A stretch of DNA of 64,000 bases, taken from assembly GCF_949987535.1 (NCBI RefSeq), contig NC_080069.1:45435269-45499268 (forward strand), in the 5' to 3' direction. Positions 1 through 64,000 of this stretch are shown piece by piece (positions within the stretch are counted from its first letter, which is position 1; each line of letters opens with the position of its first letter). Both the position numbers and the translations under genes were made by a program. Origin of the DNA: Balaenoptera acutorostrata (lineage: Eukaryota; Chordata; Mammalia; Artiodactyla; Balaenopteridae). Below the pieces are notes generated by a model. That model was not told where the DNA came from and ran no database searches. It saw only the letters and a list, made by a program, of their open reading frames with translations.

Positions 1-2263
1 TGATCCTGATCCATTTAATCTTGAGCCTAGCTACCCAGCAGCACTTTTCCCTTAAACCTGATTATCAGTAGGAAAACACTTCTTGTCAAACTACAAAGAA
101 AATCTTTCTAAATCCAGACTCCTATGAGATCCTCTTGTTTTTAGTAAGTCAGAGAACTGGTATGATATATTTGTTTGATGTAGGATAGAGCTGTGATTTT
201 TGTTGCTGCATTTGTTCATGTTGTGTTTATTCTCTGGAAAACAGAAGTTCCTAAATCAGTCTATGAATCTCATAATGGTTTTAGATAAGCTCCATGGAGG
301 CTTTTATTTCAAAGAGCCTCACATTGGGTAAATAAAAATACTCTGTTCTTCATATAGAATCATTTCACAGTGTTTTTCTAGCAACAGTGAAAAGTTTGTG
401 AGGATCCATATATCTCTGGGCCACTATCCTTCTTACAAACCATGCTTATTTGCAAAACAGCTGGAGTCTCAGGCTACGGTCAACTGTATTGGAATAGTCT
501 GGAACACCAGAAGATAGCTCTTGCCCTTTCTGACAGCCTGAGAGGGGAGCCTCACATATGAATCTTTCAGGACAAAAGCAAGTCTTATGACCAGCCTGGG
601 GTCTAAGCCCATAACCAGTTTTCAGTCTCTGTTAAATGATCCGCATTGCAAAATAGTTTATTGAAGTACTAAAAAATGACCAAAAAAATCAATATTTTAA
701 TTAGTTTTAGTTGAGACAACACTGGTATCCTGTTTATGACACGGGCTATTGCATCTAGACTCTTGGACCTTTGTTTATTGCCTGCAACAAGAAGGGGTGC
801 AATTAAATTCTGCTCCTAAAATTCCTTGCCTTCCTCCCCATGTGATTATGAGCATACATATTTCTTTTCCCCAGCCAAGTTCTCAAAGGATTTAAATGAA
901 AAATAGCGGTGCCATGTTACACCTATGTGATCTTCACAATAGCTGAAGATGAATAGAGCTTTTTCCACTTTATCAAAGGGAGAACTGTGTGTTTTTTAAG
1001 TACCTGATTTTTAAGTAGTGTACTTGATTGATGTTCTTGAATTGATACTTTCAGAGCCTTGCTAGAAACCGGGGTGCATATACATCTGAGAGGAGCTCAT
1101 CAGTCCACCAGCTCCTGCAATGTGAAGCTTTCCATTTTTAGATAGAAAATGTCTGTCCTGAACCTTTGTTTTTTTCATCCCCACAGTGGATCATTTGCAC
1201 CATTCCTAGAAATATCATCTCACCTGGCATCTTTTCATTAAATGAGGGAGTGAATTTGTCAGTGTTCTCATAGAAGGCTATATTTATATTTATCAGGGGT
1301 AGCTTTTACATATTACAGGCTCCCTGCAGTACTGGGAAGGCCATGGAGAGCTGTCAGTCACCTGTGCCTCTTGCCTATTGAATTCAAACAGCTCAGAAAT
1401 GGCATTGGCCCAACCTAGAAACCAAGCATCACAGAGCAGTTCATCTCCTTTGTAAGGGTCAAGTCATGCTGATGTTTTCTTCGGTTGTGATTTATTACTA
1501 GCTGAAAACCAGTAGGATATAAAAAGAAAAAAGACATTTATTTGTCATTATTAGATGAATTTTCATGTAAAGACAGTTGTCACTGTATTTTCACATTTAA
1601 TCTCTATGCATTTATTTGTCTTGGACAAATTCAGTACTTACTACTTTTTGGCTTAAGGAGAGGAGACTTTGTAATGCTGAGATTCAGTCTGTGTTTGCTA
1701 GTTTTACTGATGACTCCTGATTTACTATTTGATGTACATTTTGCTAATCAACCATGAGAAAGTTGCAGCCAAGTTCAAGTTATCATAAGTATTTGAGATA
1801 ATCATATAATTCTATTTTGTTTTCTCTCTCTGTGTTATGATATCAAAAGTCAGTTTTTGATAAAATTTGCTCCTATGAAATTCCACGAATACACTGAACA
1901 AAGGCTATGTGTTCTTTTGACCTTATAAAATCCAATAAAGTCCTTTAAAATATATTAAAACGATAGGTTCTTCACAATCAAGGAGTAGATTCCTCATAAA
2001 CTCAGATCTTCTTTCCTATTTATTGGTTCACTGTATGTGTCATTCAGCAGGAATGTGCTAAGTGACATGGGTAAGACATGTTCAGCACCCTTTAGGAGTT
2101 TATTGTGTTAATGTAATCTAAAATTTTCATGAATTTAATCTCAATCTCCATAAACTTCTTGAATTAACTTCTGCGCCAAGGGAGAAGATACTGGGAAATG
2201 TACGAATTGATGTCTCATAAAGGAGACGTAAACTTGTGGGAAAAGTAATGGTATTGGAATAAA
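1..2263. other. Unique AT-rich non-coding sequence
   Basis: I see no gene, RNA gene or confidently recognisable repeat here. The open frames are short, lack family resemblance and have no splice-site or codon-bias support. It reads as intergenic or intronic mammalian DNA. Confidence 0.6.
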
Positions 2264-2276
2264 AAAGACAGGATTT

Positions 2277-3111
2277 ATTGCAAATCAAAACTGCAATGAG
2301 GTATCACCTCACACTGGTCAGAATGGCCATTGTTAAAAAGTAAAGTCTACAAGTAAAAAATGCTGGAGAGGATGTGGAGAAAAAGGAACACTTCTATACT
2401 GCTGGTGTGAATGTAAATTGGTACAGCCACTGTGGAGAACAGTGTGGAGTTTCCTTAAAAAAACTAAAATTAGAGTTGCTGTATGATCCAGCAATCCCAC
2501 TCCTGAGCATATATACTGGAAAATATGAAAATTTTAATTTGAAAGGATACATGTACCCCAAAGTTCATAGCAGCACTATTTACAATTGCCAAGACATGGA
2601 AGCAACCTAAATGTCCATCATCAGATGAATGGATAAAGAAGATGTGGTACATATATACAATGGAATATTACTAAGCCATAAAAAGAATGAAATAATGCCA
2701 TTTGTAGCAACATGGATGGACCTAGAGATTATCATACTAAGTGAAGCAAGTCAGAGAAAGACAAATACCATGTGATATCACTTATATGTAGAATCTAAAA
2801 TATGATCAAATGAAGTTACTTACAAAACAGAAACAGACTCACAGGCATAGAAAACAAACTTACAGTTACCAAAGGGGGAAGGGAATAGGGGAAGGGATAC
2901 ATTAGGCATTTGGGATTAGCAGATACAAACTACTATGTATAAAATAGATAAACAACAAGGTCCTACTATATAGCACAGGGAACTATATTTAATATCCTGT
3001 AATAAATCATAATGAAAAAGAATATATGTGCGTATGTATAACTGAATCACTTTGCTGTACAACAGAAACTAACACAACATTGTAAATCAATGATATTTCC
3101 ATAAAAGAAAG
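2277..3111 (+). mobile_element. 5'-truncated LINE-1, 3' end of ORF2 plus 3' UTR
   Basis: The sequence matches the C-terminal end of L1 ORF2: a CGE-type zinc-knuckle region, then a [13 protein letters not shown] stretch and a KQPKCPSS-like stretch, with several frame breaks. A typical L1 3' UTR follows, ending in a short A-rich tail (ATAAAAGAAAG). A 13-bp flanking duplication, AAAGACAGGATTT at 2264-2276 and AAAGACAGGCTTT at 3112-3124 (one mismatch), marks a target-primed insertion. The copy is dead: only about 0.83 kb of a roughly 6-kb element is present and the reading frame is broken. Confidence 0.93.
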
Positions 3112-3124
3112 AAAGACAGGCTTT

Positions 3125-4040
3125 CTGACTGGCACTTTCCCTGCAACCAATGGCTTTAGGTGAGTCACTAGAATCTCTAGATTATGATGTCCTCAATTTT
3201 GAACAATGGGAAGAGCTTATTTAATTTTTGGAAGGGTTTAAAGTGATTTAGAGGGTCAAAACAACATTTGGCATATATTTTGCCTTTAATAAAATTAGTG
3301 GAAATCATAATTGGATACCATACTTGCCACATAATTCTAAAGAGAAGAGAAACAAAGAACTTGGTTCTAAAAAGAAACCAAGAACTTGCCTCTCAGTCAA
3401 GGCAACTTTTAAGCTATTTTTACTCCCTTTTCTATTGTTCTAGTGGCTGCTGAACTAATTCCTGACAAGGTTGATTTATAAATTCCTTTTTTTTTTTTTC
3501 TTTGTTCATTTTCAGATAGACTAAAAAAGAGCAACAGAAAAATGTAATTACCAGGAAAGGAGGAAAAAAAATTGGAGTTTGGCAAAGCAAAGGAACTCTA
3601 CACAATTTATTTCTGTGATTCAAAGCCAAAACAGTGTTTCGCACATAGTCAGTTCACAATTAAATTTTGTTAAACTGAAAACAGACAAAAACTCTTGATG
3701 CCTCTACTTTAATAGGTATAGTGGTTTAAAAAAGGCTTTATTTATTTTCTGGACAAATGGAAAAACTTCAGGAATCATAGTTGATAATCAAATGTCAAAG
3801 TGCTCTAAATAACTTCTATTTGTTCTGCTACTTTTAAATAACACAGGAAGGTAAACAAGATTCAGAGAAATAATGTTTAAGTGGAACAAAAAAAGCACAG
3901 GACTCATCTGAAAGTTGACGCATTTCCCATAATATTCACTATAGTGATAGGTAATTATTTTGAGCTAACATTATGGATACTAGAAAATACAATATGATGT
4001 TGGTAAAATACATAAAATACAATAACAATGCTAATAATTA
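3125..4040. other. No gene seen
   Basis: AT-rich sequence with a short poly(T) run near 3490. I see no recognisable repeat or coding signal. Confidence 0.55.
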
Positions 4041-4044
4041 CAAT

Positions 4045-4290
4045 AATTATAACATTTCTGGAGTTAACCCATGGTTATGTATCAGGTACTGTTCAGTATA
4101 TTTCCATATATTATTTATCCTCATGAATACTGCAATAAACAACATGTGTTGTTCTTTTCCATTAAAGGTGAGGAAACTAAAGCACATGGAGGTTGGGTAA
4201 TTGGCCCAAAGTTATGCTGCTCTTACATAGGAGAACTAGAATTTGAACCCAGGCAGTCTGACTCCAGGATATATAACTGTAATCATTATG
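4045..4290 (+). repeat. MIR SINE fossil
   Basis: The segment has the mammalian MIR core-SINE pattern: a GAGGAAACTAAAG-type block, then a stretch about testing for a cleared antigen-like 'AATTGGCCCAAAGTTATG' block, then 'GAATTTGAACCCAGGCAG'. These blocks are in the order expected for the MIR core and 3' portion on the complementary orientation. It is old and diverged, so the ends are approximate. Confidence 0.75.
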
Positions 4291-4299
4291 TTGCAAAAA

Positions 4300-5300
4300 T
4301 GTGGAAGCAGTAGAATGTTCTTATGTTTGTCTTAGAGTTTGCATCTAATTTTAAAAAAGACAATAAGGAAATTGACAAATATCCTTATTAATGGTTGATC
4401 CAAATTAATTTCAGCTGCTCACCACAAGATAAACTTCACCATCGTTGTACACACCCCCAACCCCATACACACACTTCAACCTGATCCACACAACCTTAGC
4501 ATTCAGAAACATTTTTAACATATCTGTTTATGCTTAAAAAATAAGGTCCCTGCTCAAACCATTTTTATTGTCAACAGAAAAAAACATAAGCCTTCTGGTA
4601 GTAATAACATTGCCTAGTTAACTTTTGTGTTAATCATACACTGGCTGCACTCTGAGCTTTTCTACAACAAACTTTATACCATAAAATTCTACCCCTAGAA
4701 GCTCTTAAGTACTTAAGAGGGACGTTTGAACGAGGAGCTTAAGTGATGTCTAATGAAATGAATATGTATTTATGTTCTCCTATCTTCCCATTTAAGGTAA
4801 CAAATCAAAATGTCCATTACAGAAACTGCATTCCTATATTAATCTATTTATTAAATGTGTTACTTTAGCTTAGATTCTAAATAGTTTATGTCTAAATTCC
4901 ATCATTTTAAAAAGGAACTTAATTATCATCTTTGCAGTGTTATTGGTAGAACAAGTAACTTTGAAATGTATAATGTTTAGCTGAGTATGTGGTACACTAG
5001 AAGTGCTCAATAAGCATTGATGACAATAAGGCTGGTACTTTAGGAGAAGATAGAAATGTTTTTCAAGAAAGATATTCTAAAATGAACAAGGTATTTTAGC
5101 TGGGGTCTATCAAGCAAGACATCTTATAAAGGAAAAGAGCAATACAGTTGGAGTGAGAAAATCTAGACTCTTTTCCTGGCTTTCGAGTGACTTTGGAAAG
5201 GTCTTTTACAGATTATGAACCTGCACACTGCAGAAGGATTCTGTTCCTGGCTAGCTCCCTGACACCCTCTCTCTCCATTCTCCATGTCCTCACTACCCTC
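4300..5300. other. No gene seen
   Basis: AT-rich unique-looking sequence. No coding, RNA or clear repeat signal was recognised. Confidence 0.55.
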
Positions 5301-5419
5301 CAGCTGACTTAAAAAAGCTTTATTAAGGTGTAATTAATACAAGAAAAACTACACATATTTAGTTGGGTGACTTTTGTCTGTTCTGAAACCTATTTAGTAC
5401 TTTACTCTTTAGAGCATTT

Positions 5420-5740
5420 ACCTGGAAAAATCCCCTAAACCTACCCACCCAGATCTTCCTCTTGACTTCTTCTCTCCATTCAAGTTCTCATCTTAAATAG
5501 CACCTTTTCATGGGAAGTCTTCACTGGCTACCCTTTATAAACCTGACTCAGCCCCCAACCTTATTGGCTTCTTAACAATCATTATTATCTGAAATTATGC
5601 ATCACTTTGTTTACATGCTGTTGTCTGTTTATCCCTGATAGAATGATGTCTCTGTGAAAGCACAGGCCTTGTCCACCTTTTTCAATGCATTATATCTGAC
5701 ACAAAGTAGATTCTCAATAAATATAGGTTGAATAGAAGAA
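5420..5740 (+). repeat. LINE-2 3' end fossil
   Basis: The stretch ends in the typical L2 3' signature, an 'ACACAAAGTAGATTCTCAATAAATAT' type block shortened here by divergence. It is preceded by L2-like text on small-gland clinical-style pyrimidine-rich sequence (TCAAGTTCTCATCTTAAATA). It probably continues from a short L1-type 3' fragment near 5310-5385 that has an ATTAAGGTGTAATTAATAC block. Assignment is by pattern memory only. Confidence 0.65.
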
Positions 5741-5829
5741 AAAAAAACACTACCCTATCATTCTGAGACAGTTATTACAAGGACAAATAAGATAACAGAC
5801 ATGAACACATCTCCTGAACTGTAAGGTAC

Positions 5830-5965
5830 ATTACAAATTACTGTTATAAGCCAGATCTTAACACGTTTATGTGACTTGCCCCAAGTTATAAGAGCTATTA
5901 TGTAAAACTAGAATCTGAACCCAGACAGTCTGACTCTAAGGCCTATAATCGTAATCACTTAGCGG
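5830..5965 (+). repeat. MIR SINE fossil (short)
   Basis: Contains the MIR blocks 'GACTTGCCCCAAGTTATA' and 'GAATCTGAACCCAGACAG' in the same order and strand as the 4.05-4.29 kb copy. The element is partial and diverged. Confidence 0.65.
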
Positions 5966-8900
5966 AAGTTCATGTGCAACTACAGAAACTAGGCAAGATA
6001 ATGATGGCCAACCACTTCAAACAAAATAATTCTTTCTTCATTAGCTCAAAGACATTTCAGCCTATCAGGACTTCCAGTAGGGTCCAACATGAGCTGGGAA
6101 GCTTTGTAACTCAAGTTGTTAACAACTTGGTATGGAGTATTTAACTTTTTGTTAATGTCTAAGCTCTCTTGGATTGCCGAAGGCTGGTTGGGATCATTAA
6201 AGTGAACAGTTCTTCCCTTTTTACCTTCCTTTGCCATGACTAAGGACACGTCAAGTAAGGACTCATTGGTGAAAAGAGAAGCAGGGAACTAGCTGCATGA
6301 AGCCTATAACTTTCAACCTACTTTTCCATGACCTCCAGAGAGAAATGTGGCTATATGGAGTCTGATTTCAGTATGAAAACATATTTGCCTGGCGTGAACT
6401 CTCTTGGGATTTAATTCACAGCTGTTAGAAAGAAAATGACTTAAGCGAAGCCATATGTGCTTATTTTATAATTGTTTCAGGCACTGCTTGACAAAATTCA
6501 GGGTTTTTTAACCTTAAAATTTTTTTTTATATAACTAGCTTATATGGGTACCAGTGCTAGAGCCTTTTTCATGATATAAGCAGGACATTAAGTGAGTATG
6601 ACTTTTTCCTTTTCTTCTGTCAACGTCATTTTATGCTCATTTGGTTGTCTCTGTAGTTCTTATATAATGTTGAGTAAGTATTTCTCTTAGACTTAGAGCA
6701 AACTTATATTTTGGTTTCTTCATCAGTTCCTTTATACAGTTTGCCAGGGAGCTATAGCTCCGAATTACTAATATTCCATCTAGAAAATAATGATGATCTA
6801 TTAGGGGAGTTAAATACTAACAACATTCAAAGGTTTACTTTTGGTCAAATATGTTAGCTAATGAAATGATAAGAACTGCATTATAAGAAAATTCTGATAA
6901 ATATCTCCAAAAATGAAAGATTCAGGTCTTAGGTAACAACTTTGCTCATTTTTTAAGAGGAGTACTGGCAAAGTAGAAACATCAGAATGCTGAGAGGGCT
7001 TAAAAGTATATCATATAGCACTAAGGAAACAGGATGTTTAAAGTAGAACAGAGGAGATTACACAAAGACTTATTATTGCTATCAAATATTGGAAGAAACA
7101 TGAACTGAAGTGCCATGGGAACATGTATTGCTAATAACACTTCTTTGAACCACTCTTTGGAGAGCAAGTGTTGTGTTAGTAGGTGGTGAGTTTTCCATAA
7201 TTGGAAACATTTAAGTGTGAGATAGAAGACTGCTTACTGGAGATGTTACAGGTAAAAACTGATTTTTCAGATTGACACATAAACTTTAGAATTTTTTCAA
7301 GTCCTGTGCATTTGAGGAATGAATAATTACTCTCAGGATCAGAGCCCTAGATGTCAGAAGACCTGAGATGTATAACTAGTTCTCTCACAGACCTTTGGGG
7401 GTTATTGGCCACATGACTTAAGCACAGTTTCATTATGTTTAGTAACTCTTTCATGTACATGCACGCACTCAGATGGAACTGTACTTTGGAGTATGTTTCT
7501 TGGAAATTTTAAGTTTTCCTCAATTACCTCGGACCACCCAGGGCTGACAGTATCCAGCAGGCTGCCCCAAACCAGTGCTAGGACCTGTGTGAGTCCTACC
7601 TTCTAAGCCACTTCTGGATAATCTGTGAACTCTACCTCCATGCAAGAGGTTGACCAGATGCCCCAATAAGCTCCAGAATTGACACGTATATAGTATCTAA
7701 GGGTCCCATCCTTGAGTCCAAGCCTGGCAAGTTGATTGCTCCCATTGACCAGCATGGCATTTCTTTCCACAGATTGCATGAGATTGGGCTTTCCAAACAG
7801 TGCTAACATGCTGATTTTGAGTGATCTTTGCTCATGTTAGACACAGAGTGAGTTCAGGATTACCAGTGCTCCACTGTCAAATGTTGGACTTAAGCCGTGT
7901 GTGTGGCTTCATGTGTAAGTTCTCATACATCTGTGTACCAAGCTTGATGAAGCCTCTAGTGTACAGTAACTGAAAGCAGCAGGGCAAGCAGCAGGGAACC
8001 TTTACCTTATGCACTTCCTGTCATTGGCACTCATGGTGGTCACCTATACATTCTCTGTGACGTATTCTCTGATAGTGGCAGAACCTATTTCTTCCAAGGA
8101 CTTTCATGATTTTTGCTCCTCAAAGACAATGAGACCTTTCATTCGATGTCTTCTCTGCATCCGATCAATGCAGTGACATTGTGCTTCCCTAGGTCAGTCG
8201 CAAGCCACCCTGGATAAAGAACAAACATTCCTTGTGTGAATGAAACCACCTATTACTCTGCCCATGGACTCTTTTTCTATCCTTCCACTGTTGGTTGTGT
8301 GTGAAAAGCAGGGGTATGGCCAATATTGAAATAAATTACCTTCTAAGAAAGCAGTGGTCAAGACCTAAAGAGTTCAAGAGGATACATTATTGGGAGATGT
8401 ATTTTTCTATGTTTACACTGTATAAATTTCTGAATGGTAAATTTAACATGACCATACAATGAACTACTGTTTAAATTTTTCTGGTTAATCTGGATAACTC
8501 TTGCATTCATTATCATGGTCAATAATGCAGAGTAATAACCTTTGGGAGATTCAATGGAAGTCAGTATTCATGGGTAACACAATGGATAACCCAGAATTAT
8601 GAAAAATGAGGTAATTAGCAGTAAATACATGGTGGTAGGGAACTTCAGGGACAAGAAGTTCTATGCTATTTCAATACAAACTGGTCTGTAAAGCCATGGC
8701 ATTGTGAGTAATAATTTGCTACATTTTTCTCAAGTTGAGAGATGTGAAATTAGCCAGGAACAGTATATGTCACAATATAGAACATGAAAGAGAATTTATA
8801 GGATTGAAGAGAAAGAGGTGGTGCTTGGGCACTAGGTAGAATCATCATGTCCACTGACCGGACAGTAATAAAAATGTGAGGAACTCTTCTCCACTCATTT

Positions 8901-10105
8901 TTCTACATATTTGTCAATAAATTACTACTCTTAGGGTTCCTTGAATCTTCTAATAAATGTTTAATTGAATTGTTTATATAGATGGGCATCTTACAAAATA
9001 TTTGCTCAGGGCCCCACATATCCTAGCCATGGCACTGCTCATCTATTTTAGAAATTGTCCTATAGTCTATAAAAAGTTCCTTTTAACTCTAAAAGGCATG
9101 ATTTTATATTACCATTTTATTATCTATTCCGTAAATATATTTGTGCATCATTTTTAGCAAACTTAATAAGAATAAGCAAGCTTAAATAGAATAAGCTTGA
9201 TTTACAAATAAGGTGAAATATTGTATGATGGGCAAGACCAAAAAACTGGATCAGATTTGAGTACTGGTGAAAATAACAGTTGGGTCTTTTCTGAGTCTAT
9301 TAATTAATGATTTTATAATTCACTAACAAACAAGTTATACAAAGAATTTCTGTATAAATTCAAGATCACAGTTAAGTGATAACACAAGTGGAAGTGACTT
9401 CTAAGTTTTTGATTAGTTCCCCATGGTTAAGTTTGAGAATTCACTGAGCATATAGAATCTGTTTACCATGTTAGGTGACCCCATGATCCTGGGAGAGCTT
9501 ATTTTTATACACTTTAACCTAGAGTCTGGGGAGGGAAGAATGTCTTTGCTGAAGGGGTTTGCTCACTACCATAACTATGGCCAGACAGTCAGTTGATTTA
9601 TTGGTGCACAATTCAACCCACTGGGTGGTTCCTCAGGCAGGTCTGGCTATAGCCTACCCTGTAGATGGTGACTCTTCCACTACACAGGTCCCTTTCATTT
9701 GCGTATGTGTCCAATATAAGTGCCCCTTAAATTAAAAAACAAACAAACCCAAGAACAATTAAAATATCAAGGTATATGTCAAAATTAAAACTGCCCAACT
9801 TTTTAGGGATTCCTAACACATGAAACAAGTTAGCCCCACACCTTCATCAGGGACTGATGGGTTTGATTAGTATTTAATGTGAGGACTCCTGATACCATAA
9901 TGTTTTTATTCTTGAAACATTGAGCATAATGTGATTCAAGGGCAGAAGTGGCCGTAAGTGTTGTCATTAAGTCTAGAGCAGGAGCTGGGGAACTGTGAGA
10001 TATTTGTAGGAGGAAAGTTAATAAAGTAGCTTCAAAGATACAACAAAACTTATATGCCAGCTTTCATACTGAAATGGGAGGAACCAGAGATTCAGAGATT
10101 GCACA
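5966..10105. other. Unique non-coding stretch with no gene established
   Basis: About 4 kb with no supported gene. Two minus-strand open frames (6046-6249 and 7603-7809) have a plausible-looking amino-acid composition, but I recognise no family for them and see no splice or poly(A) context. The rest is AT-rich sequence with no clear repeat identity. Confidence 0.5.
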
Positions 10106-10475
10106 GCATAGTGGATGCATATGTGTTTTGGTGTCAGACAACTTGACTTTAAAACTCATTTGTTATTTACTAGTGTCATATTGAGCAGAACTGCTGCGTA
10201 TGTTTGTGCAGGTTGTATACTGCCCAGGTTCTCTCAGCCAGTAAGATTCAGCCGATGATCTACTTGCCAGGAGATTCTCAGAGCTGCTTCTACCTGGAAG
10301 TAAGGAAGCTTTTTTCTCATTCCCACAAAGGTATTTTGTGTCCTGAGGATGCTACTTAACATCTCTGAGACTCAGTTTCTTCATCTTAAACATGTACATA
10401 ATACTACTATATTTACTTTGCGGGGTTGTTGCGACGATTACAGAGAATGTGTGTGGAGAGCCTCCCACGATACAG
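10106..10475 (+). repeat. MIR SINE, interrupted or diverged
   Basis: MIR-type text is present in order: a 'TTGGTGTCAGACAACTTGAC' head, then, after about 190 bp of unrelated or badly diverged sequence, 'CATCTCTGAGACTCAGTTTC' and 'GGGGTTGTTGCGACGATTAC'. The gap suggests an insertion within the fossil or two adjacent pieces. Confidence 0.65.
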
Positions 10476-10844
10476 GCACCTAATTAGCGCCTGTTAGAGT
10501 AATAGGACTATTGTTTGTGCTCAGCTCTGTGTATGTATGGAAAATTATATGCATCGTATGATGTATTCTGGGGGATTATGAGTTATCTGTGGAAAAGATA
10601 ATGTGCACATGAACCATATTGAGTAGGAGAGGGTCAGGGTGGCCAAGAGAATAAAGTTTCATGGCAGAGGCTGGGGCATTTTTACTGTGTAATTTACAAA
10701 TTATATCTCCTTAAAGAAATGTTTTTAAGAAGTCTTTTGTTTTGGAAAAATGTAGATTCTTCATGACTAGTAATAGGCAAAGTATCCTTGAAAAGAAGCC
10801 TGAGATGAAATATATCAACATGTTAATAGCATAGAAGGAGCACA

Positions 10845-11030
10845 GTGAGTGGACTAGAGTTAATAGAGTTCTTGATTTAGACCCTTTTTCTGCTGTTTAT
10901 CAGCTTCATGCTCTTTAACAAGTTATTCTCTGAGCTCCTGTTTCCTCAGTAAAAGTAGACAATATAATAGAACCTATCTTAACACTTTTGCTGTGAGAAT
11001 TAACTGAGATCATGAATTAAATAACTATAA
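10845..11030 (+). repeat. MIR SINE fossil
   Basis: A MIR-like series runs from 'CTTTAACAAGTTATTCTCTG' through 'CTCCTGTTTCCTCAGTAAAA' to 'GTGAGAATTAACTGAGAT'. It is old and its ends are approximate. Confidence 0.65.
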
Positions 11031-12428
11031 ACTATGAATAGTATCATTATCATCACTGAGCAGGAGCACCAAAGGTAACTGACTTCATCCATTTCTGAAT
11101 TTTCAGTTTTTCTGTAGTGAGCATGACTTGCATTTATAACAGAAAAATATAAACTTAAGTATAAAAACATTCCAGTAAAAGGAAAACTGTGATTGTATGT
11201 AAGAAAGAAGATACGTTTCATAATCAAAAGCAATGAAACTTTCTCTGGGTATATCAAATGGAGTAGAGAGAAGTGCTTTCTTATGCATACCTTTTTTCAA
11301 GATGGAACCATCTTCCAGTAGATTACAAATCATAAATATTAGACTTTCATAACCCATCTACATAATACTTTGTAAAAGTTTTATATAAAAACAATTCTTT
11401 CTAAGGTGTTTGAAGTAACGCTTTCATAATTAGAATAAAAAATAAAGCAATAGGGATTCTCAACCTAAATTTTCCTTTACCCAAAGGAAAATGTTGATGA
11501 TGAAAAGTAGAATGGGAATTTTCTTCCATTTCTTCATAAAGCATTTTTTTCAATCAACAAATTAACATTCTAATAAGAAATATATAGTTGGTCTTTATCC
11601 CCATTTTGGGCACAGAGCTCTTAAAACTCTTGGAATTTCCTAACTGATGACAGCAATAAAGGTATTTTTTGTTATGTTAATACAGTGACTTAGAAGATTT
11701 CCAAAAGTCAGGTATCTACTGCTTTGAAAAAAAATTGTCTTCATTGGTGTGATAAGGAAAGTGCTTTAGCTTATATTTGTTAGCAGAAGATTTTGCCTCT
11801 TAGTATATTTTGGTGAGAAGAAGTTTTTAGAGCAATTAATAATGCATTAACTGACACGTTATCATTGCTTTTTTTAAATCAAATGTCTCACCACACCACT
11901 TTGTAATTTTACTCTCAGCCATCTGCCAAGCTAGGTACTTTAACCACGTTTTGTTTTACATATGTGGCCTACTTTGAAAGTTTCAACATTTTTCTGGCTT
12001 TGTTTTCAACAGACACCAAATTCAAATAACTGAATGTGTGAATGTTCCACATTTTTATACAAATATAAGCATCACAGAAAATATACATACTATTATTACT
12101 TGAGAAATATTTCTTGTTAAGCTGTATTTAGTTAAGTGCTTACTTTGATAAAGTAATCTGAATATTTCTCTTTTGGTTAAAAGAATACTTCTGATGGCTG
12201 GAAAAGAAAAAGCCTTTAAGATTTTCCTTGACTTTTGGTTATTCTCAGACTTAGTGAAAAAATTTTTTCTGCACCCATTGCTGGTAGACCAGGCCCACAG
12301 ATACGGCTTCAGGCAATGAAGAAGATAAAGTTCTAGTTCTTCATGTCCGAATGGTAGACATGAATGGAATAATCCATATTAAATGGATTGTATATGTGAC
12401 AAAGAAAGCTTCCTAACATTTACTGAGC
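11031..12428. other. No gene seen
   Basis: AT-rich non-coding sequence. The overlapping minus-strand open frames at 11.0-11.36 kb look like chance frames in low-GC DNA. Confidence 0.55.
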
Positions 12429-13225
12429 ACAGTAGTAGGCTGACAAATGCCCCCAGTCCACCAAAGATATGACCATGTCCTAATCCCTGGAGCCTGTAAA
12501 TGTTACCTCATTTGGCAAAAGGGTCGTTTCAGATACGATTAAGAATCTTGAGGGACTTCCCTGGTGGCGCAGTGGTTAAGAATCCACCTACCAATGCGGG
12601 GGACATGGGTTCGAGTCCTGGTCCGGGAAGATGGCACATGCTGCGGAGCAACTAAGCCCATGCGCCACAACTACTGAGCCTGCACTCTAGAGCCTGTGAG
12701 CCACAACTGTTGAGCCCGCGTGCCACAATTACTGAAACCCACGCGCCTAGAGCCCGTGCTCCGCAACAAGAGAAGCCACCGCAATGAGAAGCCTGCGCAC
12801 CTCAATGAAGAGTAGCCCCCGCTCGCCGCAACTAGAGAAAGCCCGTGCGCAGCAACGAAGACCCAACGCAGCCAAAAATAAATAAATAAATTATAAAAAA
12901 ATGAATCTTGAGATGAGGAGATCATCCTGGATTACCTGGGTGGACCTTAAATGCTATCAAAAGTGTCATAAGAGAGAGAAAGGAGAAGACTCACATACAA
13001 GAGAAGGCTTTGTGAAGATAAAAGCAGAGATTGGAGTGATGTGGATGCCAGCAAAAGGTTGGGAACCACCAGAAGCTGGAAGAGGCAAGGAACATATTCT
13101 TGATTTTGGCCCATTGAAAATGTTGAACTTTTGGCCTCCAGAAATGTGACAAAATAAACTTCTCTTGTTTTAAGCCACAAAGTTTGTGGTAATATGTTAA
13201 GCAGCCACAGGAAACTAATACAGCA
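12429..13225 (+). repeat. MLT1-like (ERVL-MaLR) solo LTR, split by a SINE
   Basis: The left part (12429-12552) starts with a GTAGTAGGCTGACAAATGCC-type head and has an ATGACCATGTCCTAATCCCT block. The right part (12903-13225) has GAGATCATCCTGGATTACCT and ends with the typical GCCACAAAGTTTGTGGTAAT block and GGAAACTAATACAG. These are familiar MaLR MLT1 LTR landmarks in the correct order. The CHR-2 SINE at 12553-12902 separates the two parts, so the LTR is older than the SINE. No internal region is seen. Confidence 0.7.
12553..12902 (+). mobile_element. CHR-2-type SINE (full length)
   Basis: Starts GGACTTCCCTGGTGGCGCAG. The tRNA-derived head contains an A box (TGGCGCAGTGG) and a B box (GGTTCGAGTCC) that serve as an internal pol III promoter. 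The GC-rich body of short ACAACTACTGAGCC-type repeats is followed by an AAATAAATAAAT tail. A perfect 10-bp target-site duplication, GAATCTTGAG, lies at 12543-12552 and 12903-12912. This family marks the genome as cetacean, or at least from the whale-hippo-ruminant lineage. Unlike the copies at 29.5 and 60.2 kb, its tail directly abuts the duplication. Confidence 0.95.
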
Positions 13226-13329
13226 ACCTATTATGTTCAAGGCCTAAATATGTGGTAGGTGTTTTTGTTATGTTATCCTACTTATTCTTCAGGATTATCT
13301 ATAGTTTTGATGCCAAAAGCTCAGCCTCT

Positions 13330-13900
13330 GTGCACCAGTGCCAAACTGAATCTCGGAGACAAAGTTTTGGGTGAAGTAGAAGAGAATAGCTTTATTGCTT
13401 TGCCAGAGAAAGGGAGACACAGCAGGCTCCTGCCCTGAAAAGCTGTCTGTCCCAACCAGGGAGGATTTGATGAGTTTTATAGCAACAGTTCAAGGGTGGG
13501 GTTGCTGACAAGATTAGGGTGTGTGCAGGGCCTGTATTCTTCTAATCTGGTCTCAGGTGGTCTTCTTGATGAGCTTCTCTAGTTCCTTTAATGTAGCCTC
13601 AGGTGGTCTTTCTCTGGTATGAAGAATGTTGACATCTTAAAGAGTTTAAAGGCATTGTTATATGTATCCCTTGAGGTGGAACCAGGACCCTGCCCCAGGG
13701 CTGCAGTATGGTTTCTCGGCTACTCCTCCCTTGTCTTTGCATCCCTTCCCTTCCTGGATTAGCAACTGTTTGAATCTGCCCTTTGGAACTCAGGGAAGTT
13801 CATGGAAGCCAGAGTCTGTTTCCTACAAGAAAACAGGGGACAGAAAGGCTTTTGTGCCCAGGAGCCCCATGGGGTCCTGCTTGGTTTCAGTTTGAGAAAG
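13330..13900 (-). repeat. ERV LTR-like element (minus orientation)
   Basis: On the minus strand the segment shows a TATA-like CTATAAAACTCATC box and, about 100 bp downstream, an AAGCAATAAAGCTATTCTC poly(A)-signal region. That is the promoter-to-polyadenylation layout of a retroviral LTR. No second copy or internal retroviral sequence is present, so it would be a solo LTR. The boundaries and family are not resolved. Confidence 0.5.
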
Positions 13901-15589
13901 ATTATATTTATCTTAATTGTCCAGAGGAGGAAAAAGAGTGAATTTACCCAATGTCCCACAACTGCAGTGCATCAGGGTCAAGATACAAGAGTTTCTCTAA
14001 GTGGTCCCAAAATTTATGGTGCATTTACCTACTCATGTTTGCTCACTAATATATTATTCCTTTAAATATCACCCCAAACACTGGTGGCCTCTCATTTAAA
14101 GGTTCCTTTGGTAGTAATGAAAAGAAGAGACAACCAGTGTCTTAGATAAAGCTTTCATAGGTACTTGCTATGAAAAGAATAGTCACCATATGTCTCTAGT
14201 ATTTTTCTACTTTTTTTTCATCATAATAGTTATTTTCACACAAACCTGGCTAGCTAAAGATAGACCTGTTAGGTAGGCTTTCAAATTGGTTTTGATCCCC
14301 AGAGTCTTGACAGCTGGAGTTTCTCTTCATGAAAATCTTAGCTTTGCTCATAAGACAGAGTTTGAGAAAGCCTGTTATTCAAGAAAATGATAGATTTTCA
14401 TTTATGTTACCTAAGAAAAGAATAAAATCAGGGTGAGAGTGTTAAGCAATGTGCACACATTAAATGTATTCATTATAAAGTGACTACATGTATGCATTTA
14501 TGACTCAGATGGTTTCCTGTTTTAATTTAAATTGACAGAAAAATGTACTGTGTTTCTCTTCCCCATCTTGTTTTATTTCACTTGTAACATGCTAACAAAA
14601 CACATTCTAGCTTAAATCTGATTTTGTTATTCATATCATATAAAATTAGGTGTACAGGTGACCAAGGTTGTTGGTAAATTATAAATCAGTCCTCAAACTG
14701 CATTCTCCTTGTTCGCTGGTCTACCTTCCTGCCTTTAGATTCAGTCTTGCTCTAGTTCTCAGGTCAGAATGGATTGTAGGGAGGAAGTACTATGTTTTGT
14801 GATTTAAAGAGTAATCTTTAGCAAAATCAGATAGAATCAATAGGTAGGATACACCCAGTATAGGTAACTGCAGCAATGACCACAGAAGTTCTTTCATTGT
14901 AGATATTATCCAAAATATTCATTGGAATACAATGAACCCATTCAAAGGAATGTAAAGAAAATGATTGTTTTATTATGTAAAATTTGTTTTGTATGGTTTT
15001 ATTCACATGAACATAAATTTTTCCATGATTTCATGGCTCATTGTTATTCAAGACACAGTGATTCTCCTTAGCCTATTAGGTTGAGTCATAATCCTTGCTC
15101 TGGATGAGGCTGGACCTCCATTTTTCTTGGGCTGCATCCACTGAACTGACCCTTCTTTCCTGAGTCCTGTGAAGTCTGATCACATGTCATTTGCTATTGG
15201 GATATTGTTTCCTCATTTCATGACTTGAATTATGATTTCAGTTAGTCCTTTTATGTAGATTCTCTACATGTTCAAGGTTCACTGTGTGTTCAGCCTTTCG
15301 AGTGATTTGGCTGATCTCCTTAAGCTGTACACAAAGCTGGTGCCTTCTCTGCTGGGTAAGTCAGGAATGTCTTTTGTCAGTCTGCTTGGCTTGGCAGCTT
15401 TCTCTCTATCTGGAGCACCCTGGCCTGCTCCATCAGTATCCTGTGCTCTGCTGTGGCAATAACAATTATAGAGTATTTTCCTCTTGGCAAAAAGAGTTAC
15501 TTTTTAACTAAAAATGGATTCTACCATCAATACTGCCATGACACTTGCTGACAACATCACTTTGGCGGCAATATCTTTTTATCTATGAG
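13901..15589. other. No gene seen
   Basis: Non-coding sequence with short open frames only. The 15268-15511 frames are leucine-, serine- and cysteine-rich and show no family resemblance. Confidence 0.5.
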
Positions 15590-16262
15590 GTTAATTTCTA
15601 TACAGTAAAATATACATATCTTAAGTTCACAGTTTGACAAATGTTGACATCAAGGTATAGAATATTTTTATCCCCTAATATAGGTCCCTCATGCCCTTTT
15701 CTATCAACCCATCCCCTTCCCCAGGCAATTACTATTCTAATTTTATCACGTTGATTAGTGTTGCCTGAGTGTGAACTTCATATAAATAGAATCATACATC
15801 ATACATTATTAATACCTCATATATGCAACATGAATCTTTTGTGCCTGGCTTATTTTGCTCAACGTCATGTTTTTGACATTTATCCATACGTTTACACTCA
15901 TCAATACTTGATTTTTGTTAACAGATGAATGGTCTTCTATTCCATGAATATACTATAATGTATCATCTGTCAGTTCTGCTATTGATAGATCTTTGGACTC
16001 TTTTCAGTTTGGGGCTATTCTGAATAAAATTAGTTTGAAAATTCTTGCACAGGAATATACCTAAAAATGGAATTGCTGAGTTACAGAGCAGGTGTTTCTT
16101 TAACTTAATTAGAAATTGCACCATCAGTATTTTAAGGGCAGTTGCTAATATATTTTATGGCCACTCTGGACAGGCAATAAAATTTCAAACCCCTGTAATA
16201 ACACAAAATCAACAAATTGACTTTTATTTCTAAGTTTTTGAAATTGAATGTTTCACTCATTT
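15590..16262 (-). repeat. Old LINE-1 3' end (L1M type)
   Basis: The plus strand reads as the reverse complement of an ancient L1 3' end: a TGTTGACATCAAGGTATAG block, then the CTATTCCATGAATATACTA and TTTGGGGCTATTCTGAATAA blocks typical of old mammalian L1 3' UTRs. Identity is low and all frames are broken. Confidence 0.65.
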
Positions 16263-16275
16263 ATTTGATAAACTT

Positions 16276-16356
16276 TTAACACATTATTGACTGGGGGATT
16301 TTTGCAGAAACTAACGCCTGTGGCCGTAATACGTCTCCGGTCAAAAATGTGTTGAT
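16276..16356. repeat. Short TTAA-flanked inverted-repeat element (MITE-like)
   Basis: AACACATTATTGACTGG at 16278-16294 is an inverted repeat of CCGGTCAAAAATGTGTT at 16337-16353, matching at 15 of 17 positions. A TTAA lies at the left edge (16276-16279) and a TTGA at the right edge. Termini next to TTAA are typical of piggyBac-type elements and their non-autonomous derivatives. The interior is CpG-containing and too short to encode anything. The family name is not established. Confidence 0.5.
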
Positions 16357-18329
16357 TGAGAAAGAAAAGCAGGATTGTCATATGCGTAACCCTAGAAACT
16401 CAGGTTGCCTCGTAACAGATGGACCACAAGCAAGGATGCTTTTCTTAATGGGAGGAATTGCACCCAAGCTTACCTTCAGATGGGTATAACTCCCTTCCTC
16501 TCTCTAGCATATGCGTTCTCAATTGTGGTGACATCACCCCTAAGGGGGAGTAAATTGGTTCTTGAGAGGCTGGGTGGTGAAAAAAACTTATCCTTTTAAA
16601 GTATACAGCAGAGATATGCATACAGAACATAGAATTATATCTGTGGTATTTCTATATATTATATACAGGTATCTATAAAAGGCTCCCTATAGGGGGCAAT
16701 AATGGAAAAAAATGGTTCAGGAATATTGATTTAGTAGCTTAAATACGATTTCTCAGACAACTCCTTGCACTGGTATTTATATTTAGATTCTCTAGTGCCT
16801 AGGTTCTTTCCTTTTATACCTCACTTCCAAGGCTATTCACAAACTTGCACTATAAGAAGGTATATAACAGAGGACAGGGACCTTCCCTGGAGCACCATTG
16901 CATGCTGTCACCTCCAGCCTCATCTAGTTCTCACCTGGTTTCTCTGTGTCATGATGAGAGAACTTTGATGAAATATATGTCCATATTTGATAACCTGGGG
17001 GTTTATATGTTTTCCCTACAAAGGGTGGTCTTAACCAGTGCCATGAGACCTGGTGTTATTAGCCTTTACTCACCTTGTCAAAATGTCTAAGTTGTATTCT
17101 ATCTTGTATTCCACGTAAAACAATCCATACTAATTTGCTTGTTTGTAAAAATCTTCTTTGCCAAGAACCTGTTGAGAAATCCAGTCTTGTTCTTGTCAAT
17201 TCTTTCCCTAAAACTAGTAGTCTGACCCCTGATCCCAAGTCCAGTGCTTCTGGTCATGGTTCTTCTTGAGCATACCTGAAGAGACCTTCTATTTTGCTGT
17301 CTGGGCATCCAGGCCTTTCCTGCTTTGCTCTGCTGACTTAGAATATTGAGATTCTTTGATACTTCATGTCATTCCCCATTTTCAAATATTTACCTTAAGA
17401 AAGAACAGAGATTTCTATGCCTTTTACAACAAGCCATGCCAACACAAATTGACTTCCTTTGACACCAAATATGTAAGTCTAGCACCATGTCCCCATTTTC
17501 TCCAGCCTACTCTGTCTTGCTGCAAATACACTGAAATGTCTAGTAGTCAATTCCTCAATTCTGACAAGAGTAATTCTATATAAATGGAAGAAGCTGATTT
17601 AATCCCTCTCTATCTTATCTGTGGCAGATAACCTGGTTGAGAAATTTGCTCTGGTACCTTTCCATGGGTTTATCAAGAAAGAATGACAGGTATTCTTTGC
17701 CTTTTTCCCTAGGGACTCTTTTTCCCTTATTCTTATTGAATAGATAATAGGCTTAGGGAAATAAATGCTGGACTGTGAGACTGGTTGAATTCTAGGTTTT
17801 GAAAAAAAAGAGAGACGTGACTCTGAGAACATATCTATTCCCTAAATCTTGTAAATTGGGTGCTTTGAGGTTTGAAACAAACCTGCACTCCCCACTTCCA
17901 CTCTGACCCAGAGGTGGTAGGAGCATTTAAAGGAATATTTGGATTATTGGAGACTGAAATTTAAGTTGTAGAACCTTGGGAATCACAACAATGAAAAAGC
18001 TGGGATTTGCCCAGAGCATCAGCACTGTAATGACTTTGAATGATCCATGCAGCCTCAGACAATGAACATCTTTGTGGAGACCATGACATAGAGCTCTGTG
18101 GTCTTTTTTCAAGCTTTCCAAAGTTATTAAGTATGGAATCCTGCGTGACTCTACGGAAGGGAAAGGGTCTCCTGCAAAATGACTGACTGAATTTCTCATT
18201 AAACATTCAAGGAGAGGACAGAGGTAAGGAAGTCCAAAGCCAAGTTGAACTCGATTTGGAACATGGGGAGAAGAGAGTTCATGCACTCAAGTGTTGAGAA
18301 TCAAATTTATACTTATTTTACATTTAACA
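16357..18329. other. No gene seen
   Basis: Unique-looking non-coding sequence. The longest frame is the 119-codon minus-strand one at 17927-18286. It has no recognisable domain, overlaps a second frame on the same strand and sits in no exon-like context. Confidence 0.5.
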
Positions 18330-18598
18330 GTACTGCCTCTGTTAGATTTTGGCCATACGCTTTTAAATAGACCATCCATCTCAAATTTGTATCACTTTAT
18401 CTTTTTTATTTTTCTTCATGGCATTTAATACTATCTGATGTAATAGTATGTTTGTTTACTGCTTTTCTCTCTACTAGTTTTAAGCTCCATAAAGGATGAA
18501 GCTTTGTCTTTCTTATTCGCTGCTCTATACCCCATACTTGAAATATGCCTGGCATATAGTAGGCACTCAATAAATATTTAATGATTGAATGAGTAGTA
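18330..18598 (+). repeat. LINE-2 3' end fossil
   Basis: It ends with the classic L2 3' block 'GGCATATAGTAGGCACTCAA' followed by TAAATATTTAATGATTGAATGAG. Upstream pyrimidine-rich L2-like text is consistent. It is 5' truncated. Confidence 0.8.
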
Positions 18599-19369
18599 TT
18601 CAGAAGTTCTCATGGTAAGTAGGAAGAGATAGTGAAGAAGTCAAAATATTTAATCTTAAAATATTGACAAGATGCAGCTCTCTATGAAATAAAAAGGATA
18701 TCCTGGATTTCTTAAAAATAGTGCTATATCATCATTTTGTATTTTGCTTTAATATTCTCTTCAGTTTATTTAATACCTTTGATTCCCTTTTATGGCTTAT
18801 TTTTGTTCAGAAGATGATCCCCTTGGAGTGTATCAGCAATTGGGGAGGTGTATGATTTTATTAGCTTACTTTATTTCTTTGACAATCTTAGACTTCCAGT
18901 CAGTCTGAGTGATCTTATGTCCCTCTTTGCATATTGCTAATATACCTTGCTATTTTTTAATATAGCTTAAAATGCATATTTTATATTCTCCCTGTTTCTG
19001 ATTTTCCAGAGTAATAATAGATCATTTTTATATGGTAGATGTTTAATATTCTTTACCTCTATAGTCTATGTGGTGTATTTACATTGATATCAGCATGGAA
19101 TTTTTAAGGTACTTTGAAGCATAGAATTCATGTTAAAGGGATTAAGACAACTCTCTTTGTTTATCTAGAGTCAAAAAATAAATGTGAGGTGGGGGAAAAA
19201 TTGTGAGAATTTAAGAGAAGGAGAGTCCAACCTATCTGGAGCCAAATTCCAACATATTCTTACCAGCAGTGCATACAGTCTGAAGAAAAGAGAAAATTAT
19301 TGAGCTATAGGACTTTTCTTTACCATGAAATCTCACCAGGTCACATGTCTCTCCAATAGGATACATTTT
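18599..19369. other. No gene seen
   Basis: AT-rich unique-looking sequence without a coding or repeat signal that I can name. Confidence 0.5.
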
Positions 19370-19830
19370 CCTTTATTAGTTATCTAGTGCTTAATAACAA
19401 ATCTTCCAAGTATGAATGTCTTAATCCAACTATAATAATTTGATATCTTTCACGGTTTCTCTGGATCAGGAATTTGAAGGATTTGGCTGGGAATTTTTGG
19501 CTCAGTGTCTCTCCTGAGGTTGCATGCAGCCAGATACGGGCGGGGCTGCAGCCACCTGAAAGTTTCATTAGAGCTGAAGGATCCACTTTTAGGTGATTCT
19601 GTTATAAAGCTGGCATATTGGTACTGGGTATAATGAAGAGGCTTTACTTTTCACATGGGCCTCGCTATGGGGCTGCTTGAATATCCTGACATCATGATGG
19701 GTTTTCTGCAGAGTTGAGCAATCCAAGAAAACCAAAGCAGAAATTGCAATGCCTTTTATGGCCTAGCCTTGGAAATCACACTCTACCATGTTTCTTGGCC
19801 AGTCCAGATTCAATATGGAAAGAAACTAGG
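19370..19830. repeat. Mammalian interspersed repeat, class unresolved
   Basis: The string CTGGATCAGGAATTTGAAGG ... CTCAGTGTCTCTCCTGAGGT ... GGGCTGCAGCCACCTGAAAG ... GGGCTGCTTGAATATCCTGA is a familiar dispersed mammalian repeat pattern. I cannot assign it to a family or class from memory with certainty. Confidence 0.45.
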
Positions 19831-20249
19831 TAAAACTATGAATACAAGGAGACAGTAAGTATTGGAGTCCATCTTGTGGGCTGACTTCTACAACTTTCAT
19901 ACTTAAAACTGTCTCTAGGCAGAATTAGAAAGAGAGAAAGCAGAAACTTATTTCCCCAGTTGTGAATGTCTGCTTTATCAGTCTCTCTTAATAGTATTTT
20001 TCTGCTCTCTGAACTGCTAATCAAAATCAACAACATCCAGCCCTATGGTACCTTAGGGAGAATTCAAATGATATTCAAGTAGATATGAAGGAGACCTAAA
20101 TAGAATACACTCAAAGTACTTTTTTCTTTTCTTTCTTTCTTCCTTTTTTTAATTTAATTTTATTTCTTTTTCAAATATTAAGCTTGGTAAAATTGACCTG
20201 TTCTCATTTAATATTAGAAAGGAGAAAAAAATGACAGAGCAATAATTGT

Positions 20250-21055
20250 ACCACATTTGCTTAGTCCATTTTCTCTTCTCTCCTAAACTGTCATTTTCTG
20301 GCTTCACTCTCCTCAAATCTCTAAGCCTCCTCTCCTCTCACTGTCAGATGATGACCTTGCCTCTTAACTCCTTAGCAGTTAGACCCACTTTTAAATTAAC
20401 TTTCCTACACATGCGTTGTGTACTCTCCCTCACTTCTATCATTAGGAAAAAATTGTCTGTGCTTTTAGCTGCTGTCAGCCCTTCGCCTCATGTACTAGAA
20501 TGCATCATCTCTTAATCATGGAAACTTCTCCAGCAACTGGTTTCTTTCTTTCCTCCATTTCCAAGTTTTTCTTTTTGGGGGTTGTTCCTATCAGCTTAAG
20601 AGCATGCCATTAATTTTCCCATTTTATTATTTCTTTTTACTTGACCTCACATTCATCTCCAAATGTTGCCCATTTTTCTCTAACCTTTTAAGAAAGCTCC
20701 TCAAAAGAGTTATGTATACTTGCAATATCCAATTCCTCCTCTCCCATTCTCTCTTGAAGCAACTTCTTTTAAGCTTTTTATTCTCATGGTTCCACTGAAA
20801 CAGCTCTTGTTAAAGGCCAGTAATAACCATCATATTGCTGTGTTTAAAGGTCAGTTCTAAGTCCTCTTTTTACATGACTTATCAGTAACATTTGACACAA
20901 CCAATCACATCCTCCTGCTTAAAATATTTTCTCCCTTTGGCTCCCAGGCACACAGTATACTCTCGCATTTTCTACCTGTAACAATGGCTGCTTGTCTTCA
21001 GCTTGTGTTGTTCCTTCTTGCTCACCTATCTGATCTCTTCACAACAATATATAAC
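20250..21055 (+). repeat. LINE-2 ORF-region fossil
   Basis: The run TTTGACACAACCAATCACATC followed by CTCCTGCTTAAAATATTTTC and CCTTTGGCTCCCAGGCACAC matches the L2 reverse-transcriptase region ('FDTTNHILLL' in translation). It is preceded by pyrimidine-rich L2-like text. Frames are broken throughout. Confidence 0.65.
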
Positions 21056-22659
21056 AGAAACAATTACAGAGCCTCAAGAGTTTATAGAATTGATGTCTCT
21101 ACAGAAAAAAAATCTTGAAAATTAGTATCATTTAATTGGAGAATTTGACATGCTCTCATTTCATGACACTCAAAGGAAAAAAAAAAGGGAATCCAAAATA
21201 TATGGATAACACAATTATAATGCTCAAATAATACAGACCTGTTAAAAACAAGCCCTGGCTGATTGTTACTCAGGAGGACCTCCCTGCTCCCTTGCTGGGA
21301 ATTAGAACTGAGTGAGTTGCCACACCCACTCTCTAAAACAGCCTTCTTTCTACTATGTATGGGATTGTTCATGGTGCTTACATACAGTTTTACTCAGAGA
21401 CTTAGGATCTTGTGGCTTTGTTTACATTATTTTGTTTTTATTGTTTGTTTTTCTCTGTTAGAAGAAAATAACAGAGAACTCAGGAAGGATTCCATTACCT
21501 CTAAGGAGAAGAGCAGCCATTTCAGCAGCCACTAGTCTGTAAAGGTTTTCCCATCTGCCTACAACACTGGATATGTACTATGGGTGTAGAAAACCAATGG
21601 AGAAAGAGATTAACAGTATGAGTAGGATCTAGCATTTTAGGTGGAATTACTGGACATCTGTGGGTTAGGACAGAAAAACAAACTCATTACCAAAGTTTTG
21701 CATACCAGTGGTTCTGGTTATAGGTAAGATGTGTGGAAATTTAAGTTTGAGGTTTCCAAGAAATTCTGGTTGTCAATAAATAGTATATACACTTTAATGT
21801 TTAGAATATATTTACTAATTAATGTTAATTCTAAGTTAGACTATGCCAATAGTAAAGAGTTGAGAAAGATTAGAAAGAAAGATAAGAATATTCTGTATAG
21901 GGAATGTGAGTATAAAAGTAAAACACTTGATCAAATAAAAATACAAGAGTTTTATAGTAGACTCATAAAGACTTGCCTTAGCAAGAATGATAAGTGACTA
22001 TCAGCTAGTTATTTACTTTACAGCCCTCAATTAGGTTTCGTTGTTATTTAAAAGATGACTAAGTACCAGTATTATATTATTAGATGAGAAACCGTAATAA
22101 CAGTTCTTATGAAAAACACCTACCATTTTGCATGTAGAATGTCCATTATCTTTAGCAATGCAAATCCTCTGTGACATTTGAATTAAGTATTTGCATTATA
22201 GTATACTTGCTTTTTCTTCACTTTTATCCCTAATTCATAATTATGAGCATTTTGCTTAGAACAGGATTAGGATCATTGTTATTAGGAAAACATTCTTTCC
22301 TATTTAGAGTTAATGAATTCACTAGAGATTTTTGCCCTCATGATGATTACTTGATTAGGTACACCTGGAAAATCATTAAAGGAAAGAGCTGGAAAAAGAG
22401 GGATTCTTTTTCTTTTTGCTGTTCAGACATGTGCAGGCATGTCTGAGGATACTAGGGACACTCAGGCTATAGAAATCAAGCTATTTATTTAAAACATGAA
22501 TCCGTGACACTCACTGACACCTGTGTTCCCACAGCTGAGATCAGAATCCTACTGCATTTAAACTGAGCAGAAGCTGGGGCTAAAATAATAAGAGAATAGT
22601 TTTATTTAATAATTTAAATTGCTGATTTTAGTGATAACCACCTGTTCAGATTTTCTTAT
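21056..22659. other. No gene seen; left flank of the NUMT
   Basis: AT-rich. I checked it for continuation of mitochondrial sequence (ND5, tRNA-His/Ser/Leu) and found none that I could align. The NUMT edge is placed at about 22.66 kb with some uncertainty. Confidence 0.5.
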
Positions 22660-22689
22660 CCATAGAATGAAGAATGGTATGGGAAATTT

Positions 22690-23690
22690 GATCCTTCTAT
22701 AGTAATATCATTGAGAATTTTCTTTGTAAGTGGGTACAGGCAGCATAATCAATTGGAGTGTTGTTGAGATGAGGGGTGGCTAGTATGTATATCTTCTAAT
22801 TTTAGTGATTAATTAAAGCCTAGAAAGATAGGAATTCAAAAGAAATGTTTTCCAAAAGAAATTGGATAAAATAAGCTAATTAACACATTTTAATTTAATT
22901 AATCAATATTTAAATAATTTATTACATCTCTCTTAGTAGAAGACATTTTCTCAGGCATAGTAAGGCAGAGTGTTATTAAAAAATTATACAGGCCCTGTCT
23001 CTATACTCTCATTCTGTAATTGTGGTAATTTATGCTTTGATATGTACTTTTGGTAGTCAAAAATATAATCTCTATAAGGGTATTTTTTAATATAAATGTC
23101 ATTATGCATGCTAGTCATAGTAATTTATTAGATCACCTTTGGGGATTAGTTGGGAGTACAGCATTATATTACAAGTAAATTTAGTGAGTCTATGGTGTTG
23201 GATGTAAATCAGTGCTACTAAAAGTGAAAGGAATCCTATTATATAGAGAATGAAAAGTGGAATTCTATATTTATTTGTTTGGTCTTATTTCTCAATTAAA
23301 TGACAATAATAAGTGTTGGAATTACTATTGCTTCAAATAATATGTAGAACAGGATAATATTTGTGTTAGTAAATGTTTGATTAAAATTCTTTGAACTAAA
23401 CTAAATAAATGTAGCATTATTTTGGGATTTCAGTTACTTTTGATTAGGTGAAATTGGCTAGCAATTAATATTAATGGTGGTAACTAGCTTATACCTACTG
23501 TCAAGGGTGTGGATAGTGAGTTGAAAAATAGTTCAATAAGATATTAAACTTATTTATTTATGCAATAAATTTATTAAATAACGAGGCTTTAGGAGATAGC
23601 TAATTCAGATTTTGTTTTGAGGCATCATACTTAAGGTAGGAAAGCAATTTTTAAAGTTGAAATGTATTGAGAATTTTGATGTAAAAAACT
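22690..23690 (-). pseudogene. MT-ND4: Mitochondrial ND4 fragment in NUMT
   Basis: On the minus strand the text follows mammalian ND4 (NADH dehydrogenase subunit 4). It includes the block around 23,480-23,520 for an SDSLSTPLL-like segment, 23,200-23,330 for 'FEAxxVPTLI' and 'GSLPLLVALIYIQ'-like segments, and about 23,105 for the 'LACMMxF' segment. A middle part near 22.88-22.97 kb is hard to align and may be deleted. The extreme C-terminal region is recognisable near 22.7-22.85 kb (FTRENxLM-like). Multiple indels and stops; not functional. Confidence 0.85.
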
Positions 23691-23699
23691 GTACATAAT

Positions 23700-23975
23700 A
23701 CCAACTACTCTTACAAGAAGTGTTAAGCCTATAGCAGCTTTCTGGGGTGCAAATATAAAATGTAGTCCTTGATGTTAGGTTAACATTTACTTTTCAAAAA
23801 GCATTATAATAAACAAACATAATATTATGCCCATTAAACATTGTAGCGAAGTTATATGGGATAAATTAAAAGACTTAGAAGAACTATTATAAATGCTAGT
23901 GAGAAGTTTATATTGATAGAGTTATTAGGTAATTGTTATAACCCATAATCTAAGGTGTCAAAATTATTTGTTTTA
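23700..23975 (-). pseudogene. MT-ND4L: Mitochondrial ND4L fragment in NUMT
   Basis: The minus-strand sequence aligns by eye with ND4L, including the 'SSLxCLxGMMLCLF'-like segment near 23,830-23,860 and the 'EAAMGLTLLVRV'-like end near 23,715-23,740. Its position between ND3 and ND4 is correct for vertebrate mtDNA. Confidence 0.75.
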
Positions 23976-24109
23976 TTGTTAAACTACATAATTTTACTCT
24001 TATAAATCTTTTTTGATTAATTTGTAGGCTGAGTCTGTGACTCATAGTATAAGAATAGCATTTATTTATTTATCTATTTATTTACCATTTTATTTATTTA
24101 CTTCATCTA

Positions 24110-24345
24110 TAGGTTGATATCCTAAAAAGTCCAAGGTAGTGTTAGTAAAAATAAAATATGGGGTCAAACAGTAAAAATTTGATTGAGACTAGGAAACATT
24201 TTGTTGTAAATTGTAAGAGGGACAGTTCTAGATTTTCAAATACAAATTCATATGGATTTGATTTTTCTGTATATTGGTAGTAATTGTGGTAACCAGAATG
24301 TGAAATTACCAATATAGATGCTAATATTGTTAAATAGTCTTGAGT
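24110..24345 (-). pseudogene. MT-ND3: Mitochondrial ND3 fragment in NUMT, with A/T-rich expansion
   Basis: The minus strand at 24,225-24,265 reads like the conserved ND3 'EKSNPYEFxFE' segment, in the right place between COX3 and ND4L. The distal part runs into a TTTA-type simple repeat (about 24,058-24,102) that has no mitochondrial counterpart and probably grew after insertion. Confidence 0.75.
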
Positions 24346-24369
24346 TGGTACTAATTAGTACAACAAAAA

Positions 24370-25096
24370 TAGGATCAGTATCAGTACACTGTTATACAAA
24401 GAAATAGATGATAATTAAAAGGGTCAGCTTTAGGGTCAGTTTCAAAAGTGAAGTGAACAGATGTAAAGTAAAAATTTATTTGCCATATACAACATATGAT
24501 TGGGGAATGTTTTACCATTTCCGTGAAATCCATTTTTCAGAAGTAATACTGAGTCATAGATGCATTCATAATTAGTGTATGATGTTTCATAATAGGTCAA
24601 ATATAAACATCTAGATGATAAATAGTGTTTGTAGTATTTGTTTTCTGTGTATTTCCTTTAGACCATGGGGCTCCGGTGATGGATACTACAGCAGCTGGAA
24701 AGGGAAAAATGTTAAGAAATGATACTTCTAATGAATTTAGCAGTTTAGTAGTTTAATTCATGCTAATGATTAGCCTCTGTCAAATTTTGGCAGAAGGGCT
24801 GCACTTGAGTGACTGAAAGCTCAAAAATATCCTGCAATAAAATATTTCTAATACATTAAAGAGAATTATTTCATATTAAAGTTCTTTTTGTACAACTGAT
24901 GTATGGAGATCTTGGAAAGTATCTTCTTAGACACTATCCCTTCATTAATAACATACTGTTAGTGCATTGTTTAATAGTCTGATTATTAATAGAGTTAATG
25001 ATTTAAGATGGAATCTTTAACAGTGCAGATAAGGCCCCCTTTAGTGGACAGGAACTTAACTTTATTACACAGTAAGCATTATGTGTGGCAAGTCAT
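24370..25096 (-). pseudogene. MT-CO3: Mitochondrial COX3 copy in NUMT (nearly full length)
   Basis: The start codon corresponds to 25096-25094. The first codons read MTCHTxCLLC, in line with MTHQTHAYHM of mammalian COX3. The 'RRYFPRSPYISCTKxL' region near 24,890-24,945 and the 'HSSAALLPKFDRG' region near 24,790-24,820 follow in order. The end near 24,370 keeps the YxDTD-type tail. It is about 727 nt against roughly 784 nt in mtDNA, with internal indels and stops. Confidence 0.88.
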
Positions 25097-25221
25097 TAGG
25101 TATTTTCTGTAATTATAAGCTTCCTAGAGGGGTGAAGATGTGATTGAATTAGGACAACTGTAAACTCTAAAATTGTAAGAAGTATTCGAATAATAAACAT
25201 GATTGAGGCTACTGATAGGAA
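25097..25221 (-). pseudogene. MT-ATP6: ATP6 C-terminal remnant in NUMT
   Basis: Only the last roughly 40 codons of ATP6 are recognisable (an 'IxMFIIRILLTILEFTVVLIQ'-like stretch) and they run directly into COX3. On its other side it abuts the COX2 stop codon at about 25222-25224. tRNA-Lys, ATP8 and most of ATP6 are therefore deleted. Confidence 0.85.
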
Positions 25222-25782
25222 TTTACATTATTGATGTGGATCAACTTTCAAAGTATTCTAAACGTACTGTCTCAAGCACAGTGTCTATGAAGTTATGGTT
25301 TTAACCACAAAATTTCAGATCCATAAATTTTTTTTGTTTTTAATAAAGACCGCTTCTAGTAGATGTTAATGCTTCTCACTTTACTTGTCCTGGAAAAGCA
25401 ACTGTTTTTAAACCTAAAGAAAGAATAGCTCATGGATGGACCATACTTTCTGATGAGGCTAATGTTTAGATTGGCAGTTCTATGAGGATTACTACATGAC
25501 TATCAGTTTCTAGGAAATAAAATTCTCTGAGTTATAAGTCTGAATCAAAGTTAAGACCTTCATAGTCTTTATAATCATAAATTCCATTCATTGGCATCCT
25601 TTTGTTTCTATGGTTAGGAATGGGCTATTGTTTTTTCCCAATAATTAAATAATACATAATAATGAAAGAACAATAAGAATGAAGATAATCAAAGGTAAGA
25701 TGGCTTATACTGTTTCTAATTCTTAAGCACCTGTTGTGCTTTTGTGAGTTAATATTAAAATTAATATTAGATGCATAATATA
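25222..25782 (-). pseudogene. MT-CO2: Mitochondrial COX2, C-terminal part, in NUMT
   Basis: The minus strand shows the COX2 'GHQW' copper-domain approach near 25,590-25,600, 'YKDYEGLNFDSDL' near 25,540-25,580, 'LETDSHVVILIELPI' near 25,480-25,515 and 'SLGLKTVAFPGQ' near 25,390-25,430. The gene ends with a TAA equivalent at 25222-25224. The N-terminal part lies beyond the retrovirus at 31604-31709. The two parts total about 667 nt against 684 nt in mtDNA. Frames are broken by several small indels. Confidence 0.92.
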
Positions 25783-26105
25783 TGTTAAAAGATAAACTGA
25801 GGCATATTAAAAAAATTAAGAATTTGAGCAAAAATTGATTTGAATTGGGCATTGCCAAATCAGAAGTGGTTAGGAGTGCTTCATAACAGGAGGTTGAGGA
25901 GAGGCTTTTATAGAGAAAAGGTGGAAGCAAAGTAAGGAAATTACTGATTGGCTATAGTCTGGAGTCTAGCAGGCTGTTTCTGACTGGTTGTCCTTAGGTT
26001 TTGATTTTATAACCCTGAGGCATTAATTGATTTTTGTTTGTTTACATAGGCTGTTTCATTAGAGCCACATCAATCCAATGATCTCCTTGTTTAATTAATT
26101 TAATA
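25783..26105 (-). repeat. 3' LTR of the ERV
   Basis: A direct repeat of 31266-31603. On the minus strand it has a CTATAAAAGCC TATA box (complement around 25906-25916) and CCAATCAG-type CCAAT boxes just upstream of it. It lacks a few bases of the poly(A)-signal region that the other LTR keeps. The outer edge starts TGTTAAAAG on the plus strand; the inner edge ends TTAATA where the right copy has CTAACA. Confidence 0.85.
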
Positions 26106-26118
26106 ATTCCCTCTTTGA
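26102..26118 (+). repeat. Left target-site duplication of the PABPC4 retrocopy, spanning the ERV polypurine tract
   Basis: AATAATTCCCTCTTTGA here and AAAAATTCCCACTTTGA at 29311-29327 match at 15 of 17 positions. The left part overlaps the last bases of the LTR. TTCCCTCTTT (26107-26116) is, on the minus strand, the purine run AAAGAGGGAA expected as the polypurine tract directly before a 3' LTR. Confidence 0.85.
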
Positions 26119-27001
26119 TCTCTCCGCCTCGGGTCGCTGCAGCCTCCGCTGCTTTCGGGCCTAGCAGCCTGAAGAAAAAAAAAGAGAAAAAGATAAAAAT
26201 TAAAAAAAACGAAAACGGTTTACTATCTTGAAAAAAAGCGAATCCTCCTCGGAGAACCCGCGGGGAAGTCACTTTTGCACGCTTCCGGCCTGCCCGACAC
26301 TGCCGCCACCGCACCTGGGCGTCCGTCGGTCCCCGCCGGACCGGTGGTGAGCCGCTCGCGCGCCCGCTTCCACGCGCCTCCGCCCGCGCCGCCCGGCCGC
26401 GCCGCGTGGCAGCCCCGCGCCCGCAGCCTTCCCCACCTCGCGCCGGCCTCTGCGTTTCATGTGTCCGCGCTGCCCTCCGCCAGCCCGGCGTGGGAGGCGG
26501 CTGCGCACTCCGCCCGCCCGGGGCTTGCTGAGTTGGCACCGACAAATACTTGGTTTCCCTTTTCCCTGGGCTGCTGTAATCTTAAACCGCCGGGAGCCCG
26601 AGGCCTATATTTATAGAGAAACGCACGTTCCGGAGGCCGCCGTGGGCACCACTGGGTTTCCTCTGGAAGAATTTTTGTAATTTGCAGGACAGTCCTCGTT
26701 TTAATTTTCTTCATTTTTTGAAATTGGGAGCTTCAAGATCAGGACAGCTGAAAATTACAAACTCCCAGGGAGGGCCATGTTGTTTTTGAGAGCTGTTTGT
26801 CTGCGGTTTGGCAGTCTCCATCTCGTCCGAGCCGTCCCCGAACTCCTCTCCCGCCCTCGGAGCCGACTCCAACTTCTCTGAGCTTCACTGCCACCTGTGA
26901 GCCTCGGCACGGGCCACGGCTCGGAGCGGAGCCCACTTTGTCCTGTGTGGTCCCTCTAAGAAGTCCTCCTGGTGGGGCTCAGGGTGCTGGGGGCTGGGGA
27001 G
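26119..27001 (+). other. PABPC4: Retroposed 5' UTR of PABPC4, a CpG-rich island in AT-rich DNA
   Basis: Strongly GC- and CpG-rich between about 26,120 and 26,560, and still GC-rich to 27,001. This contrasts sharply with the mitochondrial and retroviral sequence around it. An A-rich stretch (26171-26219) lies near its 5' end. It starts directly at the left target-site duplication, so the retrocopy appears essentially full length at the 5' end. The overlapping open frames on both strands are by-products of GC-rich composition, not genes. Confidence 0.8.
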
Positions 27002-28985
<1,984 letters not shown>

Positions 28986-29282
28986 ACAAGGACAGACTGA
29001 TTCAAAAGCCAAATAAACCCTCATGGAATTCAGCTCAAGGTTTGAAGACATCCTAGCTTGTCCTGTGGACCTCAGCACCAAGAACCACAAATTGCAAATT
29101 TAATAGGTCATTTTGTATCAAAAGGTCAATTATGACGCGCCTAGAATTTTTCAATTAAAAGAATATATTCTCTGGGTTCTGATATGGCCCAGACAGTGTT
29201 AACTTTTTCTTTTTCTATTGTGAGTTTTGATTTTTTCCCCCCAGAAATTGGTTTTATTTGATGTACCCAAGTCTTGTTTCTC

Positions 29283-29315
29283 AATAAAGAAAAAATCTCC
29301 ATTAAAAAAAAAAAA
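29283..29315 (+). promoter_or_regulatory. Poly(A) signal and residual poly(A) tail of the retrocopy
   Basis: AATAAA at 29283-29288 is followed 15 nt later by an A-run (29304-29315), which fuses with the A's that begin the right target-site duplication. This is the signature of a reverse-transcribed, polyadenylated mRNA. Confidence 0.9.
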
Positions 29316-29465
29316 TTCCCACTTTGAGTCATCCTCTAATACATGAGATATTGACCAAAAAAATTGGTATTAGTACCACTTTTATTCATTATCACAGTAA
29401 AGTTGCTCTTGTCTCATTGTAAAACTCATAGGTTATGATGTCAGATTCATAGAAGAATGGTTTTT

Positions 29466-29589
29466 TTTTTGTTTTTGTTTTTTTAATGAAGGGCAGGGAT
29501 CTGTGGATCTGGCCCTAGCTGGGTATCTGCCTCTGGTGTGTGGGCCTTGGAGTTGTTTTTTTTTTTTTTTTTTAATATGATGAAAGCTT

Positions 29590-29620
<31 letters not shown>

Positions 29621-29888
29621 TTTTTTGGCTGTGTTGGGTCTTCGTTTCTGTGCGAGGGCTTTCTCTAGCTGTGGCAAGCGGGGGCCACTCTTCATCGCGG
29701 TGCGCGGGCCTCTCACTATCGCGGTCTCTCTTGTTGCGGAGCACAGGCTCCAGTCGCTCAGGCTCAGTAGTTGTGGCTCACGGGCCTAGCTGTTCCGCGG
29801 CATGTGGGATCCTCCCAGACCAGGGCTCGAACCCGTGTCCCCTGCATTGGCAGGCAGACTCTCAACCACTGCGCCACCAGGGAAGCCC
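29466..29888 (-). mobile_element. CHR-2-type SINE with extra 3' sequence (candidate 3' transduction)
   Basis: The SINE head is at the right (29888, ending CCAGGGAAGCC) and its (TTTA)n tail complement lies at about 29588-29625. To the left are 14 nt of non-SINE sequence (29574-29587), an 18-nt T-run (29556-29573), 71 nt of unique sequence (29485-29555) and another T-rich run (to 29466). A perfect 15-bp duplication, AGAAGAATGGTTTTT, lies at 29451-29465 and 29889-29903, outside all of this. The whole 423-bp block therefore inserted as one unit. It sits in the ERV interior and is younger than the ERV. Confidence 0.9.
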
Positions 29889-31244
29889 AGAAGAATGGTT
29901 TTTGCTGTTCGTTGTGTTGTTCACCTTGTTTCTGTTTCTCTAAGCTCATTGAGACCATCTGAGGTACTGCTGATGGCTACAAACATGCATTTAAGACTTT
30001 TGAGAGAACACAGCTCAGGAGGGAGATTACAGTGATAACTATTAGGAGGATAATACCAAGATACTGAAGTATATTGCTTAGCCAGGGCCCTCATGAACCA
30101 AACCAGTTGGTATCAAATAAATCAAATAATGTATTTACCTAGAGGATATCAACCTCCAGGTTTAGCCAAGTGGCTTGTTTGTTAATTTCTCATATTTGCT
30201 ACAGTACCAGAGGTGTTGATCCAGGTACAGAGGAGGTGTTTGCTATGGCACAGACTTCTCCTTTTCAGCCAGTAAGTACTCTAAAGCAATTCTGTTATCT
30301 AAAAGCACCATAGGAAGAAAGTCTAGAGACTTTTGTTGTGTGTTAAGGAACAATGTCTTCCCATGCATTAACAGAGAGAAAAAGCAAGTAGCAAAAGGAA
30401 TAAAGATTTCATATTAGAGATGAAGATATTGATTTATGATTTTGGAAGAGCTGTCCCCCTCAAGATGCCATCTGCTTCTGAAGAAAAACTTCCCTAGAAG
30501 TCAATTTTAATTTTAGATCTCCAGCTGGTGTTCAGTTCCAAGAGTCTGAAGGAGACCTTTTAAATTGGAGGAGGTGAACCCAAGGGTCAGATCTCTGAAG
30601 TTTGGCTGTCATTTGGATAGTGAGGAGAACCTGGTATGGTCCCTTCCATGGAGTTCAAGGGAAGTCTTTGTTCTTAGTGATTCCAAATCAGAAGGGTGGG
30701 AGATCCCGTCTGCAGGCTCTGGAGGGAGGGGGGTGTCCCAGCAGGTCCCACCATGGTCACTAGAACCTGTGGAGGAGGAAAAATAATTTCCCCCCCTACC
30801 CTTTACTGTGAGTGCTTGGCTGAGACCCCTTTCTTCCGTGGTACCTCATAAATGGATAAGCTTATCCTCTACTGTGGCCATTATAATTCAAGATTATCTT
30901 TGGTAAGGTTAACCTGGTTGTTCAGCCTTAAAACAAAATTTTATTCCCCTGAGGCCTCAAACTGGACCCAGTCCAGCTTAAGTCAGACACATTCTAACCT
31001 TGTACCCAGTACCGTTTCTAAGTCAGATCCACTCTGGCTCTGGACAGTTTCCAGAGCCAGTAGGGGGAAAAAAAAAAAGCTTTAAGTCTGAAAGCTCGTA
31101 ATGAAAAAGCTACAGAGGTAGGATCTGAGAGGGATTTACCATCACCTCCAGAGGCAACAAGACAGCAGCAAACTCAAAGGGGCACAGCAGGTACCTTCGC
31201 CTGCTTGATCTTTGTTCCGGGGGCTGTCAGCAGTCTCCTTCAGT

Positions 31245-31261
31245 TCCCTCTTCTGACATCA
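31245..31261 (-). promoter_or_regulatory. Candidate retroviral primer-binding site (tRNA-Leu type)
   Basis: The minus strand reads TGATGTCAGAAGAGGGA just inside the right (5') LTR. It resembles the tRNA-Leu-complementary site TGGTGTCAGAAGTGGGA familiar from ERV-L elements at 15 of 17 positions. A short spacer of about 4 nt separates it from the LTR edge. This supports minus orientation and an ERV-L affinity. Confidence 0.55.
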
Positions 31262-31265
31262 GAAC

Positions 31266-31603
31266 CATTAAAAGATAAACTGAGGCATATTAAAAATTTT
31301 AAGAATTTATTTGAGCAAAAATCTATTTGAATTGGGCAGTGCCAAACTGAAAGTGGTTAGGTATGCTCTCCTGACAGGATCTCGGGGAGAGGCTTTTATA
31401 GAGATAAGGGGGAAGCAAAGTAAGAAAATTGTTGATTGGCTATAACCTAAAATCTACTTGGCTGTTTGTGATTGGTTATCTTTAGCATTTTGATTTTGTA
31501 ACCTTGAAGCATTTACAGGCTTATATTTTGGTTTGCTTATGTAGGCTGTTATAGCATTAGAGCCACACCAGCCTAGTAACCTCCTTATTTAATTATTCTA
31601 ACA
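31266..31603 (-). repeat. 5' LTR of the ERV
   Basis: A direct repeat of 25783-26105. On the minus strand it begins TGTTAG (31603-31598), has CCAAT-type boxes, a TATA box in TCTATAAAAGCCTCTCC (complement of the GAGGCTTTTATAGAG block near 31390) and an AAATAAATTC poly(A)-signal region. It ends next to the candidate primer-binding site. Its 3' terminal CA has changed to TG. Confidence 0.85.
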
Positions 31604-31709
31604 TAATACTAAAGAGCTAATTGAAATACTATTATAAGACGTGGAAATGATAACATTATTCTACAATGGAACAACCTTGAAAATCTGCAGTGGATATGCT
31701 AAGAGACAT
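31604..31709 (-). pseudogene. MT-CO2: Mitochondrial COX2, N-terminal part, in NUMT
   Basis: The start codon equivalent is at 31709-31707. The sequence ends in ATTAGCTCTTTAGTATTA (the ISSLVL region) exactly at the LTR edge. The next COX2 codons resume at 25782 on the other side of the retrovirus (TAT ATT, for Y I), which shows the retrovirus split an already nuclear COX2 copy. Confidence 0.92.
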
Positions 31710-31723
31710 TTTTTTTTCTGCAA

Positions 31724-31812
31724 AAAACACAATTTTAATCTATAAATTAGCTTTGATAGAGTTAGGTAATATTTACCTTTGGTAATTGGTAATGGTTATA
31801 GTATCTTACTTG
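31724..31812 (-). pseudogene. MT-TD: tRNA-Asp copy in NUMT
   Basis: Minus-strand similarity to mitochondrial tRNA-Asp in the correct COX2-Ser gap, with extra bases. The anticodon loop reads CTATCAAAG where GTC is expected, so the anticodon is lost. Confidence 0.75.
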
Positions 31813-31813
31813 C

Positions 31814-31882
31814 TAAGAAAGCTCATAAAGGTTATGATGTTGGCTTGAAACCAATTAGAGAGATTTCATTCCTTCCTTTCTT
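31814..31882 (+). pseudogene. MT-TS1: tRNA-Ser(UCN) copy in NUMT
   Basis: On the plus strand, as expected because this tRNA is encoded opposite to COX1 and COX2. It is 69 nt long and starts TAAGAAAGC and ends TTCCTTTCTT, giving a paired acceptor stem. The anticodon loop GCTTGAAAC keeps the TGA anticodon. The T-loop is altered. Confidence 0.88.
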
Positions 31883-31883
31883 G

Positions 31884-33367
31884 ATATTTATGATTTTGTC
31901 TGGTGGGTTATTTGAAAGCATGATGTGTTGGAAAGCATCTGTGAAGTCACTCAATGTCTGTTGCCATAAGCTCCAGTGCTGCTTTTGTTTTAAAGTAAAA
32001 CCCTCAGATTATTAATACTTTATTATCATTTCTATTAGTGGACTGATTCCATAGATGAGTGTTCACATTGTGTTAGCATCTGCATAGGCTAATTATCACC
32101 ACCGCATGTCAGAAAGGCCAAGAAAATGTTGGGGAAAGAAAATTAAATTATTGTTAAATCTAAAATAATTGTTCAGCTTTGCCTCATATAGGATGTAGCA
32201 TATATCTTGAAAATAATGGGAATAAGTAAACAAAACCACCTATGTAATAAATACTGCTTCTATAGATAGATGTGATAGAAATGAGCAACAACAAAATATG
32301 TATCTTGTAGAACAATATATAGTAATGAATTAGATAATTCCTGTTAACCTGTTCACAATAAGTAGGAAAAAAAGCCTATGGCTCAGAGTATAGCTGGTGA
32401 TCATTTATTACTTCATTCTTATAACATAGCTCGTCGGTCAGACTTACCTTTATTTGGATAATAGTAATTATGATAATAATTATAGTAGTAGAAATGAGAT
32501 ATGCTTGCATATCTACTTCAATACTTACGGTATAATAGTAATGTGATATATAATAAACCCTAAAATTCCAATCGATATTGTGGCTTAGACTATTTTTATG
32601 CAACTAAAGAATTTTTTACTGAACAATATGTTACAATATGTGAAATTATTCCAAACATATGTACTTCAGGATGTGTAATCAATTAGAATGAATGTTGTTA
32701 TTAAGTTAAGGTCTCCACCTCCTGTGGGATCAAAAGATTCCATTTGGTTAAGATAATCTCTGCTACAATTATAGAAAGACTTTCTACTAATAAAACTGCA
32801 ATAATCAATAGAAATCAAAGAAGTGGTGTCTGGTATTGTGATGTAAAAGGTGGCATTATGTTAATTAGTTGCAGTAACAAATTGATGGTGCCTAAAATTG
32901 TCGAGACCCCTGTTAGATGAGGGGAGTAGATAGTTAAATCTATTGTGCCTACAGGTATTAGATTGCCAGCTAATAAAAGGGTGCATTGTTCACCCTGTTC
33001 TTGCTTTGACTTCTGCTGTTGTTGATGCAAGTAGTAAAAGGAATCATGGGAGTAATAATCCAGAGCTTATTTATTTTTTAGAATGCTGTATCTGATGCAC
33101 CTATCATTAGTGGTGTTAATGAGTTTCAAAGTCCTCCAATCGTGTTGGCATTGCTATAAAGAAAATTATTACTAAGACCTGAACAATAATAACCAATTAT
33201 AAATTTAAATAATTTCTAATAAAATCCTCATTGATTAAAATCAGCCTAAATTAGCTGTCTTGATTAGTGATCTCTACTATTCTATCTAGTTTAAAAACCA
33301 ACTAGTCAGTATACAGAAGTGACCACTTTGTGATTTGTTGAGGATAGTCAAGAGTAGATAAATTTAT
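31884..33367 (-). pseudogene. MT-CO1: Mitochondrial COX1 copy in NUMT (nearly full length)
   Basis: About 1.48 kb against about 1.55 kb in mtDNA. A minus-strand open piece (32815-33030) reads LAGNL...[22 protein letters not shown] and SQYQTPLL, which are COX1 core segments. Another (32376-32603) reads TVSIEVDMQAYLIS, the haem-copper-region 'VGMDVDTRAYF' segment. N-terminal (FSTNHK-type, near 33,340) and C-terminal (GMPRRYSDYPD-type, near 32,100) ends are also present. Many indels and stops. Confidence 0.95.
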
Positions 33368-33434
33368 GTAAAATGGCTAATAATAAACTTTATATGGCAG
33401 ATATAAGGACAGAGGCTAATTCTTCATTTTACCA
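33368..33434 (+). pseudogene. MT-TY: tRNA-Tyr copy in NUMT
   Basis: Plus strand, running from GTAAAATGGCTAA to ATTTTACCA, so the acceptor stem still pairs. The anticodon loop is altered from the expected GTA context. It lies directly upstream of the COX1 copy, as in mtDNA. Confidence 0.85.
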
Positions 33435-33502
33435 AACTGGGAGGTTTAACTTACATACTGAATTGCAAGTTCCAAGAAGCAGTTAAATAAAACGTTGTTT
33501 CG
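33435..33502 (+). pseudogene. MT-TC: tRNA-Cys copy in NUMT
   Basis: Plus strand, with the anticodon GCA preserved at 33465-33467 in TGAATTGCAAGTTCC and the GAAGAAGCAG block following. One arm of the light-strand replication origin (TTTCTCCTGCC, about 33505-33515) adjoins it. Confidence 0.85.
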
Positions 33503-33544
33503 GTTTCTCCTGCCTCTCTCTACAAAAGTTAGAAGTAGATCAAA

Positions 33545-34005
33545 GCCAGTATTGAGGGAAGGTGGTTATCAATGTAAATGACACATATGCATATATTTGT
33601 AATTATTATTACATATAACAGAATAATTGCTAATGTGACCTCATGTGGAAATTATATTACACACATAGGGCTCCGATTAGGGTATATTCTGAGCTTAACT
33701 GATTACATGGCTAAGCTTGATATGGACAAATGGTATTTTGAGATTTAACTCTGTTAGTAGATATGGTCTTGGTGTGCGCATTCAGATTGTTTATGCAAGG
33801 TCAGGACAAGAATAGTTAATAATCTATACTAGTATTGATAAAGTTAGAGGTCAAAGTTGTTCTTTGATGTATCATTTCATGACATCTGCAGTTGGTTGAA
33901 GTCCATAAGGACCTACAATATTTGGTTCTTTCTGAAATTCAATGTGACCTAAGTTTTTTGTTGAAGCATTAAGAAGGCCAGGGTAAATAGAATAGGGAAA
34001 ATTAG
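33545..34005 (-). pseudogene. MT-ND1: Mitochondrial ND1, 5' part, in NUMT
   Basis: On the minus strand the KNLGHIEF...PNIVGPYGLQPTADVMK stretch (near 33,880-33,960) corresponds to the ND1 'KILGYMQLRKGPN' region. The TLIGALC segment lies near 33,665-33,680. The gene stops near 33,545, where it joins light-strand-origin sequence, so the ND1 3' half is lost. Confidence 0.9.
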
Positions 34006-34110
34006 TAATTATAAGTTAACTGGAAACTTGTTTATTAAAACTAAAACGTTGAACTCCTGAAAACAGTTTTACATTATTACTGGATTCTATCACCTGGATG
34101 AGTGCAATTC
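34006..34110 (-). pseudogene. MT-TL1: tRNA-Leu(UUR) copy in NUMT
   Basis: The minus-strand text GGTGATAGAATCCAGTAATA followed by the T-arm GGAGTTCAACG matches tRNA-Leu(UUR) between 16S and ND1. The 3' part contains extra T/A-rich bases. Confidence 0.75.
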
Positions 34111-35280
34111 TTGACTTATTTAATATCTAGTATCTGGCTCTTTTGTGGAATGGACCTTATTGCTTAAGTCCTTTCATAATGTGAGATATCTTTATATAAA
34201 GAGGAACCAAGTGGAAGTGTTCTGATCTGAATTCAGGTCACACAGAATTTTTAATGATGGAACAAAGGAACCTTTTAAATAGAAGTTACATTTTTAGAAT
34301 GTCTGGATACAACAATAAAACAATAAACCTTAACATCAATTTGACCTCTAAAATAGGATTTTATTATTTCCATTTGAGAACTCTGTTCCATTGGTGAAAA
34401 TTTTGAGTTAATTAATAATAGTTATATATTTAGAATAATTAGTCTACATTTGATCATTTGGTGGCTTTTCTATACTCTGAGGTCACCTCAACCAAAATAA
34501 TTAATTCAATTTATGATTAGTTACTTAGATAACTAATTTTCATATTCAATTAATAAATTTATGTTTTATGTGTTTTAGTAAGTAGAGGGAAGGTTGAATG
34601 TTTATTAAGTTACTTTAACTTCTTTTAATCTTTCTTTACTGCATATTTGTTTTAGGTTAACAGTATATTGAACAAATACATTCAAAAATTTTTTTCTATC
34701 CTCTAGCAATAGCTTATTTATTTTGGCAAGGGACTACGCAAAAAATTATTTTTTATTACTTATATTAGTTTTTTTCCTGCATATGTAGTTAATCCAATAC
34801 CGTGTTAGGAGGTGGTTTTGCTTGTAGGTATTTAGCATGGTTGTGCTGGTGTGCACTTGTAATTGGTGCTGCTCTTAAGCCAGTTACAATTTTATGAGTA
34901 ATTACTCTCCCAGGATGGTTTTTTTCTGTTTCAAATGATCTGTACATCTTCTGGTTAACGTTTAAATTTACATTAGGATTTATTCTTCTTTAGGTAAATT
35001 CAAAGTTGAACTTAAATTCTGCTTTGGATAACCAGCTATCACCTGGCTCAGGTTGTTGTTTTTTTTTTTCCCCTCTACCTGTAAATTCGTCCCATTATTT
35101 TGTCACAGAGAAAAATGTTTCCATATTAATTGTTTACAAGTAGCTTGTTTGTTTTCTTTCTGTGTTTTAAGTTAAAGTTCTCTGTTTATTATGTTCTAGT
35201 TAATTCATTATGCCTAAGTATAAGAGTTACTCTTTCCTTCTGTTTTTGGTTTTGAACCTTTAATGAGAAAAATTATAATA
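34111..35280 (-). pseudogene. MT-RNR2: Mitochondrial 16S rRNA, central and 3' part, in NUMT
   Basis: On the minus strand, conserved large-subunit blocks appear in order: AATGAATTAACTAGAAC near 35,200, CAGGTGATAGCTGGTTATCC near 35,035, TTTGGTTGAGGTGACCTCAG near 34,480, AATCCTATTTTAGAGGTC near 34,350, GACCTGAATTCAGATCAGAA near 34,230 and ATGAAAGGACTTAAGCAATA near 34,165. These include the peptidyl-transferase-centre and 3' end regions. The 5' third and 12S are absent. Confidence 0.93.
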
Positions 35281-36222
35281 TTGAGCTCAAGAGTACCATG
35301 TTTGTACGTCACTGGGTCAAGTGTTGGGGATTCAGCTAGAACTAGCAAATAGGTTATACATAAACAAAGATACATGCGGTCACAGAATGAAAAACTGCTG
35401 CCTGGCACGATTATGTCTCAGTTTTCTTATCACTCATGTTGGGGATCGTGTAGCCGACGAGAATAGACATCCACACTCTGGGTGCCCTCCGACACGTCTA
35501 CCTCCAACAGCATGTGGTGAATCTTCATCAGAAATTTCTCACCACACTCATAACCCTTTAATTGGACCTTTGGGTACCTCACCCAGATGCAAGGTATCTG
35601 CCATCTCCAGAAACACTGCTTACTTCACCTTGGGTATCACTCACCAAGAAGTTTAGATTGAACTTCACTGGGTTGATACAGACCTCGGTGGTCTGGAGAT
35701 GCAGGAGGAAGCCATGGGCACCGCCCCCACCTCTCCTTTCACCTGTGACCTAGGAGAGTTATGAGTGAGCAGCTTACATTAGCCACCAAGCCATCTTGCC
35801 AGGCTGAACAGGAAGTAGGTCGGCACTCCTGCCTGTGTCACTTCCGGGATGCTCCCCTTGCTATATCCTGTTGGATGGCTGGTAGGAGCAGAACTGGGGA
35901 ACTTGCTGGAACTCTTTCCTCTTTTTAATGTTTATTTATTTATTATATTTTACTTAGTGACATACTTTCCCTAACATCTAACTTAGATTTTTCTTCTTCT
36001 TCTTAGAAGTTTCTCTACTATACTTTTAGATATTTGGTATAATTATTAGTAATAGTTGTATTTGCTTTATTAGTAGTAATTGTATTTTTTTAGTTTGAGC
36101 TAGGATTGGTTCAAAGTGGTTTCAAGTTTAGTTTAAATTCCCCAACTGCATGCTTGGTGCTTTTAAGTTTAAACTGCACTTTAGTTTGCCCAAGTGACTT
36201 TCTAGTGTACTTACCATGTTAT
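35281..36222. other. No gene seen; moderately GC-rich patch at 35.4-35.9 kb
   Basis: The 35321-35656 open frame lies in a CpG-containing, GC-richer patch that might be an unrecognised LTR or pseudogene. No motif supports a protein. The rest is AT-rich. Confidence 0.5.
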
Positions 36223-36236
36223 TGTATTAGATTTTT

Positions 36237-37141
36237 TTTTATTGGAGTATAGTTGCTTTACAATGTTGTGTTAGTTTCTGCTGTACAACAAAGTGAATCA
36301 GCTATATGTATACATATATCCCCTCCCTCTTGGACCTCTCTGCCACTCCCCCCCGCCATCCCACCCATCTAGGTCACCACAGAGCACTGAGCTGAGCTCC
36401 CTGTCCTATACAGCAGGTTACCACTAGCTATCTATTTTACACATGGTTGTGTATATATGTCAATCCTAATCTCCCAATTCATCCCACCCTTCTCTTCCCC
36501 TCTGTGTCCACATGTCCGTTCTCTACATCTGCTTCTCTATTCCTGCCCTGCAAATAGGTTCATCTGTACCATTTTTCTAGATTCCACATATATGCATTAA
36601 TATACGATATTTGTTTTTCTCTTTTTGACTTACTTCACTCTATATGACAGACTCTAGATCCATCCACATCTCTACAAATGATCCAATTTCATTCCTTTTT
36701 ATGGCGGAGTAATATTCCATTGTATGTATGTACCACATCTTCTTTATCCATTCCTCTGTTGATGGACATTTAGGCTGCTTCCACGTCCTGGCTATTGTAA
36801 ATAGTGCTGCAATGAACAATGGGGTACATGTGTCTTTTTGAATTATGGTTTTCTCAGGGTATATGCCCAGTAGTGGGATTGCTGCATCATATGGTAGTTC
36901 TATTTTTAGTTTTTTAATGAACGTCCACACTATTCTCCATAGTGGCTGCATCAATTTACATTCCCACCAGCAGTGCAAGAGGGTTTGTTTTTCTCCACAC
37001 CCTGTCCAACATTTATTGTTTGTAGATTTTTTGATGGTGGCCATTCTGACTGGTGTGAGGTGATACCTCACTGTAGTTTTGATTTTCATGTCTCTAACAA
37101 TTCGTGATGTTGAGCATCTTTTCATGTGCCTCTTGGCCATC
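36237..37141 (-). mobile_element. 5'-truncated LINE-1 (ORF2 C-terminus plus 3' UTR)
   Basis: The minus-strand frame 36640-37140 (166 codons) is the uninterrupted L1 ORF2 C-terminus, with HMKRCSTS, the [14 protein letters not shown] zinc-finger-like motif, [14 protein letters not shown] and [12 protein letters not shown] 3' UTR and a T-run (poly(A) complement) are on the left. Target-site duplication TGTATTAGATTTTT at 36223-36236 and 37142-37155. The lack of stops over 166 codons suggests a fairly young insertion. Confidence 0.95.
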
Positions 37142-37155
37142 TGTATTAGATTTTT

Positions 37156-38189
37156 AGATTAATATTACTTATTTTTTATTATTCATATTATGTTTGGATT
37201 TTATATGAGGAAGGTAAGCTGTGTGCACACTTCAAGGCCTGATTCAGTTGGCTTTTTAATTTGCTTTTAGCCTCTAATTTCCTAAAGTTTCTGTTAATGG
37301 ATTCAGAGAATGTAGCTCATTCTCCATACCCTCATGTAACATTGTTATGATAATTCTTGTTGTTATTTCAAAACCTTTCTTAGTGTTTGCTGTAATGGCA
37401 TTATACTGGTTAAATCAGCACGTGGTAATGATTTACTGATTATAGAACTGAGTTCTGTAGAGGAGTTTAACACATTGCAAAACATTTTCAATTTTGAGCT
37501 ACTGCTAGTAGTACTTTGGTCATTTTTTTTTTATGTGTAAACACTTTGTGTCCTAATGCATTTATCCCAGCTATTACAATTTGTGGGGATGCTTTCGATA
37601 TATAGTTACAAAATATTTTGTTTTGACGTTTTTAGAGAGTTCGATTTCAAAGTCAAGATTAGTTCTTTTAAAATCTTATCTATAAGTAAGTTAAATTGGG
37701 AAAATCATTTTCTTTTAAAACATGTTTCCAGAAAAGACACAGGTATAAACATAACTTAATATTGTCAAATATATTGTAAAACTCTCTGAAATCCAAATAG
37801 ATAACTTTTAGATCCATTGGTTGAATATCCATTCCTAGTAAAATGAGAAGGAATCTCTATGCTGTTGGTGTATTATAATTTTTTCAACGTGTTAGCCTTG
37901 AATAGAACAATCTTACTCTCATTTTGAAACTAGGAATAAGAATAAGATGGCTTGTGAATGGATTAGTGAAAGGATACTTTATTCTACTTATTTTTATATG
38001 GTTTCTTTTCTTTTAAAAATTAATATTAATACATTCATTTATTTCTTCTTTATTTTAATACACATGTGCATGCACGTAAGAAGAGGGAAAGAATCCTAAA
38101 GAATGAATAGGAGGAAGTCTTGGAAAAAGTGTAATTGAGGTTTTTCAAGCTCTGAGAACCGCTTCTGTCAAGACTCATAAATTAGGAAG
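37156..38189. other. No gene seen
   Basis: AT-rich non-coding sequence, no repeat named. Confidence 0.55.
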
Positions 38190-38765
38190 GGTGTACATCT
38201 TTCAAGGGGCTGCACACTGTTTGGCAAATCAGGATGTAGAGCTTGACATGGGTAGTAAGGAAATGAAAAATGATGCTAGCAGCTCATTGCTAGAAACTGA
38301 CAGCTTGGCCGTAGCGTTCCCAACTAAACATAAACAACTTTCTCAGAATACAGTCGATACTCAGACAAGGCCACTCTGTGACCACAATAGAGTAAGACAA
38401 AAAAGGACACTTTGTAACCATAGAAGTAACTAAACATCTCCTTCTCCAGGAAAGCAAGAGTGACTACTGGTTCTTCACTAGTGACAATTCTAGGTCCACT
38501 TTGGACCCTCTGCCTCCTAGATAAAAAATATGAAAATACCCAGTGACTTGTCCCTGCTGACAGCATCCCACCCCCAGTTATCCACAGGTCTCTAAATCCT
38601 GCTTAAATCTCTCAGCATGAATCCACATATTATAATCTGTTCCTAACTCTCTTTTACAGAGACACTTCAGTGTTCCTCTGATGTGTGTTCTCCCTCGTTG
38701 CAAGAAGATAAACCTAAATTTGTTTGGTTACGGGTATGTGGTGGTCATTTGTTGGCAGGCTTTGA
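38190..38765 (+). repeat. Possible ERV1-type LTR
   Basis: The 3' part (TGTTCTCCCTCGTTGCAAGA, a GATAAACCTAA stretch, then TTGGCAGGCTTTGACG) resembles the end of ERV1/MER-type LTRs. No second LTR or internal region was found. Family and limits are tentative. Confidence 0.4.
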
Positions 38766-40029
38766 CGTAGCGACATGAGATGGTCCTGTATTATTAGGCT
38801 AGAATAAGATCATAAAGGCATACTAGAATGTATAATGCCAAGGAAATGGCCCTCTGTCTTTTCTGCTATGGATGGTCATTGGAAGGTACAACAAACAGGA
38901 AAGAACATTACAGAATTGTTGAAACCTTCATTTTGGTGGTAGTTTGGAAGATAAATTGTTTTAGGGGCAAGATTAAAAGGAAATAATTTGGGAGACAGTT
39001 TTAGCAATCTTGACAAGAGGTGATGAAGACCACAATTAAAGACTGACAGTGTGAATATAAAGTAAACAGAGAGGAAAAGGGCAGTGCTCAGTAACTGATT
39101 CTAGTGATGCCATTTACTAAAAGGCAGTGTGTAAGGGACAGCTTTGGGGAAGGTTAGATGATTAGTTGAGTAGGAGTTACTTGTGAGACTAGAGTTTGAT
39201 AGTACAGGCAGCAACTCAGTCCATTGATCTGAAACTCAGGAGAGATATTTGGGTTGGAAAACAGATTTGGTTGCTACCAGCAGAGAGATGACAATTACAG
39301 CCATTTAATTTTTATGTGACATTTAGTTATATCCTGAATGAACCCAGAAGGCTCTGCTATTCTAGTTTTTGCTGTCTCCTTCTAGCAATTAACTAATTGA
39401 TGCATTCGATTGTAAAACACTGAGTGAAGTTGAACAGGATAATTTGTACCTGCCTTAAGAAGGCAAATAAACTAGATCAGGCAATTCATAAATACAACTC
39501 AGCTATGAGGTAAGATAATAAACACTCTATCCTGTTCATGAATCCAGGTTGTCAGGCAGGAATGACCTGAGGGGTAGATTGCTCAGCTAATTTCTCAGAT
39601 CCAACCAAGCCCATGGCAATGGTGAGGATAAGATGAATAGACGCGTAAGTGGAAGATTTCTCTGTGAAAGGAGTTTAATCCTTCTTCCTTTTCCAGGGGA
39701 GATGACGTACATGAATGAGTAATAGTTGATAATTCCCAAGGTGTAGCTGTGGGGAGGAGAATGTTAGTAATCCATAGTCAGAGGATTTTCAGTAATTATT
39801 CATTTCCACATTCATTCCACTCTGAAGAATTTCTTTAAGACAGCCGGTATCTTGAAGGGCACATGGATTCTTCCAGAATAAAACATTGTTAGTCCATGAT
39901 TAGGCAAAGCCTTTCTATAGCTGGGTTTTGTTGTTGTTTGTATTTTTGTTCCCAGTAGCTGTAAACTATGAACATTTATTGTTTGAGTCGACTTATTTAT
40001 TTTCTTCAGTCACAGCTTTGGACAGTATG

Positions 40030-40245
40030 AGAGTGTGTTATAGGTATAACAATATTGGACATTCATGCATACTTTACATACATTGTTATATTTAATTGTT
40101 ATCCCAATCTCATGAGTTAGGTAACAATTTCATCCTGATTTTGGGGTTGACATAACTGGGGTTTAGAGGAATTGTTCATTATGATATAGCATAGTAGATG
40201 TTGGAACTGTCTTTAGTGGTAGAACTCTTTAGTACTACACCTTCA
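40030..40245 (+). repeat. MIR SINE fossil
   Basis: Text such as TACTTTACATACATTGTTAT followed by CCCAATCTCATGAGTTAGGT and GGGGTTTAGAGGAATTGTTC follows the MIR 3'-half pattern. Diverged. Confidence 0.55.
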
Positions 40246-40818
40246 TTTACATACTACAAAAATTAGTGCATAGTCTTCTGATAAGGAAAAAAATGTCACC
40301 AACGTAATCATTATATTGTTCTTATTTGATAGTAGTATTTATTATAATTTGCTTCTAGGTTTCGATTGGTTTCAAAATATAATCATTGCCTGCCAGAGAA
40401 TATAAATTAATCGCTGACATTTTAGATAGTATTGTGGTTTCAGTTTCTCACTGAATGCAGTATCATAATCATCCTCTCTCTTTTATCACATCTTAAAATT
40501 GGAGAATCCTTTTATTATCTTTTATAATTACTCTCCCTTTCAGGTATGTTCTCTTGAACAACAGAAAGCTTTGACATGGATATATTAACCATTTCATTTT
40601 CTACTGTTTATTTGATTTTAATCCTTATAGCCTGAGAAAAGTTCTCCTTCATCTATAACCTCACACCCTGCTTCTCCTTAGGTCACATTTGGCATCTTAT
40701 CTGTGAACCTTGTTTTTAAAACTCAGTTTCCTGGACTCCACATTTTAAATACTGAATCGGAGTCTCTAGGGATGAAGCCAGTGAATCTGGAATTTTAACA
40801 GGATTCTGAGTAAGTTTT

Positions 40819-41113
40819 TTTTAAAAAATTAATTAATTTATTTATTTATGGCTGTGTTGGGTCTTCGTTTCTGTGCGAGGGCTTTCTCTAGTTGCAGCGA
40901 GCGGGGGCCACTCTTCATCGCGGTGCGCGGGCCTCTCACTATCGCGGCCTCTCTCGTTGCAGAGCATGGGCTCTAGACGCGCAGGCTCAGTAGTTGTGGC
41001 TCACGGGCCTAGTTGCTCCGTGGCATGTGGGATCTTCCCAGACCAGGGCTCGAACCCCGTGTCCCCTGCATTGGCAGGCAGATTCTCAACCACTGCGCCA
41101 CCAGGGAAGCCCC
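40819..41113 (-). mobile_element. CHR-2-type SINE
   Basis: Reverse-complement copy: a T-rich tail on the left and CCACCAGGGAAGCCCC at the right. The B box is present as GGGCTCGAACC. A perfect 13-bp duplication, CTGAGTAAGTTTT, lies at 40806-40818 and 41114-41126. The open frames across it on the plus strand are antisense by-products of the GC-rich body. Confidence 0.95.
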
Positions 41114-41126
41114 CTGAGTAAGTTTT

Positions 41127-42958
41127 ATGTACACTATAGTTTGATGATCACAGCTCTAAGGAGAGATGGTTGGACATATTTTCTAGATGTTTTACCCAGC
41201 TGCTAATCTTTAACTATATGATGAAAATAACAAAACATTTGGTTTTGTTCTCTCTGAAATTGCAAATAATACATTATCACTCCACATTCCTTACAATATT
41301 GCAAGATATTTTTGGTAGCACATAATTAGTACATTAGTATAATCATACATATAAAACTCAAGTGTGAAAAGATGTATTTTATGTAACATATGATTCAGTG
41401 TTAGAATTCATTAACATGAACTAACACTTTAAAGAACAAAGAAGACTCCCAGCCATGGACACAGGGGATAAAAGTTCAATGCTGAAAGGCGGAAGGAGAT
41501 GATACCAGGTATTTCTTACCATATCATCGGAAAAAGAGTTTTTCTTTATTTCATAACTAGCCCAACTGAAAGGTGCGGGGGAATGGTAATACAATTAAAT
41601 AAACCAAAGGCATCATGACTCAGTTGGTCAATTTCCTTAGAAGAAAACAAATAATTAGTCTTGCCACTTTCAAAACCAGTGTAAACATAAAATTACTTAC
41701 AGTGAATAAAATGAATACAAAGGATATGTTGGTTTCGTATTATGGTTAGGTAAGGAAATGAAAAAGACATAGAGATAACAAGCAGGAAAGGGAAGCCATA
41801 GAGGCAGAAAATGAGAGTGCAAAGATAGGGAGGCTTCTGTGTTAGCAAGGGCAAAAGAGGCAAACTTCTGCAGAGATTAATAATTGCTGCACAAGATCCA
41901 TTTCCTCCCTCTTCTTTAGTAGAAGATCCTGAGTATTACTTAAGTACTCAGTGTTCTCAGCTAAGTGACAACATTTCCCATTCTCTCTTGTGTCAGCATA
42001 TATATTGAGACAAAATTTGAGCCAACGTGATATCAGGAAACCACAGATGTTGGCTAATGGAGTTTCCCTAGTTGGGAGAAGCACTCTTTAGTCTTCCGTT
42101 CTTCCTCTGTCCTGTTGCCTGAATTGGGATGTGGTGGACAGAGCTCCAGAAGTTCTCTTGTACCATGAACTATACTTGGGTACAGACACCAAGTGAGGGT
42201 GTGGCAACAGAATGATAGGAAGAACTCCATCTCCATGATGATGCTCACACCAACCCTGTACTGCCCACATCAGGGATTTTTATGTGAAAGAGAAACTCTG
42301 TCTTTATTTGGCCTCTGTAGCTTTTGTGGTTTGTTAGTTATTTGAAGGTGAAACAATTTGAGCTGAACAAAAGGTAGACACCAAAGAAAATAAATCACAA
42401 TTTTTACTTAATGTTTCCCATCTTTTCATAGGGGTACTACAACTGACCTTACCACAACCAAAATCCTAGCCCTAACTTTGGCTTTAAACTCAGTTGTTTA
42501 GCAATTCTAACAGTAGAGGGAAGGCATCATATAGACTCATATCCAGGGAAAGCTATCCTACTTTGAAGAATCTGTGAAGAGACTTGAAGAAGGGTGGCAC
42601 TTTAGAGTTTCTGCTCTCTAATTTAGTTCTTCTATTTAATATCATTAATAAAGTTCTCGGTCAGTAACTTTAATTCCTCCAACAAACCATTGCTGACTCA
42701 TATCCAGTACACAGTTGCCTGAGAATCCCAGACAAAATCCTACTGGTATAGGTCCTGCTTTTCTTCGTTACACTTTTCAAGCAGCTACTTTATAGTTTAC
42801 CCTTACTAGCATGACCATTATCTCTTACATTCTGAAAGTGCTCTTTCAGAAAAAATCAATGAGGAAAGACCCCAAAGCAGTGAAATAAGGCCCTCAATCT
42901 TAATAGCTGCTATAATATGGACATTTCTGAATGAGCTGTGTGTATTTTTTATTGGTAG
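41127..42958. other. No gene seen
   Basis: Non-coding sequence. The minus-strand frames at 41842-42270 are short, overlap each other and have no family resemblance. Confidence 0.5.
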
Positions 42959-43061
42959 TGACAATAGATAGAGATGACCCATACTTGGCATACGAGAAAT
43001 TGACTAAAAGTCAAATTGTTAGATTTCTTCCAGACATGAGGGAAAGGCTACAGAACCAACG
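42959..43061 (+). other. Candidate protein-coding exon (unidentified)
   Basis: A TTTTTTATTGGTAG acceptor-like run ends at 42958. The open stretch that follows reads DRDDPYLAYEKLTKSQIVRF and then LPDMRERLQNQ, a charged, helix-prone, gene-like composition. A GT (43062-43063, CAACG|GTTTGT) gives a weak donor. Length is 103 nt, with phases of 1 in and 2 out. I do not recognise the protein. If real it would make the window part of an intron-rich gene on the plus strand. A chance open frame remains possible. Confidence 0.3.
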
Positions 43062-44397
43062 GTTTGTTCTTTCCATAATTGCAGTGTTTGTTTTGTTCTG
43101 TATAATTTTTTGTAGACTTAACTAATTCATAGTTATATAATGATATTTTGCATCTGAGGTATCTACAAATTTTCCCAAGTCTGCTAATATGATTACTAGA
43201 AGATGTAATTAAAGATAGTGATGAACAAATATTTTGTCTCTGTAACCCTAGTACTAAAAACATTTACTAGACAATGTAATTGGAAATACATTTTCAACAA
43301 ATTAGGAACATATTAAAATAACAAGAGATAGCCAAGTGCAAAATTCATATGAACTCATAAAAGAGCCACACTAGAAATATAAATATCATTCAAATGGAAA
43401 TCAAATGCATATAGTGGCTTTATTCATAATTAACACAAGAAAACAGGCATCTGTATGTTTACTGTGATTTAAAGAAATATAAAATAGTTACTTTATCAGC
43501 TAAATTATTTCTGAAATCCAAAAATAGAGAGACTTAAATACCAGAGCATTCCACTGAGCACAAGCGATTGAATTCATGTTTTCATCTTTGCTTTCTCCCA
43601 ATACTTACAAATATTACTACAGTAAAATAATAGATGTGCCAAGACCAAGAGAATGAGAGCGGGTATATCTGTGGAACATATCTGTGGAAGTGGGGAAAGA
43701 GGTAGATAAGTGTTCAGTGATTTAAATGATCAGAATATTTGAAATCCAAGCAAGTGGTCAGGAAAGTGCAGAAGAGAGGAGATTCGCACTACCAACCACA
43801 GAAAGGCTCAGATACAGGAGGCAGCAGGGATCTTCACGAGTGGAGGTCCAGGTGGAGAGGATTTTTTAAAACTTTGTAGAAGATGCTGTTAGTTATTTGA
43901 CCCCTTTTCATACCTTTTTTACCTGGCAGCTACCCTTGCTCAGTGCCAGCAGAAGGAGGTTCACTCTGTCAACACTCAAACGAGAGGGAATCCGGACTCT
44001 GGGATATCAGTAACAGATGATAAAAGGGGTATTAAATAAAATTCAATATACAGAACTATGAGATTCACTAGCCCATTTCTACAATACCTGGAACTGTCAG
44101 GCTTAAAATCCCTAATTAGTAGACTGAAGGATTCATTTCTGGAAAAAAAGCCTATATAAGATAATATGTTCTTAAAGATACTGACAGGAAGAGGTCCGCC
44201 ATCAAAATACCTAGTAGCCCAGAGCTCTGCATCACCCACCAGTCTGCAAGCCCTATACGTATATTCAGAACTTCCCGTATGCGTCCCAGTGCTTCCTACT
44301 AAATAGGAATTCATAGCAAAGAATGACAAGAAATTTAAGTAAAGAGTTGAATATGAAAGACAAACATCAAAATGAAGAGGTATAAAGGAAATGATGG

Positions 44398-44399
<2 letters not shown>
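43062..44399. other. No gene seen
   Basis: AT-rich non-coding sequence. The minus-strand frame 43976-44446 depends on translating the (TA)n repeat and is not a gene. Confidence 0.55.

Positions 44400-44440
<41 letters not shown>
44400..44440. repeat. (TA)n microsatellite, about 20 units
   Basis: An uninterrupted run of alternating TA over about 41 bp. Confidence 0.97.
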
Positions 44441-44443
<3 letters not shown>

Positions 44444-44794
44444 CAAGAAACAGGAATAAACATTTATATCTATCTATCCATCTTTTCACAGAGGAAATGA
44501 GAAAATATTCCATGACATGAGAAATAAGATGACAAAGGTAAAAGTTTAAAAGATAACACAAAGATTTTTTTGATATTTAAAATATTATAGCAGAAATTAA
44601 AAATAAAATAATTGTAAATGAAATTGAGATATTTTCTCAAAGAGTAGGAAAAAAGGCCATGTGATGGTAAGTAGAAGCAAAAAATAATATTAGGGAATAA
44701 ATATAGGTAGTCTAGCATCTGAATGATAGAAGTCCCAGAAAGAGAAGACTAAGAAAATGTAGGGCAGATAATTATGAAACAAATAATTAAAAAA

Positions 44795-45110
44795 AATTTT
44801 TTGTGTGTGTGTCTGTGTTGGGTCTTCGTTGCTACGCACAGGCTTTCTCTAGTTGAGGCAAGTGGGGACTACTCTTTGTTATGGTGTGCAGGCTTCTCGT
44901 TGCAGTGGCTTCTCTTGTTGCGGAGCACGGGCCCTAGGCATGCGGGCTTCAGTAGTTGTGGCTTGCGAGCTCTAGAGTGCAGGCTCAGTAGTTGTGGCAC
45001 ACTGGCTTAGTTGCTTCGTGGCATGCGGGATCTTCCCGGACCAGGGCTCGAACCTGTGTCCCCTGCATTGACAGGCAGATTCTTAACCACTGTGCCACCA
45101 GGGAAGTCCC
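44795..45110 (-). mobile_element. CHR-2-type SINE
   Basis: Reverse-complement copy with the tRNA-like head at the right (CCACCAGGGAAGTCCC) and the body and tail toward the left. It has many substitutions relative to the other copies, so it is probably older. Clear target-site duplications were not found. A 17-nt T-run follows on the right. Confidence 0.92.
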
Positions 45111-45169
45111 TTTTTTTTTTTTTTTAAAGAACTGAATAACGTGCATCTCCAGATTAAATGGGTCCAATG

Positions 45170-45194
45170 AGAGGGAGAGGGAGAGAGAGAGAGA
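45170..45194. repeat. (GA)n-rich simple repeat
   Basis: GAGAGGGAGAGGGAGAGAGA followed by GAGAG; purine-only run of about 25 bp. Confidence 0.9.
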
Positions 45195-46472
45195 ATGAAC
45201 AAATATTTGAAATAAAAATGGTATCCAGTGTCTCCAAAAGCCATACTGGAATCTCGAAGAAAGTGGATTAATTACTTTAAAACACAGAAGGGGAATAGTT
45301 TTGAACCTAGAAATCTCTACTTGACCAAGAAACCAAATAATTCTAAGAGTAGGTTGAAGACATTTTTCAGACATACAAGATACCTAAAACTGAACTCTCT
45401 TGCACTTTTTCCAAGGACTCTACTGAAAGAGGCACTCCAGCAAGATGAGATAAGGAATTAAAAGGGTGAAATATATTTTAAGAAACAGAGGATTAGTACT
45501 GTAATTAGGAAAGAATCTCCACCCAAAGTGGAAACTTGAGAGCCCAGGAAGACAACTTTGCACTGAGTTTGGAGAACCAGCCTCTCAAATTTGAGCAGAA
45601 GGATAAAGGACTCCAGAAGGAATATTTTCAAAAAGAAAACACATCAAATAGGATCTGTGATGATTTTTAATGTTTTTCAGGGGAAGTTTATAATTATGAA
45701 AGATAGTTTGGAGGTCAGTTACTGATGCATTAAGATACAAAGAACAAAGCAAACAAAATAGAAGTAACTATTACTTCAAGGAAAATAAAACTCAATACAC
45801 AAAAAGAGAATGAAATCATGGTATACTTCAGCAATGCATTTTATTTACAATGTAATAATGACATTGACACCACACACTGACTTTAACAAACATTATTATG
45901 TTACTCTGTTGGGAGATGGAGGAATGGGAAGGATGCTGTGGCGCTTACTGTGCAAGAGACCAGTGAAATCCACACTGAATATTTTTAAAAACTGAAAATC
46001 AAGAAACAACAGGATAAACCTGTTGTTTAGAAACATGTAGTTAAATAACAAATTATCAGCTAAAGGAGTTAAAAGGGGCGGCCTGTGAGGAAGAGAAATA
46101 GTGAGAAAGAGTAAGTGGTTTTCATAAAAATGTCTTGTAGTTTTACTTGACAACTTTCAATATTTTCATTTATAATTCTAAATACAAACACAAATATCAA
46201 ATAAAAAGGCGTAAACACTCCTTTTGTGAATACGTTTTAAGGCTGTCATGCCTTTGTCATTTGGAGTGCTCAGTACTTTCAGCTACTTCCTAACATTGCT
46301 TTGTTCAGAGAAGTGGGAGCAAGGAAGAAGGGGACAGTGTCTCTGGAGGAGAGCAGAAGATGAAGACACAGCAATACACGTTTCATACTTTCTACAATAA
46401 CTTACCCTTGTCCTGCTTAGGCCTCTTATTTATTATTTAATGATAAAAGACCAAACCTAATTCACTAAATTA
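45195..46472. other. No gene seen
   Basis: AT-rich non-coding sequence. Short open frames only. Confidence 0.55.
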
Positions 46473-46485
46473 AAAATAGCAAGCC

Positions 46486-46773
46486 CAGGGGACTTCCCTG
46501 GTGGCGCAGTGGTTAAGAATCCACCTGCCAGTGCAGGGGACATGGGTTCGAGCCCTGGTCTGGGAAGATCCCACATGCCGCGGAGCAGCTAAGCCCATGC
46601 GCCACAACTACTGAGGCTGAGTGCCACAACTACTGAAGCGCGCATGTCTAGAGCCCGTGCTCCGCAACAGGAGAAGCAACCGCAATGAAGAGTAGCCCCC
46701 ACTAGCCACAACTAGAGAAAACCCGTGCACAACAACGAAGACCCAACACAGCCAAAAATAAATTAATTAGAAC
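46486..46773 (+). mobile_element. CHR-2-type SINE, internally shortened
   Basis: Head GGGGACTTCCCTGGTGGCGC with A and B boxes. The body is shorter than the full-length copies, lacking some of the internal ACAACTACTGAGCC units. The tail abuts the right duplication directly. A perfect 13-bp duplication, AAAATAGCAAGCC, lies at 46473-46485 and 46774-46786. Confidence 0.95.
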
Positions 46774-46893
46774 AAAATAGCAAGCCACTTTTTAAAATTA
46801 AGAAATACTGCTAAATGCCAGAAAACATTGAAATCTTTCTAAAACCTTAAATATATACAATAATTATATTATTAGGCAATATGGTTTTCTTTT

Positions 46894-47152
46894 TTTAATA
46901 ATTTTTATTGGAGTATAGGTGATTTACAATGTTGTGTTAGTTTCAGGTGTACAGTAAAGTGAATCAGTTATACGTATACATATATCCACTCTTTTTTTTT
47001 TTTTTTAAGATTCTTTTTGCATATAGGCCATTACAGAGTATTGAGTAGAGTTCCCTGTGTGATACAGCAGGTTCTTATTAGTTATCTGTTTATACATGGT
47101 AGTCTGTATATGTCAATCCCAATCTCCCAATTTATCCCTCCCCCCCATCCCC
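46894..47152 (-). mobile_element. LINE-1 3' UTR fragment
   Basis: The complement of an L1 3' end: a TTTTTATTGGAGTATAGGTG start on the left and the TGATACAGCAGGTTCTTATT block inside. An internal T-run (46993-47007) interrupts it. Target-site duplication TGGTTTTCTTTT at 46882-46893 and 47153-47164. Confidence 0.9.
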
Positions 47153-47164
47153 TGGTTTTCTTTT

Positions 47165-48102
47165 GTTTGACCATTGCACACTATACAAAGCGACCCAAAG
47201 TAGGACTCTGGCTTTTACAATTACTTTGAATTATTCTGCACTGTGGCAGAATAATTTAGTTATTATCATCAGGGCTTTTTAAAAAAATCATGCCTGTTCT
47301 TATGTTAGCATTTTTATGCCACCTTCCTTTGGCAATCAATATTAATTCTATTTCAAAGCATGATAGGATAATCAATCCAAGAGTTATTTTTTCCAAGGGT
47401 TGCCTCCATAAAAATTTTTGAGAATCACTGCCACAGTCCTGGGTCTTTCCTTACATTTGCTATACATTTCTCAGTCTGAAAAAGGAGCCTATTACCATGA
47501 ACGTAACAACGAGCATCTAAAGTTTTGACTCAGACAATTCACTGCACTGTGAACGAATATGAAAGTGTAGAAAGAACTGTAAAGAAAATCTGGTTAACTT
47601 AAACCAGTAGCTCCCCAAAGTGGTCCTTGTACTAGCTGTATCAGAAGCTCCTGGAAGTTCTTATTTAAAATAGATTTAGAGCTTATCCCATAACTATAAG
47701 ACCACAACTTTTTTGAGTGTGATCTGGTAACCGATAGATAACAGTTGAGATGTTTCAAACTACCTGCTTAGACTGAAATTATTTTTGTGTTTAACAAAGC
47801 CTTTGTTTACATTTAATTATATTAAACCCTGAATAATAATTGGGGCTATTTAGTTTCTGTGACAGTTTTAATGTCGTTACTGCATAAGCCACAGCCATAA
47901 TGGCTGAAGGTAGATCTTCCCTAGAGATACAACTTTAAAGCCCAAGAAACCACAGAAACCACAGGAAAAAAATGATTGCTTTAATTTGTCACTGAGCTTT
48001 GAGCTCTTGCCTTTTTTTTTTTTTTTTTTAGAAATAGGAATTCATCCTCTAGGCTTTCAGGTTATTTTTTCAAGCTACAATTCACTTTTCAGAACCACAA
48101 AT
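47165..48102. other. No gene seen
   Basis: Non-coding sequence with a long T-run near 48,013-48,030. Confidence 0.55.
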
Positions 48103-48110
48103 GAATGTCT

Positions 48111-49521
48111 CTCCATCTGTTTGTGTTGTCTTTGATTTCTTTCATGAGTAACTTATAGTTTTGTGCGTACAGGTCTTTTGCCTCCTTAGGTAGGTTTATT
48201 CCTAGGTATTTTATTCTTTTTGTCGCAATGGTGAATGGGATTGTTTCCCTCATTTCTCTTTCTGATTTTTCATTGTTAGTTTATAGGAATGCAAGAGATT
48301 TCTCTATTAATTTTGTATCCTGTGACTTTACTAAATTCATTGATTAGCTCTAGTAGTTACCTGATGGCATCTTTAGGATTTTCTGTGTATAGTGTCATGT
48401 CATCTGCAAACAGTGACAGTTTTACTTCTTCTTTGCCAATTTGGATTCCTTTTATTTCTTTTTCTTCACTGATTGCCGTGGTTAGGACTTCCAAAACTAT
48501 GTTGAATAATAGTGGCAAGAGTGAGCACCCTTGTCTTGTTCCTGATTTTAGAGGAAATGCTTTCAGTTTTTCACCATTGAGAATAATGTCCTGGACTTTT
48601 GTTTTTTGGAATGTTTTTAATCACAGTTGCAATTTCAGTACTTGTGGTTGGTCTGTTTATATTTTCTATTTCTTCCTGGTTCAGTCTTGGAAGGTTATAC
48701 CTTTCTAAGAATTTGTCCATTTCTTCCAGGTTGTCCATTTTATTGGCATAGAATTGCTTGTAGTAGTCTCTTATGACCCTCATGGATTGTTGGTGGGAAT
48801 GTAAATTGATACAGCCACTATGGTGAACAGTATGGAGATTCCTTAAAAAACTAAAAATAGAACTACCATATGACCCAGTAATCCCACTACTGGGCATATA
48901 CCCAGAGAAAACCATAATTCAAAAAGACACATGCACCCCAGTGTTCATTGCAGCACTACTTACAATAGCCAGGACATGGAAGCAACCTAAATGTCCATCA
49001 ACAGAGGAATGGATAAAGAAGATGTGGTACATATATACAATGGAATATTACTCAGCCATAAAAATGAACAAAATTGGGTCATTGTAGAGATGTGGATGGA
49101 CCTAGAGTCTGTCACACGAGTGAAGTAAGTCAGAAAGGGAAAAACAACTATGATATATTAACACATATATGTGGAATCTGAGAAAATTGGTATAGATGAT
49201 CTTATTTACAAAGGAGAAATAGAGACACAGACTTAGAGAACAAACATATGGATACCAAAGGGGAAAGGGGGAGGGGGGTGGTGGGATGAATTTGGAGATT
49301 GGGATTGACATATATACACTATTGATACTATGTGTAAAATAGATAACTAATGATAACCTACTGTATAGCACAGGGAACTCTACTCAATGCTCTGTGGTGA
49401 CCTAAATGAGAAGGAAATCCAAAAAAGAGGGGATATATGTATACGTATAGCTGATTCACTTTGCTGTACAGTATAAACTAACACAATATTCTAAAGCATA
49501 TATACTCCAATAAAAAAAAAA
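48111..49521 (+). mobile_element. LINE-1 with inverted 5' segment (twin-primed)
   Basis: 48111 to about 48775 is L1 ORF2 on the minus strand ([13 protein letters not shown]..., [16 protein letters not shown], then reverse-transcriptase-region text). From about 48,780 the sequence switches to the plus-strand ORF2 C-terminus and 3' UTR, ending in an A-run (49512-49521). GAATGTCT at 48103-48110 and 49522-49529 flanks the whole block. An inverted 5' part joined to a direct 3' part inside one pair of duplications is the classic twin-priming product. The inverted part also has an internal deletion near 48,590. Confidence 0.88.
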
Positions 49522-49529
49522 GAATGTCT

Positions 49530-51055
49530 GAGGGAACACATAGTTCAAAGGTTTCTCTGAAGCAAGATATTAGGTCCCATGTGTCATGAGGGAGCCAATG
49601 AAACTTCAGACGCAGAGGCCTGAATTTAATTGCCAGAGAACTCCAGGAAAAAAATAATTCTACCAACAAGGATAGATTTTTTTTAAAAGACTAGAAAGAC
49701 CCCAAATGTGTATAATAGTTATCTGTGAGTTAAAGGAACAATTTAAAAATTGTTTCTTCTTTATAGCATTCTTTAATTTTTGCAATAAAGACCATTCATT
49801 CCTATTATATCCAGGAAAAAAAAACCTAAACATAATTTAAGTTCTTCCTTTAATGACAAAACAATTAAGTTTTTTCTCAAGATTGCAAAGCTGGAAAGTG
49901 AGGGGGCAATAAAAATTGTAAAAATTCCTTCTGTACATTAGGAAGTCCCCTTGTTAATTTGGGGGTCTTGGATTTTTAGTTTTGGATTTTGGGGTAAAGT
50001 GTGTCTCTAGGAATAAAGGGCAGTCCAGGAATTTGCTACTATATGGGAGACTATGTTAAATTAAACTTACCTATGGTGTTACTTTAGGAGACAGTGGGAC
50101 TTTATCGATAGAGGATGTTAATGAAGGTAATAGAGAAGATGTCCAAGTAAAATTAGAATATTCCTCTCTCTCTTCCTGTGAGGTTCCCCGAAAGACCAAA
50201 GGATTTTAGTGAAGTTCAACATATACTTTACCTATAGACTTAAGTAGGTATAGACATGAGCTTGACAGTCCCATATGACAATCTGCTTGTTAGATGTTGG
50301 TGCAGCTATTAAGTCTATATTTACTTATTGTAAAATAGGTCCTACACCTTTTAAGTGATTTTAACAGTGTGGATGTAAATATAGGAGATGGGCAAGAAAC
50401 ATTTTTTTATAAGGGAACAGGATTGTCATACACTGACTAATATTTCGGGACAGGAATATTGATGAATGGCTTTCCGCCTTTGACAACTTGACAGCTGTCA
50501 CTATAGAAAAGGACATTTGTTTACAGAGGAAGTTTGCAGGCTGTGTTCTGAGAACTGTATTTCATTACGAAGCCTAGCTGTCTTTAATTCCCCATTTGAA
50601 TCACACGTATGTGGCTAAATGTGAAGTTTTCAATTTATGCTCTGAAATTTTATGCCCCTTCTTGCTCTGAAAAGAGAAACTAGAAAGCCCTTCTTGAGGG
50701 ACATGGAAGTATGGACAGATATCAGTTGCCTGGATATCTCCAAGTCTGTGCCCTCGTTGGTCTCTGTATTTCATGAGAGTCAAATAAAATGGCATGATCC
50801 CATATCACATTGGTTGTAGAAAATAAGCAGACCATTCTTGTAAAGTCTGGGGAAAGGTTTCACTACTTCTAATCACTTCATCATGATTTACTACTCTATG
50901 TCTCTTCCTGTGATAAAATTCACTAAAAAATTAAAGGGGCATGACCTTCCTCCAATTCTTAATTACTGCTGCCTGGGATGTGAGTGCAATGGCTGAAGCA
51001 CCAGCAGTCACCCTCCTAATTGTATCATTGCAGTCACGTGCTATTGGTTTTCTGC
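49530..51055. other. No gene seen
   Basis: Non-coding sequence with no named repeat. Confidence 0.5.
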
Positions 51056-51059
51056 TTCT

Positions 51060-51650
51060 ATTCTCATACCACTACCACTACAGTCTACTCTCAATAAAGC
51101 GGCCAGAGAGATTCCTCTAAAAGGTAGAGAAATCATTTCATTCTTTCAAAAACTCTCCAGTAACTTCCTGACTCATTCAAAGTACATAAAAGCTAAAGTC
51201 CTTTCAGTGGTCTACAGGTCACCATAGTTTGGACTCCTTTTAGATTTGGGTCTCACCTTGAGTCACTGTCCTCCTACTTTTCACCTGATTTATTCTCCTC
51301 CAATACACTAGCCTCTTTCTTTTTTCAGACAATTCATGCATGCCCCAGACGTGGATTTATTCTTCCCTCTACCTGGAACATTCTTCCTCAAGATATCCAA
51401 AGTGTCACTTCCCTCACAGCCTTTAAGTTTTGCACAACTGTCAACTGCTCAGTGGGACCTTTTCCTTTACCAGCCTATTTAAAATTGCTACTCCCATCAT
51501 TCCATATCCTTCCTTCCTTGATTTATTTTTCTTCATGGAATTTTGTGTCTTCTAACTTATTATAAAATGTATTGATTTTGTTTGAGATCTGCCCCATGAC
51601 TAGAATAGAAAGCTTATGTTGGGGTATTTTTGTGTTTTATTATTATTTTT
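51060..51650 (+). repeat. LINE-2 3' region fossil
   Basis: L2 3'-end text in order: TAACTTCCTGACTCATTCAAAG near 51170, TTCTTCCCTCTACCTGGAAC near 51360, CAGTGGGACCTTTTCCTTTA near 51450 and ATTTATTTTTCTTCATGGAA near 51520. Non-coding fossil. Confidence 0.75.
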
Positions 51651-53859
51651 AATCAGTGTTATAGCCCTTATACCTGGAACACTGTTCAGTGCTGGGGTTT
51701 CATGTCAGTGTGCTTTGTACAGTTGCCCAGGGTCCCTATCTAAGAAGGGCCCCCACGCTTAGGGTTTAATGCTCTGCAGTTGCCATCTTGAAATGTAATT
51801 CCTGAATGTCATTCTTAACGATTTTCTCTTTGAATTTGTATCATCAGTGAAGTCCAGTAGGCAATGGAGTATGTGCCTGGGGCTTGGAGCATGAGCTCTA
51901 AGGGCCTGTCTCCTGCAACCTTTCTGCCTCCTCTGGCAGGTTCTTAGCTCCCTGCTCCCCTGACCTTGAGGTCCCCAAATTCTGCCTAGTTGCCCCCTGT
52001 TGACCCCTGCCCCTGGCATCTTGGGCAGATCACGGTGATGGCAGTTTCTGCCTTGGACTGGTGTCATCACAATGCATTTGGTGGGTGACTCAGTGGAATT
52101 GAACCTCCTCTTCTACCCCATCAGATCCAGAAAGTGACTCAATATTACAGAGGCTCTATTTTTAAACATCTCCATTTTATGACTATCAACATCTCCCTCC
52201 TATTTGTACTGAATTATATTAAGATCTGGTCATTCTTCCCCTGGATTCTGCAGTGGTCTAGCCTGGTCTCTGGCCAGTTCTCTTTCCAGGCTCCAGGGTT
52301 AGGCTTTCTTTCTCCCAGCAAGTGCTGAGGGGCTCTGTCTCTCTCAAAGTATTCTTACATATCTTTGTCTTGTAGCAGTAGATGTCATATGCCAGATTCC
52401 TTTTATGGGGACAATAATTTACTAGTTGAGTTTTAAAGAAGAGTAGTTATGAATTGGAAATGAATTGGATCGTGTCCCTACTACAGGCTTTCAAAGGTAT
52501 GTCAGTTTTCAGGAAATACGTTTACATTTTTAAGAAAGTATTTGATTACTAAAATAGTGTATTTCTAAATTACAATTGGTATGATAACTGTTTCTATCCA
52601 GTTATTGCAGAAAACATAAGTTCTTAAAGTTATTATGTAGGAGTCAGAATTTCTTAATCAAAATCCTAGGAAGCCTAATGAATTTTGTAGAACATGGAAG
52701 CATTCTCCTAAAATACCTCATTTTAATGAAAAAGTGTGTGCCCACAAATTGCCTGCTAGTTTTCTCCTCCCCTACTTGACAAAGCTGAATCCAAATATCT
52801 TGGGAGTAGGCCATTCTATAATGAAAAAATTAATAGATTTTACTTTTAGAGTTAAAGGCAACTTATTAAGTTATTTCATTTTCATCCCTTTTCTCTAGAG
52901 GTCTTTTCTGCACAGCACAGATTGTTGGTACTTCACATCTGACTCATGTGAGGAAGTAAGTGCGCATGAGCAAAGATAGTGAAGTAGGAAAATGAAGGAA
53001 ATAAGAAGGGAGAATAAAAATGAAAAGCATTTTCCTGGGGAATAATGAGAGACAAAGGCTATAAATGCTCATCAGCGCATCCTGTTGGATAGCACGTTAC
53101 TGACTTCTTAGCCTTCATCTGTGTTACAAAGTTCAAATATGGATCCAATCACCAAACTGAATCCTAAATAGAATTTCTAATGCTTACCTATTTCTTTAAA
53201 TAATTATCCCATTACTAAAAATTTAATATCTCAGATAACTTACTAACATAATAAATGACTATATTTTGTTTGAGATGAACAATCCAGTTCTTTCAGCATT
53301 TTGATGCAGAGTGGCTCCCAGGAAATAAATTTAATCATTCAAAAATTAAAATTACAAAATATTTTTTAAAAAGCAAATAGGATTTTTTCAAGTACGCCTA
53401 AGAATTATTAAAAATAAATATTCATTTGCTAGCCAGTTACTCATCAAAATTTATTTACCATCATTTTGGTAGAGTTCTCTAGAGATGGTGGAGAATTAAC
53501 AGACTTTGAATATACACCAACCCTCATGAAAGTTACAAATAGAAATACTAGAATAATAACAGCTGATGTATGTAAGCAGAGCTACTCAAAAAGTACCAAA
53601 AATAGGATAATGGAACAATTACAATTAATATGTGTTTGGTGCCCACTATGCATGAGGTTTTGTACCAGGCGTTGGGGATATAAAGGTGAATGAAAAGCAC
53701 AAGATTCCAGGTTCTGGAATAAGTGGAAGAATTGAAATGAAATGAAATGAAAGTAACATGGGAAACTGTAATGGGAATATCTCTTCTACATATTCTGGGA
53801 TAAATGAGAGAAAAGTGGGGAATGAAACTAATATAATTTCATTTATTGAGTATAAAAAC
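51651..53859. other. No gene seen
   Basis: Non-coding sequence. A short MIR- or L2-like patch is possible near 53,630-53,700 (GCCCACTATGCATGAGGTTT). Confidence 0.5.
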
Positions 53860-54115
53860 CTTTCAATAATACTAACTAATGTTTATATATTGTTCAGTGG
53901 GTGCCAGGAGCTCAGTTAAAAGCATTAAATGAATTAATTTCATTTAAGCCACAGAAAATCACATGAAATAAAGACTACCCTTATCCTACATTTCTAGAAT
54001 ATTGCCCTGAGGCTCAGAGAGTTTAACTTACTCTCTAAATTTACACAGCTTTTAGAGGCGGACTGATCCTGGAGGCTGTGCCCTTAGTAACTACACTGTG
54101 CAGTCTAAGAGTTGA
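53860..54115 (+). repeat. MIR SINE fossil
   Basis: Blocks TGGGTGCCAGGAGCTCAGTT, then GAGGCTCAGAGAGTTTAACT and ACACAGCTTTTAGAGGCGGA fit the MIR core in the complementary orientation. Diverged. Confidence 0.6.
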
Positions 54116-55079
54116 GTATGAGAAAAATAGTAAGGGAACTCAAGCCCGGAATAAATAACATTCTCAGGTGCACAAAACTTTTATGAGAAAGAAGTGCTAT
54201 TAAAGTAACATCTACATGATTTCATATTACCTGTTTTTTCCTATTAAAAAATAGCTGCCTCCTGATTAAATTAAAATGGAAGTTTGGCATGATGAGGAAA
54301 AGCTAGAACTGAGTGGAAATAAGGTTGACTGGGCAGCAGGGTGAAAAATCAGTGGGAGGCTGAATAATTCCTAGTTATGTAAGCTGTGTATTTTTATATT
54401 ATAGTTTGACACCTTTTCCACATTTCAATTTGCATGAATTTTAGAGGAATTAATTTAATGAAAAAGCATATTTAATCTTTCAGAAGAAAAAAAAGCAATA
54501 TTTATTTTTATTTCTCCATCCAAATATCACTGACTCTACAGTGACTAGAATCTAAATGAATACTTTAAGTAAATAACACTGTAAATCTTTCAAGAAATAT
54601 GAGTTCCTTAGATCTTTGAGGCAAATAGTGCACTTCCCAGAACTGATGATGTGTACTTACATTGCACTTGGAGAGAAGTAACTCATTTTCCTCCAAGATG
54701 TTCCTGTAAGAAAACTGTGGTTACATTTATGAGGTCTCATAATGGAAAAAGCTAAAAGTAGTTATATGGCATTTGATTAGTAGCTCCTGACTGAGATTCT
54801 CTTAACTACAAAATACCTGCAAAATATAGGAAAAAAAGAGATAAGACTTAAAATATTTTCAGAAATTGATAGTAAGTTTCACTGACTCAATCTTGATGAT
54901 TTTGGAATAAGTAAAATAGTTGCTGCCCTGCCCATTTTTCTCCTCATGACACAGGTGAACACCTGAGGACTTAAATAATGAAGGTAAGGAAATTTGTGCT
55001 CACCTACCTTAGCCCTTGAATCAGATAGCAAGTTTCCTTATTCTACAGCACACTAGAATTCACAAATCTCAGAGAATTG
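54116..55079. other. No gene seen
   Basis: AT-rich non-coding sequence without a named repeat. Confidence 0.55.
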
Positions 55080-56346
55080 AATTTTATAAAAAGTGTTCTT
55101 GGATTGGAAGAATCAATATTGTTAAAATGACTATACTACCCAAGGCAATCTACAGATTCAGTGCCATCCCTATCAAATTACCAATGGCATTTTTCACAGA
55201 ACTAGATCAAATAATTTAAAAATTTATATGAAAAAAAAAAGACCCCAAATAGCCAAAACAGTCTTGAGAAAGAAGAACAGAGCTGGAGAAATCATGCTTC
55301 CTGACTTCAGACTATACTACAAAGCTACAGTAATCAAAACAGTATGGTATTGGCATTAAAAACAATCACATAGATCAGTGGAACAGAATAGAAAGCCCAG
55401 AAATAAACACACACACCTATGGCCAATTAATCTGCAACAAAGGAGACAAGAATATTCAATGGAGAAAAGACAGTCTCTTCAATAAATGGTGCTGGGAAAA
55501 CTGGACAGCTACATGTAGAAGAATGAAATTAGAACATTGTCTAACATCATATAGAAAAATAAACTCAAAATGGATTAAAGACTTAAGTGTAAGACCATAT
55601 ACTATAAAACTCCTAGAGGAAAACATAGGCAGAACACTCTTTGACATAAATCACAGCAATATTTTTTTGGATCCATCTCCTAGAGTAATGGAAACAAAAG
55701 CAAAAATAAACAAATGGGACATAAATAAACGTAAAAGCTTTTGCATATAGTAAAGGAAACCGTAAACAAAACAAAAAGACAATCTACAGAATGGGAGAAA
55801 ATATCTGCAAACAATTCGACTGACAAGGGATTAATTTCCAAAATATACGAACAGCACATACAGCTCAATATCAAAAAAACAAACGGCCCAGTCAAAAAAT
55901 GGGCAGAAGACCTTAAATAGACATTTCTCCAAAGAAGACATACAGACAACAGGAACATGAAAATATATGCTCAACATCACTAATTCTTAGAGAAATGCAA
56001 ATCAAAACTACAATGAGATACTACCTCACACCAGTCAGAATGGCCATCATCAAAATGTCTATAAATAATAAATACTGGAGAGGGTGTGGAGAAAAGGGAA
56101 CCCTCCTACACTGTTGGTGGGAATGTAAATTGGTGCAGCTAATACTATGGAGAACAGTATGGAGGTTCCTCAAAAAACTAAAAATAGAACTACCATATGA
56201 CCCAGCAATCCCACTCCTGGGCATATATCCAGAGAAAATTCTAATATTCTAATTCAAAAAGATATAGCCACCCGAATGTTCATAAAGCACTGTTTACAAT
56301 GACCAAAACCTAAGTGTCCATCAAGAGATGACTGGATAAAGATGGG

Positions 56347-56385
<39 letters not shown>

Positions 56386-56870
56386 CATACACACACACAC
56401 ACACACCTATATATATGAATATTACTCAGCCATAAAAAGGAATGAAATAATGGCATTTGTATCAACATGGATGGATGTAGAGATTATCATACTAAGTGAA
56501 GTAGGTCAGACAGAGAAAGACAAATATATGATATCACTTATATGTGGAATCTAAAAAAATGTTACAAATGAACTTATTTACAAAACAGGAATAGACTCAC
56601 AGACATAGAAAACAAACTTAGGTTACCAAGGGGGAAGGGAGGGAGGGAGGGATAAATTAGGAGTTTGGGATTAACAGACACACACTACTATATATAAAAT
56701 AGAAAACCAACAAGGACCTACTGTATAGCCCAGGGACCTATATTCAGTATCTTAATAATTCAGATTTTAAAATGGAAAAGAATATGAAAAAGAATATATG
56801 TATATCAGTTGGCTGTACACCTGAAATTAGCACAACATTATAAATCAACAGTACTTAAATTAAAAAAAAT
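55080..56870 (+). mobile_element. 5'-truncated LINE-1 (about 1.8 kb, ORF2 second half plus 3' UTR)
   Basis: Translations in broken frames give ORF2 text in order: [80 protein letters not shown], then the [14 protein letters not shown] motif and [16 protein letters not shown] (TA)n-(CA)n microsatellite has expanded at 56349-56406. The tail is A-rich (56862-56869). A weak 7-bp flanking repeat AAATCTC (55064-55070, 56867-56873) may be the duplication. Several frame breaks. Confidence 0.93.
56349..56406. repeat. (TA)n then (CA)n compound microsatellite
   Basis: About 33 bp of TA followed by ACATACATAC and about 16 bp of CA, embedded in the L1 3' region. Likely polymorphic. Confidence 0.95.
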
Positions 56871-56873
56871 CTC

Positions 56874-57674
56874 TGATCATCCAATGGAAAGTACAGGCAC
56901 TTTAATATTTAAATTACAGACATGTTCATCTTTAATATCATTCTGTTAAACATCCATGGATTGAAAAATAAATCCTGGATGTACTGTTGTATAATGATAA
57001 AATGAGACAAGATACACTGTATGATAAAAGAGTATGACAAGCAGGATTCAGGAACTGATACTGTAATGCAGGTGGAAGAGTTTTCTGCTTTGGATCTCTA
57101 TACTTTCAAAGAAGATGGAAATTAGTAGAAACTTAAACTATGTATTATGAAGTGTATATGCTGTAACCCATATATGTGTCAAGAATGTTAAAATTAAGAA
57201 CTATACCAAAAAAAAAAAAACCCATGCAGTTACAAAAAATATGGACTTCCCCCCCTTTTCTTTTTTTCCCTCCTTCCTTTTTCCTTTTTTATTTGTCATT
57301 TCTGCATTAGACAAGGTTTTTCTAGGTATAGATGAAAATGAGAAAAAGAACCAGAACACGAAAATTAAATATGCTATAATCAAGTAAACAAAACAAAACA
57401 CATCTTCATATCAAAAATCAGTCATGAAGTCATGTTTGTATAGGTGTGTGTATACATACATATATGAAATAAACTTGCAGAACAAGTGAATGGGAACATC
57501 ATGGAGAGTTCTTAAAGAGACAGGTCAAGCTATTGAAAATTAATATTAGAAGAAAAACTTAGAAAACTCTTGGACATACTCAATAAAATTGAAAGAAGAA
57601 ATAACCTGATGTCAAAATATTAGGACCCCTATAAATAGTATGAAGACCCAGAGAACAGACAAGTTTGACATATC
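56874..57674. other. No gene seen
   Basis: AT-rich non-coding sequence; a homopurine/homopyrimidine patch lies at about 57,248-57,290. Confidence 0.55.
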
Positions 57675-57689
57675 AAAAAACAAATTCAC

Positions 57690-58079
57690 GGGCTTCCCTG
57701 GTGGCGCAGTGGTTGAGAATCCGCCTGCCAAGGCAGGGGACACGGGTTCGATCCCTGGTCCGGGAAGATCCCACATGCCGCGGAGCAACTAAGCCCGTGC
57801 ACCACAACTACTGAGCCTGTGCTCTAGAGCCCGTGAGCCACAACTACTGAGCCCACATGCCGCAACTACTGAAGCCTGCGTGCCTAGAGTCCGTGCTCCA
57901 CAACGAGAGAAGCCACCGCAGTGAGAAGCCCGCACACTGCAATGAAGAGTAGCCCCCACTCACCGCAACTAGAGAAAGCCCGCGCGCAGCAACGAAGACC
58001 CAACACAGCCAAAAAGAAATAAACAAAACAAAACAAAACAAAAAAAACCTGCAATTAGCAGTCTCCTCATTTAAAAAAA
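57690..58079 (+). mobile_element. CHR-2-type SINE (full length), possible short 3' transduction
   Basis: Head GGGCTTCCCTGGTGGCGCAG with A and B boxes, full-length body and an AAATAAACAAAAC-type tail to about 58047. Then 24-25 nt of non-SINE sequence (58048-58072) and a second A-run (58073-58084). AAAAAACAAATTCAC precedes the element (57675-57689). A similar AAAAAACATTCAC (58080-58092) follows the second A-run, differing by 2 nt, so the target-site duplication is probable but not certain. Confidence 0.9.
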
Positions 58080-58092
58080 AAAAAACATTCAC

Positions 58093-60163
58093 ATTAAAAA
58101 GATATGGGTGCTATGTGGGGGAAGTTTAAGGATCCTAAATCTATTTTTTTTAAAATGTATGATATACATTTTTGTGAGTCAAATGTAATCTAACACTTCA
58201 AACTTGATCAACTTTTGGCAACATAGTAATATTTATCAAGAGAAATACTTAAAACCTTCTAAAACACTTAACAAGTGTGGCCAAAACAATATTTTCAGGA
58301 CTGAATAGCCCAGTAATTCAACATTTAGAAATACACTTTAAGGAAATAATAAAAAATTATTATCAAAATGTGTGCACAAACGTGTATGACATCATTGATT
58401 ATAATATTAAACTTTGGAAATACTCTGAATTTCCAGAATTAGTAAAGAAAATAACGCTACCTAATTATGAAATAATATTGGGAGTATTAAGCCATATTTT
58501 CAAATAATTTTATTTCCATGGAAAAATATTTGCTATAACATAATGTTAAAATGAGAAAAAGAGATCCCTAAACTATATATTCAAATGCTTCTAATTTTGC
58601 AAATGTATATAAATATGTGGTATTTGGTGAAAATTTTTATGTCTAGAAAAGATTTACTTCTATATGGCTGAGCAAGAGTAATAACCAGGGTCCTTTTTAT
58701 ATAATTAATAGCTGCAAACATTTTATTGAGTCAGAAATACAAAAACTCAAAATCTCTTGAGAATATTGGATGATGACAGGGAAAATTAGGCTAAACGTGG
58801 CCTGTTATAAAATTTGAGACCAAACAGCTATTGTGGTATAGCTTTTTAAATGTCCGTTTAGGTCAACTGCAAATGCATTTACCAGAATTGCCTTCCTTAA
58901 CCTGAATCTGGATGAAGGTTGGGAAATTTGCCCATGATTTACAATGTGGAATTGATGCAGCAATCATGTGCTCTCACACAGGTCAGTGTAGGGTTAGACG
59001 ATCCTCAGCTGGACCTGCAGCTCCTACAGCTCCTGAGGCTTTCTTCCTTCAGTTTTTTAAAATCCTGAGCTAGCTGCCCATGCAATTCCACGATGTAGCA
59101 CAGCAGCTTTCCTACTGGTCACTTGCATCATCCGAATTGAAGACCCAGAGGCATCTAGAGACCAGTGTGTGTGTTCCAGAGAAAGACAGATGCGGGGTTC
59201 AGTTTATACGCGTTGGTTCACTCATCCTCATGGGTTCTATTTTGTCTCTTTCACACCATATCTATCTTTCCTTCCCAACTGCCAGCCGTGCTGACCTATG
59301 GCCTTGTGCCAGACTCAGATACAACAGACTGACTGACACCAACTGCTTAATGAGCTCCCACAATCATGAAAGGTCTAATCTTTCCCTCCGATCGACTGGA
59401 TCACTCTTAGTAGTTTTGCATCTCTGGGTGAATCCTATAAATGTGTTAGCCATGCTTGATCCTCCCATTTATCAATATTAATACTTACCATGTTGAATAT
59501 ACTGATCAATTATCATGATGGCATAATGTATATGTGTTCATTTAGCAAAAGTAAATTATAACTACACTGTTGTATTAAGTCACTGAAGGAGGACTTGGTA
59601 TAGAAAGGCCACTGTTATATAAAGAGTATAAAAATCACATTTCTAAAAGTAATGGTGAAAGGATAAAAAAGTAACTTCTACCATTGCTTCCTCCCTGCCA
59701 GATTTTTCTCTCACCTGTCTACAAACATCTATGTTTTTAGAGAGAGTTTTCTGTCTTTTCTGACATACTCTAAGGGTTAGAAACACTTATCATAGTGGGC
59801 TGAAAAAGCGGTTTCTGACGTCAGTTCTTTTATTCTTTTCTCCTTTTTGCTTGGGAAACTATTCCTGGGAATCCTTGATGTTCTATCTGTAGACTGACCT
59901 AGATATATTCATCTTAATTTCTAACCTTACCACTTCTTGAGGAGTAGGAAGACTCTGCTCCCATGACTTTGTATTTTATTCAGGCAAATGCTGTCTTGGA
60001 GGGAAATATTCTCAGATGTGTCTGTTTCCTTCTGATGTTCAGGAGTTTCCTGAAAAATCTGAATTGCAGGAGGGCAATAGATTAAAATTGTTTTTCTCAC
60101 TACACATTTATCTTCATTATTCTCTCAGTTTGGACAATTCTTGGACTTTCTGGAAGTGTGAGG
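58093..60163. other. No gene seen
   Basis: Non-coding. The 133-codon plus-strand frame 59080-59481 has no recognisable motif and lies in what looks like an unclassified old repeat. Confidence 0.5.
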
Positions 60164-60177
60164 AAGAATAAAAGGGG

Positions 60178-60581
60178 GGGCTTCCCTGGTGGCACAGTGG
60201 TTGAGAATCTGCCTGCCAATGCAGGGGACACGGGTTCGAGCCCTGGTCTGGGAAGATCCCACATGCCACGGAACAACTGGGCCCGTGAGCCACAATTGCT
60301 GAGCCTGCGCGTCTGGAGCCTGTGCTCCGCAACAAGAGAGGCCGCGATGGTGAGAGGCCTGCGCACCGCGATGAAGAGTGGTCCCCACTTGCCGCAACTA
60401 GAGAAAGCCCTCGCACAGAAACAAAGACTCAACACAGTCATAAATAAATAAATAAAAGAACGTGAATTTCTTAAAAAAAAAAAAAAAAAAAAAAATCCTG
60501 CTCCCCCACTGCAGACCAGTTGAAATCAGATCACTGGGGTAGGGCCCAGGCATCAGGGATTTAAAAAAAAAAAAAAAAAAA
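60178..60581 (+). mobile_element. CHR-2-type SINE with serial 3' extra sequence (candidate 3' transduction)
   Basis: SINE head CTTCCCTGGTGGCACAGTGG with B box GGTTCGAGCCC, shortened body, and an AAATAAATAAATAAAA tail ending near 60457. Beyond it come 15 nt (60458-60472), an A-run (60473-60495), 67 nt of unique sequence (60496-60562) and a second A-run (60563-60581+). A perfect 14-bp duplication, AAGAATAAAAGGGG, at 60164-60177 and 60582-60595 encloses the entire block. The 67-nt part resembles a MER5-type hAT fragment. Confidence 0.93.
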
Positions 60582-60595
60582 AAGAATAAAAGGGG

Positions 60596-61333
60596 ATTTT
60601 TGTATATATGATATTTCTTTCTGGAGACATGATTAATTTTTCTGAAAGAGCACATTTTTAAGATAGTTTTAATTTAGATACGGGTCCATAAATAGTAAGA
60701 ATTAGAAAGTCCTGACTAAATAATGCAAAATGAATGGTCAAGTGAGGGAATCAGTAACAGCCAGCCCTCTGTTGGAAGACATAAAACTATTTATTTAAAA
60801 AAATCAGAATAAGAAAAACATGCATATAAAAATCATGGTTAATCATCCATTTCTATAGGAATCTAAAACGTCTGAAGTGTCAGCTTTCAGAAGAGCTGAA
60901 CTATGGCAGAGTCTGCCTTGCTATTTACAAGAACAAAGACTTACATCTTTGCTTTGTTCCGAATTTTTTGGCAGACCTCATCACAGTGCTACCTCATCCA
61001 ATTGAAAACATTTCAGTAATAGTAAGTTTCTGTGATATTACACTCCATGTAAAGTCAGACAAATGCTGTTATTGTCAAGATAACCAGAAATCTTAAGATT
61101 TGTCAAGAAATATCTTGTTACAATACAGATGGTTTAGCCCTGAAGAATCATGCAGCCATTTTTTTTTCTTTTTTTGAGAAGAGAGACTCCAATAGTAAGT
61201 ATAATCCTTCAGGTGTAAAACATGCTTTAATTAGGATAATCCAATAGATTTATTCATTAAAAAAATTAAGCCTCTAATGAAAGGACAGAGGTCATTTTAT
61301 TACAGAGTATTGCAAAGGTTTAACCACTGCTCA
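60596..61333. other. No gene seen
   Basis: Non-coding AT-rich sequence. Confidence 0.55.
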
Positions 61334-62396
61334 CAGTGTGTATAGTAATTTGTAGGAGTTACGTTCTGTCAAGTCACCACGCACACTGACTCTGTGAATA
61401 CTGAGCTATTGCTCCAAGGAGAAATACAGGGTTATAAGTTCCTACAAACTTCTGGTCACCGCATTTTTTTCAATTGAAACACCATTTGTGTTATATAGGT
61501 TTGGTTGCCAAATTCTCGTGAAACAGGTTAGTCTCCTCTTCCGCATAACTCTCTTCCTGTATAGCACTTAGCAGGTATTATTTGAAAAATTTCTGCAGCC
61601 TTTTGATTTGTGTAGCACCTGCCTCACATGCAAGTTTAACATTTTCCCCACAATATCGCCTTTTGAAACATGTGAGCCAGTCAGCCCTGTTAGGGAAGGA
61701 AGGGTTTAACATTTTCCTGACCCTAAGTAATGTGACCGTAGGTTCCTTTGGCTTTCAGCCTCTACAGTGCAGCCTAAATATGCTTTTTTTTAAAAAAAAA
61801 AACTCAGTTTTGTCTCATGAATCCACAAATTCAGCCACTTTTCCATATTCTCCACAATTTCATCACACGCTATAGATGTTACTATAGCCCTTTATGGGGC
61901 GGCTTCACATACAGATTGGTGAATTTCCTCTTCCTTCTTCTGGGTGTACCTTATTGTTGATCCAGTAGCATTGATTTCACAGCTGACAACATTACAACTC
62001 ACACCTGAACACGTTTTCTCCATAAGACACATCACAGCCTTTAGCGCATAGGAACACTAGACAGCGCTTCAGCAGTATGCTTGGAGGCCATTGTAAGAGC
62101 AGAATCACCAACAAAAAGCCCCCAAAATGCAAAAAAAAAAAAAAAGGCTTTAAATAGACCCCCCCCCCAAAGGACATTTGTTTCCAATAGAAGAACTGAA
62201 ACAAGAAGGCAGAGAGTGTCACCTTGTCAACCTCAGCTGGGAACGTTTATGTAGGACAACAAAGTTTTTGCCACACTGCACAGACCCACAAATGACTATG
62301 ACAGCACCCCCAAGTATCGATTTGGGGGCTACTAATCCATTTTAGCAATTAGGGGACTTCACAAATATGGAATCTGTAGATAGTGAGGATTGACTG
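61334..62396 (-). mobile_element. Tigger-family (pogo/TcMar) DNA transposon, internally deleted
   Basis: The right end on the minus strand begins CAGTCAATCCTCACTATCTA next to TA (62397-62398), the terminal sequence and TA target of Tigger elements. Inside it, minus-strand text such as ACGTTCCCAGCTGAGGTTGA, TGCCTTCTTGTTTCAGTTCT, GGCTGTGATGTGTCTTATGG and AAATCAATGCTACTGGATCA matches the Tigger transposase leader and N-terminal region. The left end (61334) begins CAGTGTGTATAGTAATTTG, a diverged terminal repeat. At about 1.06 kb it lacks most of the transposase gene and is dead. Confidence 0.88.
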
Positions 62397-62398
62397 TA

Positions 62399-63089
62399 TT
62401 AATGATAAAGATCCAGTTGAAGAGATGTTCTTGTTGCGTGTGCTTCATGAACTGTGAATCAAAGTTAGGTTTCTGCTGGCAGTCTCCTATTGGAAGTTGG
62501 AATTTTATTTTTTGACTTTTCTTATTACTACGTTACGGAAGATAGAACAGTTTTGTCAGCACAGAACTGAACCAGGACTTTTTTTTTTAATGACTGAAAT
62601 AAGAAATGAACTACTTTTGCCTCTGGGGCTTCTTTATTTCATGTTTTGAGGGTTTTATTATTCCCTGTACACTTTGTGTAATGCTTGGTAACTGTGGCAA
62701 TTCACTTACACTTGCACCTTGAGAAATTATGAATTCATTCATGCATTCTGCAAAGACGTTCATGCATAGGCAAATTTTCTTAGATAGGGATGCCAACCAA
62801 AATGGAGGAGTAAGGAATTCCAGGGCTCTGCTTCTCCACGAAAGCTGTTAATGAGCTGGCAAAATTGTCAGAATCATCTTTTGCAGAACTCTGGAATCTA
62901 GTCAAACACTCGCAACCAGCAAGGGAAAGCTTATTGAAGAAACAAGCTGCTGCTTTACAGTAAGAAAGCACTGTGGCATTTTAAATTGCCCTGTGACTAT
63001 GGTGACCATTGGGAACGCAGCCCACATTTCCAGGAATACTGCTGAGGAGCTTTGTAGAATGTTACATGGTTTCTGATGAGAAGTCCACT
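62399..63089. other. No gene seen
   Basis: Non-coding sequence with no named repeat. Confidence 0.5.
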
Positions 63090-64000
63090 GTAATTGCTGT
63101 CCTTATTCCTCTATAGGTAATTTGTTTTCTGGCTCCTTTCAACATTTTTCTTTGTCTTTGGTTTTCTGCTGGTTGATTATGATATACCTAGGTGTAGTTT
63201 TTTTGGATTTGGCATCTGTCATTAAGTTTGGAAATTTTTTGATAATTATTCAAATATTATCATATATGTGTGTGTATTTTTCTTTCCTCTTTTTCTTTTA
63301 TTCCAATAATGTGGATATTTTATCTTTTAAAAATTTCCTATTGTTCCTGGATCTTAGATCTTTTTCATTCTTTTTTTCTCTTTGCATTTCACTTTGGGAT
63401 GTTTTTATTAACAAATCTTTAAGTTCACTGATTATTTCTTCAGCCATGGTGAATCTACTAATGAGCCCATAAAGGCATTTTTTTCATTTTTGTTACAGGG
63501 TTTTGGATTTCTAGCATTTAACTTTTATCCTTTCTTAGAATTTCCATCTTTCCTTACACTATTCATCTGTTCTTACATGTTGTCTGTTTTTTTTTTTCTT
63601 AACATATTAATCATAGTTATTTAAAATTTTCTCTCTGATAATTTCAACATCTGTCATATCTGAGTTAGGTGTGACTACGATTTTTCTTGACTTTCTGTGT
63701 GCCTTATATTTTTTTTTGCCAAAAGCCAGACATTATGTTACATAGTATGAACTGAGGTAAATAGTACTCTAATAGTGCTCAGATTTATGCTAATCTGTCT
63801 AGGAGTTGGGCTTTGTTTAATGTTCCCTTTAGCTGTAGGTTTCAGAGACTCAAATTCTTCTAGGGTCCTTTTTGTCTCCCCTCTTGACTTTGGACTTCCC
63901 TGTGTACTCCTCCTCCGAGAGAGCCTGTGTCTTGTAGCATTTTCACCTGTGGTCCTCTATTATTATACTAGGCCCCTGATGGTTGTCTGGTAATGTATGA
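63090..64000 (-). repeat. Old LINE-1 ORF2-region fragment (extends past the window)
   Basis: The plus strand carries the well-known antisense text of old mammalian L1 (TAATTTGTTTTCTGGCTCCT, GATTATGATATACCTAGGTG, AAGTTCACTGATTATTTCTT). Frames are broken, and the plus-strand open frames 63122-63472 and 63775-63993 are antisense by-products. The element appears to run off the right edge. Confidence 0.65.

Follow-up and report, generated by a model that had tools for sequence, protein, structure and literature searches.

Layout of the locus

The analysed window of 64,000 nucleotides is part of contig C7 of the 2.77-Gb assembly of Balaenoptera acutorostrata; C1, C6, C7, C14, C17, C18, C21, C22, C24 and C27 are contigs of this same single assembly. 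The window holds, at C7:45457-45471 kb, a nest of four separate insertions on three levels: a nuclear copy of mitochondrial DNA (NUMT) is split by an endogenous retrovirus (ERV), and the ERV contains a processed PABPC4 retrocopy and a SINE (Table 1). The initial annotation had described a nest four layers deep. The insertions are nested, but to a depth of three, as the SINE is located outside the retrocopy and both lie side by side as siblings within the ERV. The order of events, claimed to be directly readable, can be read by nesting and decay from the NUMT to the ERV and on to the retrocopy and the SINE; the mutual order of the latter two is unreadable from nesting because both are siblings within the ERV. 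ARAGORN and Rfam (gathering level) detected no tRNA and no rRNA in the whole window, and Rfam on 33,300-36,000 gave a single match at chance level (E 3.7). Nests of such a kind are common in mammalian genomes. Old NUMTs ordinarily receive later transposon insertions, and the nest follows this ordinary fate; it differs in boundaries that are readable over three levels. A search of the open-access literature revealed no report of such a nest; repeats near NUMTs are treated in PMC10941376.

Table 1 Features of the nest and of the second SINE in the window
Feature	Position	Strand	Remarks
NUMT block 1	31604..35264	minus	16S rRNA, ND1, COX1, COX2 codons to 39
16S rRNA (block 1)	34102-35264	minus	16S probes, same-genome NUMT DNA
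ND1 (block 1)	33602-34026	minus	tblastn
COX1 (block 1)	31887-33362	minus	tblastn, PDB sequence
COX2 codons up to 39 (block 1)	ends at 31604	minus	joined-flank alignment
NUMT block 2	23034..25782	minus	COX2 from codon 40 to ND4 part
COX2 from codon 40 (block 2)	25208-25782	minus	tblastn, PDB sequence
ATP6 C-end (block 2)	25135-25215	minus	tblastn
COX3 (block 2)	24372-25080	minus	tblastn
ND3 (block 2)	24110-24324	minus	tblastn
ND4L (block 2)	23712-23855	minus	tblastn
ND4 part (block 2)	about 23033-23528	minus	tblastn
ERV 5' LTR	31268..31603	minus	LTR pair alignment, genome search
ERV internal remnant	29328..31267	minus	split by SINE; Pfam/PDB matches
ERV integrase C-terminal piece	30535-30654	minus	Pfam MLVIN_C, PDB MLV integrase
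Weak envelope transmembrane-like piece	30246-30413	minus	E 1.8
Presumed polypurine tract	26106..26116	minus	AAAGAGGGAAT, directly before 3' LTR
ERV 3' LTR	25783..26105	minus	ends TTTTAACA against COX2 codon 40
Processed PABPC4 retrocopy	26119..29313	plus	5'UTR, broken CDS, 3'UTR, poly(A)
Retrocopy 5'UTR	26119-27001	plus	
Retrocopy CDS, broken	from 27002	plus	
Retrocopy poly(A)	29304-29315	plus	
Retrocopy target duplication copy 1	26105..26118	plus	
Retrocopy target duplication copy 2	29314..29327	plus	
tRNA-derived SINE (CHR type)	29589..29888	minus	(TAAA)n tail
Transduced tag 1	29574..29588	minus	15 nt; then A18 at 29556-29573
Transduced tag 2	29485..29555	minus	about 70 nt; then A-rich tail to 29466
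SINE target duplication copy 1	29889..29903	minus	
SINE target duplication copy 2	29451..29465	minus	
Second SINE, outside nest	60178..60581	plus	two serial tags
Tags of the second SINE	60457-60581	plus	
Target duplications of the second SINE	60164-60177 and 60582-60595		14-bp

The layers and their decay

ND1, COX1, COX2, the C-terminal end of ATP6, COX3, ND3, ND4L and ND4 were matched by tblastn on the minus strand and in mitochondrial order, with bovine-like mitochondrial proteins as queries. PDB sequences confirmed COX2 (E 6e-11, the match beginning at residue 40) and COX1 (E 7e-12), and among six long frames Pfam found only weak matches to ND3 and ND1 below the cut-offs. Younger NUMTs of the same genome, taken as proxies for mitochondrial DNA, align piecewise across 35,264-23,034. 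With decayed mitochondrial genes in the right order inside a contig of 125.8 Mb, this sequence is a NUMT. In comparison to the younger NUMTs it lacks three internal pieces: 16S is short of about 0.2 kb, and about 1.9 and 0.8 kb are missing between ND1 and COX1 and between COX2 and ATP6, respectively. For ND2 and most of ATP6, tblastn gave no match above chance in the NUMT region, and the chance level of ND2 fits the deletion between ND1 and COX1. Apart from these gaps, the proposed extent from ND4 to 16S was recovered for 23,034-35,264, but mitochondrial origin is undemonstrated for 22,660-23,033. For 22,640-23,034, a suggestive alignment was obtained with a young NUMT, on its ND5/ND6 side, surpassing 30 of 30 plain shuffles; in 200 pair shuffles p was about 0.14. 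Outside the mitochondrial part of locus L056, the other strand also gave this stretch a score (39.7) higher than any shuffle reached (34.6 at most).

The ERV was found inside COX2, as initially described, between codons 39 and 40. Joined across the ERV, the two COX2 flanks align gap-free at the junction against two young NUMTs, the nearest alignment gap being about 19 bases upstream. The abutment is base-exact against both proxies, and deletion of four bases lowered the score from 69.4 to 62.3 and from 77.4 to 71.3, respectively. Two separate NUMTs flanking the ERV by chance would account for an ERV without target duplication and for a mitochondrial colinearity that is broken by other gaps, too. 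The exact abutment and the location of both blocks on the same strand in the correct order make such a coincidence scarcely credible, and a single split NUMT is the reading followed here.

The ERV is a class I element on the minus strand (25,783-31,603). Paired LTRs and the position of retrocopy and SINE inside the element agree with the earlier description. A TATA box is present in both LTRs. The TG start and AATAAA survive in the 5' LTR alone, and the 3' LTR alone still ends with CA; the counterpart copies are mutated. Directly after the 5' LTR, 18 nt starting with TGG represent a candidate primer binding site. About 1.5 kb of the internal region remain. One of eight pieces matched Pfam MLVIN_C (E 2e-4, below the curated cut-off) and the integrase of MLV in the PDB (E 0.0018), another gave the weak envelope-like match, and the remaining six of eight matched no retroviral family. 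These matches mark the remnant as gammaretroviral pol or env sequence. A genome search with the 5' LTR yielded 1,010 candidates, of which 40 were scored; all 40 were matches, including both LTRs of this ERV. A target duplication is not visible at the locus (ATTA versus TATA), and clear 4-bp duplications were read by eye at 5 of 19 other loci of the family. The duplication either decayed or was never present; decay could hide it.

The PABPC4 retrocopy was inserted at the boundary of polypurine tract and 3' LTR. Its flanks, AATTCCC(T/A)CTTTGA, are identical at 13 of 14 positions, and those of the SINE at 15 of 15 bp (longest among 2000 shuffles: 9), as announced for both insertions. The CDS contains frameshifts and one in-frame stop, and the poly(A) starts past the AATAAA stretch of the parent. 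Best database matches were mammalian PABPC4 with 91 % identity over the whole query. The intron-bearing parent gene is located at C1:32.40-32.42 Mb, with 14 matching pieces over about 15 kb and some exon-sized parts of the CDS unmatched at the threshold used. Intronless, polyadenylated, bordered by a target duplication and derived from an intron-bearing parent, the insertion is a processed retrocopy. Additional matches of its 5'UTR, at C18, C19, C1:13.04 Mb and C7:7.82 Mb, are apparently other retrocopies. PABPC4-like proteins of Mesoplodon and Kogia were considered as orthologues of the retrocopy; each shares 2 of the 53 private differences of the retrocopy (counted in 622 columns; 7 of the 53 are due to a frameshift). 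Because so few private differences are common, these proteins were regarded as other retrocopies. A search for PABPC4 in viral contigs gave no match.

Decay ranks with the nesting, with about 0.3 or more changes per site in the NUMT, 0.10 in the LTRs, 0.04-0.05 in the retrocopy and 0.03 in the SINE. For the NUMT, distances were 0.28-0.32 in COX2, 0.40-0.48 in COX1 and 0.37-0.57 for seven genes pooled; the range depends on the assumed error, and frame breaks probably inflate all values but that of COX2. The LTRs differ at 57 of 322 aligned sites (K2P 0.207, K/2 0.103), compared with ends 1-2 bases off the listed coordinates. The CDS of the retrocopy differs from the parent at 66 of 1481 sites (K 0.046; second codon positions 18 of 337), and a codon fit gave 0.042-0.049, with the last nine aligned residues still looking frame-shifted. 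The SINE differs from five relatives carrying its tag at 8 of 269 sites. By decay, the SINE would tend to be younger than the retrocopy, the two measures differing in kind. At assumed rates of 1.1-2.2e-9 per year, the ERV would be roughly 47-94 million years old, and the other layers scale. With decay at least about three times that of the LTRs, the NUMT could predate the splitting of its mammalian order.

Serial 3' tags of the SINEs

The SINE in the nest is named CHR after the label in the initial annotation. PMC9223172 gives tRNA-Glu as the origin of CHR-1 and CHR-2. A tRNA-related region with A and B boxes, the boxes identified by eye, was found by Rfam at 29812-29883 on the minus strand (20.5 bits, E 0.12); the gathering score is 29, and a relic is expected to fall short of it. 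Between the tail of the SINE and the second copy of its target duplication are 123 bp of foreign DNA, made up of two 3' tags in series with A behind each of them. These tags had been overlooked before and are judged most informative.

The pattern of tag 1 occurs exactly at seven places in the genome, at six of them behind a SINE. The SINE at C1 is the likely founder because tag 1 there consists of the target duplication of this SINE and unique native flank, as expected for the source of a 3' transduction; this founder has ATATTATT and lacks TTTT at the end of tag 1. In the copies at C6, C22 and C27, tag 1 is followed by a short run of A. The copy in the window and a copy at C17, with separate target duplications, both carry tag 1, A, tag 2 and A. 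These two share no derived SINE substitution in comparison to the four copies with tag 1 only, a point against the pedigree proposed below. Tag 2 was found at three places; at C18 it is native, and a TTTT run closes it. The source element is absent there, with no SINE within 1.4 kb of the native site.

As an independent case, a second SINE in the window, outside the nest, also has two serial tags, and its parent is in place at C21, directly upstream of the native tag 2, which ends in a T7 run; the target duplication of the parent is AAAATCCTGCTCCCC. Children of the C21 SINE occur in the window and on C27 and C24, all flanked by target duplications of their own; the C24 child ends with GGTAGG rather than at a T run. 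A founder of the second SINE's first tag was not found. The sole candidate, at C14 (locus L065), turned out to be a later SINE nested in a tagged copy. The exact 19-nt pattern that holds this first tag occurs 1,462 times in the genome, against 0 for the reversed control. Five SINEs in the window have a clear target duplication, two of them tagged and three untagged; two more are without clear duplication.

Proposed read-through pedigrees and their meaning

We assign a probability of roughly 85 % to the account as a whole, four insertions plus a read-through pedigree of the SINE with a lost parent at C18. A stretch of mitochondrial DNA entered the nucleus, followed by integration of a gammaretrovirus-like provirus into COX2. 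Into this provirus, a spliced and polyadenylated PABPC4 mRNA was copied at the boundary of polypurine tract and 3' LTR with a 14-bp duplication, and the tRNA-derived SINE into the interior with a 15-bp duplication, carrying two pieces native elsewhere. For the tags, RNA polymerase III may overrun the SINE into the flanking DNA and halt at a T run; the read-through RNA would be polyadenylated and inserted by the L1 machinery. The SINE would thus have had its first home at C1 and its second at C18, with the products now in the window and at C17, and the C18 copy would have been lost from the lineage after breeding. Native flanks of tag 2 have terminators of T4 and T7, the children TT or TTT; the C24 child and the C1 founder do not fit this terminator model. 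As the C1 founder lacks TTTT, the first step would proceed without a canonical polymerase III terminator, and cleavage at a distance of about 15 nt downstream, directed by AAUAAA, would explain it equally well.

Alternatively, the extra 123 bp may stem from a reverse transcriptase that took some other polyadenylated RNA, unrelated to the SINE, as its first template and then switched to the SINE transcript, the chimera being remobilised once. The vacant C18 site, with no SINE beside the native tag 2, agrees with such a template switch, and according to PMC13174262 Alu/LINE-1 chimeras likewise hold a full SINE and other sequence within one pair of target duplications; the sequence added in the whale differs in being native at the proposed former site of a SINE and not an L1 end. 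However, tag 1 is native SINE flank at C1, both tag 2 sequences end within the native T run, and in the parallel case at C21 the parent SINE is directly upstream of its native tag 2. Template switching is improbable in view of these observations.

The lost parent is only deduced because one assembly was read. The empty C18 site might be an effect of the assembly (other haplotype, unassembled duplicate) or of precise recombination between target duplications rather than drift loss of a young insertion. None of the three tag 2 matches in the single assembly shows an occupied copy, in agreement with such an effect. Against it, a difference of 5-6 % of sites between the sister SINEs of the window and C17 would place the breeding of the parent millions of years back, and a parent still polymorphic is unlikely after this time. 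This explanation is unlikely, though less so than a template switch, and loss of the C18 SINE after breeding is preferred.

L1 and SVA are transcribed by RNA polymerase II, whereas the whale element is a polymerase III SINE. The 3' transduction by L1 and SVA is similar in that the source locus can be traced from downstream DNA enclosed between the element and its target duplication; for dogs, PMC12458276 reports L1 cases that are likewise parentless. In T+ SINEs, such as B2, Dip and Ves (PMC8466645), transcripts of polymerase III stop at T runs and are then polyadenylated, according to PMC9599045 and PMC8466645. Parents of the Can SINE with terminators of T4 or longer have children with T2-3 and a long A tail, and terminators may arise in the target duplication, yielding two rudimentary terminators (both from PMC9599045). 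In its second step, the whale SINE fits this pattern with a shortened terminator in the children and an A tail behind it; the first step lacks a T4 in the founder, and the C24 child does not fit. In contrast to the T+ SINEs, the terminator of the whale SINE is about 70 nt downstream, so a real flanking stretch is carried, two rounds are stacked and the site of one parent is vacant. In the main text of PMC9599045 and PMC8466645, "transduction" occurs 0 times. An open-access literature search turned up no cetacean SINE with reported serial 3' transduction.

The nest yields relative ages of a NUMT, an ERV, a retrocopy and a SINE at a single site. SINE insertions serve as near-perfect markers of descent, yet it is seldom possible to point to the copy from which they came. 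With address tags in series, a copy can be recognised as grandparent, sister or child, and the vacancy at C18 suggests that a SINE copy may disappear once it has founded others. At even odds, whale SINEs spread by read-through chains in which a short address tag is gained at every home, some lineages with such tags grow into whole subfamilies, as the 1,462 occurrences of the 19-nt pattern would indicate, and copies that have bred can be lost after their lines are founded. If this is true, pedigrees of SINEs with lost parents would be readable from one genome.

Tagged SINEs

The second SINE of the window, outside the nest, carries serial 3' tags, i.e., transduced stretches between the SINE tail and the second copy of the target duplication. 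An exact pattern containing its first tag occurred 1,462 times genome-wide, against none for the reversed control; a search of the same genome found no founder, the native source locus of this tag. At another locus (C14:103273193) the tail tag of one tagged SINE was the exact insertion point of another SINE. By eye, about 26 nt and A13 apparently lie between the tail and an imperfect target duplication of a SINE at window 57690-58085.

Features listed by locus (L053, L054 and L056, younger NUMT loci of the same genome)
Feature	Locus	Position	Remark
Open frame resembling L1 ORF2 fragment	window	36640-37158	by eye
Open frame resembling L1 ORF2 fragment	window	48571-48918	by eye
Open frame resembling L1 ORF2 fragment	window	55334-56252	by eye
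Second SINE, serial 3' tags	window	60178-60581
CHR-type SINE	L056	7862-8164
CHR-type SINE	L054	7954-8283
CHR-type SINE	L053	5136-5434

Younger NUMTs

Two of the three CHR-type SINEs in the younger NUMTs directly follow COX2. Window 22653-22983 aligned to L056 600-927, a stretch beyond the mitochondrial portion of L056, with a score above those of shuffles; the similarity possibly reflects a repeat common to both.

CpG in the PABPC4 retrocopy

The retrocopied 5'UTR (window 26119-27001) had a CpG observed/expected ratio of 0.97, compared to 0.15-0.24 in the flanks. Parental CpGs were retained at 72 of 94 positions in the 5'UTR versus 48 of 70 in the CDS.
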